Assembly (NCBI RefSeq): GCF_023091865.1 | Contig: NZ_JAHXDI010000001.1 | Span: forward strand, 1,116,001-1,180,000 | Length of the DNA stretch: 64,000 nt | Direction of reading: 5' to 3' | From: Chromohalobacter moromii | GTDB taxonomy: Bacteria; Pseudomonadota; Gammaproteobacteria; Pseudomonadales; Halomonadaceae | Shown: positions 1 through 64,000 of the stretch, in pieces | Position numbering within the stretch: position 1 is the stretch's first letter | Layout: each line of letters starts with the position of its first letter | Made by a program: the position numbers and the translations under genes | Notes under the pieces: generated by a model | Seen by the model: the letters and a program-made list of their open reading frames with translations, nothing else | The model's database searches: none | Told to the model about the DNA's origin: nothing

Positions 1-1
1 C

Positions 2-802
2 GCGCCGCCCGATGTGACGGATGTCCCCGATGCGGTGCCCAAGGACGAGCCGCTTGCCAAGAGCGGCAATCGTTCTACGTATGAAGTGTGGGGCGAGACC
101 TACCACGTGCTCTCCGATCCCAGCGGCTATGTAGAGGAAGGCGATGCGTCCTGGTATGGCACCAAGTTCCAGGGCTACGACACCGCGAGTGGTGAGCCCT
201 ACGACATGTACAAGATGTCAGCGGCGCATCGCACGCTACCGCTGCCGACCTATGTTCGCGTGACCAATCTCGATAACCGCCATAGTGTCATCGTGCGCGT
301 CAACGATCGCGGCCCGTTTCATGGCGATCGGCTGATCGATTTATCGTATGCCGCTGCGGCACGCTTGGATATCCTGGGACACGGAACAGGACATGTGCGC
401 GTGGAGGCCATTGACCCTGAGCAATGGGCCGAGCAGCATAAGCGTTCCACCGAGTCAGCATCCCAAGGGGAGGTGGCCCAGGTGTCCTCGGGTGTGCCGA
501 CGCAGGGAGCAACGAATGAAGCCTCGGCCGCTGATGCACCTCAGCAAGCCCCTGTCGCCGAACGTCAGGATGGTACAGGGCAATATGTTCAGGTTGCGGC
601 ATTGAGCTCCGCGGCCAGGGCCAAGGCGCTGGAAAAGCGCTTGCAAGGACAAGTATCGCGTCCGGTACGCGTAAGGGAAGAGGCATCCGTGTATCGTGTT
701 CAGGTAGGGCCTGTGCATGATGCGTCGCATATCGATTCCATCAAAGCGGAATTACAAGCGGCGGGTTTTGACCAGTCGTTTGTGGTTTCCGCTACCGAGT
801 AA
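2..802 (+). CDS. rlpA: RlpA-type septal ring lytic transglycosylase, 5' truncated
   Basis: The reading frame is already open at the window edge, so the start codon, signal peptide and lipobox lie outside. Visible are a double-psi beta-barrel RlpA domain (from about GDASWYGTKFQGYDTASGE through VRVNDRGPFHGDRLIDLS) and a C-terminal SPOR domain of about 70 residues beginning near GQYVQVAAL. Between them is a Ser/Ala/Gln-rich linker. RlpA proteins are outer-membrane lipoproteins that cleave peptidoglycan strands lacking stem peptides; the SPOR domain targets such denuded glycan at the division septum. The next gene is dacA, which trims stem peptides, and this pairing is common in gammaproteobacteria. 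An in-frame GTG at 14 is unlikely to be the true start because the frame continues upstream. Confidence 0.9.
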   Translation, partial: APPDVTDVPDAVPKDEPLAKSGNRSTYEVWGETYHVLSDPSGYVEEGDASWYGTKFQGYDTASGEPYDMYKMSAAHRTLPLPTYVRVTNLDNRHSVIVRVNDRGPFHGDRLIDLSYAAAARLDILGHGTGHVRVEAIDPEQWAEQHKRSTESASQGEVAQVSSGVPTQGATNEASAADAPQQAPVAERQDGTGQYVQVAALSSAARAKALEKRLQGQVSRPVRVREEASVYRVQVGPVHDASHIDSIKAELQAAGFDQSFVVSATE

Positions 803-826
803 CCCCGCTTAGCGAGAAAAGTTGTC

Positions 827-2029
827 ATGAGAGTGTTTGCCCGATCGTCATTGTTACGCATTATTTTATTGGTCACGCTAGGTGTCGGTGGTCTCACCCC
901 TGTAGCGCAAGCCGAGAATCCTCCCGAGCCCTCGCCAGTACCGTCGTCGATGGTACCGTCGGCGCCGAGCCTGGCGGCGTCTTCCTGGGTGCTGATGGAC
1001 GCCGATAGCGGCAAGATCCTGGTCGAACACAATGCCGACAAGAAGTTGCCGCCCGCCAGCCTCACCAAGATGATGACGGCCTATATCGTCGAGCGTGAAA
1101 TCGATGCCGGCAACATCAGTGGCGATGACAAGGTGACTATTAGCGAGAATGCGTGGCGCACCGGCGGCTCGCGGATGTTCCTCAACCCGGGTAGCAAGGT
1201 AAGCGTCGACAACTTGCTCAGAGGGGTCGTGATTCAGTCGGGCAACGATGCCAGCGTTGCCCTGTCCGAGCATATCGCGGGCAGTGAGGACGCCTTTGCC
1301 GATCTCATGAATCAGCAGGCCTCGCGTATGAACTTACAGCATACGCATTTCATGAACCCCACCGGCCTGCCGCACGACGATCATTACTCTTCGGCGCACG
1401 ATTTGGCGATCATTGCGCAACACATCATCAAGGACTACCCCGATCACTACGAGGTGTATTCGGAGAAGTACTTCACCTGGAACGATATCCGTCAGCCTAA
1501 CCGTAATCGTTTGTTGTGGCGCGACCCCAATGTCGATGGCTTGAAGACGGGGCATACCGAAGCGGCGGGTTACTGCCTGGTGGCATCCGCCAAGAAGGAC
1601 GATACACGCCTGGTGGCCGTGGTGATGGGCACCGATTCCGACGAGGCGCGGGCCCAAGAAACCCAGAAGCTGCTGAGCTATGGGTTCCGTTTCTTCGAGA
1701 CACAGCGTCTCTACGAAGCGGGTGCCGTGCTCAACAAGCCGCGTATCTGGGGTGGCGAGAAGGACGAGCTGCGTTTGGGCGTGGCGGATGACGTGTACTT
1801 GACCGTGCCGCGTGGACACAGCGATGAATTGAACGCTCAGCTCGATATCAAGAAAACCATCGATGCGCCGGTCGAGAAGGGCGAACAGCTCGGCACGTTG
1901 AAGATCAAGCTGGATGGTGAAGTGCTCGACGAGCGTCCCCTGGTGGCCCTGGAGTCGGTCTCCGAGGGTGGTTTCTTCAAGCGCCTTTGGGACAGCGTCC
2001 TGCAGTTCGTGAATGGGTTTTTCGACTGA
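827..2029 (+). CDS. dacA: D-alanyl-D-alanine carboxypeptidase (PBP5/6 family)
   Basis: This 400-residue protein matches the PBP5/6 family, periplasmic enzymes that remove the terminal D-Ala from peptidoglycan pentapeptides. Residues 1-29 form a signal peptide ending in Ala-Gln-Ala. All three active-site motifs are present: S78-x-x-K81 (SLTK), S138-G-N140 and K240-T-G242. The C-terminus has a PBP5_C beta domain and an amphipathic tail (GGFFKRLWDSVLQFVNGFFD) of the kind that anchors these enzymes to the outer face of the inner membrane. It starts 24 bases after rlpA, with a weak purine stretch before the ATG, and is probably co-transcribed with it. A GC-rich hairpin follows the stop codon. Confidence 0.96.
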   Translation: MRVFARSSLLRIILLVTLGVGGLTPVAQAENPPEPSPVPSSMVPSAPSLAASSWVLMDADSGKILVEHNADKKLPPASLTKMMTAYIVEREIDAGNISGDDKVTISENAWRTGGSRMFLNPGSKVSVDNLLRGVVIQSGNDASVALSEHIAGSEDAFADLMNQQASRMNLQHTHFMNPTGLPHDDHYSSAHDLAIIAQHIIKDYPDHYEVYSEKYFTWNDIRQPNRNRLLWRDPNVDGLKTGHTEAAGYCLVASAKKDDTRLVAVVMGTDSDEARAQETQKLLSYGFRFFETQRLYEAGAVLNKPRIWGGEKDELRLGVADDVYLTVPRGHSDELNAQLDIKKTIDAPVEKGEQLGTLKIKLDGEVLDERPLVALESVSEGGFFKRLWDSVLQFVNGFFD

Positions 2030-2045
2030 TTCATTGTGGTTCGGC

Positions 2046-2080
2046 CCAAGGGCGAAGCGTTTCGAAAGCTTCGCCCTTGG
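2046..2080 (+). terminator. Strong hairpin after dacA, possible terminator
   Basis: A 13-base-pair perfect inverted repeat (CCAAGGGCGAAGC and its complement) with a 9-base loop lies 17 bases after the dacA stop. There is no T-run on its 3' side, so it may be a weak terminator or an mRNA-stabilising hairpin rather than a full intrinsic terminator. Confidence 0.45.
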
Positions 2081-2146
2081 TCGATACGATAAGGTTGAGT
2101 AGAATACTCGGAAATACCATGCCGAGCCCATGTGAGGCCGTTCTCC

Positions 2147-2443
2147 ATGCAACAGACTTCACCAACCGAGCAGGGTGCATCGGCAGATGCACCCAAGATC
2201 GAGTTCCCCTGTCAGTATCCCATCAAGATCGTCGGTGACGCGGCACCCGACTTCAAGGTCACCGTGGTCGATATCGTCGAGCAGCACTCGCCTGGCTTCG
2301 ACCGTCGCAGCGTGCGCATGGTCGATAGCCGCAATGGTCGCTTTCAATCCGTGCGCGTGGTGATTCACGCCACCGGGCAAGATCAGCTCAATGCACTGTT
2401 CCATTCGCTGAAAGCGACGGGGCGTGTGCACATGGTGCTATAG
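2147..2443 (+). CDS. ybeD: YbeD/DUF493 family protein upstream of lipB
   Basis: This is a 98-residue protein of the YbeD (DUF493) family, a small ACT-like fold often encoded between dacA and lipB. The conserved core reads FPCQYPIKIVGDAAPDF, then VVDIVEQHSPGFD, and the C-terminus is GRVHMVL. The family has no firmly established activity; a regulatory role in lipoate metabolism has been suggested from gene context. The ATG at 2147 is preferred over the in-frame GTG at 2132 because a GAGG at 2134-2137 is correctly spaced. The stop codon abuts the lipB start, which suggests translational coupling. Confidence 0.88.
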   Translation: MQQTSPTEQGASADAPKIEFPCQYPIKIVGDAAPDFKVTVVDIVEQHSPGFDRRSVRMVDSRNGRFQSVRVVIHATGQDQLNALFHSLKATGRVHMVL

Positions 2444-3106
2444 GTGGCGATGAGCGAAGAGCGCCCGTCGGTGCAGTTGCATCGCCTAGGGCGTCGCGCC
2501 TATGAGCCGGTGTGGCAGGCCATGCGCAAGCTCACTGACGAGCGTGATGCTGCCACGCCCGATCAATTCTGGTTGGTTGAGCACGAACCCGTATTCACGC
2601 AGGGACAGGCCGGCAAGCCCGAGCATCTGCTCATGCCCGGCGATATTCCGGTCGTCGCCACCGATCGTGGCGGACAGGTGACGTATCATGGGCCGGGCCA
2701 GGTCGTGCTTTATCCGTTGATCGACGTACGTCGTGCCAAGCTGGGCGTACGGGAGTTGGTATCGGCGCTCGAGAACACGGTGATCGCGTTGCTGGCCGAG
2801 TATGGTGTGGAGGCGCATGCGCGCCCTGACGCGCCGGGTGTTTATGTCGGCGAGGCCAAGATTGCCTCGCTCGGCTTGCGTATTCGACGCGGCGCCAGCT
2901 TCCATGGCGTCGCGCTCAATGTCGATGGTGACTTATCTCCTTTCCAGCGCATCAACCCCTGCGGCTATGCCGGCATGACCATGACGCGGCTTGCCGATCT
3001 GGTCGACGATTGTCCGGATAGCGATACGGTCGCCGTCGAGCTGGCCGAGCGTCTGGCGCGAACGCTGGAGCGAACGCTCGTGCCAGTTGCCACCGTCGGC
3101 GTCTGA
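2444..3106 (+). CDS. lipB: Octanoyl-[acyl-carrier-protein]:protein N-octanoyltransferase
   Basis: LipB moves the octanoyl group from octanoyl-ACP to the lipoyl domains of target enzymes, the first committed step of endogenous lipoate synthesis; LipA then inserts sulfur. Family signatures are present: [18 protein letters not shown] (about residues 75-92), [12 protein letters not shown] with the catalytic Lys near 139, FHGVALNV, and INPCGYAGM with the acyl-accepting Cys at about 173. The length (218-220 residues) is normal. The GTG at 2444 directly follows the ybeD stop; an ATG at 2450 gives a protein two residues shorter and is equally plausible. lipA lies convergently downstream, so the two lipoate genes meet tail to tail across a shared terminator. 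Confidence 0.95.
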
Positions 3107-3150
3107 CGCACCGTCGTTCAGCGTCCTTCGACACCGAGCGGCGTGTCCCA

Positions 3151-3197
3151 ATGAAAACGGCCCGCCGTGGACTCAGTCCACGGCGGGCCGTTTTCAT
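3151..3197. terminator. Bidirectional intrinsic terminator between lipB and lipA
   Basis: A 47-base perfect palindrome: the left arm at 3151-3173 (containing AAAACGGCCCGCCG) is the exact reverse complement of 3175-3197 with one central base. The GC-rich core is flanked by A4 on the left and T4 on the right, so it can act as an intrinsic terminator for both converging genes, lipB (+) and lipA (-). Confidence 0.88.
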
Positions 3198-3227
3198 TGC
3201 ATCACTAAGACTTGAAAAGTGCGGTCT

Positions 3228-4280
3228 TCAGCCGACGTTGACGACCGCAATGCGGTCGGGGTCGGGCGATTGCCCAGGCACCTCAGCGGGCTCTGCCAAT
3301 CCCAGGTTGTTCTTCTCGAACACCCGGTCGGCGCGATAGCTGGAGCGCACCAACGGCCCCGACGGCACTTCCATGAAGCCTTTTGCCAAGCCCTGCTGAC
3401 GGTAGTGTTCGAATTCGTCGGGCGTCACCCAGCGTTCCACCGGTAGGTGGTTCCGAGTCGGTTGCAGGTACTGACCCAGTGTCACGATGTCGACGCCGAT
3501 GGCGCGAAGGTCATCGAAGGTCTCGAGGATCTCTTCTTCGGTTTCGCCGAGCCCCAGCATGATACTGGTCTTGGTGATGATCTCAGGGCGGTGGCGCTTG
3601 GCATGCGCCAGCACATCGAGAGTCTTGCGATAACCGGCACGCGGATCACGTACGCGTTGCGTCAGACGCTCCACGGTTTCGACGTTTTGGGCGAATACTT
3701 CCAAGCCGGAATCGACGACGCGCTCGACAGCGCTGGGTATACCGTCGAAGTCCGGCGTCAGTGCTTCCACCGCCACCTGGGGCGTGCGCGCCTTGATCGC
3801 GCGAATGCAGTCGGCGTAGTGGCCAGCGCCCGCATCGGGCAGGTCGTCGCGGTCCACCGAGGTCAGTACCACGTAACGCAGCCCCATCAACTCCACCGAC
3901 TCGGCGGTGTTCGCCGGTTCTTCGGGGTCTAACCAGCCCCGCGGATTGCCGGTGTCGACGGCGCAGAAGCGACAGGCCCGGGTACATACCGACCCCATCA
4001 ACATGATGGTGGCCGTGCCGTTGCTCCAGCACTCCCCCATGTTAGGACAGTGGGACTCGGCACAGACGGTGCTGAGCCGGTGTTCCTTAACGTTGCGCTT
4101 GACTGCCTCGAAGCGTTCGCCGCCGGGCATCTGGACGCGTAACCATGAAGGCTTGCGGCCGCCGACGCCATCGCCGGCGGATTGCTCGCGTGACTTCATG
4201 CCATCCTTGATGGCGGCGATGCCCTGGTCGTTGCGGTATTTTTTGCCGCTGGTGACGCGTGGGGTAGGAGTGTCGCTCAT
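3228..4280 (-). CDS. lipA: Lipoyl synthase (radical SAM)
   Basis: LipA inserts two sulfur atoms into protein-bound octanoyl groups, using one [4Fe-4S] cluster for SAM cleavage and a second as the sulfur donor. The auxiliary-cluster motif C-x4-C-x5-C is seen at C73, C78, C84, and the radical-SAM motif C-x3-C-x2-C at C99, C103, C106 (CTRACRFC). The C-terminal RSSY motif is present (VRSSYRAD). The ATG at 4280 (starting MSDTPTP, 350 residues) is chosen because an AGAGAGG ribosome-binding site precedes it; an upstream in-frame extension to 4568 has no family similarity. It is transcribed toward lipB and separated from it by a bidirectional terminator. Confidence 0.96.
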
Positions 4281-4488
4281 AGCGTGAGCCTCTCTGCAAG
4301 CCGGCCGACGGCGCCGAGGCGACGCTACCACAGAAAGAGGGGAAGGGCGTCGGTCGACGTTTCCGGGGGGCCTGGCACGTCTGATGATGCGTGAATTGAT
4401 GCGCCTAACATACCACAAAAGGCGTAGTGCTGGACAGGTTGGCAACGGCGCGTCAGTGTCAAGGACGGCGCCCGGCCGCATGCGATAC

Positions 4489-4512
4489 CATGCCCGGCCG
4501 ATGCCGGGCATG
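4489..4512 (-). terminator. Hairpin downstream of the MDR oxidoreductase gene
   Basis: CATGCCCGGC and its exact complement are separated by CGAT, 37 bases beyond the stop of the minus-strand oxidoreductase gene. No T-run follows in the direction of transcription, so this is a possible but weak terminator between that gene and lipA. Confidence 0.35.
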
Positions 4513-4548
4513 TCGTCTTGCACAGGGGCTGTGTCGGTTATGGGAATG

Positions 4549-5571
4549 TCATGCCTCGGGCATGGCACTCAACACCAGCTTGCCCGTGGTATGTCCGGTT
4601 TCGAGGCGACGATGGGCTTCCCCGAGATTGGCTGGGGTCAATGGGCCGACGATATCGCTGAGCGTGCTGCGCAGATGACCGGCATCGAAATGCTCGGCCA
4701 GCTTGGCCAGGATGCGGCCCTGGTGAGCGATGTCGGTGCCATGCAGCGGCCGCGCGAACATGAATTCCCAACTGAAGGTGACCGCCTTGCCTTGCAGGTC
4801 GTTGAGATCGACGGCCTTCTGGGTCTCGGCGATGGCCACGATATGGCCCAAGGGACGAATGAGCGTGGTCATATTCTCCCAGTGGTCGCCGATATCGTGG
4901 CAATTGAAGATGTAATCGACCTGCTCATGACCGGCATGTTGCATGTTCGCCACGAGATCGTGGTGATCGACGACTTCATGCGCCCCCATGCGTCGGCACC
5001 ATTCGGTGGATAGATCGCGCGATGCCGTGGCGATGACCTTGATACCCGTGAGCTGGCGGGCCATTTGCGTCGCGATCGAGCCGACACCGCCGGCCCCGTT
5101 GATGATCAGCAGGGTCTGGTCGCGGTGGGTATCGTCACCTTGTGAGAGCCTGAGCTTGTCGAACAGGGCTTCCCAGGCGGTGAGTGCCGTCAGCGGCATG
5201 GCGGACGCTTCCTCGGCGCTCAATTTGCTCGGTGCCTTGGCGGTCAGGCGCGCATCGACGAGTTGATATTCGGCATTGCAGCCGGGGCGCTCGACCTCGC
5301 CGGCATAGTACACGCGATCTCCCGGGGCGAAATGCTCGACACTGGCGCCGACGCGCTCTACCTGGCCCACGGCATCCCAGCCGAGGACGTTGTGCTGATC
5401 GCTGGGCAAGAAGGCACCTTGGCGAATCTTGGTATCCACTGGATTGACCGATACCGCGTCGACACGCACGAGGAGATCCCATTCGCCGGGGGTGGGCATC
5501 TCGCGTTCGTGGAGCTCGAAAGCATCCAGGGGCGCTGCCTGAGGCTGGCCGTTGGTGGCGACTACTTGCAT
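4549..5571 (-). CDS. Zinc-type alcohol dehydrogenase-like / quinone oxidoreductase (MDR family)
   Basis: A 340-residue medium-chain dehydrogenase/reductase. The N-terminal GroES-like domain (residues about 25-130; [13 protein letters not shown], then [14 protein letters not shown]) is followed by a Rossmann domain with the dinucleotide-binding loop [18 protein letters not shown]. It resembles the group often annotated as zinc-binding alcohol dehydrogenases, but I do not see the structural zinc Cys cluster, so quinone- or enone-reductase chemistry with NADPH is more likely. GGGAG precedes the ATG. It lies upstream of lipA on the same strand with a 268-base gap and a hairpin between them; nothing links it to lipoate. 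The substrate cannot be told from the sequence. Confidence 0.8.
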
Positions 5572-5659
5572 GATTGACTCCCTATAAAAGGCGAAACGTG
5601 ATAGCGCTGTCCTTTAGATGAGGGTCGTCCAGGTGGGAGTCAAGTCAAGCGTTGCTGAT

Positions 5660-6634
5660 TCAGGGCGTACAGGCGAAGCTGGGCCCAGGCGCGGGCACCA
5701 GTGGCGCCTTGAAGTGCGCATTCAACTCGGGTAACAGTTCGCGGACGAAGCGCAGGAAGAGCTCGGTCACGGGCGTGGGGTAGCGATCCTTGGGGTGCAC
5801 GGTGCACCAGGACCGACGCAGCGGGAAGCCGGGTAGCGTCGGTGACGCCAGAAGCCCCGAAGCGAGTTCGAGCTGGACGGCTAAGCGCGGCAGCACGGCG
5901 ACCCCGAGATGCGCCATGACACCCTGCTTGATTGCCTCGTTGGTGCCGAGCTCCAGGGTATGGCGCAGCGATACTCGCTCGCGGGCGACGAAGTCCTCGA
6001 ACGCGGTGCGCGTTCCCGAGCCGGGCTCGCGCATCAGCACGTAGTAGCGCGTGAAGTCCTCGAGCGTGGGCGCGTCGGCCGTCAGCAGCGGGTGGCCGGG
6101 CCACACCACGGGAATCATCTCGTTATCGAGGATCGGCATGAAGGCGAGATTGGCATCCTCGGGCACCATGCCCATGATCACCAGGTCGTCGCGGCGCTCG
6201 GCGAGACGCTCCAGGGCCTGACCGCGATTGCAGACGCGCAGGCGTACCTGCACCTCCGGATAACGGGCGCGAAAGCGGGCCAGGATGTGCGGCACGACAT
6301 ACTGCGCGGTGCTGACGGCGGCGAGATTGAGCTCGCCGCGGATGGTCCCCGCCAGTTCGGAAAGCTCCATTTGCAGGCTCGAGACCTGGCCGAAGATCGA
6401 CTGTACCGAGGCGGCCAGTGCATCGGCGGCCGGCAGCACGTGCAGCGTCTTGCCTGCGTACTTGAAGAGTGGCTGCTCGAGCGCCTGCTCGAGTTGACGG
6501 ATCTGTGCGCTGACGGCGGGCTGTGTGAGGCCCAGTTGTTCGGCCGCACGCGAATAGGACTGCTGCCGGTGCACGGCCTGGAAAACCTGCAATTGGCGAA
6601 AGGTCAGACGATTGAGCAGATTGGGTCGTGACAT
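5660..6634 (-). CDS. pycR: LysR-family regulator divergent from pyruvate carboxylase (PycR-like)
   Basis: A 324-residue LysR-type regulator. The N-terminal winged helix-turn-helix is clear (FRQLQVFQAVHRQQSYSRAA, then GLTQPAVSAQIRQLE), followed by a periplasmic-binding-protein-like effector domain (GELNLAAVSTAQYVVPHIL through ELLPELNAHF). It most resembles the CbbR/CysB-like branch. It is divergent from pycA-pycB; a LysR gene, PycR, occupies the same position in Pseudomonas aeruginosa, so the symbol rests on synteny and family. Two dyads of the LysR-box type lie in the 176 bases between the two start codons, consistent with control of pycAB and autoregulation. The effector is unknown. Confidence 0.83.
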   Translation of the reverse strand: MSRPNLLNRLTFRQLQVFQAVHRQQSYSRAAEQLGLTQPAVSAQIRQLEQALEQPLFKYAGKTLHVLPAADALAASVQSIFGQVSSLQMELSELAGTIRGELNLAAVSTAQYVVPHILARFRARYPEVQVRLRVCNRGQALERLAERRDDLVIMGMVPEDANLAFMPILDNEMIPVVWPGHPLLTADAPTLEDFTRYYVLMREPGSGTRTAFEDFVARERVSLRHTLELGTNEAIKQGVMAHLGVAVLPRLAVQLELASGLLASPTLPGFPLRRSWCTVHPKDRYPTPVTELFLRFVRELLPELNAHFKAPLVPAPGPSFACTP

Positions 6635-6652
6635 GACGCCCCCGGCGTGGTC

Positions 6653-6702
6653 ATAAGCTATTGCTTATAGCTTGGCAAAAAAATATCAATTTTTCTATTG
6701 AT
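6653..6702. promoter_or_regulatory. Candidate LysR-type operator pair between pycR and pycA
   Basis: Two inverted repeats sit side by side in an AT-rich patch. The first, AAGCTAT-TGCTT-ATAGCTT (6655-6673), has perfect 7-base arms and overlaps a shifted dyad ATAAGC-TATT-GCTTAT (6653-6668). The second is ATCAAT-TTTTCT-ATTGAT (6685-6702). Their centres are about 30 bases apart, near three helical turns, which is the usual arrangement of recognition and activation sites for LysR tetramers. Binding by the adjacent regulator is inferred, not shown. Confidence 0.6.
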
Positions 6703-6810
6703 CCTTCGGTGGGTAGCGTGAGAGTACGATAACGACAAGCACTCAGCGACCCAGAGGGCGCCACGATGACACGCTGTGTCAACGCGACGTCCACAACCGG
6801 AGGGCAGACG

Positions 6811-8226
6811 GTGTTCAAGAAACTTCTCATCGCCAATCGTGGCGAAATCGCTGTACGCATTGTACGCGCCTGCGCCGAAATGGGCATCCGCTCGGTGGCG
6901 ATCTACACCGAGCCCGACCGCTTCGCGCTGCATGTCAAGCGCGCCGACGAGGCGCATTTCGTGGGCGAAGACCCGCTGGCGGGATATCTCGATCCACGGC
7001 GTATCGTCGATCTGGCTCGAGAGACCGGCTGTGACGCGATTCACCCCGGTTACGGCTTCCTCTCAGAAAACGCCGACTTCGCGCGCATCTGCGAGGACGC
7101 CGGGTTGGCCTTTGTGGGGCCGGACGCCGAGGTGATCGCGCGGATGGGCGACAAGACGGCGGCGCGTGCGGCGATGCGTGACGCTGGCGTGCCCGTGACG
7201 CCGGGCTCGGACGGCAATCTCGAGACCTGTGCGGAGGCCTTGTCGCTGGCCGACACCATCGGCTATCCCGTGATGCTCAAGGCGACTTCGGGCGGTGGTG
7301 GGCGCGGCATTCGCCGTTGTGACACGCCGGCGCAACTCGAGCAGGCCTGGGAGCGCGTGATCTCCGAAGCGACCAAGGCGTTCGGCAGTGCCGATGTGTT
7401 CATGGAGAAATGCGTCGTCGAGCCGCATCACATCGAGGTGCAGATCCTTGCCGACAGCGTCGGTAACGTCATTCACCTCTTCGAACGCGATTGTTCGATC
7501 CAGCGCCGCAATCAAAAACTCATCGAGATCGCGCCCAGCCCCCAGTTGACGCCCGAACAACGGGCCTACGTCGGCGAGATGGCGGTCCGCGCGGCCAGCG
7601 CGGTGGGTTACGAAAACGCCGGTACCGTGGAGTTCCTCGTCAAGGGCAATGAGGTCTACTTCATGGAAATGAATACGCGCGTGCAGGTCGAGCACACTAT
7701 TTCCGAAGCGATCACCGGCGTCGATATCGTGCGCGAGCAACTGCGCATCGCCGCGGGTCTAAAGCTCGCCTACCGCCAGGAGGACATACGCCACCATGGC
7801 TATGCCATCCAGTTCCGCATCAACGCCGAAGATCCCAAGAACGATTTCCTGCCGTCGTTCGGACGCATCACGCGTTATTACGCTCCCGGGGGACCGGGGG
7901 TGCGCACCGATACTGCGATCTATACCGGCTACACTATTCCGCCGTATTTCGACTCCATGTGCCTGAAGCTGATCGTGTGGGGCATGAGTTGGGAGGAGAC
8001 GCTCGACCGCGGGATTCGCGCCCTCAACGACATGCGCCTACAAGGGGTCAAGACGACCGCGCCTTACTACCAGGAAATTCTCCGCCACCCCGATTTCCGC
8101 AGCGGGCACTTCGATACCGGCTTCGTGCCCAGCCACCCCGAACTGCTCAATTATTCGGTCAAGCGCAATCCCGAGGAAGTCGCTCTGGCGATTGCCGCCG
8201 CCATCGCCGCCCACGCCGGTCTATAA
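6811..8226 (+). CDS. pycA: Pyruvate carboxylase subunit A (biotin carboxylase)
   Basis: This is the ATP-dependent biotin carboxylase subunit of a two-subunit pyruvate carboxylase (471 residues). It shows the family N-terminus FKKLLIANRGEIAVRIVRA, the ATP-grasp glycine loop GGGGRGIR, EPHHIEVQILAD, and the catalytic stretch MEMNTRVQVEHTISE. The GTG at 6811 is chosen because GGAGG (6799-6803) precedes it at the right distance and it gives the standard N-terminus; an upstream ATG at 6766 would add 15 unrelated residues. The gene for the biotin-bearing transcarboxylase subunit follows 13 bases later. An acetyl-CoA carboxylase AccC is the main alternative, but the neighbour has no accB features and is a pyruvate-binding transcarboxylase. 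Confidence 0.93.
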   Translation: MFKKLLIANRGEIAVRIVRACAEMGIRSVAIYTEPDRFALHVKRADEAHFVGEDPLAGYLDPRRIVDLARETGCDAIHPGYGFLSENADFARICEDAGLAFVGPDAEVIARMGDKTAARAAMRDAGVPVTPGSDGNLETCAEALSLADTIGYPVMLKATSGGGGRGIRRCDTPAQLEQAWERVISEATKAFGSADVFMEKCVVEPHHIEVQILADSVGNVIHLFERDCSIQRRNQKLIEIAPSPQLTPEQRAYVGEMAVRAASAVGYENAGTVEFLVKGNEVYFMEMNTRVQVEHTISEAITGVDIVREQLRIAAGLKLAYRQEDIRHHGYAIQFRINAEDPKNDFLPSFGRITRYYAPGGPGVRTDTAIYTGYTIPPYFDSMCLKLIVWGMSWEETLDRGIRALNDMRLQGVKTTAPYYQEILRHPDFRSGHFDTGFVPSHPELLNYSVKRNPEEVALAIAAAIAAHAGL

Positions 8227-8239
8227 GGAGATACCCATC

Positions 8240-10054
8240 ATGAATGCCGTATCATCTTCCCAAGTCAATATCACCGACGTCGTGTTGCGTGACGGCCATC
8301 AATCGCTGATCGCCACGCGCCTACGCACGGAAGACATGCTGCCTGCCTGCGCCAAGCTGGACGCCATCGGTTATCACTCGCTGGAAGTCTGGGGCGGGGC
8401 GACCTTCGATGCCTGCGTGCGCTTTCTCAAGGAAGATCCGTGGGAGCGTCTGCGCGCCTTCAAGGACGCCATGCCCAACACCCCACTGCAGATGCTGCTG
8501 CGCGGCCAGAACTTGCTGGGATATCGTCATTATGCCGATGACGTCGTCGAACGCTTCGTCGCCAAGTCGGCGGATAACGGCGTCGATGTGTTTCGTGTCT
8601 TCGATGCGCTCAACGATTTGCGCAATCTGGAAACCGCCATGCGTGCGGTCAAGGCCAGCGGCAAGCATGCCCAAGGAACGATTTGCTATACGGTGAGCCC
8701 AGTACACACCCTGGCGATGTATGTGGACCAAGCCAAGCGCCTGGTCGACATGGGTGCCGACTCGATTGCCATCAAGGACATGGCGGGATTGTTGACGCCG
8801 TATGCCACGGGCGAGCTGGTGGCGGCATTGGTCGAGGCCGTGGACGTACCGGTGCATTTGCATGCCCACGCCACCTCGGGGTTGGCGCCGATGTGTCACC
8901 TCAAGGCGGTGGAGGCGGGGTGCCGGCATATCGATACCTGTATCTCGGCATTCGCTGGCGGTACCAGTCACCCATCGACGGAAGCCATGGTCGCGGCCTT
9001 TCAGGGCACCGAATACGACAGCGGCTTGGATCTCGAAGCGCTCAAGGACATCGGTGACTATTTTCGCGACGTGCGCCAGAAGTATGCCGCCTTCGAGAGC
9101 GAGTTCACCCGCGAGGACGTCTCGGTACAGATCAATCAAGTACCGGGCGGCATGATGTCCAACCTTGCCAATCAGCTCAAGGAGCAGAACGCGCTGTCCA
9201 GGATCCGTGACGTGTTCAACGAGATCCCTCGCGTGCGTGCCGATCTCGGGTATCCGCCCCTGGTGACGCCGACCTCGCAGATCGTCGGTACCCAGGCGGT
9301 GATGAACGTGCTGACCGGCGAGCGCTACAAGACCATCACCAACGAGGTGAAGCGCTATCTTCAGGGTGGGTATGGTCATCCGCCGGCGGCGGTGGACGAT
9401 AAGGTGCGGCGTCAGGCCATTGGCAACTCTCCGATGGAGGAAGGGCGCCCCGCCGATCGATTGAATCCCGAGATGACACGCTTGACGAACGACATCGGTG
9501 AACTGGCCGACAGTGAGGAAGACGTGCTGACCTACGCCATGTTCCCAGAGCTGGGGCACGATTACCTTCAGGGGCGGCGCGATGGCACACTGGTTTCGGA
9601 GCCGATCCCCGCACCCGACGCGGGAGACGCCAACCGGCCGGTGACCGAAGGCGTACCTACCGAGTTCGTCATCGACGTGCACGGCGAGTCCTATGAGGTA
9701 CAGATTACCGGTGTGGGGGGTAACAGCGGCGGCAAGCGTCAGGTTTATCTGACGCTCGACGGCATGCCGGAAGAGGTCGTCTTCGAGGCCAAAGACGCCT
9801 TCGTTAGCGGCGAGACCTCGGGCCGCGCACGTGCCTCACAGCCTGGCCACGTCACGACCTCCATGCCGGGCAACATCGTCGATGTACTGGTCGCCGAGGG
9901 CGATCGCGTCGAGGAAGGACAGGCGGTCTTGATCACCGAGGCGATGAAGATGGAAACCGAGGTCCAGGCGCGGGTCTCGGGCACCGTCGGGGCGGTCCAC
10001 GTCGCCAAGGGCGACCGCGTGACGCCGGGCGAGGTATTGATCGAGATCACCTGA
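8240..10054 (+). CDS. pycB: Pyruvate carboxylase subunit B / oxaloacetate decarboxylase alpha-like
   Basis: This 604-residue transcarboxylase subunit carries biotin and transfers the carboxyl group to pyruvate, making oxaloacetate. The HMGL-like TIM barrel starts DVVLRDGHQSLIATR; IKDMAG is a metal/pyruvate-site signature, and HLHATSGLA-type sequence (HLHAHATSGLAPM) follows. A post-barrel domain leads to a C-terminal biotinyl domain with EAMKM, the biotinylated Lys being K570. AAGGAG at 8225-8230 supports the ATG at 8240. Sequence alone does not exclude an oxaloacetate decarboxylase alpha subunit (oadA), but the partner gene is a biotin carboxylase, not the membrane beta or gamma subunits, so an anaplerotic carboxylase is favoured. 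Confidence 0.92.
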   Translation: MNAVSSSQVNITDVVLRDGHQSLIATRLRTEDMLPACAKLDAIGYHSLEVWGGATFDACVRFLKEDPWERLRAFKDAMPNTPLQMLLRGQNLLGYRHYADDVVERFVAKSADNGVDVFRVFDALNDLRNLETAMRAVKASGKHAQGTICYTVSPVHTLAMYVDQAKRLVDMGADSIAIKDMAGLLTPYATGELVAALVEAVDVPVHLHAHATSGLAPMCHLKAVEAGCRHIDTCISAFAGGTSHPSTEAMVAAFQGTEYDSGLDLEALKDIGDYFRDVRQKYAAFESEFTREDVSVQINQVPGGMMSNLANQLKEQNALSRIRDVFNEIPRVRADLGYPPLVTPTSQIVGTQAVMNVLTGERYKTITNEVKRYLQGGYGHPPAAVDDKVRRQAIGNSPMEEGRPADRLNPEMTRLTNDIGELADSEEDVLTYAMFPELGHDYLQGRRDGTLVSEPIPAPDAGDANRPVTEGVPTEFVIDVHGESYEVQITGVGGNSGGKRQVYLTLDGMPEEVVFEAKDAFVSGETSGRARASQPGHVTTSMPGNIVDVLVAEGDRVEEGQAVLITEAMKMETEVQARVSGTVGAVHVAKGDRVTPGEVLIEIT

Positions 10055-10066
10055 CGGAAACGTTGG

Positions 10067-12277
10067 TCATGCCCGTGGTGCCTCGTGATTCGGTGCTGCG
10101 GGCCGGGCTTGCTCGAACAGGACGCGAACGCGCTCCAGGCGCTTCTGCACATGCTCGCTTTGCGGCCCGCTAGCGTCGAGGATGTGGGTGATGTGTGCCA
10201 AGTAGGCGTCGACTTCTGAGGCATCGCTACGCGCGATGAGCGTGGGAAGCGCCTTGAGTGCCTCGCGCACGTCGAGCTTGAGGATGAAGAACTGCTCGCG
10301 GACCAGCATCTTGAACTGTTGAAGATCCAGGCTCTTGCCGAGTTCCTCGCGCGTGGCCTTGAGGCGTTGGAAATTGCGCTCATCGGTGGCCGGTGCCCCA
10401 CCCAAGATGTAGATCAAAGCCCGCACCACTGCTTCACGCGCGCCACCACTGGCGATGCGTTCCCGCAAGGCGGTGCGTCGCTTACGCAGGAAGTGTTGAT
10501 GCTCCGGTGCGCGTCCGGGGTGGGGACGCACGCGTGCTGTATCCGGGCCAATACCGGCGAGCGCCTGTAGCCAAGGTTGGCCGTAGATGTTCATGAACAG
10601 TGCTTCGCTAACGCGGTCGCGCCATTCGCCATAGGCCTCGAGATTTTCCTCGATACGGGTGGCCACGCTACGCTCCCATTGAGCCAGAGGGTTGTCTGAC
10701 GAAAGCGGTTGGCGCCGACGACGGATGCGCTCGGCCAGCACCGGCACGGTAGACATCAGCGGATTGCGGTCGGATAGCAGCTTGTAGCCCAGCCGAATGG
10801 GGTGCAATCGGCGCCTCCAGCGCCCCGCTTCGGGTGTCATGACGGCTTTTATCCACGGCTGTGTGTATTGTTGATAAAGCGCTAGTCCGCTCTCAGACAG
10901 ACGCGCTACGGTGGCGAAACGGCGCTCGTCGTCATCGCGACGCTGCACCAGCGGCTGCAGGTCGTCGACGCCGCGCGGACGAAATTCGAGCAGATAGTCA
11001 CCATCCGTGGCGTCCTGGGTCGCATCGCGTGGCGTGATGGCGGTTTCGTACAAGCCGGGCGGCAGGACGTCGATATAGTCCATGTTGGCAGTGAACTCGG
11101 CATGTTCGCGGCGCGAGATGCTGCCCGAGACGAAGATGCCCAGGTGCCCGGTCGAGTCGTGTACGCAATAGACGATGGTCTGCTCGTTGGCAACGATGTC
11201 CTCCACGCCATCGTAGAGATCGGATATCCAGCCCAGCGCCTGGGGAGGTGGCGTGATGTTGTCGCCTTGCGAGCAGAACACCAAGATAGGCGAGCGGACA
11301 TTGCGTAGGTCGATGCGTCGTCCATCGCGGGTGATCAGTTGGGCGGTGCTCAAACGATTGCCGATGAAGAGGTTGTCGACGATGTACTGTATTTCCTCGG
11401 CATTGAGCACGATGTGCCCACCCCACCAGCGCTCGAATTGCAGATAACGCTCGCTTTCGTCATCGACGTTGGCGTAAAGCCGATATTGCTTGCTCCATAG
11501 CGTATTGGCGGGGTTGAGGCGTTCGAAGTTCTGCACCAGCCAGGCTCCGTCGAACAGTCCTGCCCCCAGGTCACCGGCAAAGGCGGTCAACCAGCTACCG
11601 CCGAGCAGGCCCCCGCTATAGCGCATGGGATAGCGGCCGCGCTCGCCGGCCCAATAGGACAACGGGGCGCCAGCGACGAGAATCGGTCCGAAAGCATCCG
11701 GTTCCAGAGCAGCGGCCATCATCAATTGCCAGCCCGCCTGGCAGTTGCCGATCACCACGGGTTTTTCATTGGCCTCGGCATGACGAGCGCCGACCTCGCG
11801 CAGGAAGGCGATCTCGGCATCGACGACATCTTCGACGTGTTGTCCTGGCACCGGAAACGGTAGAAAGCCGATGAAGTAACACGGGTGACCGGCGCGCATG
11901 GCGACACCGATCTCGCTATCGGGCTTGAAGCCACCGATGCCGGGCCCATGGCCGGCTCGCGGATCGACGATGACGAAAGGGCGCTTGAGCGGGTCGATCA
12001 TGACATCGGGCGAGGGCAGGATGCGCATCAACTCGTAGTTGACCGGGCGCGGCAGGTCGCGGCCATCCATGAGCACCTCGGCCTCGAACCCCAGCACGTT
12101 GGGTTTGGTCTGCTCCATGTGCTCGAGATACTGGTTGCCACGCTGACGCATGACGTCCCAGTAGAGCACGCTACGTTCGAAGGTATCCTGCCAGTAGTCC
12201 TGGGTGGCACGTATCAGACCGAAGGGATCGAGAACGGGGCTGGCGGCTTCCAGCCAAGCGGCGTGCATGGGAAACAT
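10067..12277 (-). CDS. DUF3141 alpha/beta-hydrolase, PHA-synthase-like
   Basis: A 736-residue protein of the DUF3141 family, whose function is not established. The first 60 residues (DYWQDTFERSVLYWDVMRQRG) resemble the helical N-terminus of PHA synthases. An alpha/beta-hydrolase core follows: a nucleophile elbow GNCQAGW with Cys at residue 179 in place of Ser, the region FCSQGDN for the acidic residue, and VHDSTGHLG for the histidine. The Cys nucleophile is typical of PhaC-type synthases. The last 300 residues are Arg-rich and helical, with no family I recognise. AGGAG precedes the ATG. It is convergent with pycB (12-base gap) and follows pyk on the same strand. A role in polyester or acyl transfer is inference only. 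Confidence 0.75.
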   Translation of the reverse strand: MFPMHAAWLEAASPVLDPFGLIRATQDYWQDTFERSVLYWDVMRQRGNQYLEHMEQTKPNVLGFEAEVLMDGRDLPRPVNYELMRILPSPDVMIDPLKRPFVIVDPRAGHGPGIGGFKPDSEIGVAMRAGHPCYFIGFLPFPVPGQHVEDVVDAEIAFLREVGARHAEANEKPVVIGNCQAGWQLMMAAALEPDAFGPILVAGAPLSYWAGERGRYPMRYSGGLLGGSWLTAFAGDLGAGLFDGAWLVQNFERLNPANTLWSKQYRLYANVDDESERYLQFERWWGGHIVLNAEEIQYIVDNLFIGNRLSTAQLITRDGRRIDLRNVRSPILVFCSQGDNITPPPQALGWISDLYDGVEDIVANEQTIVYCVHDSTGHLGIFVSGSISRREHAEFTANMDYIDVLPPGLYETAITPRDATQDATDGDYLLEFRPRGVDDLQPLVQRRDDDERRFATVARLSESGLALYQQYTQPWIKAVMTPEAGRWRRRLHPIRLGYKLLSDRNPLMSTVPVLAERIRRRRQPLSSDNPLAQWERSVATRIEENLEAYGEWRDRVSEALFMNIYGQPWLQALAGIGPDTARVRPHPGRAPEHQHFLRKRRTALRERIASGGAREAVVRALIYILGGAPATDERNFQRLKATREELGKSLDLQQFKMLVREQFFILKLDVREALKALPTLIARSDASEVDAYLAHITHILDASGPQSEHVQKRLERVRVLFEQARPAAPNHEAPRA

Positions 12278-12354
12278 GAAGGGCGCTCCTGGTCACGAAT
12301 TGCTGCACTGCAATATTGAGCGTAACCCGAAAACGCGTCTTTGGCATGTGAAAT

Positions 12355-12386
12355 CGACGCATGCCGCTAATACGTGGCATGCGTCG
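12355..12386 (-). terminator. Likely terminator downstream of pyk
   Basis: CGACGCATGCC (12355-12365) pairs perfectly with 12376-12386 across a 10-base loop, 52 bases past the pyk stop. On the minus strand the hairpin is followed by ATTTCA, a short T-rich tail. It lies between pyk and the DUF3141 gene, so they are probably separate transcripts. Confidence 0.5.
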
Positions 12387-12437
12387 CGGTGCTTCAAGGG
12401 AGCAAGCTAAGGGCAGCTTGCCGGCAAAAGGTGCTGA

Positions 12438-13907
12438 TCAATCAATCTCGTCGCCGACTTGAATGATCTTCATGGTGTTGGTGCCGCCATGCGCATTCAT
12501 GTGATCGCCACGTGTCAGGATAACGTGATCGCCTTGCTTGACGATGCCCAGCGAGATGAGATTGTCGACCGCGTGACGATTGAACTCGGTGGGCGCCAGG
12601 CTTAGCGTATCGAAGGGTAGCGAGACGACCCCGCGATACAGCGCCATGCGACGTTGCGCGACTTCCGTGTGCGCCAAGGCCACGATCGGCAAACCCGAGC
12701 GAATGCGCGAGGCGATCAGCGGCGTGTAACCGGTGGCGGTCATGCAGACGATGGCGGATACGCCAGCCAGGTGGTTGGCGGCATACATCGCCGACAATGC
12801 CACGGTCTCATCGACCCGGGTAAAGCCTTCGTGAATGCGGTGCTGCGACTGCTGTGCGGCGCGCTCGCGCTCTGCACCTAGGCACAAGCGTTCCATGGCC
12901 TTGATGGTTTCCACGGGATAGTCGCCCGCGGCGGTCTCGGCAGAGAGCATAACGGCGTCGGTGCCATCGAGCACGGCATTGGCGACGTCAAAAACTTCGG
13001 CGCGGGTAGGCAGCGGCGACTCGATCATCGACTCCATCATCTGCGTCGCAGTGATGACGACTTTGTTGAGACTACGGGCATGCTGGATGATGCGCTTTTG
13101 CACGCCGATCAACTGGGCATCGCCGATCTCAACGCCCAGGTCGCCGCGCGCCACCATGACCGCCTCGCTGGCACGGATGATATCGTCCAGCGTGTCGTCG
13201 TCGGCCACCGCTTCGGCGCGCTCGACCTTGGCGACCAGACCGATGTCATTTCCCGCCTCGCCGAGAAGGTCGCGTGCAAGGCGCATGTCATCGCCGTGGC
13301 GAGGGAAGGACACGGCGAGATAGTCGACGCCGATATCGATGGCCGTCTTGAGATCCTCGCGATCCTTGTCGGTCAACGCCGAGGCGGAAAGGCCGCCGCC
13401 TTGTTTGTTGATGCCCTTGTTGTTGGAAAGCTTGCCGCCGACCTTGACCCGAGTATGGATAGCTGGAGCCTCCACGCGTTCGACCTCGAGCTCAAGGCGA
13501 CCGTCATCGAGCAGCAGAACATCGCCGGGAATAACGTCATCGGCCAGGTCTTTATAATCGCAACCCACTTGCGTCGCATCGCCAGCATCGCGTTCCAGGG
13601 AAACGTCGATGACGAAGGGCTGGTTCTGCTCGAGGGTGACGGCACCTTCCTGGAAGCGTGCGATGCGGATTTTGGGACCCTGAAGGTCGCCCAACGCGGC
13701 GACGGTACGACCGACGCGGGCGGCAGCCTCGCGTACCGCCTTCAGTCGGCGGCGGTGATCGTCTGCGGAACCGTGGGAGAAGTTGAGTCGTACCACGTCG
13801 ACGCCTGCGGCGATCATGTCGTCGAGGACACCTTCGCGGTCACTGGCAGGGCCCAGCGTCGCGACGATCTTGGTGCGGCGAATCGGACCGTGAAACGCAT
13901 TCTGCAT
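12438..13907 (-). CDS. pyk: Pyruvate kinase
   Basis: Pyruvate kinase makes pyruvate and ATP from phosphoenolpyruvate and ADP. The 489-residue protein has RRTKIVATLGPAS and RLNFSHGS near the N-terminus, DLQGPKIR, the magnesium-binding stretch VARGDLGVEIG, and TATQMMESMIESPLPTRAE, with the C-terminal regulatory domain intact. AAGGAG lies before the ATG. The length and N-terminal form resemble the PykA (type II, AMP-activated) group, but I cannot assign the isozyme with certainty. A HexR-like dyad lies 53 bases upstream of the start. It sits close to the pyruvate carboxylase genes, making this a pyruvate-node neighbourhood. Confidence 0.95.
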   Translation of the reverse strand: MQNAFHGPIRRTKIVATLGPASDREGVLDDMIAAGVDVVRLNFSHGSADDHRRRLKAVREAAARVGRTVAALGDLQGPKIRIARFQEGAVTLEQNQPFVIDVSLERDAGDATQVGCDYKDLADDVIPGDVLLLDDGRLELEVERVEAPAIHTRVKVGGKLSNNKGINKQGGGLSASALTDKDREDLKTAIDIGVDYLAVSFPRHGDDMRLARDLLGEAGNDIGLVAKVERAEAVADDDTLDDIIRASEAVMVARGDLGVEIGDAQLIGVQKRIIQHARSLNKVVITATQMMESMIESPLPTRAEVFDVANAVLDGTDAVMLSAETAAGDYPVETIKAMERLCLGAERERAAQQSQHRIHEGFTRVDETVALSAMYAANHLAGVSAIVCMTATGYTPLIASRIRSGLPIVALAHTEVAQRRMALYRGVVSLPFDTLSLAPTEFNRHAVDNLISLGIVKQGDHVILTRGDHMNAHGGTNTMKIIQVGDEID

Positions 13908-13959
13908 GGAATTCTCCTTGGCCTCATGAAAGGTAATGGCGGCTACGTGCGAGCCATGT

Positions 13960-13974
13960 CGTTATTTTACTACA
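13960..13974 (-). promoter_or_regulatory. Candidate HexR-type operator upstream of pyk
   Basis: CGTTATTTTACTACA matches 9 of the 12 fixed positions of the HexR dyad TGTAAT-N3-ATTACA as I recall it, and lies 53-67 bases upstream of the pyk ATG, where a promoter operator is expected. It is weaker than the site before the GAPDH gene. pyk is a known HexR target in several gammaproteobacteria, but hexR itself is not in this window. Confidence 0.4.
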
Positions 13975-14340
13975 TTGTGCCTCATCGTCTCGATGGGTGC
14001 GATGCCCATAGGTCTGCGAGCGGCAGCGTAACACTTTTCATATGACGGACATGCTCATAGGTTGGATGACACGGGAGAGGCTTGCCAGTGTTACTGATCG
14101 GTCGGTATGTCTATCAGACGTTGGGTTTTTGCTTGCCGATGGACAGGCGTCGCGACTAGTGTTTTTCAAGTCAGTGATGCGCAGGGCGCCATGGACCTGG
14201 CGTTAAAGGCTGCGTCGCGACGGACTGGCGCGCAACGAGGCGCTAAGGTAGGGTAGGCGCATTTTTCGCCGGGCGGTTCCCGGTCATGATATCACTGCCG
14301 GCGCCATGCTAGAGCGCGTCGGCCATTCGAGCGGAGCGTT
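13975..14340. other. Intergenic region between pyk and topA
   Basis: Together with the pyk leader this divergent gap is 433 bases. It must hold the promoters for pyk (-) and topA (+), but apart from the HexR-like site I see no convincing -35/-10 pair, no RNA gene and no small reading frame with a ribosome-binding site. The last 20 bases carry a purine-rich GAGCGGAG before the topA ATG. Confidence 0.6.
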
Positions 14341-16974
14341 ATGGGCAAGTCACTGGTCATCGTGGAGTCGCCGGCCAAGGCCAAGACGATCAACAAGTAT
14401 CTCGGCAACGATTTTGTGGTGAAGTCGAGTGTCGGGCATATCCGCGACTTGCCGACAAGTGGCAGCGGCAAGAACGCCACCGATCCCAAGGAGCGAGCCC
14501 GCCAGGCGGCGGCGACACGCAAGATGTCGCCCGATGAAAAGGCTACCTATAAAAAGCATAAGCAGTGGACCCAGTTGGTGCGGCGCATGGGGATCGACCC
14601 TGAGCATGGATGGGACGCCAACTACGAGATACTGCCGGGCAAGGAAAAAGTCGTCGCCGAGCTCAAGAAGCATGCCGAGAAGGCCGATGCCGTCTATCTC
14701 GCGACTGACTTGGACCGCGAAGGGGAAGCCATCGCCTGGCACTTGCAAGAAACCATTGGCGGCGATGCGTCTCGCTATCGTCGCGTGGTCTTCAATGAGA
14801 TCACCAAGAATGCCATTCAGGAGGCGTTCAAGACGCCCGGCGAGTTGGACCTGTCACGCGTCGAGGCGCAGCAGGCACGGCGTTTCCTGGACCGTGTCGT
14901 AGGCTTCATGCTGTCGCCGTTGCTGTGGAGTAAGATAGCGCGAGGACTGTCGGCGGGCCGGGTGCAGTCGGTGGCGGTGCGCTTGATCGTCGAACGCGAG
15001 CGTGAGATTCGCGCCTTCGTTCCCGAAGAGTTCTGGGATGTCCACGCCGATCTCGTGCCTGAGAAGGGTGATACGACGCCGGTTCGCTTCGAGGTGGCAC
15101 GTCATAAAGGCCAGGCGTTTCGTCCCACCTCCGAACAGGAAACGCTAGAGCGCATCGCGCCGCTTCGCGAGGCGGCGCTGGCGATCACCGATCGTGAAAC
15201 CAAGCCGACACGCTCCAAGCCGAATGCTCCGTTCATTACCTCGACCCTGCAGCAGGCCGCCAGTGGACGCCTCGGGTTCTCGGTGAAGAAGACCATGACC
15301 TTGGCGCAGCGTCTCTATGAGGCGGGGTACATCACCTATATGCGTACCGACTCCACCAACCTGTCGCAAGATGCGGTGGAAAGCGCGCGTGCCTATATCG
15401 ACGAGCGTTTCGGCCAAGCGTACCTGCCCGAATCGCCTAACCGTTATGCCAGCAAGGAAGGGGCTCAGGAAGCGCACGAGGCGATTCGCCCCACCGAGGT
15501 TGCGCAAAACGGTGACGATCTTGCGGTGGAGCGCGACGCCCAGCGTCTTTACGAGTTGATCTGGCGCCAGTTCGTGGCCTGCCAGATGGTGCCGGCGGAA
15601 TACCTGGCGACGACGCTTACCGTCGAGGCCGAAGAGTTCGAGCTCAAAGCGCGTGGCCGAGTGCTCAAATTCGACGGTTACACGCGGGTGATGAAGCCGG
15701 CGGGCAAGAAGGAAGAGGACCAGGCGCTGCCGGATCTCGAGAAAGGGCAGTCGATGACCCTGCAGGCCCTCGATCCTCAGCAGCATTTTACCAAGCCGAC
15801 GGCGCGTTATACCGAGGCGAGCTTGGTCAAGGAGCTCGAAAAGCGGGGGATCGGACGGCCTTCCACCTATGCTTCGATCATTTCCACGATCCAGGATCGC
15901 GGTTACGTCAAGCTTGAAAGCCGTCGTTTCTATGCCGAAAAGCTGGGCGATATCGTCACCGACCGGCTGGCTGAATCGTTCAGCGACCTGATGGATTACG
16001 GCTTCACCGCGCGCATGGAAGATCATCTCGACGAAGTCGCCACCGGTAACCGGGAATGGCGTGAGTTGCTGGACGCCTTCTACGCGGAGTTCAAGACCAA
16101 GCTCGAGCATGCCGAGGCCGAAGAGGGCATGCGGCCGAATCAGCCGGTGCCGACGGATATCGACTGCCCCACTTGTGGCCGCAAGATGCAGATCCGCACG
16201 GCATCGACCGGTGTCTTCCTGGGGTGCTCGGGATATAACCTGCCGCCCAAGGAGCGTTGCAAGACGACCATCGATCTTATCGCCGGTGACGAAGCCGTGG
16301 CCTCGGATGCCGATGAGGAGGCCGAAACCGAGGCCTTGCGGGCCAAGCACCGTTGCCCGGAATGTGGCACGGCGATGGATAGCTACCTGATCGACGAAAC
16401 ACGTAAGTTGCATATCTGCGGCAATAGTCCCGATTGCAGCGGGTATGAAATCGAGCAGGGCAAGTTTCGTATCAAGGGCTACGACGGCCCGGTCATCGAA
16501 TGCGACAAGTGCGGTAGCGAGATGCAGCTCAAGTCCGGGCGGTTTGGCAAGTACTTCGGCTGTACCAACGAGAACTGCAAGAATACTCGCAAACTGCTCA
16601 AGAGCGGCGAAGTCGCACCACCCAAGATGGACCCGATCCCCATGCCTGAGCTGGCCTGCCAGAAGGTGGAGGATCATTACGTCTTGCGCGATGGCGCCAG
16701 TGGCTTGTTTCTGGCAGCGAGTCAATTCCCCAAGAACCGCGAAACGCGTCCCCCGCTGGTCAAGGAACTCAAGGCGCATCGCGACGAGCTACCCGAGAAG
16801 TATCACTTCCTGCTCGACGCGCCAGGAGAAGATCCTGAGGGACGTGACGCGCAGATTCGTTTCTCGCGCAAGACCAAAAGCCAGTACGTGATGAGTGAGC
16901 GCGACGGCAAGGCCAGCGGTTGGCGGGCCGAGTTCGAAGACGGAAAGTGGCGAATCGAGGATAAGCGCAAATGA
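14341..16974 (+). CDS. topA: DNA topoisomerase I (type IA)
   Basis: Topoisomerase I relaxes negative supercoils by cutting one strand. The 877-residue protein starts with the TOPRIM domain ([28 protein letters not shown]). The catalytic tyrosine is Y333 in [34 protein letters not shown] is another family signature. The C-terminus has three Cys4 zinc ribbons (starting [17 protein letters not shown] and CDKCGSEMQ) and a further zinc-ribbon-like tail without cysteines. Length is close to the 865 residues of E. coli TopA. The stop codon overlaps the start of the next gene (ATGA). Confidence 0.97.
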
Positions 16975-17432
16975 CGCCGAGAGGTCGTACCAACCAGCTG
17001 CTCTATCATGCTCAGCTGTTATTGGATACCGCCTGGACCGACGACGAGCATACCGATGCCCGACGCATGGCGCATGAAGAAGGCGCCTTGGCCACGCTGG
17101 AACTGGCGCTTAACGCGGCGCTGCGTGAGTTGACTGAGCATGCGCAACTCTCGCGCCACGATTGGCGCGAACTGCTGGCCGATCAGGGCCCGGCTCTAGC
17201 GGGTATCGTGCAGTTGCGCGAGCTGGCGCGACGTGAAGGCAGCTGGCTAGACCGGCTGCTGGCGCGTCTCGAGACGTTGCATGACATCGAGGGCGCATCG
17301 CGCCGCCGTGCCGGCGGTTCGGGCATGATCGCCAGCGCCTCAGGCATGGCCTTGTCCGATGAGCTCGACGCATGTATCGCGGCGTTCAAGGCTCAGCTTG
17401 GCGAACTGCGCGAGACCAGCGAGGAGTGGTGA
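16971..17432 (+). CDS. DUF6586-type conserved hypothetical protein
   Basis: A 153-residue, probably all-helical cytoplasmic protein ([18 protein letters not shown] at the N-terminus; [20 protein letters not shown] in the middle). It resembles the DUF6586 proteins that follow topA in Pseudomonas. It has no signal peptide, metal motif or catalytic signature. Its ATG overlaps the topA stop by four bases, so it is co-translated with topA, which is the only hint of function. Confidence 0.7.
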
Positions 17433-17473
17433 CGCCGCATGCATGCGGTGGTATCCTTGTAAGTAATGAAAAG

Positions 17474-17507
17474 AAACGACCATGGCGTTTGCCTTGGTCG
17501 TTTTTTA
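17474..17507 (+). terminator. Intrinsic terminator after the topA operon
   Basis: AAACGACCATGG pairs with CCTTGGTCGTTT (one T-T mismatch) around the loop CGTTTG and runs into TTTTTTATT. It starts 42 bases after the stop of the 153-residue gene and 25 bases before the start of the next small gene. Confidence 0.85.
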
Positions 17508-17531
17508 TTGGGACAAACGGGAGACTATAGC

Positions 17532-17771
17532 GTGTCCGATACCGCGATTCTGGAAATCGTCGAGCTTGCCGATGGCGAAGTCGTGCTTCGGCCTTCAGAA
17601 GCTGACGGCGAACCATTGGTGAGCATTCGCTTCTCGGAGGAGGCACTGGACCTATTGCGCCAGAGCCGCTTCGAGGTGGCGCGTCAGATGATCGACCACG
17701 CGATCACGCGCACGCGTCTGTGGGAAGGCAATGAGGAAGAGTCGCAAGAGGAACCGGAAACGGTGCATTGA
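17532..17771 (+). CDS. Small conserved hypothetical protein
   Basis: A 79-residue acidic protein starting MSDTAILEIVELADGEVVLR. The GTG at 17532 is chosen because GGGAG (17519-17523) precedes it; the frame extends upstream only through the terminator hairpin. It looks like a two-stranded N-terminal beta hairpin plus one helix (SEEALDLLRQSRFEVARQMIDHAI) and an acidic tail. A similar small gene sits two places after topA in Pseudomonas, as I recall. Because it begins right after a terminator it may depend on read-through or its own promoter. Function unknown. Confidence 0.7.
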   Translation: MSDTAILEIVELADGEVVLRPSEADGEPLVSIRFSEEALDLLRQSRFEVARQMIDHAITRTRLWEGNEEESQEEPETVH

Positions 17772-17842
17772 TGCACGTTGCTTGAGGTTCGATGCTAGTG
17801 TTGGCGTCATGATATCCGACTGCCGTTAAGGCGCTGAGCGTT

Positions 17843-17863
17843 ATCATGAATTGCTTTCATGAT
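17843..17863. promoter_or_regulatory. Candidate MetR box upstream of the MetE-like gene
   Basis: A 21-base dyad with perfect 8-base arms (ATCATGAA / TTCATGAT) and spacer TTGCT. It contains TGAATTGCTTTCA, an exact match to the MetR consensus TGAA-N5-TTCA. It lies 86 bases upstream of a methionine synthase-type gene, the classic type of MetR target. No metR gene is in the window. Confidence 0.65.
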
Positions 17864-17948
17864 GACTTGAAGGATATGCAGTGGTCATGGCCGCTGTGGC
17901 ACGGCAAAGTGAGCGGCCTAATCTTCGAGCCGAGAGTCGAGAAACGCT

Positions 17949-19061
17949 ATGAGCCAGTATCAGCCTCCATTTCGCGCCGACACCGTGGGCAGCCTGTTGC
18001 GTAGCGACGAGCTCAAGCAGGCCAGACGCCGTTTCCATGCCGGGGAGAGTGACTACGCGGCGCTGCGTACCGTTGAAGACGCCGAGATTCGACGTGTCGT
18101 TGCCAAACAGGAGGCGCTGGGCCTCAAGGCGGTCACCGATGGCGAGTTCCGCCGCGCTTGGTGGCATTTCGATTTTCTCGAAGACCTCAAGGGCGTAGAA
18201 GGCTATAACTCGGATCAAGGGATCCAGTTTCAGGGGCGTCAGACGCAGGCACGCAGCGTGCGAGTGACCGACAAGCTGGGTTTCGATCCCGAGCACCCGA
18301 TGCTTGGGCACTTCCGTTTTTTGGCGGAGACGGTCGACAAGGCGACGCCGAAGATGACGTTGCCGAGTCCCAGCGTGCTGCACTTCCGTGGCGGTCGCCG
18401 TAATATCGACAGTAGCGTCTATCCTTCCTTGGATACCTTCTTCGCCGACTTGGCCGATACTTACCGTGACGTGGTCAAGCACTTCTATGCGGCGGGCTGT
18501 CGTTATCTTCAGCTCGACGACACGGTATGGGCGTATTTGTGCTCCGAGAAGGAACTGGCGGCGGCGCGCGAGCGTGGCGAGGACGCCGACCGTCTGCAAC
18601 ACATCTATGCCGAGGTACTCAACCACGCGCTGGCCGATCGTCCTGACGATCTGCATGTCAGCCTGCACGTTTGCCGGGGTAACTTTCGCTCGACGTGGAT
18701 CAGTGAAGGAGGGTATGAGCCGGTAGCCGAGACACTGCTGGGGCGTGTCGATGTCGATGCATATTTTCTCGAATACGACACCGAGCGCGCGGGTGGTTTC
18801 GAGCCACTGCGTTTTCTGCCCGAAGGTCACAAGCAGGCTGTCCTGGGGCTGATCACCAGTAAGACCGGTGAACTCGAGCCCGCCGATACGGTGAGCGCTC
18901 GCATTGCCGAAGCGTCGCGCTACACACCGCTCTCCCAGCTTTGCTTGAGCCCGCAGTGTGGCTTTGCCTCGACCGAGGAGGGCAATTTACTCAGCGAAAC
19001 TCAGCAGTGGGACAAGCTGCGCCATGTCGTGGATATCGCCAAGGCCGTCTGGCAAGACTGA
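17949..19061 (+). CDS. Cobalamin-independent methionine synthase-like protein (MetE C-terminal domain, YxjG type)
   Basis: A 370-residue protein equivalent to the C-terminal catalytic barrel of MetE, without its N-terminal half. It keeps the substrate and zinc elements: FRADTVGSLLR at the N-terminus, LQLDDTVWAYL, a zinc-ligand set consistent with H240 and C242 (LHVCRGNF), E275 (FLEYD) and C337 (SPQCGFAS). Such short proteins (Bacillus YxjG/YxjH, core-MetE) transfer a methyl group to homocysteine, in some cases from a donor other than polyglutamyl methyltetrahydrofolate; the donor here is unknown. A MetR-type box lies upstream and a good terminator follows. Confidence 0.85.
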   Translation: MSQYQPPFRADTVGSLLRSDELKQARRRFHAGESDYAALRTVEDAEIRRVVAKQEALGLKAVTDGEFRRAWWHFDFLEDLKGVEGYNSDQGIQFQGRQTQARSVRVTDKLGFDPEHPMLGHFRFLAETVDKATPKMTLPSPSVLHFRGGRRNIDSSVYPSLDTFFADLADTYRDVVKHFYAAGCRYLQLDDTVWAYLCSEKELAAARERGEDADRLQHIYAEVLNHALADRPDDLHVSLHVCRGNFRSTWISEGGYEPVAETLLGRVDVDAYFLEYDTERAGGFEPLRFLPEGHKQAVLGLITSKTGELEPADTVSARIAEASRYTPLSQLCLSPQCGFASTEEGNLLSETQQWDKLRHVVDIAKAVWQD

Positions 19062-19090
19062 GCCCTGCTGCACCGCACCTGTCTGGTCGT

Positions 19091-19122
19091 CGCCCTCACA
19101 TGCTCGTATGTGAGGGCGTTTT
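19091..19122 (+). terminator. Intrinsic terminator after the MetE-like gene
   Basis: CGCCCTCACAT and ATGTGAGGGCG form an 11-base-pair stem with a 6-base loop, followed by TTTTATT, 29 bases after the stop codon. Confidence 0.88.
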
Positions 19123-19339
19123 ATTAGGTGGGGCCTCGTTGCATATCAATGAAGACGATGCTGATGGAGCGTTAATCGCTGATTCATCCTGCCATGTAGC
19201 GGTAAGTCATCGCTTCTACAACGGTAATTATGACGCTCATCGGCGTCGGTGGTGTGTCCATTCGGCGACGAATGGGGAGCTCCGGGTCTCTTGATCATGG
19301 GCAATGCGGGAAAATTTACCGTTTCTCAGGCAATTGATA

Positions 19340-19367
19340 TTGGCGATATTAGCGGTATTCGTATTAT
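19340..19367 (+). promoter_or_regulatory. Candidate sigma-70 promoter for the Lpp-like gene
   Basis: TTGGCG, a 16-base spacer and TATTAT lie in an AT-rich stretch of the 323-base gap before the lipoprotein gene. It predicts a leader of about 70 bases ending in AAGGAG before the ATG. The rest of the gap (19123-19339) shows nothing recognisable. Confidence 0.5.
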
Positions 19368-19445
19368 CCTGTGGGCGGTACATGAGGGACCTGATGTATC
19401 AGGGCTTCATCACCACACACAGAAAGGTTTTCAAGGAGAACGCAG

Positions 19446-19709
19446 ATGTTGTCCAACAGCAAGAACACGCTCAAGCTTCTGGTCGCCGCTGGCTCTCTGG
19501 CCGTGTTGGCAGGTTGTGCCTCTGGTCAGGAACAGATGCGGAGCGATATCGATCAGGCGCAGGCTGATGCGTCTGAAGCTAAGAGCATGTCTCAGCAGGC
19601 AATGAATGCTGCCCAGAAAGCTCAGCGCGATGCGAATGCCGCTCTCGAAGCGACTCAGCGTAACCGTGCCGAGATGGACCGTATGTTCGAGAAGTCCATG
19701 CGCAAGTAA
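19446..19709 (+). CDS. oprI: Lpp/OprI-type murein lipoprotein
   Basis: An 87-residue precursor with a lipoprotein signal peptide and lipobox LAGC (Cys24). The mature 64 residues form an Ala-rich heptad helix (alanine zipper; NAAQKAQRDANAALEATQRN) ending in a basic MRK. This is the architecture of Pseudomonas OprI and E. coli Lpp, trimeric outer-membrane lipoproteins; the C-terminal Lys would allow covalent linkage to peptidoglycan by an L,D-transpeptidase. AAGGAG precedes the ATG. Two L,D-transpeptidase genes follow at once. The gene has its own candidate promoter and terminator and is probably highly expressed. Confidence 0.85.
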   Translation: MLSNSKNTLKLLVAAGSLAVLAGCASGQEQMRSDIDQAQADASEAKSMSQQAMNAAQKAQRDANAALEATQRNRAEMDRMFEKSMRK

Positions 19710-19751
19710 TGCGCAGGTAGTATGGGGCCAGCGTTTCGACGTCTGGCCCAG

Positions 19752-19782
19752 AAAAGGGCCCTGCCATTGGTGGGGCCCTTTT
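19752..19782 (+). terminator. Intrinsic terminator after the Lpp-like gene
   Basis: AAAAGGGCCC pairs with GGGCCCTTTT across an 11-base loop, with the T-run partly in the stem. A smaller stem (GGGCCAG / CTGGCCC, 19725-19749) lies just before it, giving tandem hairpins 15-75 bases after the stop codon. Confidence 0.8.
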
Positions 19783-19862
19783 CGTTTGCAGCTGACGGGG
19801 ATGACGCCCCCCGGGGCTTTCGGTGTACGCTAGCGCCTTGTCACGATCATTCGGAGTGGAAC

Positions 19863-20504
19863 ATGAGGCAATGGGCGCGTGCTTTGGTAATGACCTTGAG
19901 TGTTTTGGCGCTGGCGGTTTGGAGTGGGGCATGTGCGCTAGCGAACGCCGACGACGAGGTTTGGGTCTTGATCGACGACAATGCGTCCACGTTGGATATC
20001 TATCGCGGTGATACGCGCATCGAGCGTTTCGAGCCGGTGGCGTTGGGGCGGGGTGGAACGGCGCACGTGCGCCAGCGAGGCAGCAGGATGACGCCTACTG
20101 GCGAATTTCATATCAACCGTATTAACCGCGACAGCAAGTTCAATATCTTCCTGGGGCTGGATTATCCCAAGCTCGATACCGCACGTGAGGCGATGCGGGC
20201 CGGGTTGATGTCCCCAGCTGAATACGCCGATTTCCAGGATGCCTATTATCGTGATGGGGCGCCGCCGCAGGATACGGTGCTGGGCGGCTATATTGGCATT
20301 CACGGCTTGGGCAGCAGCGATCCCGATATTCACCGGCGCTTTAACTGGACGGAAGGATGTGTGGCCGTCACCAACGATCAGATCGAAGAACTGGCGCGCT
20401 TGGTCTCGATCGGCACACGCGTCGTGATTCGAGGGGACGACGATGCGCCGATCACGGCCTTACATGACAATCCTCAGGGCGACTCTAGAACCTTGACCGA
20501 CTGA
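19863..20504 (+). CDS. L,D-transpeptidase (YkuD family), periplasmic
   Basis: A 213-residue protein with a signal peptide (about residues 1-27) and a YkuD catalytic domain. The signature is split as usual: H147 in GGYIGIHGLG and the nucleophile C166 in WTEGCVAVT. YkuD enzymes cleave the meso-Dap3-D-Ala4 bond and either make 3-3 cross-links or attach lipoproteins. The protein has a helical insertion (residues about 98-130, KLDTAREAMRAGLMSPAEYADF) before the active site. The ATG at 19863 follows CGGAGTGGA; upstream in-frame sequence crosses a terminator and is not coding. Its 3' end overlaps the convergent second transpeptidase by 31 bases. Confidence 0.87.
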   Translation: MRQWARALVMTLSVLALAVWSGACALANADDEVWVLIDDNASTLDIYRGDTRIERFEPVALGRGGTAHVRQRGSRMTPTGEFHINRINRDSKFNIFLGLDYPKLDTAREAMRAGLMSPAEYADFQDAYYRDGAPPQDTVLGGYIGIHGLGSSDPDIHRRFNWTEGCVAVTNDQIEELARLVSIGTRVVIRGDDDAPITALHDNPQGDSRTLTD

Positions 20505-21595
20505 TAGAGCAGGTGCGGCGGTGTCGGCAAGGCGTCATATAGGCTACCGGGCAGCGGTTCGCGCGGTGCCTTTTCTTCTGGCTCCACGTTCAGTGCTACT
20601 GCGGCGCCATCGGGAATCAACACTGCTTCCGTTAGACGCCGGTGATCGATATCCGTGTCGATATCGTGGCGTTTCAAGGTGGCCACGAGCGCTTCATCGG
20701 CGTCGAGAACACGCTTGAGTACCGGCGACCGACGGTCTTCCTCGAGCAGAGGGAAAGACTGTACGTAGAGCGTCTCGTCGCGCCAGCCGAACTTGGTCGG
20801 TTCGCTGACCAGGTTCACCTGGGTGCCCACCGGGAGCTGGCCGAAGAGATGCTCCACATCCTCCGGGAACATGCGAATGCAGCCATGCGTCACGCGCATG
20901 CCGACACCCTGTGGGCGGTTGGTGCCATGGATCAAGTAGCCGGGAATGCCCAGGCGCATCTTGTACTTGCCCAGCGGGTTGTCGGGGCCGGGCGGCACCA
21001 CATCGGGGAGTTCTCGGCCGTCCTCGGCGTGCTCTTTGATGATTGACTGGGGGGGATACCAAGGCGGATTTTTCTGCTTTTCGGTAATCTTTGTCTCTCC
21101 CAGCGGCGTCGACCAGTCCATGCGGCCGACACTAATGGCGTAGGTCTCCACCTGGGCCGGTTCTCCCTCTTTTTGCTCGGGATAGTAATAGAGGCGCATT
21201 TCGGGGATGTTGACCACAACGCCTTCATGGTCGGTATCGGGCAGAATGAAGCGCGTGGGAACGGTGACTTCGGTACCTTCGCCGGGATACCAGACACTGA
21301 CGCCAGGATTGGCACGGCGCATTTCCTCGTAGCCGATTCCATAGTAGCGACCGATATCGAGCAGCGTGTCTTCCTTTTCGGCTTCGACGACGCGTGCTTC
21401 GCCGACGATGTTGCTTTCTTCGTCGATCTCGAAGCGTGTGACACGCTGATCGTGGGGTGCCTCTTGGGTTTGCGGCAAGCCGATTGCCTCAGGGTCGATG
21501 ACGGGGCCCGGGGCGGAATCGGCAAGCGCCATCGTGGACAGAGAGAGCAAAGGGGCCAGCAGGAAAGGCGATAGGCCACGGGAAGTAACCGGCAT
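20474..21595 (-). CDS. LysM-containing L,D-transpeptidase (YbiS/ErfK type)
   Basis: A 373-residue periplasmic L,D-transpeptidase. The ATG at 21595 is chosen because it gives a typical signal peptide (cleavage after ALA, about residue 25); an in-frame ATG at 21649 would add 18 residues. A LysM-like segment (about 70-118, DTLLDIGRYYGIGYEEMRRANPG) precedes the YkuD domain with H223 (LIHGTNRP) and H237-G-C239-I-R (RVTHGCIRM). This full-length HGT...THGCIR form matches the E. coli ErfK/YbiS/YcfS enzymes that anchor Lpp to peptidoglycan. A C-terminal domain of about 100 residues follows. It is convergent with the smaller transpeptidase and close to an Lpp-like gene. Confidence 0.9.
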   Translation of the reverse strand: MPVTSRGLSPFLLAPLLSLSTMALADSAPGPVIDPEAIGLPQTQEAPHDQRVTRFEIDEESNIVGEARVVEAEKEDTLLDIGRYYGIGYEEMRRANPGVSVWYPGEGTEVTVPTRFILPDTDHEGVVVNIPEMRLYYYPEQKEGEPAQVETYAISVGRMDWSTPLGETKITEKQKNPPWYPPQSIIKEHAEDGRELPDVVPPGPDNPLGKYKMRLGIPGYLIHGTNRPQGVGMRVTHGCIRMFPEDVEHLFGQLPVGTQVNLVSEPTKFGWRDETLYVQSFPLLEEDRRSPVLKRVLDADEALVATLKRHDIDTDIDHRRLTEAVLIPDGAAVALNVEPEEKAPREPLPGSLYDALPTPPHLLYQSVKVLESP

Positions 21596-21754
21596 GGATA
21601 TAGACTCTTTTTCGTTCAGGCGAGTGGCGGACGCCACGGTCACCTGCATTCTGGCGTATTTTCATGCCGACACAAGCCTTCAGTAGGCTTGTGACGCGCA
21701 TCCGTGCATCTGTGCAAGCGACCGGGCTGGGCACCCGCAGGGCGGGGCTGCCTG

Positions 21755-24700
21755 TTACGCTGCTTCCGTTTTGCGGTTGAGTTGCCCGAGTAGCGCCTCG
21801 AGCAGAGTAAAGCGCTTGTCCTCGTCGCTCATATCGCCTTCAAAGCGTAACGTGTCCGCGCCGTCGAGTCGGTAGTGCGTCGGGTCCTGCTGAATCATCT
21901 GGACCAGCGTCATGGGGTCGACGGCGGTTTGCGTGCCGAAGGTAAGGCGACCACGTTCGGCACCGGCCTCGAGGCGCACGATGCCCAGGCGTTCGGCACG
22001 TTGGCGTAGCCGGGTCTGACGGAAAAGCGTCTTGAGGGGCCCTGGTAGCAGCCCGAAACGGTCGATCATCTCGACCTGCAATTCCTTGAGCTCGGCTTCA
22101 TCCTCGGCGTTGGCGATGCGCTTGTACATGATCAGCCGCTGTTGCACGTCGGGTAGGTAATCGTTGGGGATCAATGACGGCAAGTTGAGGCTGATTTCCA
22201 CGCCATCGTCCAACGGAGACTCGATATTGGGTGTCTTGCCGCTCTTGATGGCTTTGACCGCGCGGTCGAGCATTTGCATGTACAGGCTGTAGCCGACCGT
22301 TTCCATCTGTCCGCTTTGTTCATCACCCAACAGTTCTCCGGCGCCGCGAATCTCCATGTCATGGCTGGCGAGGGTGAAGCCGGCCCCGAGGTCCTCCGCC
22401 ATGCCGATCGCCTCGAGGCGCTTGAGCGCATCTTGGGTCATCGCCTTGGGCGGTGGCGTGAGGAGATAGGCATAGGCCTGGTGGTGGCTGCGACCGACAC
22501 GCCCGCGGAGCTGGTGCAATTGAGCGAGCCCGAACTTATCGGCGCGTTCGATGATGATGGTGTTGGCACTAGGGACGTCGATGCCGGTCTCGATGATCGT
22601 TGAGCACACCAGCACGTTGAAACGCTTGTGATAGAAATCTGACATCACGCGTTCCAGCGAACGCTCGGGTAGCTGACCGTGGGCGACGGCCACGCGCGCT
22701 TCGGGCACCAGCTCGGCAACGCGCTCGGCAGTGGTTTCTATCGTCTTGACTTCGTTGTGGAGGAAGTAGACTTGGCCGCCGCGTAGAATTTCGCGTAGTA
22801 GGGCTTCCTTCAGGACGCCTTCATTGCGCTGCTGGACGAAGGTTTTGACCGATAGACGACGTGCCGGGGGCGTAGCGATGATCGAGAGATCGCGAATGCC
22901 GCTCATCGCCATGTTCAAGGTGCGGGGAATCGGCGTCGCGGTGAGCGTGAGAATATCGATCTCGGCTCGCAGGCTCTTGAGCTTTTCCTTCTGCGAGACG
23001 CCGAAGCGGTGTTCCTCGTCGATGATCAACAATCCCATGTTGGGCAGCGACATCGTCTTGGAGAGCAGCTTGTGGGTGCCGATAACGATATCGGCACGCC
23101 CTTCGTTAATGCGCTCTAGCGACGCTTGCTGCCCCTTGCCGGCAGTGAAGCGCGAGAGCAGCTCGATCTGGACGGCAGTGTCCGCGAAGCGGTCGCGGAA
23201 ATTGTCATAGTGTTGCTGGGCCAGCAGGGTAGTGGGGACCAGTACCACGACTTGGCGACCGGAGTGCACGGCGAGAAAGGCCGCGCGCATGGCGACCTCG
23301 GTCTTGCCGAAGCCCACGTCGCCGCAGACCACGCGGTCCATCGGACGCGGTGCGGTCATGTCGCCGATGACCGCATCGATGGCAGCGTGTTGATCGGGCG
23401 TTTCCTCAAAGGGAAAGCTGGCCGTGAAGCGTGCGTATTCCTCGCCGGGCGCGTCGCAGGCGAAGCCTTCGCGCGCCTCGCGTCGGGCGTAAGTATCTAG
23501 CAGCTCGGCGGCGGTATCGCGTACCTTCTCGGCTGCCTTGCGCTTGGCCTTGTCCCAGGTTTCCGAGCCGAGTTTATGCAGTGGAGCCAGTTCATCGGTG
23601 GCGCCGGCATAGCGCGAAATAAGATGCAGGCTGTCCACCGGAACGTAGAGCTTGGCGCCACCGGCGTATTCCAGCGCCAGGAATTCGGCGGCCTGACCGC
23701 CAGCTTCCAACGTCTCGAGTCCTTGGTAACGACCCACGCCATGGCTTTGGTGCACCACCGGAGAGCCAGGGCGTAGTTCCGCTAGGTGGCGTACGGCGAG
23801 CTCGTTGTCATCGGTCACCCGCCCACGGCGGCGTGCCTGGCGAACGACATCGCCGTACAGCTCGGTTTCGGTAATGACGCAGGTGGCAGGGCTGTCAAGC
23901 CATAGCCCTTCATCTAGGCCGCCCGCACAAATCGCCAGCGGCGCGCTGCCATCCAGGAAGTGTTGCCAGCCATCGGCTACGGTCAGAGGGCGCTCCAGGG
24001 GGGCGAGGGTTTCTTCCAGTGCTTCGCGGCGTCCACTCGACTCGGCGACCAGCAGAACGCGCGGGGCGTCGGGGGCCCCGAGAAATGCCTCTAGTTTAGC
24101 AAGGGGGTGATGACCACGCGCATGAATGGCTACATCCGGGAGAGGTCGCGTGGCGGGTACCCTGGCATGAGGGTGCGGTTCGTCGTCGTCCACCAGTGCC
24201 ACGCGCGGGTGCTGCTTGATGGAGGCGAATACCTCGGGCACGGGCACGAAAGCATGTGCCGGCGGCAGCAAGGGCCGCGTAGGGTCGACGCCGAGGTTGT
24301 CGTAGCGGCTTTCGATGGCGCTCCAATGGTGCTCGGCCGCGTCATGGACGCCGGGCATCAGCGCAATGCGCGTGTGCGCATTCAGATGCTCGAACAGGCT
24401 GGCGGTCTCCTCGAAGAAAAGCGGCAGATACTGCTCCAGCCCGGGGGACGGAATGCCCTTGAGCGCGTCGTTATACAGCGGGCACTGGCGTGGGTCGACG
24501 TCGAACAATGTCTCGAACCCCTCGCGGAAGCAGGCAATTGCCGAGCGCGACAGCGAATATTCGTGTGCCGGCAGCAGCTCCACGCGTTCGACCTTATCCA
24601 GGGAGCGCTGAGAGTCGGGGTCGAAATGCCGCAAGGTATCGACTTCATCGTCGAACAGATCGATGCGCAGAGGATGATCGCTGCCCATCGGATAAAGATC

Positions 24701-25219
24701 GATCAAGGCCCCACGAAGCGCATATTCGCCGGGTTCGTAAACGGTCTCCACGGCACGGTAGCCAGCCCGCGAGAGGCGTTCCCGGAAGCCTTCCCGATCG
24801 AGTTGCATGCCGGTGTGCAATGTAAGCACGCGACCGGCGATGTAGTCGGTGGGCGGGAGCCGTTGCATAAGGGTATTGATGGGCACCACGACGATGCCGC
24901 GCGTCCCTTCTTGCAGTTGGCGCAGCGTCTTGAGGCGTGTCGAGACGATGTCCTGGTGCGGTGAGAAACTATCGTAGGGCAGCGTTTCCCAGTCGGGGAA
25001 CGATAAAATCGGGTGATCGGCAAAGAATTGCAGTGCGCCTTCGAGCCGTTGAGCGCTGGAAGTATCGGGAGTCACGACCATCAGCGGAGCGTCATCGGCG
25101 AGGCGGGCCAGCGCCAGAGCGCCAGCGGCAGCGTGCGGACGTTGCCAATAGACAGTGTCACGCATGCCCTGAGGATGCGGTGGATCTAGCGGTGAAAAAT
25201 ACGACATGGTGCACTTCAT
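21755..25219 (-). CDS. mfd: Transcription-repair coupling factor
   Basis: Mfd displaces RNA polymerase stalled at DNA lesions and recruits UvrA. The 1154-residue protein has the UvrB-homology modules at the N-terminus, the RNA-polymerase-interacting CarD-like domain (RPGSPVVHQSHGVGRYQGLE), and a RecG-like translocase with Walker A GDVGFGKTEVAMRAAF and DEEH box LLIIDEEHRFGV; a TRCF domain ends the protein. Length fits E. coli Mfd (1148). An ATG four codons downstream (25207, MSYFSPLD) is an alternative start; neither has a clear ribosome-binding site. It is divergent from the GAPDH gene. Confidence 0.96.
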   Translation of the reverse strand: MKCTMSYFSPLDPPHPQGMRDTVYWQRPHAAAGALALARLADDAPLMVVTPDTSSAQRLEGALQFFADHPILSFPDWETLPYDSFSPHQDIVSTRLKTLRQLQEGTRGIVVVPINTLMQRLPPTDYIAGRVLTLHTGMQLDREGFRERLSRAGYRAVETVYEPGEYALRGALIDLYPMGSDHPLRIDLFDDEVDTLRHFDPDSQRSLDKVERVELLPAHEYSLSRSAIACFREGFETLFDVDPRQCPLYNDALKGIPSPGLEQYLPLFFEETASLFEHLNAHTRIALMPGVHDAAEHHWSAIESRYDNLGVDPTRPLLPPAHAFVPVPEVFASIKQHPRVALVDDDEPHPHARVPATRPLPDVAIHARGHHPLAKLEAFLGAPDAPRVLLVAESSGRREALEETLAPLERPLTVADGWQHFLDGSAPLAICAGGLDEGLWLDSPATCVITETELYGDVVRQARRRGRVTDDNELAVRHLAELRPGSPVVHQSHGVGRYQGLETLEAGGQAAEFLALEYAGGAKLYVPVDSLHLISRYAGATDELAPLHKLGSETWDKAKRKAAEKVRDTAAELLDTYARREAREGFACDAPGEEYARFTASFPFEETPDQHAAIDAVIGDMTAPRPMDRVVCGDVGFGKTEVAMRAAFLAVHSGRQVVVLVPTTLLAQQHYDNFRDRFADTAVQIELLSRFTAGKGQQASLERINEGRADIVIGTHKLLSKTMSLPNMGLLIIDEEHRFGVSQKEKLKSLRAEIDILTLTATPIPRTLNMAMSGIRDLSIIATPPARRLSVKTFVQQRNEGVLKEALLREILRGGQVYFLHNEVKTIETTAERVAELVPEARVAVAHGQLPERSLERVMSDFYHKRFNVLVCSTIIETGIDVPSANTIIIERADKFGLAQLHQLRGRVGRSHHQAYAYLLTPPPKAMTQDALKRLEAIGMAEDLGAGFTLASHDMEIRGAGELLGDEQSGQMETVGYSLYMQMLDRAVKAIKSGKTPNIESPLDDGVEISLNLPSLIPNDYLPDVQQRLIMYKRIANAEDEAELKELQVEMIDRFGLLPGPLKTLFRQTRLRQRAERLGIVRLEAGAERGRLTFGTQTAVDPMTLVQMIQQDPTHYRLDGADTLRFEGDMSDEDKRFTLLEALLGQLNRKTEAA

Positions 25220-25303
25220 TTTCTAAGTCGAGACGATGATAGCAGGCAAAACATGGGTTGGGGGCAACGCGCGGGGATTTAAAGCCAGGTCCGCTACTGC
25301 TCT

Positions 25304-25391
25304 TGTAGTCAAAAAAGGTTGCGTGAATCGATGTTCAATGCCTGTTTTAAGCCCTGTAGTCAAGGGCCTATTGGTGTAGTGGAATTACACC
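25304..25391. promoter_or_regulatory. Candidate HexR operator upstream of the GAPDH gene
   Basis: GGTGTAGTGGAATTACACC (25373-25391) is a near-perfect dyad matching 11 of 12 fixed positions of the HexR consensus TGTAAT-N3-ATTACA as I recall it. It lies 90 bases upstream of the GAPDH start. Two more TGTAGT half-sites are at 25304-25309 and 25355-25360. HexR represses central carbon genes in the absence of KDPG, so this would tie the gene to Entner-Doudoroff flux. The 261-base gap also holds the mfd promoter. Confidence 0.65.
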
Positions 25392-25480
25392 GCATGCGAC
25401 CAAGCAGGCATTGCTAAGAATGTGAAAGGCTACGGATAATGCCTCCGATTTCGTTCCCCGCTGCCGTGACGAGGCCCGCC

Positions 25481-26935
25481 GTGAGTCAAGAAAAACTCGA
25501 GACCTATTTTCAGGATTGGCAAGAAAACGAAGCATTGGCCGAAGAGATGATTCCCCTGCTGGGACGCCTCTACCGCAAGTACAATGTCGTGCCATCCCTG
25601 TACGGGCGTTCGTTGATCAATCGCTCGGTCATTCGCATCCTCAAGAATCATCGCTACGTCAAAAAGGTCGAGGGTATCGAGCTCTCGGTGCGCGATACGT
25701 TGCCGATGGTCAAAGCCATGACCGAGCTCGAGCTAGGGCCGGCGCACATCGATATCGGCAAGCTGGGAGTGGCCTTCAAGCGCTCCGAGCAAGACGACAT
25801 CAGGGCCTTCCTCGAAACGGAACTGGCCGATATCGTGGGTCGCCATGCCGATACCGGCATGGGTGGCGAGCCCAAGGATGTCGTGCTCTACGGCTTCGGG
25901 CGCATCGGTCGTCTGCTGGCGCGTATCCTGATCGAGAAGGCGGGCGGCGGTAACCTGCTGCGGCTGCGTGCCATCGTGGTGCGTGGCGGCGGCGATGACC
26001 TCGAAAAGCGTGCCAGTCTTTTGCGTCGCGATAGCGTGCATGGGCCGTTCGCCGGCACGATCCGCGTCGATCATGAGAACGAGGCGATCATCGCCAACGG
26101 CAACTATATTCAGATCATTCATGCCGATTCACCTAGCGAGATCGATTACACTGCGTATGGCATCCAGAGTGCCCTGGTGGTCGATAACACCGGCAAGTGG
26201 CGTGACGCGGAAGGCTTGTCCCAGCATCTAGCCTCCAAGGGCGCGGCGAAGGTGTTGCTGACCGCACCTGGCAAGGGCGACGTCAAAAATATCGTGCACG
26301 GCATCAACCACGACGAGATTGCCGACGACGATCGTGTGCTTTCGGCGGCGTCGTGCACCACCAATGCGATCGTGCCCATCCTCAAGGCGGTCAACGACGA
26401 GTTTGGCATCGCACACGGGCATGTCGAGACGGTACATGCCTATACTAACGACCAGAACCTGATCGATAACTACCACAAGGGTGACCGGCGGGGGCGCAGT
26501 GCCGCGCTGAACATGGTGTTGACCGAAACCGGTGCCGCCAAGGCCGTGGCCAAGGCGCTGCCCGAGCTGTCGGGCAAGCTCTCCGGGAATGCCATTCGCG
26601 TACCGACGCCCGATGTGTCCATGGCCATTCTCAATCTGACGCTGGACAAGGCCACCGACCGCGAGGCGCTGAACGAGTACCTGCGCAATATGGCCTTGCA
26701 TTCACGCATGCAAAAGCAGATCGACTACGTCGACTCACCGGAGGTGGTGTCGTCCGATTTCGTGGGCAATCGCCATGCCGGCATCATCGATGCTCAGGCG
26801 ACGATCGCCGATGATCGTCAGGTCGTGCTCTATGTGTGGTATGACAACGAATTCGGGTACAGCTGTCAGGTCGTGCGTATCCTGCAGCACATGTCCAACG
26901 TACGTTTCGTGTACTTGCCGCGCGAGACGCGCTGA
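25481..26935 (+). CDS. Long-form glyceraldehyde-3-phosphate dehydrogenase
   Basis: A 484-residue GAPDH with an extra N-terminal domain of about 130 residues (EALAEEMIPLLGRLYRKYNVV; GRSLINRSVIRILK) before the Rossmann motif YGFGRIGRLL at about 137-145. The catalytic cysteine is C292 in AASCTTNAIVP, followed by HAYTNDQNLIDNYHKGDRRG and YDNEFGYSCQVVRI, all typical of GAPDH. Pseudomonas has a similar long form next to mfd and nqr. The GTG at 25481 is preferred because GAGG (25471-25474) precedes it; an ATG at 25439 adds 14 residues without family character. Which direction (glycolytic or gluconeogenic) and which cofactor it favours cannot be told from the sequence. A HexR-like operator lies upstream. 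Confidence 0.88.
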   Translation: MSQEKLETYFQDWQENEALAEEMIPLLGRLYRKYNVVPSLYGRSLINRSVIRILKNHRYVKKVEGIELSVRDTLPMVKAMTELELGPAHIDIGKLGVAFKRSEQDDIRAFLETELADIVGRHADTGMGGEPKDVVLYGFGRIGRLLARILIEKAGGGNLLRLRAIVVRGGGDDLEKRASLLRRDSVHGPFAGTIRVDHENEAIIANGNYIQIIHADSPSEIDYTAYGIQSALVVDNTGKWRDAEGLSQHLASKGAAKVLLTAPGKGDVKNIVHGINHDEIADDDRVLSAASCTTNAIVPILKAVNDEFGIAHGHVETVHAYTNDQNLIDNYHKGDRRGRSAALNMVLTETGAAKAVAKALPELSGKLSGNAIRVPTPDVSMAILNLTLDKATDREALNEYLRNMALHSRMQKQIDYVDSPEVVSSDFVGNRHAGIIDAQATIADDRQVVLYVWYDNEFGYSCQVVRILQHMSNVRFVYLPRETR

Positions 26936-26958
26936 GTATTCCCCGCCTCTTCTCACCG

Positions 26959-26978
26959 GCGCCCCGATCCCGGGGCGC
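26959..26978 (+). terminator. Possible terminator after the GAPDH gene
   Basis: GCGCCCCG and CGGGGCGC form an 8-base-pair GC-only stem with a 4-base loop, 24 bases after the stop codon, followed by TGTCGTTTCT. The T-tract is interrupted, so termination efficiency is uncertain. Confidence 0.5.
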
Positions 26979-27028
26979 TGTCGTTTCTCGCATGCGCCAT
27001 CGTAAGCCCCATACTTCCTAAGGTTATG

Positions 27029-27057
27029 TAGTCATTCGGGACTTGTCTCTCTATAAT
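27029..27057 (+). promoter_or_regulatory. Candidate promoter of the nqr operon
   Basis: A perfect -10 TATAAT at 27052-27057 with TAGTCA (4 of 6 matches) 17 bases upstream. It predicts a leader of about 180 bases before nqrA. That leader contains a small GGCCC/GGGCC hairpin but no riboswitch or reading frame I recognise. Confidence 0.55.
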
Positions 27058-27244
27058 GGTGCCCGATTTTGGGGACGGCCCTTGGCCATGGGCCGAAAGA
27101 AGCAATCGTCTGATAAGAAAAGAATCCGACTACCGTGAAGGGTGCCCGCGCTGTTCAGCATCCTTATAAGACGCGTAGCAAGCGCATGGGCGTTCATGGA
27201 CCCCTTTCCTTTCGAAACATCAGATCCGACAACTGGGCGAGACT

Positions 27245-28594
27245 ATGATCGAAGTCAAACGAGGCCTGGATCTCCCCATCGCCGGGTCGCCCGAGCAGCG
27301 CATATACGATGCGCCGCCCGTGCGGCAGGTGGCGATTCTTGGCACCGACTACGTGGGCATGAAGCCGACGATGGAGGTCCGAGAGGGGGACAAGGTAAAA
27401 CTGGGCCAGCTACTGTTCACCGACAAGAAGATCCCGGGTGTACGGTTCACGGCACCAGGCGCAGGCGAGGTGGTGGCGATCAATCGTGGCGAGAAGCGGC
27501 GCCTGCTGTCGGTCGTCATCAAGCTCGATGATCACGAAGAGGCCGTACCCTTCACGGCGCATGGCGCGGACGCGCTGGATCGATTGGAGCGCCAGACGGT
27601 CGTCGATCAACTGGTCGACTCAGGGCTCTGGACCGCATTTAGGACTCGCCCTTATTCTCGCACGCCCGCACCCGATGCCACCCCCGCCGATATTTTCGTT
27701 ACCGCCATCGATACGCATCCTCTTTCCGCTGACCCCAACGTGGTGATCGGTGAGGACACCGCTGCGTTCGAGCAGGGGCTCAAGGTGCTCAAGCATCTCA
27801 CGCCGGGCCAAGTGTTCGTATGCCATGGGCAAGGTGCCGAGCTGCCGGGCCGCGAACTCGACGGCGTGCATTTCGAGGCCTTTGCCGGCCGGCATCCCGC
27901 TGGACTGGTGGGCACTCACATCCATTATCTCTCGCCGGTGAGCCTTGCGCGTCAGGTGTGGCATCTTGACTATCAGGATGTCATCGCTTTCGGCAAGTTG
28001 TTTGCCGAAGGGCGCCTGGAGCCCCAGCGCGTAGTAGCCATCGGTGGTCCGCGTGCCAAGCAACCACGCTTGCTGCGGACGCGTCTCGGGGCGAGCAGCA
28101 GTGAATTGCTGGAAGGCGAGATCGAGTCGCCCGATGACACTCGCGTGATTTCAGGTTCGGTCTTCGGTGGCGAAATCGCCGAAGGCTCGCGGCGCTTCCT
28201 GGGACGTTTTCATCGCCAGTTCTCGTTGCTGGAAGAGGGCAATAAGCGTGCCTTCCTGGGCTGGTTGTCACTCGGGTTGCGGCGTCATTCGGTGATGGGC
28301 ATCTACGCCTCTCAGTTTCTGGGGCTCAATCAGTATTCGCCGAATACGTCCACCAACGGTTCCGAGCGCGCTATGGTGCCGGTAGGCGCCTACGAGCGCG
28401 TGATGCCGCTGGATATCATGCCCACGCAGTTGCTGCGCTCATTGATCGTGGGCGACATCGAGAGTTCGATGGAGCTCGGCTGTCTGGAGCTGGATGAAGA
28501 AGATCTCGCGCTTTGTACCTACGTTTGCCCCGGCAAGTACGAGTACGGCCCCATCCTGCGTGATAACCTCACCATGATCGAGAAAGAGGTCTGA
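27245..28594 (+). CDS. nqrA: Na+-translocating NADH:quinone reductase subunit A
   Basis: The peripheral NqrA subunit (449 residues) of the sodium-pumping NADH:ubiquinone oxidoreductase. It begins with the family N-terminus [17 protein letters not shown] and has the barrel-sandwich region ([21 protein letters not shown]). In characterised enzymes NqrA takes part in ubiquinone binding on the cytoplasmic side and has no transmembrane helix. First of six nqr genes; nqrB starts 2 bases after its stop. Confidence 0.97.
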
Positions 28595-28596
28595 CG

Positions 28597-29832
28597 ATGG
28601 GAATTCGTAATACGCTCGACAAGCTCGAGCCGCATTTTCACCAGGGTGGTAAATACGAGAAGTTCTACGCGCTGTACGAAGCGGTCGATACGATCTTCTA
28701 TACCCCCCCGGACGTGACCAAGAGCACGGCGCACGTGCGTGATGGCATCGATCTCAAGCGCATCATGATCACGGTATGGCTGTGTACCTTTCCGGCGATG
28801 TTCTTCGGCATGTATAACGCCGGCCTGCAGGCCAACATGGCAATCGGCGACGGCTTCGGTGCGCTGGGCGGGTGGCGTGAAGCCATCACGATGGCGCTGG
28901 CGGGGAGTCACGATCCCGGTAGTATTTGGGCCAATTTCGTACTGGGCGCCACTTATTTTCTGCCTATCTATCTGGTGACCTTCGTCGTCGGCGGGTTCTG
29001 GGAAGTACTGTTCGCCGTCAAGCGCGGCCATGAGGTCAACGAAGGCTTCTTCGTCACGTCCGTGCTTTATGCGCTGATCCTGCCGGCAACTATTCCGTTG
29101 TGGCAGGTGGCCTTGGGGATTACCTTCGGGGTCGTGATCGGCAAGGAAATCTTTGGTGGTACCGGCAAGAACTTCCTGAACCCGGCACTGACCGGGCGCG
29201 CCTTTTTGTATTTCGCCTATCCGGCGCAGATCTCCGGCGATAGCGTATGGGTCCCTGCCGACGGCTATACCGGCGCCACCGCGCTCTCCACTGCGGCACA
29301 AAATGGAATGGGTGCCGTGCAACAGGCATATAGCTGGTGGGACGCTTTCCTGGGGTTCATTCCCGGGTCGGTTGGGGAAACCTCGACATTGGCGATTCTC
29401 ATCGGGGCGGTGGTATTGCTGATAACGCGTATCGCCTCGTGGCGCATCATGCTGGGCGTGTTCGTAGGCATGGCGCTGACCGCGATGCTGTTTACCAGCA
29501 TAGGCTCGGATAGTAACCCGATGTTCGGCATGCCGTGGTACTGGCATTTCGTACTCGGCGGCTTCGCCTTCGGGATGGTATTCATGGCCACCGACCCGGT
29601 ATCGGCCTCGATGACGGATCGTGGCAAGTTGCTGTTCGGCCTCTTGATCGGAGTGATGACGGTATTGATTCGAGTGGTCAATCCCGCGTTTCCGGAAGGC
29701 ATCATGCTGGCGATTCTGTTCGCCAACCTGTTCGCGCCGATGATCGATCACTTCTTCGTGCAGGCCAACATCAAGCGCCGCCAGAAGCGTGATGCCGCGT
29801 ATTCCACCGCGACGACCGAGGAGACCACCTGA
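28597..29832 (+). CDS. nqrB: Na+-NQR subunit B
   Basis: A 411-residue polytopic membrane subunit carrying a covalently bound FMN. The FMN-attachment motif is GYTGATALS with T228 as the likely acceptor, equivalent to T236 of Vibrio cholerae NqrB. NqrB also binds riboflavin and forms the main sodium path in known enzymes. A GAGG site precedes the ATG. The stop codon overlaps the nqrC start by one base (TGATG). Confidence 0.97.
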
Positions 29833-30605
29833 TGGCCAGTAACAATTCCATCAAGAAGACGCTAACGGTCGCACTCGCGCTCTGCATCGTGTGCTCGGTG
29901 GTGGTATCGACCGCTGCCGTGGTCTTGCAACCTACGCAGCAAAAGAACCAGGAACTCGACCGCAAGAGCAACATCCTGCAGGTGGCCAATCTTTACGAGC
30001 CGGGGATGGACGTCGACGATGCGTTCGATGAGTTGATCACTCCGCGTGTGATCAATCTGGAAACCGGTGAGTACAGCGATCGTTTCGATCCGCAAAGTTA
30101 CGATCAGTTCGAAGCCGCCAGAGATCCTGCGACATCACGTACCCTGTCAGGTGAAGAGGATAGGGCGGGCATCGGCCGTGAAGAGATGTACTCGACGGTC
30201 TATCTGGTGGGCGACAACCCCGATGACCCCGAGCAGATCATCCTGCCGATTCGCGGGCAGGGCCTGTGGGGGCTGATGCGTGGTTTCTTCGCCATTAAAG
30301 GCGATGGCAATACCATTATCGGGTTGTCCTACTATTCTCACTCCGAAACGCCGGGGCTAGGTGGCGAGGTCGACAACCCCCGTTGGAAGTCGAAGTGGAA
30401 AGGCAAGGAGATTTATGCAGAAGATGGCATGAGTCCCGACATCTCCTTGGTCAAGGGCGGTGCCGACAGCAAGTATGAAGTCGATGCCTTGTCGGGGGCG
30501 ACGCTGACGAGCCGCGGCGTTACCAACATGCTGCATTTCTGGCTGAGCGAGAGTGGCTTCGGCCCCTATCTCGCCCGCTTCCACGGCAACTCCGAAGGAG
30601 CGTGA
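29832..30605 (+). CDS. nqrC: Na+-NQR subunit C
   Basis: A 257-residue subunit with one N-terminal membrane helix ([21 protein letters not shown]) and a periplasmic flavin domain. The covalent-FMN motif is [10 protein letters not shown] near the C-terminus with T224 as acceptor; ApbE, encoded downstream, attaches this flavin. It overlaps nqrB by one base and is followed closely by nqrD. Confidence 0.97.
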
Positions 30606-30607
30606 AC

Positions 30608-31282
30608 ATGGCTGCTGATTCCGTAAAAGACGTTGTTCTCTCGCCGGTCTTCAAGAACAACCCGATCGCGCTGCAGGTGCTGGGGATTTGTTCGGCACTG
30701 GCGGTGACCAACTCCATGAGTGTGTCGTTGGTCATGGGCCTGGCCGTTATCGCGGTCACGGCGTGTTCCAACCTGTTCGTTTCGTTGATTCGTCAGCATA
30801 TTCCGTCGTCGATCCGCATTATCGTGCAGATGACCATCATTGCCTCACTGGTCATCGTGGTCGATCAGGTACTCAAGGCGTATGCCTACGAGATGTCCAA
30901 GCAGTTGTCGGTCTTCGTCGGTCTGATCATCACCAACTGCATCGTCATGGGCCGTGCCGAGGCCTATGCCATGCAAAACGGCCCCATTATGAGCTTTCTC
31001 GATGGGGTCGGTAACGGCCTGGGGTATGCCGTGATCCTGCTGATCGTCGGTTTCTTCCGTGAGCTGTTCGGGTCCGGTAGCGTTTTCGGCTTCACGGTGC
31101 TCACGCCGGTGCAGGACGGTGGCTGGTACGTGCCCAACGGTCTGATGCTGTTGCCGCCGTCGGCCTTCTTCGTCATTGGCCTGATCATCTGGGTCTTGCG
31201 GAGCATACGTACCGAGCAAGTAGAAAAAGCCGAGTACCGGATCGTGGCCAACAGCAAGGCTAAGATTAAGGAGTCCGTGTGA
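30608..31282 (+). CDS. nqrD: Na+-NQR subunit D
   Basis: A 224-residue integral membrane subunit with about six helices, related to RnfE/RsxE. C28 and C111 (LGICSA and TNCIVMG) correspond to the Cys residues that, with those of NqrE, hold the membrane iron centre. The ATG at 30608 is preferred to a GTG at 30602 because an AAGGAG lies 8 bases before it. The stop overlaps the nqrE start (TGATG). Confidence 0.96.
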
Positions 31283-31902
31283 TGTTCGAGCATTACCTGA
31301 GCCTCTTCGTCAAGGCAGTGTTCGTGGAGAACATGGCACTGGCTTTCTTCCTCGGCATGTGTACGTTTCTTGCCGTTTCCAAAAAAGTGTCCTCGGCCAT
31401 CGGGCTGGGGATCGCGGTCGTGGTGGTGCTGACCATCACCGTGCCGGTCAACAACCTGATCCTGACGTATCTTTTGAAGGAGGGGGCACTGACCTGGACG
31501 GGCCTTGAAGGCGCCGAAAATATCGACCTGTCGTTCCTGGGGCTTTTGAGTTATATCGGGGTCATCGCAGCACTGGTGCAGATCCTCGAGATGTTTCTCG
31601 ATAAGTTCGTCCCCTCGCTCTATAACGCGCTGGGGGTTTTCCTGCCGCTAATCACGGTGAATTGCGCGATTCTCGGCGCTTCACTGTTCATGGTCGAACG
31701 TAGCTATAACTTCGGCGAATCGGTGATCTACGGTGCTGGAGCTGGCTTTGGCTGGGCGCTGGCGATCGCTGCATTAGCGGGGATTCGTGAAAAGCTCAAG
31801 TACAGTGACGTGCCGGCCAGCCTTCAAGGGCTGGGGATTACGTTCATCACCGTCGGACTGATGTCATTGGGCTTCATGTCCTTCTCCGGCATCCAGCTCT
31901 AA
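31282..31902 (+). CDS. nqrE: Na+-NQR subunit E
   Basis: A 206-residue integral membrane subunit (RnfA/RsxA-like, inverted topology relative to NqrD). Candidate iron ligands are C27 (GMCTFL) and C128 (VNCAIL). It is slightly longer than the Vibrio subunit because of an insert around residues 66-82. The ATG at 31282 overlaps the nqrD stop. Confidence 0.96.
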
Positions 31903-31924
31903 GCAACGGAAATAGGAAACCGAC

Positions 31925-33157
31925 ATGGTTGATACATCCATCATCGTGATCGGCGTCGTCATGTTCACCGTGATCGTGCTCGGTCTGGTGGCCGTGATTC
32001 TGACGGCGCGTAGCCGTCTGGTCAGCAGTGGCGACGTCTCAATCGAGATCAACGGCGATCCCGAGAACACCTTGACGACCCAGGCGGGCGGCAAGTTGCT
32101 GCAAACGCTGGCCGCCAATGGCATCTTTCTTTCCTCGGCGTGCGGCGGTGGCGGTTCCTGCGCACAGTGCAGGTGTCGTGTGGTCGACGGCGGGGGCTCG
32201 ATTCTGCCCACCGAAGAGTCTCACTTCACCCTGCGTGAGAAGAAGGAGGGCTGGCGGCTGTCTTGCCAGGTGCCGGTCAAGCAGGACATGAAGGTCGAGG
32301 TTCCCGAGGAGGTCTTCGGCGTCAAGAAGTGGGAATGCGAGGTTACCGAAAATCCCAACGTCGCCACCTTCATCAAGGAACTCAACCTCAAGCTTCCCGA
32401 AGGCGAGGATGTGGCTTTCCGGGCCGGGGGGTATGTCCAACTGGTGGCGCCGCCTTACGACATCAAGTTCTCGGACTTCGATATCGAAGACGAATATCGC
32501 GGCGATTGGGACAAGTTCGGTCTCTTCGATATCTCTCACAAGAACGATGAGGAGATCATCCGCGCGTACTCGATGGCTAACTATCCCGATGAAAAGGGGA
32601 TTCTCAAGTTCAACATCCGTATCGCTACGCCGCCGCCCAATACCGGTCATCCCCCAGGGCTGATGTCGACGTATACCTTCTCGCTCAAGCCGGGCGACAA
32701 GGTAACGGTGATGGGGCCCTTCGGTGAATTCTTTGCCAAGGACTCCGATGCGGAGATGATCTTCATCGGGGGTGGTGCGGGCATGGCGCCCATGCGTAGC
32801 CATATCTTCGACCAGCTCAAGCGCCTCGAATCGAAGCGCAAGATCTCGTTTTGGTATGGTGCTCGCTCCTGGCGTGAGACCTTCTATAATGAAGAATATG
32901 ATCAGTTGGCTGAAGAGTTCGAGAATTTTGAATGGCATCTCGCGCTCTCCGATCCGTTGCCTGAAGACAACTGGGAAGGCGACACCGGCTTCATCCATAA
33001 CGTGCTTTACGAGAAGTACCTCAAGGATCACCCGGCGCCGGAAGACTGCGAATACTATATGTGTGGCCCGCCCATCATGAACGCATCCGTCATCAAGATG
33101 CTGACCGACATGGGTGTAGAGCCTGAAAACATCATGCTGGACGACTTCGGCGGATGA
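31925..33157 (+). CDS. nqrF: Na+-NQR subunit F (NADH dehydrogenase component)
   Basis: NqrF (410 residues) takes electrons from NADH through FAD to a [2Fe-2S] centre. It has an N-terminal membrane helix (residues about 5-27), a ferredoxin domain with C73, C79, C82 and C114, an FAD domain (RAYSMANYP) and an NADH domain ([22 protein letters not shown]). All four cluster cysteines align with those of the Vibrio enzyme. Its stop overlaps the apbE start. Confidence 0.97.
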
Positions 33158-34206
33158 GACTGGCAGCATACTGTGCAGGACCGGCCTGGAAAGGGCTGGT
33201 CCTGTTTGCGTTATTGGCGCTGGTCGGTTGCGATCAATCGCCGCAGGCGCATCGCTTCGAGGGCCCCATTTTCGGGACGGGCTACCATGTGACTGTCTAT
33301 GGTGACTTCAGCGATAAGCAACTTGCTTCGCTGGAGGATGGCATCAAGGAATCGCTCGACGAGGTCGATCATCTGATGTCGACCTATAAGCCCGATTCGG
33401 AGTTATCGCGATTCAATGCCGCGCCGGTAGATGAGCCGTTCGAATTGTCCTCGCCCACGGCGAGCGTGATCGGGGAGGCCATCGACATCGGCGATCTCTC
33501 GAATGGCGCATTCGATGTCACCATCGGTAGCGCGGTGAACTTGTGGGGCTTCGGTCCCGAGATGCGTCCGGACGAAGTGCCCAGCGATGACGAAATCGCC
33601 CAGGCGTTGGACAAGGTCGGCTACCAAGCGCTGAAATTGAATGGCAATCGTCTAACCAAGACCAAGCCGGTGTATGTCGACCTTTCGGGTATCGCCAAGG
33701 GATTCGGGGTCGACCAAGTGGCGGCTCGTCTGGATGCGCTGGGCGTAACGTCTTATCTCGTGGAGGTCGGCGGCGAGATTCGAACGCGGGGTGAAAAGCC
33801 TAATGGCCAGCCTTGGCGCATCGCCGTGGAAAAACCGGTTTCGCGGGAACGTAGCGTACAGCGTGTGCTGGAACTCGAAGACGTGGCGGTGGCAACATCG
33901 GGAGATTACCGCAATTATTACGAGGAAGACGGTCAGCGTTTTTCGCATACCATCGATCCGCGTACCGGTCGCCCAATTACCCATCATCTCGCTTCGGTGA
34001 CGGTCGTCTCCGAGCGTAGCGCGACGGCCGATGGGCTGGCGACGGCGCTGGAGGTCTTGGGGCCAGAAAAAGGTATGGCGTTGGCTAACCGTGAGGATAT
34101 TGCGGCGTATTTCATCGTCAAAACCAATGAGGGTTTCAAGACAGAACTCAGCGAGGCGTTTCATACCTATCTTGCGGATGAGTCGTCCGAAGGGGAAAAG
34201 CAATGA
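33154..34206 (+). CDS. apbE: FAD:protein FMN transferase (ApbE), lipoprotein
   Basis: ApbE transfers FMN from FAD to threonines of NqrB and NqrC. The 350-residue precursor has a lipoprotein signal with Cys26 in LVGCDQ, then [48 protein letters not shown] and the C-terminal [14 protein letters not shown] motif; these are the usual FAD- and Mg-binding regions. It overlaps nqrF by four bases (ATGA) and nqrM by four, so it is part of the same transcript. Confidence 0.96.
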
Positions 34207-34460
34207 CAGTATGGCTTTTGGTATTCGCATTGATGCTATTGCTGTTGGCCGGCATGGCCATCGGCGTCATTCTCGGTCGTAAACCCATTGCCGGCTCGTG
34301 CGGGGGGCTCAATCAGTTGGGTCTCAAGGAGGGATGCGATATCTGCGGTGGGAATGACAAGGTCTGTGAAGAAGAGAATCAAAAGCGCCGCAAGAGTGCA
34401 CGTCGTTCCAGCGACGAGAACCGGGGTGCCGACCTCGGCTACGACGCCGTTCGACGCTGA
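34203..34460 (+). CDS. nqrM: NqrM, Na+-NQR assembly factor
   Basis: An 85-residue protein of the NqrM (DUF539) family, with one N-terminal membrane helix (residues about 3-24) and a conserved cysteine cluster C33, C45, C48, C55 (GSCGG ... GCDICGG ... VC). NqrM is needed to mature the NQR complex, most likely by supplying iron for the NqrD/NqrE centre. It overlaps the apbE stop, and no other gene in this group is missing, so the window holds a complete NQR assembly set. Confidence 0.95.
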   Translation: MTVWLLVFALMLLLLAGMAIGVILGRKPIAGSCGGLNQLGLKEGCDICGGNDKVCEEENQKRRKSARRSSDENRGADLGYDAVRR

Positions 34461-34661
34461 GCGCACTCGTCAATCAATACTGACGCTGGAATCGTTGGTT
34501 GAGTCCAAGGCGCCCGAGGGCGTGTCCCGACATGATATCACGGGAAATCCGAGATGCGCCCTCAAGGCAGCATGTCTCGCCATTCCCGCTTGCCGTGGCC
34601 AGTCTTGCGTTGAGGCTTATCGCAGCGGTTCCTCATGCATCGAGAGGAGCAGGCGAACCTA

Positions 34662-36053
34662 ATGGCAGTTCACAATTATGATGTGGTGGTGATTGGCTCG
34701 GGGCCCGCAGGAGAAAGCGCTGCGATCAACGCGGCCAAGCACGGCAAGCGCGTGGCCATCGTCGAGAAGCAGCAAGCGGTGGGTGGTAACTGCACTCACT
34801 GGGGGACGATCCCGTCCAAAGCGCTACGCCACCAGGTCAAGCAGATCATGCAGTTCAACACTAACCGCATGTTCCGCGACATCGGCGAACCGCGTTGGTT
34901 TTCCTTTCCTCGCGTGCTGGAACGTTCCAAGGTGACCATCGACCAGCAGGTCGAGATGCGCACTCAGTTCTATTCGCGCAATCGGATCGATCTTTTCTTC
35001 GGCGTGGCGAACTTCCGTGACGAGCACACCCTAATCGTGCGGGACAATCAGGAAGGCGTCGAGGAGCTGTGTGCTCAGCAGTTCGTGATCGCCACGGGCT
35101 CTCGCCCTTATCGTCCCGCTGACATCAACTTCCGGCATCCACGCATTTATTGTTCGGACACCATCCTGGGGCTTTCCCACACGCCCCGCACCTTGATCAT
35201 CTTCGGGGCCGGGGTGATCGGGTCCGAGTATGCTTCGATCTTTTCCGGGCTCGGCGTCAAGGTCGACTTGATCGATATGCGCGAGCGTTTGCTGTCGTTC
35301 CTCGACGACGAGATCAGCGATGCACTTTCCTACCATCTGCGCCAGAACGGCGTATTGGTGCGCCATAACGAAGACTACGAAAGCATCGAAGGCGATGAGT
35401 CCGGGGTCATCGTCAAGCTCAAGTCCGGCAAGCGCCTGCGAGCGGATGCGTTTCTGTGGGCCAATGGGCGTACCGGTAATACCGATCAATTGGGACTGGA
35501 AAACATCGGCCTCGAACCCAATGGGCGCGGTCAGCTACAGGTCGATGAGCATTATCGCACCATGGTGCCGCATATCTATGCCGTTGGGGATGTCATCGGT
35601 TGGCCGAGTCTGGCCAGCGCTGCCTACGACCAGGGCCGTAGCGCCAGCGATGACTTCCTGGAAGAAGACTTCCGCTTCGTCGAGGACATACCCACTGGCA
35701 TCTACACGATTCCCGAGATCAGCTCGGTGGGCAAGAACGAGCGTGAGTTGACTGAAGCCAAGGTGCCCTACGAGATAGCGCAGGCGTTCTTCAAGGACAC
35801 CGCACGTGCGCAGATTACCGGGGACACGGTAGGGATGCTCAAGATCCTTTTTCATCGCGAGACACTCGAGATTCTGGGCATTCACTGCTTCGGCGACCAA
35901 GCCTCCGAGATTGTACATATCGGCCAAGCCATCATGCAGCAAAAGGGCGAGGCCAATACTCTGAAATATTTCATCAATACCACCTTCAATTATCCGACCA
36001 TGGCCGAGGCATATCGCGTTGCCGCGCAAAACGGCCTGAATCGCATATTCTGA
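34662..36053 (+). CDS. sthA: Soluble pyridine nucleotide transhydrogenase
   Basis: SthA (463 residues) interconverts NADPH and NADH. It has an FAD motif [13 protein letters not shown], an NAD(P) motif [12 protein letters not shown] and [14 protein letters not shown]. The disulfide motif of related disulfide reductases is broken: [14 protein letters not shown] has a Thr where the first of the paired cysteines' partner would be, which is the mark of transhydrogenases. The ATG at 34662 starts the family N-terminus ([12 protein letters not shown]); a GAGGAG lies 12-18 bases upstream. It sits next to the nqr operon, joining NADPH balance to NADH oxidation. Confidence 0.94.
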
Positions 36054-36114
36054 TATGAGCCGACATGGGCTCGTAGTTCGAGAGCCTTAGGCGTTCGCCG
36101 GCATGGTTCGGCAT

Positions 36115-36146
36115 GCAATGAGCCGGCACAAGTGCCGGCTCATTGC
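36115..36146 (+). terminator. Hairpin after sthA
   Basis: GCAATGAGCCGGCAC is repeated in perfect inverted form at 36132-36146 with only two bases between the arms. There is no T-run after it, so it may be a stabilising hairpin rather than a true terminator. It begins 62 bases after the sthA stop. Confidence 0.5.
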
Positions 36147-36175
36147 GTTGGTACCTATTAGCACAAGGAGGTTTC

Positions 36176-36460
36176 ATGTATCGGGAAGACAAGCAACATA
36201 GCGACGAAACGACGTTCACACTGGGGCGCGAGGAATTGGTCATCCACCGCCGTCATGAATTGGCCAGTACCGTGAACGATCTCTTGCTGGGGCTGTGGTT
36301 CACGATCGGTAGTGTCTGTTTTTTCTATCAAGGAAGTATCAAGGAAGCGGGTATCTGGTTGTTCGTGTTGGGCAGTTTGCAACTACTGGTTCGCCCGGTG
36401 ATCCGTTTGCATCGTCAGCTTACTCTCAAGCAGTTGCCGTCCAGTAGTCAGGAATTCTGA
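36176..36460 (+). CDS. YrhK-domain small membrane protein
   Basis: A 94-residue protein with a soluble N-terminal part (TFTLGREELVIHRRHELAST) and two membrane helices (LLLGLWFTIGSVCFFYQ; GIWLFVLGSLQLLVRPVIRL), the pattern of the YrhK-like family, whose function is unknown. AAGGAGG at a textbook distance fixes the ATG at 36176. It stands alone between sthA and the convergent tus-like gene. Confidence 0.75.
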   Translation: MYREDKQHSDETTFTLGREELVIHRRHELASTVNDLLLGLWFTIGSVCFFYQGSIKEAGIWLFVLGSLQLLVRPVIRLHRQLTLKQLPSSSQEF

Positions 36461-36465
36461 GGCGA

Positions 36466-37326
36466 CTATCGGTAGCGATAGACCCTCAGGCTGGGCAGGA
36501 AGGGCGTGTCCTCGAGTTTCGTGTCGGCGCGTTGGGCGCGGGTGCGCGTGCTGGGTGGTGTCGCCTTCGGGGTGTTGTGCGAAGGCAGGCGACCGTCCTC
36601 GCTGGGAATGAAGAGAGGTAACGGCAGATTCATGGCACGTCGCATGCGCCCATCCGCGAGCGCTTCGCGAAAGAACAGATTGGCGCGCATGACGGGGGCC
36701 TGGGTTTGTACCTGTGCCAATGGCTCGCTATCGGGGATGTCCGCCAAGTGACGTAGCTGAATGCGAATGTGCGGACTCTCGGTATCCATTTCCATAAGTC
36801 GCCGTTCGGCATCTCGCACGCTCAGTCGCTTGATGGAGCGCCCGCTGGTATACCAAGCGAGACGCACACGCGAAAGCGGTGCATCCGCCACGGGTAAGTG
36901 GCGCCAGCATTGCTTGAGGTGTAGACGCGCCAAGCCTTGGCCGCGTAGATGGTCGTGTAGCGTGGGATGGCGAAAGGGTAGTACGGCCTTGATTTCGGGG
37001 AGCAGGCTCGGTGCATCCTGACGAATCTCGGCCAGTGTCGCCGCGAAGGTTTGCTTGGCGTGATTGATGTCGGCGACGTAGGCCAGCAATGTGGAGTCGG
37101 CCGCAATCAGGCCGATGTAATTGCGCGTCGCGCGACCGTCCTGGCCGTCTTGATACCAGAAGTCGAGCAGTGCATGGCGTAGCCACGCGATATCGAAAGG
37201 GATACCGCCCAGTATCCAGCCCTTCGGAGGCATGTGTTCGACATGGCCGATGAGTGCCTCGCAGGTTTCGATGACATGATCGAAGTCATGCTCGAGCCGA
37301 GCCAAGAGGTGATATTGCCGCTCCAT
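36466..37326 (-). CDS. tus: Tus-family DNA replication terminus site-binding protein
   Basis: A 286-residue protein that I align by eye to E. coli Tus along most of its length. Matching stretches: ADINHAKQTF with Tus INKLKTTF; LHLKQCWRHLPVADAP then VRLAWYTSGRSIKRLSVRDA with Tus LNAYRTLTVLHDP and FGWANKHIIKNLHRDE; and a C-terminal LPSLRVYRY with Tus IPRLHLYVA. H124 and G129 in LHDHLRG fall on Tus H144 and G149, residues of the strand-locking pocket. Tus binds Ter sites and blocks replisomes from one side. About 20 residues after the N-terminal helix are missing relative to Tus, and a Pro/Arg-rich linker is present near 255-270. No ribosome-binding site precedes the ATG. Confidence 0.72.
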   Translation of the reverse strand: MERQYHLLARLEHDFDHVIETCEALIGHVEHMPPKGWILGGIPFDIAWLRHALLDFWYQDGQDGRATRNYIGLIAADSTLLAYVADINHAKQTFAATLAEIRQDAPSLLPEIKAVLPFRHPTLHDHLRGQGLARLHLKQCWRHLPVADAPLSRVRLAWYTSGRSIKRLSVRDAERRLMEMDTESPHIRIQLRHLADIPDSEPLAQVQTQAPVMRANLFFREALADGRMRRAMNLPLPLFIPSEDGRLPSHNTPKATPPSTRTRAQRADTKLEDTPFLPSLRVYRYR

Positions 37327-37338
37327 ATTTATACCGTT

Positions 37339-37402
37339 ATCTAAAGTCTATTGGCCACATAATGGCAAGCCTGGTGCGTCTTCGCAAGTATGCCTGGCAT
37401 AC
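37339..37402 (-). promoter_or_regulatory. Upstream region of the tus-like gene: promoter-like elements and a dyad
   Basis: On the minus strand TTGCCA (5 of 6 to TTGACA) is followed after 17 bases by TTTAGAT, close enough to the ATG that the transcript would have a very short leader. Further up, GTATGCC-T-GGCATAC (37388-37402) is a perfect 15-base palindrome. The -10 region contains ACTTTAGATA, 9 of 10 bases like the outer end of E. coli TerB, but the GTTGTA core is not next to it. All of this is suggestive only. Confidence 0.3.
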
Positions 37403-37443
37403 AACGTCGGTCGTGGGGGATGGGCAGCGCTTGCTCATGGATG

Positions 37444-37462
37444 GCGGGCCAGTGCGGCCCGC
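37444..37462 (-). terminator. Hairpin just past aguB
   Basis: GCGGGCC and GGCCCGC with a 5-base loop start 3 bases after the aguB stop. No T-run follows on the minus strand, so this is at best a weak terminator. Confidence 0.35.
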
Positions 37463-37465
37463 TAA

Positions 37466-38365
37466 TCAACGATCGCGATAACGCTTGGTGAGATCGGCGT
37501 AAGCATCGACGCGTCGGTCACGCAGGTAGGGCCAGGCCCGCCGCACTTGCTCGCTACGTGTCATGTCGAGCTCGGCCAGTAGATGCGTCGTGTCATCGCC
37601 AGCCTGGGCCAATATCTCACCCTGTGGGCCGCAAATGAAACTACCGCCCCAGAAGTCAATGCCGGACGTCGCATTCGAGGGGTCTACTTCGTGGCCTACG
37701 CGATTGGCGACCATGACCGGTAGACCATTGGCCACACCGTGTGAGCGCTGCATCAACGTCCAGGCGTCCTTTTGCCGTTGCTTCTCGGGATTGTCGTCGG
37801 GCGGGTGCCAGCCGATGGCGGTGGGGTAGAGTAAGAGATCGGCTCCGGCGAGGGCCATCAGGCGCGCGGCTTCGGGGTACCACTGATCCCAGCACACCAG
37901 CAGACCGAGCCGGCCGACAGACGTCTCGATGGGCTCGAACCCGGCCTTTTCTTCGGCATCGCCGGGTGTGAAGTAGAATTTTTCGTAGAACCCGGGATCG
38001 TCAGGAATATGCATTTTGCGATAGTGGCCGACGCGACCGCGCTGACGGTCGAAGACCACAGCCGTGTTGTGATAGAGCCCGGCGGCGCGGCGCTCGAAAA
38101 GCGAGCCGACGAGTACTATGTCGAGCTCGGCGGCCAGGTCGGCCAGATGCTGGGCACTGGGGCCGTCGAGCGGTTCGGCCAGATCGAACAGGTGGTCGTC
38201 TTCGGTCTGGCAGAAGTAATGCGTGGCATGCAGTTCCTGAAGCAGAATCAGCTCGGCGCCTTTCCCTGCCAGTTCACGCACACCGGCGTCGCTTGCCTGC
38301 AGGCTGCGGTCCTTGTCGGGCCAGGCTTGTTGCTGAACGAGTCCTACCTTGAGCGTCGAGGACAT
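37466..38365 (-). CDS. aguB: N-carbamoylputrescine amidase
   Basis: AguB hydrolyses N-carbamoylputrescine to putrescine, CO2 and ammonia, the second step of the agmatine route. This nitrilase-superfamily protein (299 residues) shows the E-K-C triad: E44 (LLQELHATHYF), K117 (YRKMHIPDDPG) and C158 (LVCWDQWYPEAAR). The ATG at 38365 is preceded by AAGGAG, which is itself formed by the last two sense codons of aguA, so translation is probably coupled. An in-frame ATG at 38428 lies inside aguA repeats and is not credible. Confidence 0.95.
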   Translation of the reverse strand: MSSTLKVGLVQQQAWPDKDRSLQASDAGVRELAGKGAELILLQELHATHYFCQTEDDHLFDLAEPLDGPSAQHLADLAAELDIVLVGSLFERRAAGLYHNTAVVFDRQRGRVGHYRKMHIPDDPGFYEKFYFTPGDAEEKAGFEPIETSVGRLGLLVCWDQWYPEAARLMALAGADLLLYPTAIGWHPPDDNPEKQRQKDAWTLMQRSHGVANGLPVMVANRVGHEVDPSNATSGIDFWGGSFICGPQGEILAQAGDDTTHLLAELDMTRSEQVRRAWPYLRDRRVDAYADLTKRYRDR

Positions 38366-38369
38366 GGCG

Positions 38370-39482
38370 TCACTCCTTATTATTGGCGCTGCGATCGTTG
38401 GCACTGCTGTCATTGGCACCGCGGTCATTGGCCTTGGCGGTGGGTGCGGTGAAGAAAGCGCCGCGTGGCAGCTGCATGGTCAGGCAGTGGAGGCTGCCAT
38501 GTTGGCGGATCACGGTGCGACAGTCGATGGGAATGATATCGCGCCCGGGGAACGCACTGGCCAGTGCCGTTAGGGCCACGCCATCGGCGGCATCGGCATA
38601 GGTGGGCACGAGGACCGCACCGTTGATGATCAGGAAGTTGGCATAGGTAGCGGGCAGGCGATGGCCGTCATCGGCGTCATAGCATGCGCGGGGTAAAGGC
38701 AGGGGGATGAGGCGATAAGGCTCGCCATCGGCGCGCTGAAAGGCCTTGAGTTCGCTTTCCATCTGCGCCAACGCGGAGAAATGCGGGTCGTCAGGGTCTT
38801 CGCAGCGCACATATGCAATGGTCTCGGCATCGCAAAAGCGGGCGAGGGTGTCGATGTGGCTATCGGTATCGTCACCTTCGAGATAGCCTTGAGTGAGCCA
38901 CAGGCAACGTTCGATGCCCATGTCGTCGCGCAAGGCGGCCTCGATCTCTTCACGCGTCAGGTGTGGGTTGCGGTTGGGATTGAGCAGGCAGGCTTCGGTG
39001 AGCAGTAATGTGCCATCGCCGTCGCCGTCGATGGCGCCGCCTTCCAGAACCATTTCGCGCGCCTCCCGCAGGGCAGCGTAAATGCCAATATCCGAGAGGG
39101 TCGCGGTTAGCGCATCATCGCGTTCGGCGGCGAACTTGCCACCCCAGCCTGTGAAACGATAATCGAGCAGTACGATCTGGCCGTCGCGTTCGATGGAAAT
39201 TGGCCCGTGGTCGCGGGTCCAGGTATCGTCCGACGGCGCTTCAATGAGATGCCATTGCCTTGGATGAATGCCCAAGCGGGAAAAGCGTGAATCGAGGCGT
39301 TGGCGTGTTGCGTCATCGGCGACGATAACCAATACGGGCTGGTATCGTGTGATCGCCACGACCAAGGCTTCCAGAGAGGCTTCGATACGCTCGAGAAGAG
39401 GCTCCCAATCGCTTTCGGCACTGGGCCAAGTGAGTTGAATGGCGTCCTGAGGATGCCATTCGGGGAACAGGCGTGGGAGCAT
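38370..39482 (-). CDS. aguA: Agmatine deiminase
   Basis: AguA converts agmatine to N-carbamoylputrescine. The 370-residue protein belongs to the peptidyl-arginine-deiminase-like family: FPEWHPQDAIQLTWP at the N-terminus, TWTRDHGPISI, EGGAIDGDGDGTLL, and the nucleophile C333 in HGSLHCLTMQLPRG. The last 21 residues are an unusual pentapeptide repeat (AND-x-x), absent from typical agmatine deiminases. AGGAG precedes the ATG. With aguB it forms a two-gene operon that turns arginine-derived agmatine into putrescine. Confidence 0.95.
   Translation of the reverse strand: MLPRLFPEWHPQDAIQLTWPSAESDWEPLLERIEASLEALVVAITRYQPVLVIVADDATRQRLDSRFSRLGIHPRQWHLIEAPSDDTWTRDHGPISIERDGQIVLLDYRFTGWGGKFAAERDDALTATLSDIGIYAALREAREMVLEGGAIDGDGDGTLLLTEACLLNPNRNPHLTREEIEAALRDDMGIERCLWLTQGYLEGDDTDSHIDTLARFCDAETIAYVRCEDPDDPHFSALAQMESELKAFQRADGEPYRLIPLPLPRACYDADDGHRLPATYANFLIINGAVLVPTYADAADGVALTALASAFPGRDIIPIDCRTVIRQHGSLHCLTMQLPRGAFFTAPTAKANDRGANDSSANDRSANNKE
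38382..38435 (-). repeat. 15-base tandem repeat at the 3' end of aguA
   Basis: About 3.6 imperfect copies of a 15-base unit (first copy on the + strand ATTGGCGCTGCGATC) starting at 38382, 38397, 38412 and 38427. It encodes AND-RG, AND-SS, AND-RS and ANN-KE at the C-terminus of agmatine deiminase. It looks like a recent slippage expansion. Confidence 0.8.
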
Positions 39483-39702
39483 TGCGGTCTCCTATAGGGA
39501 TTGAGGCACGACACCGTGGCAGGACCTCGTTCGTCATGTCGATATGACGGTGGCCGCGGCATTTTAGTCTGCGCCGACACGGATGCAAATATCACCAAGC
39601 GCTGCCCATGATGATGCCATCGGAGGGGTTTCGCCCCGTCATTGGCTCATGCAGGAGCATGCAAAAACACGTACCATGAGCCCGGCTCATACCAAGGAAT
39701 CG

Positions 39703-40950
39703 ATGTCGATGCTGGATCGCTTGCCGTTTCTTATCGGATTGCGCTATGTACGCGCGAAACGTCGCAACCATTTCATTTCATTCATATCTCTGACGTCCAT
39801 GCTGGGCTTGATGCTGGGCGTGGCGGTGCTGATCCTCGTGTTGTCGGTCATGAACGGTTTCGATCATGAACTGCGGACACGCATATTGGGTATGGTGCCG
39901 CATACCAAGATCGAAGCCCAGGGAGGCATGACGAACTGGAAGACACTCGCCGAACGCCTGGAAAAGCGTGATCACGTCATTGGCGCGGCGCCGTTCGTTC
40001 AGCAGCAAGGCATGTTTTCCTCTGAGGGACGCACCCAGGGAGCAATGGTCAACGGGATCGAACCGAGCTACGAAAGCAAGGTATCGATCATCGACGAGCA
40101 CATGACGCAAGGCTCGTTAGACGATCTTGCGCCCGGCGAGTGGCATGTGGTGTTGGGTGACCTACTAGCACGCAACCTTGGCGTGGGCGTGGGGGATCGC
40201 GTGACCTTGTTGGTACCTGAGGCGTCGATCACGCCGGGGGGCGTCTTCCCACGCCTCAAGCGTTTCACCGTCAGCGGCATCTTCAAGATAGGTGCCGATC
40301 TCGACGCCAACCTGGCCTATGCCAACATCAACGATATGCAGAAGCTAGGTCGCCTGGGAGATTCGGTCGGGGGGCTGCGTCTGGAACTGGATGATCTCTT
40401 CAAGGCGGGGCCGGTCACCAATGCGATCGTGAACGACCTGGGAAGTGGCTATCGGGGGATCGACTGGACCTATACCCACGGCAATCTGTTTCAGGCGATC
40501 CAGATGGAAAAACGCATGATCGGGTTGCTATTAATGGTGATCGTCGCAGTAGCGGCATTCAATATCGTCTCCACACTGGTCATGGTGGTGACGGATAAAC
40601 ACGCCGACATCGCGATCTTGCGGACCATCGGCGCCAAGCCAGGCACTATCATGCGTATTTTCATCGTCCAGGGTATGGCGATCGGGACCATTGGCACCGT
40701 CGTGGGGGTGGCGCTCGGTGTGGTGCTGGCATTGTCGATATCGGACTTGATTGCCTGGTTCGAAGCGTTGACGGGGATTCAGTTCCTGGACCCCAATGTC
40801 TATTTCATCAGCTATCTGCCCTCGCAACTTCAGTGGGGTGACGTGGGCGTCATCGCGGGCTCGGCCTTCGTGCTGACATTCCTGTCAACGTTGTATCCCG
40901 CTTGGCGTGCGGCGCGTATTCAACCGGCCGAGGTATTGCGTTATGAATGA
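39703..40950 (+). CDS. lolC: Lipoprotein-releasing ABC transporter permease (LolC/LolE/LolF family)
   Basis: A 415-residue inner-membrane protein with the FtsX/MacB topology: one N-terminal helix (SMLGLMLGVAVLILVLSVMNGF), a periplasmic domain of about 220 residues, then three helices. The N-terminus MLDRLPFLIGLRYVRAKRRN is highly typical of LolC/E. With LolD it extracts outer-membrane lipoproteins and passes them to LolA. The ATG at 39703 follows AAGGA; the frame extends further upstream without family similarity. Only one permease gene is present beside lolD, so it may work as a homodimer like LolF. Confidence 0.9.
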   Translation: MSMLDRLPFLIGLRYVRAKRRNHFISFISLTSMLGLMLGVAVLILVLSVMNGFDHELRTRILGMVPHTKIEAQGGMTNWKTLAERLEKRDHVIGAAPFVQQQGMFSSEGRTQGAMVNGIEPSYESKVSIIDEHMTQGSLDDLAPGEWHVVLGDLLARNLGVGVGDRVTLLVPEASITPGGVFPRLKRFTVSGIFKIGADLDANLAYANINDMQKLGRLGDSVGGLRLELDDLFKAGPVTNAIVNDLGSGYRGIDWTYTHGNLFQAIQMEKRMIGLLLMVIVAVAAFNIVSTLVMVVTDKHADIAILRTIGAKPGTIMRIFIVQGMAIGTIGTVVGVALGVVLALSISDLIAWFEALTGIQFLDPNVYFISYLPSQLQWGDVGVIAGSAFVLTFLSTLYPAWRAARIQPAEVLRYE

Positions 40951-41671
40951 GGAAGCCGCGATGGCATCGAATGGCAATCCCACGTTCGCTAGCAATGAGA
41001 TCATGCTGCAGTGCGATGGCTTGACGCGTATTTATCGCGAGGGGCCGCAGGATGTCACCGTACTTGATGCGCTGGAATTGGAAGTGCGCGCCGGAGAGCG
41101 CGTTGCGGTAGTGGGTAGCTCAGGATCCGGCAAAACCACATTGCTCAATCTCTTGGGGGGCCTCGACCGTCCGAGTGCGGGGCACGTTCGCATTGCCGGT
41201 CAGTCACTGACCGAAATGGGGGAAGCCGCATTGGGCGGTTTTCGCAACCGCCATATCGGCTTCGTGTATCAGTTTCACCACCTGCTGGCGGAGTTTTCTG
41301 CGTTGGAAAATGTCGCCATGCCGTTGCTCATTCGTGGGCAAAAGCGGCAAGAGGCGCAGGAAAAGGCGCGTGACATTCTTTCCCGCGTGGGCATGGAAGA
41401 GCGTTGCGAGCATAAGCCGGGTGAGCTCTCGGGCGGGGAGCGGCAACGCGTGGCGATAGCCCGCGCCTTGGTGACCGATCCCAGCCTGGTGCTGATGGAC
41501 GAGCCGACCGGTAATCTTGATCAGACCACGGCGGGCAATATCCTGGCGCTGATGGATAGCCTTGCCGCGCGTAGCGCTTGCGCCTTCATCATCGTCACCC
41601 ACGACACCGGGCTCGCCGCCCATCAAGACCGCGTGATGCGCCTTGATCAGGGACGCCTGAGCGCGGACTGA
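40943..41671 (+). CDS. lolD: Lipoprotein-releasing system ATP-binding protein
   Basis: LolD is the ATPase of the Lol exporter. The 242-residue protein has Walker A GSSGSGKTT, the Q-loop region VYQFHHLLAEFSALENV, signature LSGGERQRVAIARAL and Walker B LVLMDEPTGNLD. The ATG at 40943 overlaps the permease stop by 8 bases; an ATG at 40961 with GAGGAA before it is an equally good start and gives 236 residues. It ends 9 bases from the convergent DUF2062 gene. Confidence 0.94.
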   Translation: MNEEAAMASNGNPTFASNEIMLQCDGLTRIYREGPQDVTVLDALELEVRAGERVAVVGSSGSGKTTLLNLLGGLDRPSAGHVRIAGQSLTEMGEAALGGFRNRHIGFVYQFHHLLAEFSALENVAMPLLIRGQKRQEAQEKARDILSRVGMEERCEHKPGELSGGERQRVAIARALVTDPSLVLMDEPTGNLDQTTAGNILALMDSLAARSACAFIIVTHDTGLAAHQDRVMRLDQGRLSAD

Positions 41672-41680
41672 GTGAGGACG

Positions 41681-42208
41681 TTACGTCTGACGCTGGCGGC
41701 GTCGCCGTGCGCGGCGTTGCCAGCTTCGGGCCACCTGCCAGCGCCAGATCAGTCGAATGATCAGGTTGCTAAGTAAACCGACGATGATCGCCACCACGAG
41801 CGAGCCCACTAGCAGGGCAGGCAGGATATCCGCCATTTTCTCGGCAATCCACGCCGTCGACAGCCTGTCGGGCATGTGGCGCGCGGGTGAGTCGAGCAGC
41901 CATGCACCGACACGGTAATTAAAGTAGAAAATCACCGGCATGGTGAGCGGGTTGGTCAGCCAGACGAGGCTAACCGACAATGGCAGGTTGCAGCGCAGCA
42001 GCCAAGCGCCGAAGGCGGCGACGACCATCTGCAATGGGATCGGTAGTAGCGCAACGAAAAGACCCACCATGAACGCATTGCCAACGCTACGGCGCGACAG
42101 CATCCATAGGGACGGGTCGCCCAGCAAGTGATGCATGAAACGCAGCGATCGTTGGCGTTTCAGCGTTTCCGGCCGGGGCATGTAACGCTGCAGAAATCGG
42201 CGAGGCAT
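41681..42208 (-). CDS. DUF2062 membrane protein
   Basis: A 175-residue protein of the DUF2062 family, with an N-terminal basic segment (MPRRFLQRYMPRPETLKRQRS), three hydrophobic stretches (AFMVGLFVALLPIPLQMVVAAF; LVWLTNPLTMPVIFYF; LLVGSLVVAIIVGLLSN) and an Arg-rich tail. Function is not established. The ATG at 42208 matches the usual family N-terminus MPRR; an ATG at 42238 adds 10 residues. Confidence 0.82.
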   Translation of the reverse strand: MPRRFLQRYMPRPETLKRQRSLRFMHHLLGDPSLWMLSRRSVGNAFMVGLFVALLPIPLQMVVAAFGAWLLRCNLPLSVSLVWLTNPLTMPVIFYFNYRVGAWLLDSPARHMPDRLSTAWIAEKMADILPALLVGSLVVAIIVGLLSNLIIRLIWRWQVARSWQRRARRRRQRQT

Positions 42209-42328
42209 GATCCACGAGCTATCGAAGTGTCGATTCATTATCCATACAACCCTAGGGTCTCGCTATCGTTGCGCGTCGGCGCTCAGCAGTCGATGATATA
42301 TCGTCATTAGCTAAGAAAAGGATGGCGA

Positions 42329-44605
42329 ATGAATCTGGGATGGGCGATGCCGCTGGCCCTGGCGGCTCTCGCGGGCAGCGTCTGGGGTTGGTGGGGACTG
42401 GCCGGTGGTGTCTGTGTGTGGGGGCTGGCCGTCCTGTTGGCTGTGGCATGCGAACGCTGGCGGTGGCTTGCGATGCTCGTCGTAGCGGGGATATGCGCGT
42501 GGCAGATTACCGCGCAGCACGTAGGCACGTTGCCGGAGGGCTTATCGCGGCAGGATGTCACGCTCGTCGGTCGGGTGACGCAGATAAGTGAAGGTCAAGG
42601 ACTGACACGCATGCGCGTCGCGGTCACACACTGCGTGCCCCAAGAGACCGATCTACCATCATGCGAGGCGCTTTCACGGGTGCGATTGTCCTGGTACGAC
42701 GCGCCGGTGATGCACACCGGGGAGCGCTGGCGGTGGCGTGTGCGTATGCGTCCACCGCAGGGCTTCGCCAATGATTACGGCTTCGATTATGCGGCCTGGC
42801 TATGGCGCGAGGGCATCCAGGCGACGGGATATGTGCGTGATTCGTCCGTGACACAGCGTTTGATGACCGCGCCTCCTAGCATGCGCGATGCCGGCTTGGC
42901 ATTTCTGGATACTCAGACGTTGTCCGATCTGGCTACCCGCTGGCTGGCGGCACTTACCCTGGGCGCCAGCGAGCGTCTGACACAAGACGACTGGGACTTG
43001 CTCAACGCGACCGGCACCACGCACCTGATGGTGATATCCGGGTTGCACGTCGGCTTGGTGGCAAGCGTGACGCTGGTGTTGCTACGCCTGCTAGCGCGAG
43101 GTGTGACACCAGGGCATTGGCGCCTCGCGACTTGGCCGTGGTGGCTAGCAGGACTTGCGACGCTGGGATATGCCGGCATGGCGGGGTTCGAGCCGCCCGC
43201 ACTACGTGCCACTGTGATGGCTTTGTTAGGGTTGTGGGTGGCCAGCGGACGTCATGCGCCAGGGCCTTGGCAGGCCTGGTGGCTGGCGTTGCTGGTGATC
43301 GTGGTGAGTGATCCTCTAACGGTGTGGCGCCCCGGGCTGTGGCTATCGTTTCTGGCTGTGGGCGTGCTGATAGCGGCCTGGCAAGGACGTCCCGCGCCGC
43401 GTGGTGTGCGGGGATGGTTGTGGGCATTGGCGCGTTCGCAATGCTTGCTGGCGCCGTTCATGGCCGCCGCCGTGCTGATCGGCTTCGAGCGGTTGGCGCC
43501 GGTGGGACCGCTGGTCAACTTGCTTGCGGTGCCACTCGTCGGCAGCATCATGGTGCCGCTGGGCCTGCTGGGCTGGGCGCTGGCTTGGTCGCCGAGTCTG
43601 GCGATGATCCCGTGGAGCATATTCGATGGACTCGCCCAGGGCGTTTGGAAGGGATTGACGCTGGCCGCCGCATGGCTACCTGTGTGGTCACCGCCGATAT
43701 GGGAGACATGGCCACTGGCGTTGATATTGGCCGCGTTGGGCGCGGTATGGTTGATCCCCGGTTTGGTGGGACCTCTACGCTTGTGGGCCTCGGTGAGCCT
43801 GTTCGCCTTGGCGTTTACCCTGCGTCCGCCGGGTATTGCGACGGGGCGGGTCGTCGTCATCGTGCACGATGTGGGGCAGGGGCAGTTGATCGAGCTGCGT
43901 AGTGCGACGCAGCATTTACTGTTCGATACCGGACCGCGCTATGGCTCGGGATTCACGCCCGCAGAGTCGCTGTGGCCACCGGGGCGGCACTTCGACGACA
44001 TCATCGTCAGTCATAGCGATCGCGATCATGCAGGTGGGGTGGAGACGATTGAGGAGATGCACCATGTCACGCGCTGGTGGGGGCCGCCGGAGATGTCCGT
44101 GGGCGTCACCACACGGGCATGTCGTCGCGGTGTAGGGTGGCGGCGAGATGGCGTCGACTACCGGTTTCTATCACCCGTTGGGAGTGACGTGACGCGCTCC
44201 GACAATGATCGTTCGTGCGTATTGCAGGTGACGGCTGGCGACCAGCGCTTGTTGATCACGGGGGATGCGGGGACTGACATCGAGCGGCGCTTGCTTGCAG
44301 GGTTAGAAACCCCATTGACGGTCCTGGTCGCAGGGCATCACGGCAGTCGTACCAGTTCCTCGCAGGCGTTCGTCGCCCGCACTCGGCCGGAGCACGTCAT
44401 ATTCAGTGCTGGCCGGGATAATGCGCATGGGCATCCGCATCCCGAAGTGGTACGCCGTTTTCGCCACGCTGGCAGTTGCTTATGGAATACTGCCACCGAC
44501 GGCGCATTGCGTTTCACGCTTGGCGTACCGGTGCTGCGCATGCATTCGGCGCGCCCGCCCAGCGGTGTCGAAGGGGCGTGCATTGGGGTAGAATCCGGCG
44601 ATTGA
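42329..44605 (+). CDS. comEC: ComEC/Rec2 DNA-uptake channel protein
   Basis: A 758-residue polytopic membrane protein with the three ComEC parts: an N-terminal DUF4131/OB region, the Competence helical domain (TTHLMVISGLHVGLVASV; GMAGFEPPALRATVMALLG) and a C-terminal metallo-beta-lactamase-like domain (VHDVGQGQLIEL; VSHSDRDHAGGVE; GHHGSRTSSS). It forms the inner-membrane channel for single-stranded DNA in transformable bacteria. AAGGA precedes the ATG. It sits beside lol and msbA genes as in Pseudomonas. Confidence 0.93.
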   Translation: MNLGWAMPLALAALAGSVWGWWGLAGGVCVWGLAVLLAVACERWRWLAMLVVAGICAWQITAQHVGTLPEGLSRQDVTLVGRVTQISEGQGLTRMRVAVTHCVPQETDLPSCEALSRVRLSWYDAPVMHTGERWRWRVRMRPPQGFANDYGFDYAAWLWREGIQATGYVRDSSVTQRLMTAPPSMRDAGLAFLDTQTLSDLATRWLAALTLGASERLTQDDWDLLNATGTTHLMVISGLHVGLVASVTLVLLRLLARGVTPGHWRLATWPWWLAGLATLGYAGMAGFEPPALRATVMALLGLWVASGRHAPGPWQAWWLALLVIVVSDPLTVWRPGLWLSFLAVGVLIAAWQGRPAPRGVRGWLWALARSQCLLAPFMAAAVLIGFERLAPVGPLVNLLAVPLVGSIMVPLGLLGWALAWSPSLAMIPWSIFDGLAQGVWKGLTLAAAWLPVWSPPIWETWPLALILAALGAVWLIPGLVGPLRLWASVSLFALAFTLRPPGIATGRVVVIVHDVGQGQLIELRSATQHLLFDTGPRYGSGFTPAESLWPPGRHFDDIIVSHSDRDHAGGVETIEEMHHVTRWWGPPEMSVGVTTRACRRGVGWRRDGVDYRFLSPVGSDVTRSDNDRSCVLQVTAGDQRLLITGDAGTDIERRLLAGLETPLTVLVAGHHGSRTSSSQAFVARTRPEHVIFSAGRDNAHGHPHPEVVRRFRHAGSCLWNTATDGALRFTLGVPVLRMHSARPPSGVEGACIGVESGD

Positions 44606-44683
44606 TACGTATGTATCGTATTGCCTACTTCAGCAGTTGCCCCTTGAGTGGGGTGAGCAAGCCTCTCAACCAGCGGAGACGCC

Positions 44684-46423
44684 GTGAGAAACGCTACCAG
44701 TTGGTCCCTTTACCGTCGCTTGCTGGGATACGTTAAACCGCATTGGAAGGCGTTCATGGCCGCCGTGGTGGGGTACGCCATCTATGCGGCCTCGAGCACC
44801 GCCTTGGCGGAAATGATGAAACGCCTGATCGACGGCATCCAGAACCCCGATGCGGCCTTTCGCCTGATGTTGCCCCTGTTCGTGATCGGCATGTTCGCGG
44901 CGCGGGGCGTGGGGACATTCCTGGGCACCTACTACATGAGCGATGTAGCCCGTAATGTGGTCCATGCGTTGCGCTGCGAAGTGTTCAACCACATGTTGAA
45001 CCTGCCGGGGCGTTTTTTCGACATGCACTCGAGCGGCCATCTTCTTTCGCGCGTCACTTACCATGTCGAACAGGTGACCGGCGCGGCGACCAACGCGATC
45101 ACCATCATTCTGCGTGAAGGCCTGTTCGTGATCGGCCTGGTCAGTTATCTGCTCTGGACCAACTGGATGCTGACGCTGATCTTCTTGGCCGTTACACCGT
45201 TGATTGGCCTTGTGGTCAGTTACACTAGCAAGCGCTTCCGGCGTTTGTCGCGGCGCATTCAGAATTCAATGGGCGATGTCACCCATGTCGCTTCCGAGGC
45301 GTTATCGGGTTATCGCGTGGTGCGTACTCACGGTGCCGAAGGCTATGAAAAGGCGCGTTTCGCTGAGGCCAGTGATTACAACCGCGAACAGAGTATGAAG
45401 GTGGCGTTGACCAAGGCCGTCAGCACGCCGGTCATCCAGTTATTGGTGGCGCTTTCGTTGGCGGGATTGGTATGGCTGGCGATGTCGCCGGCCTTGATGG
45501 CTTCGATGACGCCGGGTGAGTTCGTGGCCTTTATCACCGCTGCGTCGTTGATGGCCAAGCCGGTGCGGCAGCTCACCGAGGTCAATAGCACGATCCAGAA
45601 GGGGTTATCGGCCTCGCAAGAGCTGTTCGGCCTACTTGAGCAACCACCCGAAGTAGACGAGGGCACTTATGTGCCGACGCGCATCGACGGGCGTGTACGT
45701 TTCGAGGGCGTGCGCTTTCGTTATGGCGAGGACCAGGCCGAGGTGCTCAAGGGCATCGACCTGGATATCCCCGCCGGGGAGATGGTCGCCATCGTAGGGC
45801 GTTCCGGCAGTGGCAAGTCGACCATGGTGAGCTTGCTGCCACGTTTTTATCGTCCCACCGAGGGGCGGGTGACGCTGGATGACGTGGACATCCAGACTTA
45901 TTCGCTATCACCGCTGCGTCAGCGCATCGCGCTGGTCTCCCAGCAGGTGACGCTTTTTAACACCACCATCGGTGCCAATATTGCGTACGGACACCCCGAT
46001 TCTGACCGGGAAGCCGTCGAGCGCGCTGCGCGCGCCGCCTACGCACATGAGTTCATCGAGCGTTTGCCCAATGGCTACGAAACCGTCGTTGGCGATAACG
46101 GCGTGATGCTGTCCGGTGGTCAGCGGCAACGCTTGGCCATTGCGCGAGCGATTTTCAAAGATGCTCCTGTGCTGGTGCTCGACGAGGCCACTTCGGCGCT
46201 GGATACCGAGTCCGAGCGTTATATTCAGCAAGCGTTGGAAACGGTGTGCCGTGGGCGCACGACCTTTGTCATTGCCCACCGCTTATCGACCATCGAGCGT
46301 GCCGACCGTATTCTGGTCATGGAACAGGGCGAGATCATCGAAAGCGGCACGCATACCGAACTGCTGGCGCAGGATGGCGCCTATGCCGCGCTTCACCAAC
46401 TGCAATTCCAGGAGGCCGAGTGA
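44684..46423 (+). CDS. msbA: Lipid A export ATP-binding/permease protein MsbA
   Basis: MsbA flips lipid A-core across the inner membrane. The 579-residue half-transporter has six helices (SLYRRLLGYVKPHWKAFMAA onward) and an ABC domain with Walker A GRSGSGKST, signature LSGGQRQRLAIARAI and Walker B VLVLDEATSALD. The GTG start at 44684 follows GGAG. Its stop overlaps the GTG of lpxK (GTGA), consistent with one transcript for lipid A synthesis and export. Confidence 0.95.
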   Translation: MRNATSWSLYRRLLGYVKPHWKAFMAAVVGYAIYAASSTALAEMMKRLIDGIQNPDAAFRLMLPLFVIGMFAARGVGTFLGTYYMSDVARNVVHALRCEVFNHMLNLPGRFFDMHSSGHLLSRVTYHVEQVTGAATNAITIILREGLFVIGLVSYLLWTNWMLTLIFLAVTPLIGLVVSYTSKRFRRLSRRIQNSMGDVTHVASEALSGYRVVRTHGAEGYEKARFAEASDYNREQSMKVALTKAVSTPVIQLLVALSLAGLVWLAMSPALMASMTPGEFVAFITAASLMAKPVRQLTEVNSTIQKGLSASQELFGLLEQPPEVDEGTYVPTRIDGRVRFEGVRFRYGEDQAEVLKGIDLDIPAGEMVAIVGRSGSGKSTMVSLLPRFYRPTEGRVTLDDVDIQTYSLSPLRQRIALVSQQVTLFNTTIGANIAYGHPDSDREAVERAARAAYAHEFIERLPNGYETVVGDNGVMLSGGQRQRLAIARAIFKDAPVLVLDEATSALDTESERYIQQALETVCRGRTTFVIAHRLSTIERADRILVMEQGEIIESGTHTELLAQDGAYAALHQLQFQEAE

Positions 46424-47412
46424 GTCGCTTGCAGGATGCCTGGTACCGTGACGCGGCCTGGCTCATGCCGTTGCGTCCTTTGGCGGGGCTGTATGCTTCG
46501 GCCATGGGGGCGCGACGCAGGGCCTACCAGCGCGGCACGAAGACGGTCTGGGCACCTCCGGTGCCGTTGATCGTGATCGGCAATCTTTCCGTGGGAGGAA
46601 CCGGCAAGTCGCCCCTTGTGGCATGGATGGCGCGCTGGCTCGCCGAACGTGGTTGGCATCCAGGCATCGTCTCGCGTGGCTATGGCGGCCATGCACGTCG
46701 TTATCCGCTGTACGTGACGCCGGAAACCTCTCCGGCAGAAGCAGGCGACGAGCCGGTCATGCTGGCGGCCCAGACAGGACTTCCCGTCGCGGTGGACCCC
46801 GACCGCCCACGTGCCGCGCGTAAGTTGGTCGCGGCCGGCTGCGATATCCTGCTATCCGATGATGGGCTACAGCATCTGGCCATGGGGCGAGATATCGAGC
46901 TCGTGGTGGTGGATGGCGTGCGCGGCTTCGGCAATGGTCGCTGTCTGCCCGCGGGGCCTCTACGCGAACCCCTTTCTCGATTGGATGAGGTGGATGCAGT
47001 CATCGGCAACGGCCCCTTGCAGCAAGACTTGCCGGTGCCTCACTACAGCATGCATCTGACGCCGTCGCGTTGGCGGCATCTGATCGATGACGTCTGCTAC
47101 CCCATCGAAGGGCGGCCGTTCAATGGACGCGTGCATGCCCTGGCAGGGATCGGCCATCCAACGCGTTTCTTCGAGACACTGGCGGGACTGAACGTCGAAT
47201 TCGATCCTTGCCCGTTGGCCGATCACCACCGTTTCGATGCTGCCGACCTGCAATTTTCCGACAATCGTCCGGTGGTCATGACGGCCAAGGATGCGGTCAA
47301 GTGTCGTTCTTTCGCGCATGAACGGTGCTGGGTGTTGGATGTCGAAGCGCATCCCGATCCGGCGCTTATGACCTGGCTAGAAGGCCGCTTGGCGGCGCTG
47401 ACCGAGAGGTGA
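46420..47412 (+). CDS. lpxK: Tetraacyldisaccharide 4'-kinase
   Basis: LpxK phosphorylates the 4' position of the lipid A disaccharide. The 330-residue protein has the membrane-associated N-terminus and the P-loop GNLSVGGTGKSPLV, followed by IVSRGYGG, DDGLQHLAMGRDIELVVVD and HHRFDAADL. The GTG at 46420, with GGAGG before it and overlapping the msbA stop by four bases, gives the standard length; the frame runs further upstream only as a shadow of msbA. Confidence 0.94.
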   Translation: MSRLQDAWYRDAAWLMPLRPLAGLYASAMGARRRAYQRGTKTVWAPPVPLIVIGNLSVGGTGKSPLVAWMARWLAERGWHPGIVSRGYGGHARRYPLYVTPETSPAEAGDEPVMLAAQTGLPVAVDPDRPRAARKLVAAGCDILLSDDGLQHLAMGRDIELVVVDGVRGFGNGRCLPAGPLREPLSRLDEVDAVIGNGPLQQDLPVPHYSMHLTPSRWRHLIDDVCYPIEGRPFNGRVHALAGIGHPTRFFETLAGLNVEFDPCPLADHHRFDAADLQFSDNRPVVMTAKDAVKCRSFAHERCWVLDVEAHPDPALMTWLEGRLAALTER

Positions 47413-47415
47413 ACC

Positions 47416-47640
47416 ATGGATAAGCAAATGCTGGCAATGCTGGTGTGCCCACACTGCCAGGGCAAGCTCAAGTACGACCGCGAACGCGGTGAACTCAAGT
47501 GTTACTTCGATGGCCTGGCATATCCCGTGGAAGATGAAATCCCGGTGATGCTGGCAGAACGAGCGCGTCACATGGACGCTGACGAGAAGCTGGCCAAGAC
47601 CCGTAGCGGTGCCGGAGAGGCACGGGATGACGCGAAATGA
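47416..47640 (+). CDS. ycaR: Trm112-like small protein (YcaR family)
   Basis: A 74-residue protein of the Trm112p/YcaR family. The zinc-ribbon-like fold shows one CxxC pair (C11, C14 in VCPHCQGKL), a further C29, and the family end [12 protein letters not shown]. Its cellular role in bacteria is unknown. It lies between lpxK (3-base gap) and kdsB (four-base overlap), an arrangement widely conserved in gammaproteobacteria. Confidence 0.9.
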
Positions 47641-48410
47641 ATGATGTGGTCGTGGTGATACCGGCGCGCTATGGCTCGTCGCGGCTACCGGGCAAACCCT
47701 TGTTGGAGATCAACGGCGAGCCCATGATCGCGCGCGTATGGCGACGCGCCTGCCAAAGCGGGGCTACGCGTGTGGTAGTGGCCACCGATGATGTGCGTAT
47801 CGAGACGGCCATGCGCCCCTATGAGGCCGAGGTCATGCTGACCGAGCGCGAGCACCCCTCCGGGACCGATCGCCTCGCCGAAGTGGCGGCACGTCTAGGT
47901 TTGGATGCCGAGACCATCGTGGTCAATGTGCAAGGTGATGAGCCGTTCATTCCCGCGTCGCTGATCGATCAGGTGGCACGGCGTCTTGCCGACGATGCGA
48001 GTGCCTCGATTGCTACGCTGGCGGAGCCTATCGGTGACGTCGAGACCTTGTTCAATCCTAACGTGGTCAAGGTGGTGCGCGACCTATATGGGCGCGCCCT
48101 TTATTTCTCTCGGGCGCCGGTGCCCTGGGACCGAGAGAGCTTCGCTCAGCGTCCCGATCATCTCGAAACCGATGCTTGGCTACGCCATATCGGACTCTAT
48201 GCGTATCGTGCCGGTTTCCTGGCCGAGTATGTCGATTGGTTGCCGTCGCCGATCGAGCAACTGGAGCAGCTCGAGCAATTGCGCGCCATGCATTATGGGC
48301 ATCGTATTCAGGTGGCTCTGGCCTGCGAAGCCCATCCGGCGGGGGTCGACACTCAGGAGGATCTCGAGCGGGTGCGCCGCCTGATCGCCGAGGAGGAGGG
48401 TGCGGCATGA
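47637..48410 (+). CDS. kdsB: 3-deoxy-manno-octulosonate cytidylyltransferase
   Basis: KdsB activates KDO as CMP-KDO for lipid A inner-core synthesis. The 257-residue protein has the nucleotidyltransferase start [17 protein letters not shown], then [22 protein letters not shown] and [12 protein letters not shown]. It overlaps ycaR by four bases and the phosphatase gene by four, so the lpxK-ycaR-kdsB-phosphatase-murB series is likely translated as a coupled operon. Confidence 0.96.
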
Positions 48411-48910
48411 TCCGTATTCTCTTCGTGTGTCTGGGCAATATATGCCGTTCGCCGACTGCGGAAGGTATCGTCAGGGCGCGCTTGCAGGCGGCAGGCCTTG
48501 CGGAGGCCGTGACGCTCGATTCCTGCGGCACCGGGCGCTGGCATGTGGGCGAAGCGCCCGACCCACGAGCCCAGGAGGAAGCGCGAGCGCGAGGTATCGA
48601 CATTGCCTCACTATGCGCACGCCAGCTCCGTGTCGATGACTTCCATGCGTTTGATTATCTGCTGGCCATGGATGCGGATAACCTAGCTCATATGCGGCGT
48701 ATGGCGCCTGCCGACTGTCAGGCGCATCTCGGTCTGCTGCTGGATTTTGCAGGGCCCACAGGACGCTCGGTGCCGGACCCGTATTATGGGGCGGGGGATG
48801 GTTTTGCCAATGTGTTCGCCTTGATCGAGCAGGCTGCCGGCGGCCTGATCGAAACCTGTCGTCAACGCCTTGAAGTGCAGCATTCGGAGCCTGGCGATGG
48901 CGCTCGCTAA
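48407..48910 (+). CDS. Low-molecular-weight protein-tyrosine phosphatase
   Basis: A 167-residue LMW-PTP. The P-loop CLGNICRSP (C-x5-R) is at the N-terminus ([20 protein letters not shown]), and the general acid Asp is in [12 protein letters not shown]. Such enzymes often regulate polysaccharide export kinases, but no such kinase is in this window. The gene overlaps kdsB by four bases and murB by 14. GAGGAGG lies before the ATG. Confidence 0.92.
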
Positions 48911-49898
48911 GGCCGCGACACTCGATAACACGCTAGGATTGCCCTGTCGGGCGGAGCGTTTCATCGTGGCCACCTCGCACGACGAGATACGCAACGCGCT
49001 GGTCATGGCAGCGAATGATACGGCGCCGCTCAACATCGTGGGCGGTGCCAGCAATCTGATCTTGGCGCCGCGTCTCTCGGGGGTAACCTTGCAGGTGGCG
49101 TGTGACGATTGGTGGTGGGAAGAAAGCGACGACCAGACAATTCTCGTCTACGCGCAGGCAGGGTTGGTCTGGCATGATCTCGTCGAGGCATGCGTTGAAC
49201 GCGGCTGGTGGGGCATCGAAAACCTGGCGTTGATTCCAGGCCATGTCGGCGCTGCACCGATCCAGAATATCGGCGCCTACGGCGTCGAGCTTGCCGACGT
49301 GCTGGATTCGGTCCATGTCATGTACTGCGATGATGGCCGCGATGCCGTTTTCTCTCGCGATGATTGTGAATTCGCCTACCGCGACAGTATATTCAAACGC
49401 GCCTTGGCGGGGCGTGTCGTGGTAACACAGGTCGTGCTGAGGTTGTCGCGTAGTCCTTCGCCTCGTTTGGGCTACGGCGATCTTGCCAAGCGTGTCTCGG
49501 TGCATCCCAAGGTGCAAGAGATCTTTGATGCCGTGTGTGCCACAAGGCGTGAGAAACTGCCCGATCCCGCCGTGCTGGGGAACGCCGGCAGCTTCTTTAC
49601 CAATCCCGTGCTCGAGGTAACCCACGCCGAGCGTCTTCTTCGGGAATATCCTGCGATGCCGCATTTCCCGCAACCGGATGGAAGCGTCAAGCTGGCCGCG
49701 GGCTGGTTGATCGAACGCTGTGGCTTCAAAGGAATGCGCTGGGGCGCCTTTGGCGTGCATGAACGCCAGGCCTTGGTGCTGGTGCACTTCGGTGGTGGCG
49801 ACAGGCAGGAACTGTTGGCACTGGCCGACCATATTCGCGATACAGTCCATCAGGTATTCGAGGTAATGCTGGAGCGAGAGCCGCGCCTGATGGGGTAG
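48897..49898 (+). CDS. murB: UDP-N-acetylenolpyruvoylglucosamine reductase
   Basis: MurB reduces UDP-GlcNAc-enolpyruvate to UDP-MurNAc using FAD and NADPH. The 333-residue protein has the FAD domain (VGGASNLIL; IPGHVGAAPIQNIGAYG), the catalytic Ser in GNAGSFFTNPV and the C-terminal AAGWLIERCGFKG and HERQALVLV. This is the longer E. coli-like (type I) form. The ATG at 48897 follows GGAG and overlaps the phosphatase gene. It ends at a shared terminator with convergent rne. Confidence 0.95.
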   Translation: MALAKAATLDNTLGLPCRAERFIVATSHDEIRNALVMAANDTAPLNIVGGASNLILAPRLSGVTLQVACDDWWWEESDDQTILVYAQAGLVWHDLVEACVERGWWGIENLALIPGHVGAAPIQNIGAYGVELADVLDSVHVMYCDDGRDAVFSRDDCEFAYRDSIFKRALAGRVVVTQVVLRLSRSPSPRLGYGDLAKRVSVHPKVQEIFDAVCATRREKLPDPAVLGNAGSFFTNPVLEVTHAERLLREYPAMPHFPQPDGSVKLAAGWLIERCGFKGMRWGAFGVHERQALVLVHFGGGDRQELLALADHIRDTVHQVFEVMLEREPRLMG

Positions 49899-49936
49899 CT
49901 GGGTCCGCCTGCGCTCGCCCACGGAGAGCCGACCAT

Positions 49937-49976
49937 AAAAAAACGCCTGAAGGATCGCTCCTTCAGGCGTTTTTTT
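49937..49976. terminator. Bidirectional intrinsic terminator between murB and rne
   Basis: Perfect 18-base arms (A7 then CGCCTGAAGGA, and its complement ending in T7) with a TCGC loop. The A-run and T-run make it a strong intrinsic terminator in both directions, serving murB (+) and rne (-). Confidence 0.95.
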
Positions 49977-50012
49977 ATGTCTGGAAGGCGGCCGAGTCGG
50001 CCGCCTTGGGGC

Positions 50013-53000
50013 TTAGGCGTTGTCGTCGCCGCGGAAGAGATTTTCCTGGAGACGATGACGCTGTTCGCGTGGGTCGTTGTGGGCACGACGACGCGGACGC
50101 GGCGTGGCCGTTTCCTGAGGCGCTTGGGACGCTACCGTAGTGGTGGCTGCCGGAGCGGATGTTTCTTCGGCACGCGGTGTGGTCGTCGGTGCCGGGGACT
50201 CGGCCGGCGTCGCAGGTGTTTCCTCGGTGCTGGCCGGTGCGTCGGTCGCAGCCGGCGTTTCAACCTCGGGCGCCGGTGTGGGCGTCGGGGTCGAAGCCGA
50301 GCTGACCTGCGCTTCGGCGCTGTCCTTGGGCGTTGTCGCGTCGGTCGTATCGGTGACTGCGACGTTATCGTCTTCTGTCTGCGAGGACGGCGTCACGTCA
50401 TCGTTGGCCGGCTTGTCATCGCTCGCCTGAGCCGCAAGGGGCTCGGTGGGCGTAGACGGTTCGGGTTTCTCGTTTGCGACCGGCGCGTCGCTAGCCTGCG
50501 GGGCGTGCTTCTCGGCCGGAGAAGCTGTGCCACTTTCCTTTTTGGAGGCTGTCTCCTTGGGGGCTGCTTCAACGGTCTCGTCGGCATCCTCAGGAGCGGC
50601 TTGCGTCGGTGCCTGTGCCGGAGAGTCGTCAGCGGGCGCTTGTGAAGAGCCATCAGCGGACGTTTGTGAAGCGTCATCAGCGGGAGCATCTTTCGACGTC
50701 GCCTGGGCGGCGGTACGCTCGGCGCTATCCGCTGCAGGCGTCTGCGTCGCCTCGGTAGTGCTGCCTTCCGCCGGTGCTTCGGTCGGGCGCGATGGCGCTG
50801 CCGCATTCTTGCGGGATTCGTCCGCTTGAGCGCTAGCATCCGAATCCGTGCGCGGCTGCGTCTCGCTGGGCGATGTCGTCGCCTCGGACGTCGCGTCGGT
50901 TGTGGCGGACGAGACCGTCTCGCTCGGCTTCGTGCTCGCTTTGCCTTCTGCGGGCTCCGCAGCCGAGGGCGCAGGACTGGAGGTTTCGCCCTGGGCGTCT
51001 TGTGCCGGTTCGCTTGCCGCTTCTTGCTGCTGAGCTTGTAGCTTTTCCTGCTCGGCCACCGATTGCGGATTCACGGCATGCTTGCGGCTGCGCTTACGCG
51101 GATTATTGCGCGTGCGCTTTGGCTTGCTATCTGCCTTTGGCGTTTCGCCTTGCGCTGGAGAGGCCGAGGCCTTGTCCTCGGACGTCGCTTGTGAGGCAGA
51201 CTCCGACTTGGGCTTATTGGCCTTGGTATCCTTGTTTTCCGCGCGGGGTTTGTTGGATTTGCCGGCGTTACGCGCTTCGTTGCGACCGTCGTTACGAGTG
51301 TCCGGCTTCGAGTTGTCGCCGTTACTGGCGTTGTCGCTACCGCTACGTTCGGCATTGTTCGACTTGCCGGAGCCACGCGAAGGCTTTGAGTTGCGGTTGG
51401 ACTGCGCGTTGTTGTTCTCTTCGCGACGGCTTTCGTTACGCGATGCTTGGCGCTCTTGTGACTCCTCGCCATTGCGGCGCCGGCGGTTATTATTGCCGTT
51501 GCGGGCGTTGTTACCAGCGTTATTGCTATTGCTGGACGCTGTATCGCGGCGCGTATCATCGTTGTCACGCGACGTTTGGCGCTGCTGTTTGTTGGCAGGC
51601 TTCTTGTCCCCCGATCGTCCCGCTTGGCCGTTACCGTTACGGTTACGCTGTTGCGAGGAGTCCGTCGAAGACTTGCTGGCCGCGCGCTTGGGCGACTCGG
51701 CGCCGGAAGCGGCACTCTGTGACGAGGCGCCCTGTGACGAGTCGGCGCTATCATCGCCATTGAGCAGTTTGCCGAGGCCTTTCACCATGCGAGAGAAAAG
51801 CCCACCTTCGGGGGCTGTTGCAGGCGTCATGCCGGAGTTCGGCTTAGAGTTCTCTGCGCTCGACTTGCCTTGGGGGTCGGTATCGGTCTGCAGCGAGGTG
51901 GGAGCCGGGGCGTTGTGCGCGATGCTCTTGACCGCTGCTTCCGCGCGCTGCACTGGCTTTTCGAGTGCCGGGTCGGGTTCCTGCGTCAGCTCGGTTTCGG
52001 TGGCCAGTTCGAAGCTCGAACGCTGGCCGTCCTCTTCATTGACTTGATCGTCGCGCAGACGCTGCATGTCGTAATGCGGCGTATCCATGTCGGGATTGGG
52101 TAAGAGGACGACCTGGACGCCTTGTCGCTGCTCGATGTCGTTGAGCACGCTGCGCTTTTCGTTGAGTAGATAGGTCGCCACTGGCACCGGAAGAACCGCG
52201 CGAATCTGTGAGCTGCGCTCCTTCATGGCCTCTTCTTCGATGAGGCGCATGATGGACAGCGAGATGGAGCGTACATCGCGGATGGTGCCTTGACCGTTGC
52301 AACGCGGGCAGACCACACCACTGGTTTCGCCGAGCGAGGGTCGCAGGCGCTGACGCGACATTTCCATCAGGCCGAAACGCGAGATGCGTCCGATCTGCAC
52401 GCGGGCGCGGTCGAGCTTGAGTGCATCGCGTACACGGTTTTCCACTTCGCGCTGATTCTTGGCTGGCGTCATATCGATGAAGTCGATGACCACCAGGCCG
52501 CCGATGTCGCGAAGCCGCAACTGCCGTGCGATTTCGTCGGCGGCTTCGAGATTGGTCTGTAGCGCAGTTTCCTCGATGTCGCTGCCGCGTGTGGCGCGTG
52601 CCGAGTTGATGTCGATGGACACCAGGGCCTCTGTGTGGTCGATGACCACGGCGCCGCCCGACGGGAGCTTGACCTCGCGCTGGTAGGCGGTCTCGATCTG
52701 CGACTCGATTTGGAAGCGCGAGAACAGCGGCACGTCGTCGGCGTAGAGCTTGATCTTGTTCTGATAGGAGGGCATGACCTGGCGGATGAAATGCAGGGCC
52801 TCTTCATGCACCTCGGGACTGTCGATCAAGACTTCGCCGATATCATGGCGCAGGTAATCGCGCATGGCGCGAATGATGACGTTGGACTCACGGTAGATGA
52901 GGAAGGGCGCGCTACGCTTGCCGGCTTCCTCGGTAATCGCTTCCCATACCTGTACGAGGTAGTCCATGTCCCACTGGAGTTCCTCGGGAGAGCGTCCGAT

Positions 53001-53510
53001 CCCGGCGGTGCGCACGATGACACCCATCTTGTCGGGAACGGTGAGTTGGCCCATGGCGTCTTTGAGTTGCGCACGGTCTTCGCCCTCGATGCGGCGTGAG
53101 ATGCCGCCGGCACGGGGATTGTTGGGCATCAGAACGAGGAAGCGCCCGGCCAGGCTGATGAAGGTGGTCAGCGCGGCGCCTTTGTTGCCGCGTTCTTCCT
53201 TGTCGACCTGGACGATGACTTCCTGACCTTCCTTGAGGACTTCCTTGATGTTGGGGCGTCCGGAAGGCTCTTTGGTGAAGTATTCCCGCGAAATTTCCTT
53301 GAGCGGGAGAAAACCGTGGCGTTCGGCACCGAAATCGACGAAGGCGGCTTCGAGGCTGGGCTCGATACGCGTGATGCGGCCACGGTAGATATTGGCTTTT
53401 TTCTGTTCCCGGGCACCGGATTCGATGTCGAGGTCGTACAGGCGTTGTCCATCGACGAGTGCGACGCGCAGCTCTTCGGGCTGTGTCGCATTGATGAGCA
53501 TTCGTTTCAT
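50013..53510 (-). CDS. rne: Ribonuclease E
   Basis: RNase E, the endonuclease and scaffold of the RNA degradosome, 1165 residues. The N-terminal half is well conserved: S1 domain near residues 35-125, catalytic D300 and D343 ([26 protein letters not shown]) and the zinc-link C401-P-R-C404. After about residue 500 the protein is disordered and low-complexity, with an amphipathic helix ([14 protein letters not shown], 570-583) that could be the membrane anchor, Arg/Asn-rich RNA-binding stretches (about 670-760) and a long Ala/Thr/Glu-rich tail ending in a basic [20 protein letters not shown]. The ATG at 53510 gives the standard MKRMLINA start. Confidence 0.96.
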
Positions 53511-54120
53511 GCAAGTCTCACTGACTAGGCGTGCCGGTCTAACGACAAGGCGTGGCAACGGCGCGTCGAATCGTTTGCTTGCATGCTTGTGCTCAGTGCA
53601 TGTCGTGACGATGTCTTGGCGACCCAGAGGGCCGTGGGCGACAAGACAGGCATACCAACGGTCGTCATCGCCCAACGGGGGCGATGCGCGTGATGATGGC
53701 CGCCGAATGCGGTGGACGAGGGGGCCCGCCAGCGCTTCGAAGGGTGTTCAACTTCGTTATCCCGTTTGTATCGATCCTGTCGTATACATCCCTGAACACT
53801 GTAAGAGCATGTTGAGTACGCGACGGAGGCAGGACGTGTCCCGGCGGGAGTGTGCCCGTCCGGCCCTGCGGTCATCCGCCAGACAGCTAGCAATAAGTCG
53901 ATTCGGCGACGCCGGCCCCGGCACGGTGTTTATGTCACCCCGTGTGGTGGCGCCGAAAATATCGTGCGCCCCTGGCGGGCATGGCGTTCCAAACGTTCTC
54001 TTCCCCTAGTGCGGCGATGATGTCGTCGCCAGCGGGGATGTCATGTTCTTCGTTCGGGCCTGCGTGTCTGCAAAGCAGGCGCAACTGACGGGCGCTTGAT
54101 ACCCATTTGAACGAGCCTCG
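53511..54120 (-). promoter_or_regulatory. Long rne 5' leader
   Basis: About 600 bases separate the likely rne promoter from its start codon, with no supported reading frame. E. coli rne has a 361-base leader whose hairpins recruit RNase E to its own mRNA, giving autoregulation; a leader of this size suggests the same here. The stretch is rich in short inverted repeats, but I have not folded it and cannot place the equivalent hairpins. Confidence 0.5.
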
Positions 54121-54149
54121 AATATAACAGTAAAGCGATAACGCAGCAA
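54121..54149 (-). promoter_or_regulatory. Candidate rne promoter
   Basis: On the minus strand TTGCTG (54149-54144), a 17-base spacer and TATATT (54126-54121; 5 of 6 to TATAAT). Transcription would start near 54114. On the other strand a TAGAAT at 54176-54181 with TTGGCG 20 bases upstream could serve rluC, with poor spacing. Confidence 0.5.
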
Positions 54150-54238
54150 TTGGCGTCAAGTCGGTCTCGCTGCGGTAGAATGTTGGCCGGCGTCAAGTGG
54201 CGACAATTCGGTGGGGATTCGTAAAGGAGAGGGTGCGC

Positions 54239-55186
54239 ATGGCCGAAGGCCGAGACGTACAGTGGGTGGAGATAAGCGAAGGGCAGGTCGGGCAACGTAT
54301 CGACAATTTCTTGCGTACGCGGCTCAAGGGGGCGCCCAAATCCTTGATTTATCGCATCGTGCGCAAAGGTGAGATCCGCGTCAACAAGAAGCGAGTCAAG
54401 GCGGACTACCGGCTGGTGCTGGGCGACATGGTGCGCATACCGCCTTTACGTCTGGCGCCCGAAGAAGCCGTGCGCGAAGTCAGTGACGGGCTGCGTAATC
54501 TACTGGCAGGCAGTGTGTTGGTCGAGGGCCCCGATTGGTTGGTGCTCAACAAGCCGGCCGGGCTCGCCGTGCATGGTGGCAGTGGCGTGAAGATCGGGTT
54601 GATCGAGGCGCTGCGCCAGGTCCGTGACGATCTCGATTTCTTGGAACTGGTGCATCGTTTGGATCGTGATACCTCGGGTTGTCTGTTGCTGGCCAAATCG
54701 CGCGAGGCGTTGGTGACCTTGAATCAGGCGCTCAAGGCACATCAGATGGATAAGCAGTACCTAGCCCTTGTGCAAGGGCGCTGGCCGGCGCGGCGCGAGT
54801 TCATCAGCGCGCGGCTCGATCGCTTCAATGCGGGCAACGGCGAGCGGCGAGTGCGTGTCGATAACCAGGGCAAAGTGTCGCGCACGCGCTTTGCCGTGCG
54901 CGAGGCGTTCTCGCGTGTCACGTTGATCGAGGCCGAGCCGGTGACCGGCCGCACCCACCAGATTCGTGTGCATGCCGAGCATGCCGGGCATGCATTGTTA
55001 GGTGACGACAAGTACGGAACCCGCGAGGGCGCCCGTTTGGCGCGTGAGTTGAAGCTCGATCGCTTGTTCCTGCATTCTCATGCCTTGACCTTTCCCGAGC
55101 CCTCGAGCGGTCGCCCGGTGCATGTCAAGGCGCCGCTGGGAGAAACGCTCGAAGCGGTGCTGGCGAGAGCGCGCCGTGCCAATTGA
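54239..55186 (+). CDS. rluC: 23S rRNA pseudouridine synthase RluC
   Basis: RluC makes pseudouridines 955, 2504 and 2580 of 23S rRNA in E. coli. The 315-residue protein has an N-terminal S4 RNA-binding domain (GQRIDNFLRTRLKGAPKSL) and the catalytic loop HRLDRDTSGCLL with D144, the same number as the E. coli catalytic Asp. AAAGGAGAGG lies before the ATG at 54239. It is divergent from rne, as in E. coli and Pseudomonas. Confidence 0.94.
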   Translation: MAEGRDVQWVEISEGQVGQRIDNFLRTRLKGAPKSLIYRIVRKGEIRVNKKRVKADYRLVLGDMVRIPPLRLAPEEAVREVSDGLRNLLAGSVLVEGPDWLVLNKPAGLAVHGGSGVKIGLIEALRQVRDDLDFLELVHRLDRDTSGCLLLAKSREALVTLNQALKAHQMDKQYLALVQGRWPARREFISARLDRFNAGNGERRVRVDNQGKVSRTRFAVREAFSRVTLIEAEPVTGRTHQIRVHAEHAGHALLGDDKYGTREGARLARELKLDRLFLHSHALTFPEPSSGRPVHVKAPLGETLEAVLARARRAN

Positions 55187-55243
55187 TTGGCTCATGAGTC
55201 GCGAGAGTGCGGCATCGAATAACGCCGATGAGGGGAAAGTGGT

Positions 55244-55954
55244 TTGCGCTATCGTTTAGTGATCTTCGACTGGGATGGCACCTTGATGGATTCCGCAGCG
55301 CGGATCGTCGCCTGCATGCAAGCAGCCGCGGAGGATATTGGCTGGGCGCCGCTGTCGGATGAGGCGGTACGTGACATTATTGGGCTGGGGTTGCCGGAGG
55401 CCATTGCCAAGCTGTGCCCGGGGATGGCTGCGGAGCAGCGTGAGCGTTTGCGCGAGCGCTACGCGGCACACTTCGTTGCTGCCGAGCGGGAGCCGATGCG
55501 CTTCTTTGATGGGGTGGCATCCGGAATGACACGCCTACGCGGCGAGTCGAACCTGCGATTGGCAGTGGCGACCGGCAAAAGCCGCCGTGGTCTGGATCGC
55601 ATTTTCACGAGCACAGGCAGTGGTGAATGGTTCCACGCTAGCCGTACGGCCGATGAAACGTTGTCCAAGCCGCACCCTCGCATGCTGGAGGAATTGCTGG
55701 CCGAGACGGACTTGGCGCCGGAGGAGGCGTTGATGGTCGGGGATACCGAATACGACATGGAAATGGCACGGGCATTGGGTATGGACCGCGTGGCGGTGAC
55801 CTATGGCGTTCATGCCCGCGAGCGCCTGGCGCGTAGCGAACCTGTGTTGATGGCCGATACGTTCACGGCGCTGATGGATTGGTTGTATGTGGATCACCAC
55901 GATGATGTACCCGATGCAGGACAGTGCATCGGGCGTCGGAGCGAAATCTCATGA
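55244..55954 (+). CDS. HAD-family phosphatase (phosphoglycolate phosphatase-like)
   Basis: A 236-residue HAD hydrolase with motif I DWDGTL (D9, D11), motif II around VATGKS, a Lys in KPHPRML and motif IV GDTEYDMEMARALGM. The substrate is unknown; phosphoglycolate phosphatase and related activities are possible. The start is a TTG at 55244, chosen because GAGGGG precedes it and homologues begin with the same (M)RYxLxIFDWDGTL; no ATG or GTG fits the frame without cutting motif I. The stop overlaps the sppA ATG. Confidence 0.85.
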   Translation: MRYRLVIFDWDGTLMDSAARIVACMQAAAEDIGWAPLSDEAVRDIIGLGLPEAIAKLCPGMAAEQRERLRERYAAHFVAAEREPMRFFDGVASGMTRLRGESNLRLAVATGKSRRGLDRIFTSTGSGEWFHASRTADETLSKPHPRMLEELLAETDLAPEEALMVGDTEYDMEMARALGMDRVAVTYGVHARERLARSEPVLMADTFTALMDWLYVDHHDDVPDAGQCIGRRSEIS

Positions 55955-57030
55955 GTGACGATAAACGCGAGGACGCTTGGACGCAGGGCCCCGCGGTCGG
56001 GCGCGCGTCGCGCGAACGCAACCAGGCCGACGAGTCTGACGAAGAGGCGATAAGCGACCCCGAGCGCTTGCGTGAGCTGCGGCGCCTGCGCGAACAGCGC
56101 ATGCTCGACCGCTGGATCGACGGCGTGCTCGTCGAGCAGCGGCGTTCACGGCGCTGGAAGCTATTCTTTCGTCTAGTGGTCGTGCTGCTGATTGCGTCGT
56201 CGCTAGCGATGACAGCGTATGCGTTATTCTTCACCGATCGCGACATGGCCGGTGGTGTCGGTGCACCCCATCTGGGCGTCGTCGAGGTCGACGGTGTCAT
56301 CGATGCCGATGGGGAGGCCAGTGCCGAGCGCATCATCGAAGGGCTGCGTGCCGCATGGAAAGCGCCGTCGTCACGGGCGGTGGTGCTGCATATCAATAGC
56401 CCCGGTGGCAGCCCAGTGCAATCACAGCGCGTATATGATGAAGTGCGCCGTTTGACGAAAAAAGGCGACAAGCCGGTCGTGGCAGTGATCGAGGATATCG
56501 GCGCTAGCGGTGCCTATTACATAGCGTCGGCGGCGGACGATATCTATGCCGCCCCGGCGAGCCTGGTGGGCTCCATCGGCGTCATTTATTCCGGCTTCGG
56601 GATGCAGGAGGCCATCGATAAGCTGGGAATCGAGCGCCGGGTCTTTACCGCCGGCGACAACAAGGCATTTCTCGATCCCTTCTCCCCGATGCGCGATGAG
56701 CAGCGAGATTTCTGGCAAGACGTGTTGGACACCACTCACCGTCAATTCATCGAAGACGTCAAGGACGGGCGCGGCGCACGTTTGGCCGACGATCCTAGGC
56801 TCTTTTCCGGCCTGGTCTGGACCGGGGAGCAAGCGCTCGACTTGGGGCTGATCGACGGCTTGGAGAGTCTCGATGGATTATCTCGGGAACGCTTCGATGA
56901 TGTACGGCTGCACGATTATACGCCGGCGCTCGACCCCTTGAGTCGTTTGTCACGCCAACTGGGGCGTGTCGCGGCCGAGTGGGCTGGGATCTCTAGCAAC
57001 GCGTCGCCCGTGCGCTATCAGGTGCAATGA
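55951..57030 (+). CDS. sppA: Signal peptide peptidase SppA-type S49 protease
   Basis: A 359-residue membrane-bound serine protease of family S49 (short, 36 kDa type). A charged N-terminus (residues 1-68) precedes one membrane helix (about 70-92), then the protease domain: LHINSPGGSP, the nucleophile S187 in DIGASGAYYIAS and the general base K238 in TAGDNKAFLDPF. Such enzymes clear leftover signal peptides. GGAG precedes the ATG, which overlaps the HAD gene stop. It is convergent with maf. Confidence 0.9.
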   Translation: MSDDKREDAWTQGPAVGRASRERNQADESDEEAISDPERLRELRRLREQRMLDRWIDGVLVEQRRSRRWKLFFRLVVVLLIASSLAMTAYALFFTDRDMAGGVGAPHLGVVEVDGVIDADGEASAERIIEGLRAAWKAPSSRAVVLHINSPGGSPVQSQRVYDEVRRLTKKGDKPVVAVIEDIGASGAYYIASAADDIYAAPASLVGSIGVIYSGFGMQEAIDKLGIERRVFTAGDNKAFLDPFSPMRDEQRDFWQDVLDTTHRQFIEDVKDGRGARLADDPRLFSGLVWTGEQALDLGLIDGLESLDGLSRERFDDVRLHDYTPALDPLSRLSRQLGRVAAEWAGISSNASPVRYQVQ

Positions 57031-57046
57031 CGACGCTTGGCCGGTG

Positions 57047-57628
57047 TCACCCTAGCGGGTCGAGACCGGCCTCGCGCAGCATTTCACACAGACGTATCAG
57101 CGGCAGGCCGATCAGGGTGTTGGGGTCTCGCCCCTCGAGGCGTTCGAAGAGTGTGATGCCCAGCCCTTCCATGCGAAAACTGCCGGCGCTGTCCAATGGG
57201 CGCTCTTTTTCGACGTAACGCTCGATCTGGGTATCGCTGAGTTCGCGAAATACCACGTCGTAACGTTCATGATCGACCCAATGGCGCGCGTGGGCAGTAT
57301 CGATGAGTGCGATGCCGGTTAGAAAGCGAACGTGCCGGCCTGAAAAACGGCGCAGGTTAGCGCGGGCGGTGGCCATGTCGCCGGGCTTGCCGAGTATCTC
57401 GCCGTCGAACAGGCAGATCTGGTCCGAGCCGATGATCAAGTGCTCGGGGTACTCGCCGGCGAGCGCCGTGGCCTTGCCTAGGGCGAGGCGATGCACCAGG
57501 GCCTGGGGCGATTCGCGGGGGTGCGGAGTTTCGTCGATGTCCGGCGCGGCCCACGCATAAGGCAGTTCGAGACGGTCGAGGAGCTGGCGGCGCCAACGGG
57601 AGCCGGAAGCGAGGACAAGGCGAGTCAT
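57047..57628 (-). CDS. maf: Maf/YceF nucleotide pyrophosphatase
   Basis: A 193-residue Maf-family protein: LVLASGSRWRRQLLDRL at the N-terminus, DETPHPRESP, IIGSDQICLFDG and TGIALIDT. The family hydrolyses non-canonical nucleoside triphosphates; the YceF branch, encoded next to yceD-rpmF in enterobacteria, prefers 7-methyl-GTP. AGGAGA before the ATG at 57628 supports this start. It is divergent from yceD. Confidence 0.92.
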   Translation of the reverse strand: MTRLVLASGSRWRRQLLDRLELPYAWAAPDIDETPHPRESPQALVHRLALGKATALAGEYPEHLIIGSDQICLFDGEILGKPGDMATARANLRRFSGRHVRFLTGIALIDTAHARHWVDHERYDVVFRELSDTQIERYVEKERPLDSAGSFRMEGLGITLFERLEGRDPNTLIGLPLIRLCEMLREAGLDPLG

Positions 57629-57712
57629 GGCGTCTCCTGGAAAAACGATGGCGGGATGGCGCGTCAATTCGCAGTCTGCCGCGCTCCGTCGGTTCTGTAC
57701 AGTGTGCTTGTT

Positions 57713-57741
57713 TTGACAGCGTCGGGGTGAGTCCCTATTAT
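57713..57741 (+). promoter_or_regulatory. Strong sigma-70 promoter of the yceD-rpmF-plsX-fab operon
   Basis: TTGACA, a 17-base spacer and TATTAT: a near-consensus promoter. The -10 box ends only 9 bases before the yceD ATG, so a transcript from here would be leaderless or nearly so for YceD. Confidence 0.8.
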
Positions 57742-57750
57742 TGCGCGCCT

Positions 57751-58278
57751 ATGTTGACCACACGACTTCCTAAGCAGGTCGAGCCTTATAAGCTCGCTGC
57801 CAATCGCGAACGTCTCGAAGGCCTGGCGGCACTCGATGCGATGTCGCGCCTTGGCGAAGAGATCGGCGCGCAGCAGGGCGACTGCGAGGTACGCCTGAGT
57901 TTCGATATCGATACCCAAGGGCGGCGTCTCATGGACGGCCAGCTTCTGGCGCATGTGCAGATGCCTTGCAGACGTTGCCTGGAGCCCATGCCGGTGACGC
58001 TGGAGAGTCACTTCCTGCTGGGACTGGTCACCGATGATAGTCTGGCGGGTGATTTGCCGAGCGACTATGAGCCGGTATTGGTGGAAAACGAGCAGCTGAA
58101 TCTTCTGCCGGTGGTTGAGGATGAGCTCATCCTTAGCCTGCCTCAGGTGATTTATCATGACGAAGCGGATTGCGCCGTTTCGCGCGATCAGCTGGAAAGC
58201 GGCGCTGATGCCGAGGTGTCGGAGCAGCGTTCTACAAGCCCTTTCGAGATGCTGCGCAACTTGAAAGGCAAACTTTGA
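57751..58278 (+). CDS. yceD: YceD/DUF177 family protein, 23S rRNA accumulation protein
   Basis: A 175-residue protein of the YceD (DUF177) family. It has the conserved CRRCLEPMPV motif (a CxxC) after QMP, and the C-terminal domain ending SPFEMLRNLKGKL. YceD has been linked to 23S rRNA accumulation and is nearly always encoded directly upstream of rpmF. The ATG at 57751 is chosen because the promoter overlaps any earlier start. There is no ribosome-binding site, in line with a very short leader. Confidence 0.9.
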   Translation: MLTTRLPKQVEPYKLAANRERLEGLAALDAMSRLGEEIGAQQGDCEVRLSFDIDTQGRRLMDGQLLAHVQMPCRRCLEPMPVTLESHFLLGLVTDDSLAGDLPSDYEPVLVENEQLNLLPVVEDELILSLPQVIYHDEADCAVSRDQLESGADAEVSEQRSTSPFEMLRNLKGKL

Positions 58279-58307
58279 ATCATCGTCGACACTCTGGAGT
58301 GTAACCC

Positions 58308-58478
58308 ATGGCAGTTCAAAAAGTACGCAAGAGCCGTTCCAAGCGTGGCATGCGTCGTAGCCACGATGCGTTGAGCGCCCCGACCCTGTCTCAGGACAAG
58401 GAAACCGGCACCACGCATCGTCGTCACCATGTGGCGTCCGATGGCTTCTATCGTGGCCGCAAGGTCTTCGACGTTTAA
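58308..58478 (+). CDS. rpmF: 50S ribosomal protein L32
   Basis: L32, 56 residues, beginning [20 protein letters not shown] and ending [12 protein letters not shown]. coli L32 has 57. No cysteines are present, so this is the zinc-free form. GGAG sits before the ATG. It lies between yceD and plsX, the usual place, linking ribosome and lipid synthesis. Confidence 0.96.
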
Positions 58479-58496
58479 GACGTCGTCGACGCGCAC

Positions 58497-59636
58497 GTGA
58501 CCGTGCGAATCGCTATCGATGCGATGGGCGGGGACCTGGGTCCCCGCGCCACCGTCACCGGCTCTCTCCAGGCGCTCGCCATGCACTCGAATCTCGAGAT
58601 TCAGATGCACGGCCCTCGCGACGTCTTGGAAGCCGAGCTAGAGTCTCTTCCCAAACGCCTTTCCGGCCATCGTTCCCGTCTCGTCCTGCAGCACGCGCCG
58701 CGTGTCATTTCGCAGGCCATGCGGGTAGCGAATGCCGTGCGTGAGGCCAGCGGGACAAGCATGCTCGGTGCCATCGCGAGCGTTCGCGACGGTCAGGCGG
58801 ACGCCTGTGTCAGCGCCGGAAATACCGGGGCACTGATGGCGTTGGCGAGGCGTGAGTTGGGCACGGTCAAGGGCATTGCACGGCCTGCCATCAGTACGGC
58901 GGTACCGACCCAGGGTGGCGGGCGTTGTTATCTGCTCGACCTGGGGGCCAACGTCGGTGTTCAGGCTCGTCATCTGGTCGATTTTGCGCGCATGGGCGCG
59001 ATCATGGCGCGAGTGATCGACGATACGGTGACGCCGCGTGTGGCGCTCTTGAATATCGGTGTCGAAGCCAGCAAAGGCGTGCCTAGCGTACGCGAGGCAG
59101 ACGAGTGTCTGCGTCAAGGCGTGGCGTGCCATCGAGATGGTTATGGTTTCGAGTATATCGGTTACCTCGAAGGCGATGGTGTCTTTTCAGGGGCGGCGGA
59201 TGTCGTGGTGTGTGACGGTTTCGTAGGCAATGCGGTCTTAAAGGCCAGCGAGGGCTTGGCAACGATGTTGCTAGCGCGTCTTCAGGAGACGTTCGAAGCG
59301 CATTTTACCACGCGCGTGGTGCGTGCCATGGCCAGGCCTGCGTTACTGCGTCTCAAGCGGCGACTCGACCCGGTACGCTATAATGGCGCGAGTCTGCTGG
59401 GGCTGTCGGGTATTGTCGTCAAGAGTCACGGCGGGGCAGATGCCAAAGGTTTTGCCTATGCCATTTCACGCGCGGTGCGCGAGGTCGACATGGATTTGCC
59501 TTCGCATCTGGCAAGGGAGTTGGGGGATGCGGTGCGTCCTGAGCCTTCTATCCTCTCGGTCGACTCCGATATCGGCCGAGCGGATAGTGGGTTAGCGAAC
59601 GATGCTCAACCCGACGACTCCAATCCTCAAAGGTGA
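58497..59636 (+). CDS. plsX: Phosphate acyltransferase PlsX
   Basis: PlsX converts acyl-ACP to acyl-phosphate for phospholipid synthesis. The 379-residue protein starts [18 protein letters not shown] and has [41 protein letters not shown] and [15 protein letters not shown]. The start is a GTG at 58497 (a second GTG at 58503 is possible); no clear ribosome-binding site is seen, and the gene begins 18 bases after rpmF. A Ser/Asp-rich tail of about 35 residues is longer than usual. Confidence 0.94.
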
Positions 59637-59641
59637 CTGTC

Positions 59642-60592
59642 ATGACACAATCCCTCGCCCTTGTCTTTCCAGGGCAGGGCTCCCAGCAGGTCGGCATGCT
59701 GAGGGAGCTGGCCGAGCGTTATAGCGTCGTGCGGACCACGTTCGACGAGGCGTCCGGTGCGTTAGGTTACGACCTCTGGAAAGTCGTACAAGAAGGCCCT
59801 GAGAGTGCCTTGAACGCCACCGCTTGCACGCAACCTGCACTGCTGACCTCTAGTGTCGCGATCTGGCGCGTTTGGCAAGAGCTCGAGGGGCCGCGACCTC
59901 TGGTGATGGCGGGCCATAGCCTGGGTGAATACAGCGCCATGGTATGTGCCGGCGTCATCAGCTTCGCGGAAGGCGTGCGTCTAGTGCGTCTGCGCGGTGA
60001 GGCGATGCAGGCAGCAGTACCGGAAGGCCGTGGTGCGATGGCTGCGGTGCTGGGTCTCGATGACGCGACGGTCGAGACGGCGTGTCGTGAAGCGGCGCAA
60101 GGTGAAGTGGTCGCGGCGGTCAACTATAATGCCCCGGGGCAGGTCGTGATTGCGGGCAATAAAACCGCCGTTGAACGGGCCATTGTTTTGTGTCAGGAAG
60201 CCGGGGCCAAGCGGGCCTTGCCGCTACCGGTATCGGTGCCCTCGCATTGCAACTTGATGCAGCCGGCTGCCGAGCGCCTCGCGGCGGAAATCGACCGGCT
60301 CGACCTTAGAACGCCACGCTATACGGTGGTCCAGAATGTCGATGCGCTCGCGCATGAGGACGTTCAAACGCTCAGCCAGCGTCTCGTCGAGCAGCTTTAT
60401 CGGCCGGTACGTTGGACGGATTGCGTCAACGCCATGTATGAACGTGGCGCACGGGTCTTTGTCGAGTGTGGGCCGGGCAAGGTTTTGACCGGGCTCAATA
60501 AGCGAATTCAACGCCAAGCCAAAGGGCTTGCCGTCAACGACCCCGAATCGCTTGAGAGTGCGCTGGAATTGGCGCGTAGCGAAGAGGGGTAG
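59642..60592 (+). CDS. fabD: Malonyl-CoA:ACP transacylase
   Basis: FabD loads malonate onto ACP for fatty acid elongation. The 316-residue protein has the oxyanion-hole sequence FPGQGSQQVGM, the nucleophile S93 in AGHSLGEYSAM, and the late motif SVPSHCNLM with the catalytic His. AAAGGTGA precedes the ATG at 59642. It starts 5 bases after plsX with no fabH between them. Confidence 0.96.
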   Translation: MTQSLALVFPGQGSQQVGMLRELAERYSVVRTTFDEASGALGYDLWKVVQEGPESALNATACTQPALLTSSVAIWRVWQELEGPRPLVMAGHSLGEYSAMVCAGVISFAEGVRLVRLRGEAMQAAVPEGRGAMAAVLGLDDATVETACREAAQGEVVAAVNYNAPGQVVIAGNKTAVERAIVLCQEAGAKRALPLPVSVPSHCNLMQPAAERLAAEIDRLDLRTPRYTVVQNVDALAHEDVQTLSQRLVEQLYRPVRWTDCVNAMYERGARVFVECGPGKVLTGLNKRIQRQAKGLAVNDPESLESALELARSEEG

Positions 60593-60600
60593 TCTTAGCC

Positions 60601-61362
60601 ATGAATGCGGGAAACTCGATGACAAGCGAACGCAGGATAGCCCTAGTTACTGGTGCAAGTCGCGGCATTGGGCAGGCGATAGCCCGTGAGCTGGGCCGTC
60701 AAGGACGTGTGGTGATCGGCACTGCAACCAGCCAAGCCGGCGCCGATAAGATCGATGCCGATCTAAAGGCGCATGATGTGGAAGGTGCTGGTCGTGTGCT
60801 CGACGTCACCGACCAGGCCAGCGTCGAGAGCCTGATCAAATCGATTGGCGACGAGTTCGGTACACCGACCATACTGGTCAACAATGCTGGCATTACGCGT
60901 GACAATTTATTGATGCGCATGAAAGAAGACGAGTGGGATGCGGTGCTCGATACCAATCTCAAGTCGCTTTATCGCGTCACCAAGGCGTGCGTGCGCGGCA
61001 TGACCAAGGCACGCTTCGGGCGTATCGTCAGTATCAGTTCGGTAGTCGCCAGCATGGGCAACCTGGGGCAGACCAACTATGCGGCGGCCAAAGCCGGCAT
61101 GGAAGGGTTCTCGCGCTCTCTGGCGCGTGAGGTCGCCTCGCGTGGCATTACCGTCAATAGTGTTGCGCCGGGTTTCATCGCTACCGACATGACGCAGGCA
61201 CTACCCGAGGCCCAGCACGAAGCGTTATTGGGACAGATTCCGCTGTCGCGTCTGGGCGCTCCCGAGGAAATTGCCGCTGCCGTGGGCTTTCTCACCAGCG
61301 ACAATGCCGGCTACATTACCGGTGAAACGCTGCAGGTCAACGGCGGCATGAATATGCGTTGA
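60601..61362 (+). CDS. fabG: 3-oxoacyl-[acyl-carrier-protein] reductase
   Basis: FabG reduces 3-ketoacyl-ACP with NADPH. This short-chain dehydrogenase (253 residues) has TGASRGIG, NNAGITRDNLLMRM, and the Ser-Tyr-Lys active site (SISSVVASMGNLGQTNYAAAKAG), ending GETLQVNGGMNMR. An ATG at 60619 (MTSERRIAL) with GCGGGAA before it may be the real start, giving 247 residues, close to E. coli FabG. Confidence 0.96.
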   Translation: MNAGNSMTSERRIALVTGASRGIGQAIARELGRQGRVVIGTATSQAGADKIDADLKAHDVEGAGRVLDVTDQASVESLIKSIGDEFGTPTILVNNAGITRDNLLMRMKEDEWDAVLDTNLKSLYRVTKACVRGMTKARFGRIVSISSVVASMGNLGQTNYAAAKAGMEGFSRSLAREVASRGITVNSVAPGFIATDMTQALPEAQHEALLGQIPLSRLGAPEEIAAAVGFLTSDNAGYITGETLQVNGGMNMR

Positions 61363-61460
61363 CGCTCTCCAAGGCGCTGTTGCGTCGTCTGGGAGCGGTC
61401 TATAAACTAGCCGCAGCTTTCCAGAGCTAGCGGATTCGTACCACTAGGAGTAACAAGAGA

Positions 61461-61694
61461 ATGAGCACCATCGAAGAGCGCGTGAAGAAGGTTGTGGCTG
61501 AGCGCCTGAACGTCAAGGAAGAAGACATCCAGAACACGTCTTCCTTCACCGAGGATCTCGGCGCCGACTCGCTGGACACTGTCGAGCTGGTGATGGCGCT
61601 CGAAGAAGAATTCGACACCGAGATTCCCGACGAAGAAGCCGAGAAGATCACGACCGTTCAGGAAGCGATCGATTACGTCGTCGCTCATCAGTAA
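61461..61694 (+). CDS. acpP: Acyl carrier protein
   Basis: ACP, 77 residues, very acidic. The phosphopantetheine attachment site is S37 in [24 protein letters not shown] lies before the ATG. The 98-base gap after fabG is larger than others in the operon and may contain an extra promoter for this abundant protein. Confidence 0.98.
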
Positions 61695-61733
61695 GTAGAG
61701 CGGTACCGGGTTGCCCGGTTCGACATCGACTCG

Positions 61734-61768
61734 CGAAGGCCGCTCTGTCATCAGGGCGGCCTTCGTCG
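61734..61768 (+). terminator. Attenuating hairpin between acpP and fabF
   Basis: CGAAGGCCGC pairs with GCGGCCTTCG across a 12-base loop, followed by TCGTTTG. A smaller ACCGGG/CCCGGT stem lies just before it. The weak T-tract suggests partial termination, which would leave acpP mRNA in excess over fabF. Confidence 0.5.
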
Positions 61769-61809
61769 TTTGTGCATGCGTGCGGTCTCCATCCCGTCGG
61801 TGTTTCGGG

Positions 61810-61815
61810 TATAAT
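61810..61815 (+). promoter_or_regulatory. Possible -10 element before fabF
   Basis: A perfect TATAAT lies 53 bases before the fabF ATG, after the hairpin, but no good -35 sequence is found 16-18 bases upstream. It may be a secondary promoter. Confidence 0.3.
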
Positions 61816-61867
61816 GCGCGCCAAACACGGCATTGCCGTGCCAACTCGCAAGTCTGGAGGAGAGCTG

Positions 61868-63100
61868 ATGCCTCGTAAAAGGGTCGTGGTAACCGGATTG
61901 GGCCTGGTCACCCCGGTCGGTAACAGTGTCAAGGAAAGCTGGGACAACATCCTGGCGGGCAAGAGCGGCATCGCACCGATCGACCACTTCGATACTACGG
62001 GATTCAATACGCGTTTTGGCGGTTCGGTGAAGGACTTCGACATCAGTCCTTACCTGAATCCCAAGGAAGCGCGCAAGATGGATCTGTTCATTCAGTACGG
62101 CATCGCGGCGGCGGGTCAGGCCATCGCCGATGCCGGACTGGAGAGCGACGAAGACAACGCGGATCGCATCGGTGTGGCGATCGGTTCGGGCATCGGGGGG
62201 TTGCCGATGATCGAGCATAACCACAATGCCTTGAATCGCGGTGGCCCGCGCAAGATCTCGCCGTTTTTCGTCCCCGGGTCGATCATCAATATGATCTCCG
62301 GCAATCTGGCGATCCAGCATGGCTTTCGCGGCCCCAATATCGCCATTACCACGGCTTGTACCACGGGGACGCACAATATTGGCTACGCGGCCCGCACCAT
62401 CGCCTATGGCGATGCAGATGCCATGGTCTGTGGGGGAGCCGAAATGGCCACCACGCCGTTGGGGCTGGGTGGTTTCTCGTCGGCGCGTGCGTTGTCTACG
62501 CGTAATGATGATCCTGCCGCAGCAAGCCGCCCTTGGGATCGAGAACGAGATGGCTTCGTACTCTCCGATGGCGCCGGGGTACTGGTGCTCGAGGAGTACG
62601 AGCATGCCAAACAGCGTGGCGCGCCCATCTATGCTGAGCTGTTGGGCTTTGGCATGAGCGACGATGCTTACCATATGACCGCACCCAATGGCAGTGGGGC
62701 GGAAATGGCGATGCGCAATGCCGTCAAGGACGCCGCTATCGATGCCGGTCAGTTGGATTACATCAATGCACACGGGACCTCGACCCAAGCGGGCGATGTC
62801 GCTGAGAGCCAGGCCGTGGAGCGCGTCATGGGCGAAGCGGCCAAGTCCGTAGCGGTTAGTTCCACGAAGTCGATGATCGGTCATCTGCTGGGAGCCGCCG
62901 GCGCTGTCGAGGCGATATTCAGCGTGCTTGCCATTCGCGATAGCGTGGTGCCGCCGACCATCAACCTCGAAGACCCCGACGAGGGATGCACGCTCGATTA
63001 CGTGCCCAACGAGGCGCGTGAGAAGTCGGTGGTGTACAGCCTATCGAACTCCTTCGGTTTCGGCGGTACCAATGGGTCACTGATCTTCGGTCGCGTTTAG
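61868..63100 (+). CDS. fabF: 3-oxoacyl-[acyl-carrier-protein] synthase II
   Basis: FabF condenses malonyl-ACP with acyl-ACP. The 410-residue protein starts [18 protein letters not shown] and has the Cys-His-His triad: C164 in [10 protein letters not shown], His in [11 protein letters not shown] and His in [21 protein letters not shown] precedes the ATG at 61868; the frame runs further up without similarity. It ends 5 bases before pabC. Confidence 0.97.
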
Positions 63101-63105
63101 GCGTC

Positions 63106-63921
63106 ATGACCGACGACGCAGTGCCGTTCGACGATCGCGGCTTCGCTTATGGGGACGGTCTCTTTGAGACCGTCCTCGTGCGTGATGGGCAGCCTTTATT
63201 GTGGGACGCGCATCTACGGCGGTTGGCACGCGGTGCCGAGAGATTGGAAATCCCATTGCCGGATACGCAGACCTTGGCGAGCTTGCCAGGGCAGGCGGGG
63301 GCCGGGTTGTGCGTGCTCAAGTTGCTCGTGACCCGTGGCAGCGGTGGTCGTGGGTACGCATCTCCTGAATCGCCCGTGCCGCGCCTGCGTTGGCGATTCA
63401 TGCCTTTCATGCCGCAGTCCACGTATTGGCGCGATGGCGTACGCGTTCGCCTATGTCGGCTGCGCTTGGGTCACCAGCCTTTATTGGCGGGCATCAAGCA
63501 TCTCAACCGTCTCGAGAACGTCATGGCGCGTCGTGAGTGGCGCGATCCCGATGTTGCCGAAGGGGTGTTGTGCGATCAGCACGATCGTCTCGTCGAGGCG
63601 ACCAGCATGAACCTGGTCTGGAGGCGGCACGGCATTCTCGAGACTCCCGACCTGGCTGCATGTGGCGTGGAAGGCACGCTGTTGGCGGCGTTACGCGAGC
63701 GCTTGTCGATCCGCACGCGCGGAGTGGGGATCGAGGCGTTGATGGAGGCCGACGCAGCCTGGGTCATCAATTCGGTTCAGGGGGTTTGGCCCCTGAAACA
63801 GTTGGACGATGCCGACGGTACCTGCCTGAATCGATGGCCGGTACATACCGCGCATCGGTATCTGCAACAGCATGCCCATCCATTGCTGGGCTATCCTCAT
63901 GACGTCTTCGATGAGGCGTGA
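63106..63921 (+). CDS. pabC: Aminodeoxychorismate lyase
   Basis: PabC splits aminodeoxychorismate into p-aminobenzoate and pyruvate for folate synthesis. This 271-residue fold-type IV PLP enzyme has DRGFAYGDGLFETVLVRDG, the PLP lysine K131 in GIKHLNRLENVMARREW, and EATSMNLVW, followed by a Gly-rich phosphate-binding region (ACGVEGTLLAALRE). Its place between fabF and mltG is the standard order. Confidence 0.92.
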   Translation: MTDDAVPFDDRGFAYGDGLFETVLVRDGQPLLWDAHLRRLARGAERLEIPLPDTQTLASLPGQAGAGLCVLKLLVTRGSGGRGYASPESPVPRLRWRFMPFMPQSTYWRDGVRVRLCRLRLGHQPLLAGIKHLNRLENVMARREWRDPDVAEGVLCDQHDRLVEATSMNLVWRRHGILETPDLAACGVEGTLLAALRERLSIRTRGVGIEALMEADAAWVINSVQGVWPLKQLDDADGTCLNRWPVHTAHRYLQQHAHPLLGYPHDVFDEA

Positions 63922-63935
63922 GACAAGGTATCGAC

Positions 63936-64000
63936 ATGCGAGTGGTGAAGGTTCTCATAGGGGTTGCGATATTGGCTGGCGTGGCAGTGTTGGGGGCCTA
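63936..64000 (+). CDS. mltG: Start of a probable endolytic transglycosylase MltG (YceG), cut by the window end
   Basis: Only 21 codons are visible: a basic start MRVVK followed by a hydrophobic segment (VLIGVAILAGVAVLG), which fits the N-terminal membrane helix of MltG. The identification rests mainly on position after pabC, the usual order being pabC-mltG-tmk. AAGG lies 8 bases before the ATG. Confidence 0.65.
   Translation, partial: MRVVKVLIGVAILAGVAVLGA

Follow-up and report, generated by a model that had tools for sequence, protein, structure and literature searches.

A very probable Tus-Ter fork trap, with a Ter sequence of its own, resident in the Halomonadaceae

In the Tus-Ter fork trap of Escherichia coli, the cytosine pocket of the lock is made by residues I79, F140, H144, and G149 of Tus, and Tus represses itself. 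Bases 6 and 8-18 of the E. coli ter sites are conserved and bases 1-5, 7, and 19-23 variable, according to a passage in PMC8347550, and the GC(6) pair is described as the pair opened in the Tus-Ter lock in an excerpt of PMC8707476. Taken together, the ter positions given in part of PMC10331603 and the placement of dif between terA and terC in an excerpt of PMC8347550 put TerB to the right of dif and pointing outward. A survey based on the PF05472 profile (Galli 2019, PMC6549158) reports, in the sections available, resident tus genes in most Enterobacterales, in Aeromonadales, and in Pseudoalteromonas chromosome 2 only, and in these sections as well as in passages of PMC10331603 resident tus is regarded as recently domesticated from plasmids. 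The string 'Halomon' is absent from the text of that survey; the available portion of Toft 2021 (PMC8707476) speaks of Enterobacterales and contains 'Halomon' and 'Oceanospirill' zero times, and a paper on Azotobacter (PMC4465626) contains both 'terminus site-binding protein' and 'Halomonas'. Among the titles, abstracts, and term counts of the open-licence literature, we found no description of a halomonad fork trap.

We analyzed a window, by which we mean the whole stretch of 64,000 nucleotides of Chromohalobacter moromii DNA, with a focus on the following two features:

36466..37326, minus strand: tus-like gene, 286 aa, ATG start, encoding a putative replication terminator protein (open reading frame, hhalign, Foldseek, and orthologues)
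37328..37343, minus strand: Ter-like site TAGATAACGGTATAAA, just upstream of the tus ATG, with G6 at 37341, position 7 at 37340, and the core (positions 8-18) at 37339-37329

A preliminary description of this DNA had taken it to be that of a probable halomonad, and the nearest named relatives of the window protein are indeed from Chromohalobacter (up to 98% identity). The tus-like gene is flanked on one side by genes for an NAD-binding oxidoreductase, ApbE, and a pyridine nucleotide-disulphide oxidoreductase and by a YrhK-like gene, and on the other side by genes for a carbon-nitrogen hydrolase, a PAD_porph protein of the agmatine-deiminase type, an FtsX-type permease, and an ABC ATPase.

The description had also claimed likeness to Tus over most of the length of the protein and had proposed a PF05472 search and a comparison of predicted fold as checks, of which the former failed and the latter bore the claim out. 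Specifically, the window protein matched no Pfam family at E ≤ 10, PF05472 included, and no NCBIfam family; a PF05472 search of its own genome returned no match while the E. coli control was positive; HMMER detected PF05472 in 0/32 Halomonadaceae members; PDB sequences gave no Tus match with either the single window protein or two profiles; and aligning a shallow profile by hhalign with just the one Tus of E. coli gave a probability of 0.3%. When a profile of 29 relatives was aligned with six Tus proteins, hhalign returned a probability of 98.4% and an E-value of 5.1e-15 over 224 columns, covering residues 10-251 of 285 of the window protein. In the AlphaFold2 model (pLDDT 79, pTM 0.74, weak stretches at 59-65 and 263-266), Foldseek found four matches in the PDB at E ≤ 0.001, and all four are E. 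coli Tus; among them is 1ecr_A (E 3e-11, probability 1.00, TM 0.58, rmsd 7.7), and identity to E. coli Tus in the structural alignment is ~15%. Because two relatives pass the PF05472 cut-off of 22 bits, i.e. L173, which is 43% identical to the window protein (23.5 bits), and L195 from a Pseudomonas mendocina plasmid, which is linked to the window protein at E 1e-3 (27.2 bits), relatives bridge the gap between the window protein and Tus; among the wider relatives, 5/29 match PF05472 at E ≤ 1. We conclude that the window protein is a member of the Tus family, with its kinship set by profile-profile comparison and predicted fold, and that it is a very distant cousin of E. coli Tus, too diverged for PF05472. 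The negative direct searches alone would have led to a wrong rejection of this kinship and, because PF05472 misses the tested Halomonadaceae proteins, the profile behind the Galli 2019 statement on most orders has a blind spot.

Two equivalents of lock residues had been named beforehand, and the hhalign alignment of the 29 relatives with six Tus proteins does pair H144 with H124 and G149 with G131 of the window protein (numbered with Met1), while in the same alignment I79 is paired with Tyr (Y58) and F140 with His (H120). The pairing of G149 is alignment-dependent, its position being occupied by Arg in the alignment behind a 61-protein tree; within one set of 32 sequences the H144 equivalent does not vary, but it is His in only 13/16 Halomonadaceae of the tree alignment and mostly other residues outside this family. 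As judged from these alignments, the lock-pocket residues appear to be kept in part only.

The candidate cognate site of this protein, G-N-TAACGGTATAA, spans positions 37329-37341 of the window, and a scan of the window allowing up to three mismatches to AAGATAACGGTATAAA returned the Ter-like site as its single match, with 0.07 expected. Its core stops two bases before the tus ATG, which points to a wrongly set start or, alternatively, to overlap of the ribosome site with Ter; no sigma-70 promoter or terminator was called at this site. The stretches upstream of tus represent several different genomic contexts among the relatives and, by eye, no likeness between genera was seen there apart from one short element. 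Tus-Ter traps have a Ter before tus; here, exact TAACGGTATAA lies on the coding strand 16-45 bp before the start of the match in 38/80 loci of relatives from named genomes, and the window is alike in kind. No further exact copy was found elsewhere in these 80 loci. The remaining 42 loci, mostly from Halomonas, Billgrantia, Litchfieldella, and Onishia, are without an exact site before tus. In loci from other families (L157-L174), 8/18 have an exact copy just upstream of the gene. Pieces of nine plasmids of relatives contained no site within three mismatches of the 16-base consensus, and the 8.8 kb scanned of the L194 plasmid likewise contained nothing within three mismatches.

Beyond the core, 53 distinct sites reveal the geometry of the candidate Ter. 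In a logo of these sites, from which 12 sites from families f8 and f16 and genus g4 were left out and in which conservation within the 11-mer is there by construction of the search, G occupies the second base before the core in 51/53; position 7 varies (A 43, G 5, T 3, C 2); the two bases preceding the G and the one following the core are commonly A; and the outer bases carry little information. The resulting consensus is AAG-N-TAACGGTATAA-A. In register with TerB, the new site has G6, G13, T14, and A15 in common, and the E. coli Ter core is otherwise not matched.

We found dif once in each of 29 single-contig Halomonadaceae chromosomes, and the exact 11-mer is present in 27 of them with 145 copies in 11 genera, of which 144 are listed (one G124 site was counted but not listed); G030 and G079 have no exact site. 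All 144 listed sites, which are not independent because related genomes have sites in common by descent, point away from dif, i.e. they are on the minus strand to its left and on the plus strand to its right; owing to this dependence, the binomial p-value calculated for the polarity is too small. Based on chromosome sizes mostly rounded to 0.1 Mb, 127/144 lie within 10% of the chromosome length from dif, and the median distance is 77 kb. The reversed 11-mer, used as a control, has 36 copies, of which 17 are concordant and seven near dif. The innermost opposed sites enclose dif in all 26 chromosomes that have sites on both sides and are 58-158 kb apart (median 78 kb). The motif was also recovered without prior knowledge: a search for over-represented oriented motifs in the terminus half had been proposed, and a blind search for words of 10 to 12 bases with several outward copies and no inward copy within ~200 kb of dif, performed on G093 (a complete Chromohalobacter) and G101 (another genus), placed this motif at the top for k=11 and k=12 and in second place for k=10. 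In the near-dif stretches of these two genomes, all ten matches to AAGATAACGGTATAAA with zero or one mismatch are outward, none has two mismatches, and those with three or four are split into 13 outward and 12 inward. GC skew changes sign at dif, and the distance from dnaA to dif is 0.48-0.50 of the chromosome in G093, G101, and G321. The tus gene, too, is directed away from dif, both in the 27 chromosomes with exact sites and, by coordinates, in G030 and G079; its distance from dif is usually 80-375 kb and about 1-1.7 Mb in the genomes of genus g6 and in G023.

Since the complete chromosomes that contain sites have them oriented on either side of dif, the suggestion that this lineage runs its own trap gains support, and we consider it very probable that a Tus-Ter fork trap, with a Ter that differs in sequence, is resident in the Halomonadaceae. 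A move of the protein to another role, also contemplated at the outset, is possible but not the simplest reading. The protein might also bind the sites in order to regulate genes locally or to organise the terminus, having lost fork arrest, in agreement with the partial conservation of the lock pocket and with the number of exact sites, which reaches 12 in the G090 chromosome. Nevertheless, the sites are strictly polar to the left and right of dif, a feature that an arrest system requires and that a plain repressor could do without, and we regard this possibility as very improbable.

KOPS and matS are signals of the translocase-guiding and segregation kind. The oriented motif could belong to another terminus system of this kind with the Tus-like protein serving another function, given that binding of the motif by the protein is putative and that 42/80 loci are without an exact site before tus. 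Four observations argue against this: the exact motif lies before tus in 38/80 loci and nowhere else in them; it clusters near dif and does not cover the replichores; length, G6, and orientation are common to the motif and E. coli Ter; and genus g4 shows no excess of the motif. In the six g4 genomes, all drafts and five of them without a tus match, we counted 1, 1, 1, 1, 3, and 1 exact sites (the 3 in the genome with a weak match) compared to 1, 4, 4, 1, 3, and 9 for the reversed control. The lack of an excess in a genus almost without tus counts in favor of a Tus-Ter pairing, and we regard another terminus system as very improbable.

The window's own genome has six exact sites, i.e. the window site, C1:1302387(-), C1:1393362(-), C4:451295(-), C4:503796(-), and C4:566701(+). 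With dif at C4:519714, 3/3 sites within contig C4 fit the polarity and, judging from the complete relative G093, C1 would join C4 such that the C1 minus sites fit too. On the G093 chromosome, ~370 kb separate dif from the tus-side Ter, and no exact site on that side lies further out. Genus g6 has few or no exact sites and instead one-mismatch variants such as GATAACGGGATAA; in four g6 genomes, 36/37 sites (three of the 37 being exact sites already counted) are concordant, and because the reversed pattern is commoner (53), so that site number is not above control, polarity alone speaks there.

Five genomes of three other families share the polarity, on fewer sites. G321 (f37) has four minus sites to the left and three plus sites to the right of dif; in G223 (f38, eight sites), G386 and G155 (f6, five each), and G197 (f6, two), all minus sites precede all plus sites, and dif was not found by pattern in these four genomes. 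Because the site counts compared to control (7 to 5, 8 to 11, 5 to 8, 5 to 2, and 2 to 0) are at or near control, the evidence in these families is weaker and consists of polarity only. Families f8 and f16 show no excess of the TAACGGTATAA motif. In f8, whose tus proteins are 26-30% identical, no upstream footprint was visible and repeats dominated the output of the blind k-mer search. Separately, GAGCATGCCTTT occurs within 200 kb of dif 31 times outward and zero times inward in the f8 genome G329 (L320-L339), and three times in G349; it is probably a repeat. In f16, an element TTGRTAACGRYTTATTAAGTG lies upstream of tus in 6/6 loci (L238-L243) and is possibly a third Ter dialect; a long pattern found few sites beyond the tus ones, with two opposed copies in G290, making the f16 trap a lead only.

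With respect to origin, the preliminary description took the position of the gene to fit acquisition, a view that the distribution does not bear out. At a threshold of E ≤ 0.001, the tus-like gene is present in 145/151 genomes of the Halomonadaceae; it went unmatched in five g4 genomes and one 77%-complete genome, and the sixth g4 genome (G067) was scored as a match at 8.7e-4 only. In an order-wide sample, relatives match at E ≤ 1e-4 in 69/293 genomes, 12 of them Halomonadaceae, and in 38/118 genera. In the tree of 61 proteins, in which several deep branches are weakly supported, the 16 chromosomal Halomonadaceae proteins form one clade with a support of 0.999. In PMC6549158, resident tus is recognized by a distribution congruent with species and by conservation of the genomic context; the former corresponds to the 145/151 genomes and the single clade found here, the latter from the gene tree alone. 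That tus came from a plasmid not long ago and has no trap on the chromosome would be in keeping with relatives on 35 plasmid records, of which three are from Halomonas; no relatives were found in the phages searched. The presence of the gene in 145/151 genomes, the single clade, within which the two sampled Halomonas plasmid copies are nested, and the existence of polar chromosomal sites all speak against it, and distribution and tree together argue strongly against a recent plasmid origin in the Halomonadaceae, which we find hardly credible. Recent acquisition of the tus-like gene is thus not supported.

Three further observations concern individual copies of the gene. The whole genus g4 (G004, G028, G044, G056, and G078, with G067 a weak match) seems to have lost tus. 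In G015, the tus copy at C1:3012212-3013056 has internal stops and is spread over two frames, reflecting either recent decay or sequencing error, while 11 concordant exact sites remain. The plasmid copies L194 and L340 from Halomonas, both named terminus site-binding proteins by automatic annotation, are 54% identical halomonad tus copies next to a site-specific integrase on one plasmid and a DNA-binding protein on the other.

In our working model of the Halomonadaceae fork trap, the Tus-family protein would bind asymmetrically to Ter sites of the form AAG-N-TAACGGTATAA-A flanking dif, and each bound Ter would act as a one-way barrier. Forks from oriC would run through the sites of their own half and across the dif region before stopping at the first site on the far side, which has its G6 end facing dif and at which the bound protein would arrest the DnaB helicase. 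Because Ter abuts the tus start in Chromohalobacter, the protein probably also represses its own gene, as E. coli Tus does. That this protein binds the sites, arrests DnaB, represses itself, and uses any C6 lock is what we infer from the arrangement of gene and sites. Counting against a trap are the 42/80 loci without an exact site, the 1-1.7 Mb between tus and dif in g6 and G023, and the pocket changes, as well as the site numbers in g6 and in other families that are not above control and the PF05472 result of 0/32 with HMMER. More tentatively, and with a likelihood that we place somewhat short of even, the Halomonadaceae together with at least three other families may represent a second deep, vertically inherited Tus-Ter branch in which Ter shifted together with the protein while its geometry (G6, a loose position 7, and a core at 8-18) stayed fixed. 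Because the pocket residues differ, such a branch may hold C6 by other residues or arrest forks without the lock of E. coli.

The name of the protein is not new, as it exists in the automatic annotation of plasmid copies; the Ter and the trap appear to be. A different Ter combined with changed pocket residues provides a natural test of what a fork lock requires, the apparent loss in g4 is a natural experiment on what traps are for, and the Halomonadaceae system could serve as an orthogonal polar barrier. If the second branch is real, chromosomal traps would be more than a narrow speciality of enterobacteria and would not go back to a recent domestication.

Compared to described systems, the probable Halomonadaceae trap resembles that of RTP in Bacillus subtilis, which is polar and in which the terminator gene has a terminator site in its promoter (as described in a passage of PMC10331603), whereas RTP, according to the same passage, is an unrelated protein that contacts two half-sites as a dimer, and it is absent among the fold matches listed. 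The Tus-like proteins of Halomonas, Vibrio, Marinobacter, and Pseudomonas plasmids are homologous and some are auto-annotated as 'DNA replication terminus site-binding protein'; the Halomonadaceae gene differs in being chromosomal and family-wide, and the nine plasmid pieces scanned had no consensus-like site. As in the type II trap, as defined in an excerpt of PMC8707476, the tus-side Ter is not the innermost site. The closest counterpart is Tus-Ter of E. coli (PF05472; PDB 1ECR and 4XR0-4XR2). Like it, the Halomonadaceae system has the predicted Tus fold, a Ter that reads on the tus strand immediately before the gene (TerB there and the window site here), and sites to the left and right of dif that turn their G6 end towards it, with G6 kept and position 7 loose. 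Unlike it, the protein is only ~15% identical and aligns Tyr and His with I79 and F140, the tus-side Ter in the Chromohalobacter genome G093 is the outermost exact site on its own side, and the Ter core is TAACGGTATAA, which beyond G6 agrees with TerB at G13, T14, and A15.
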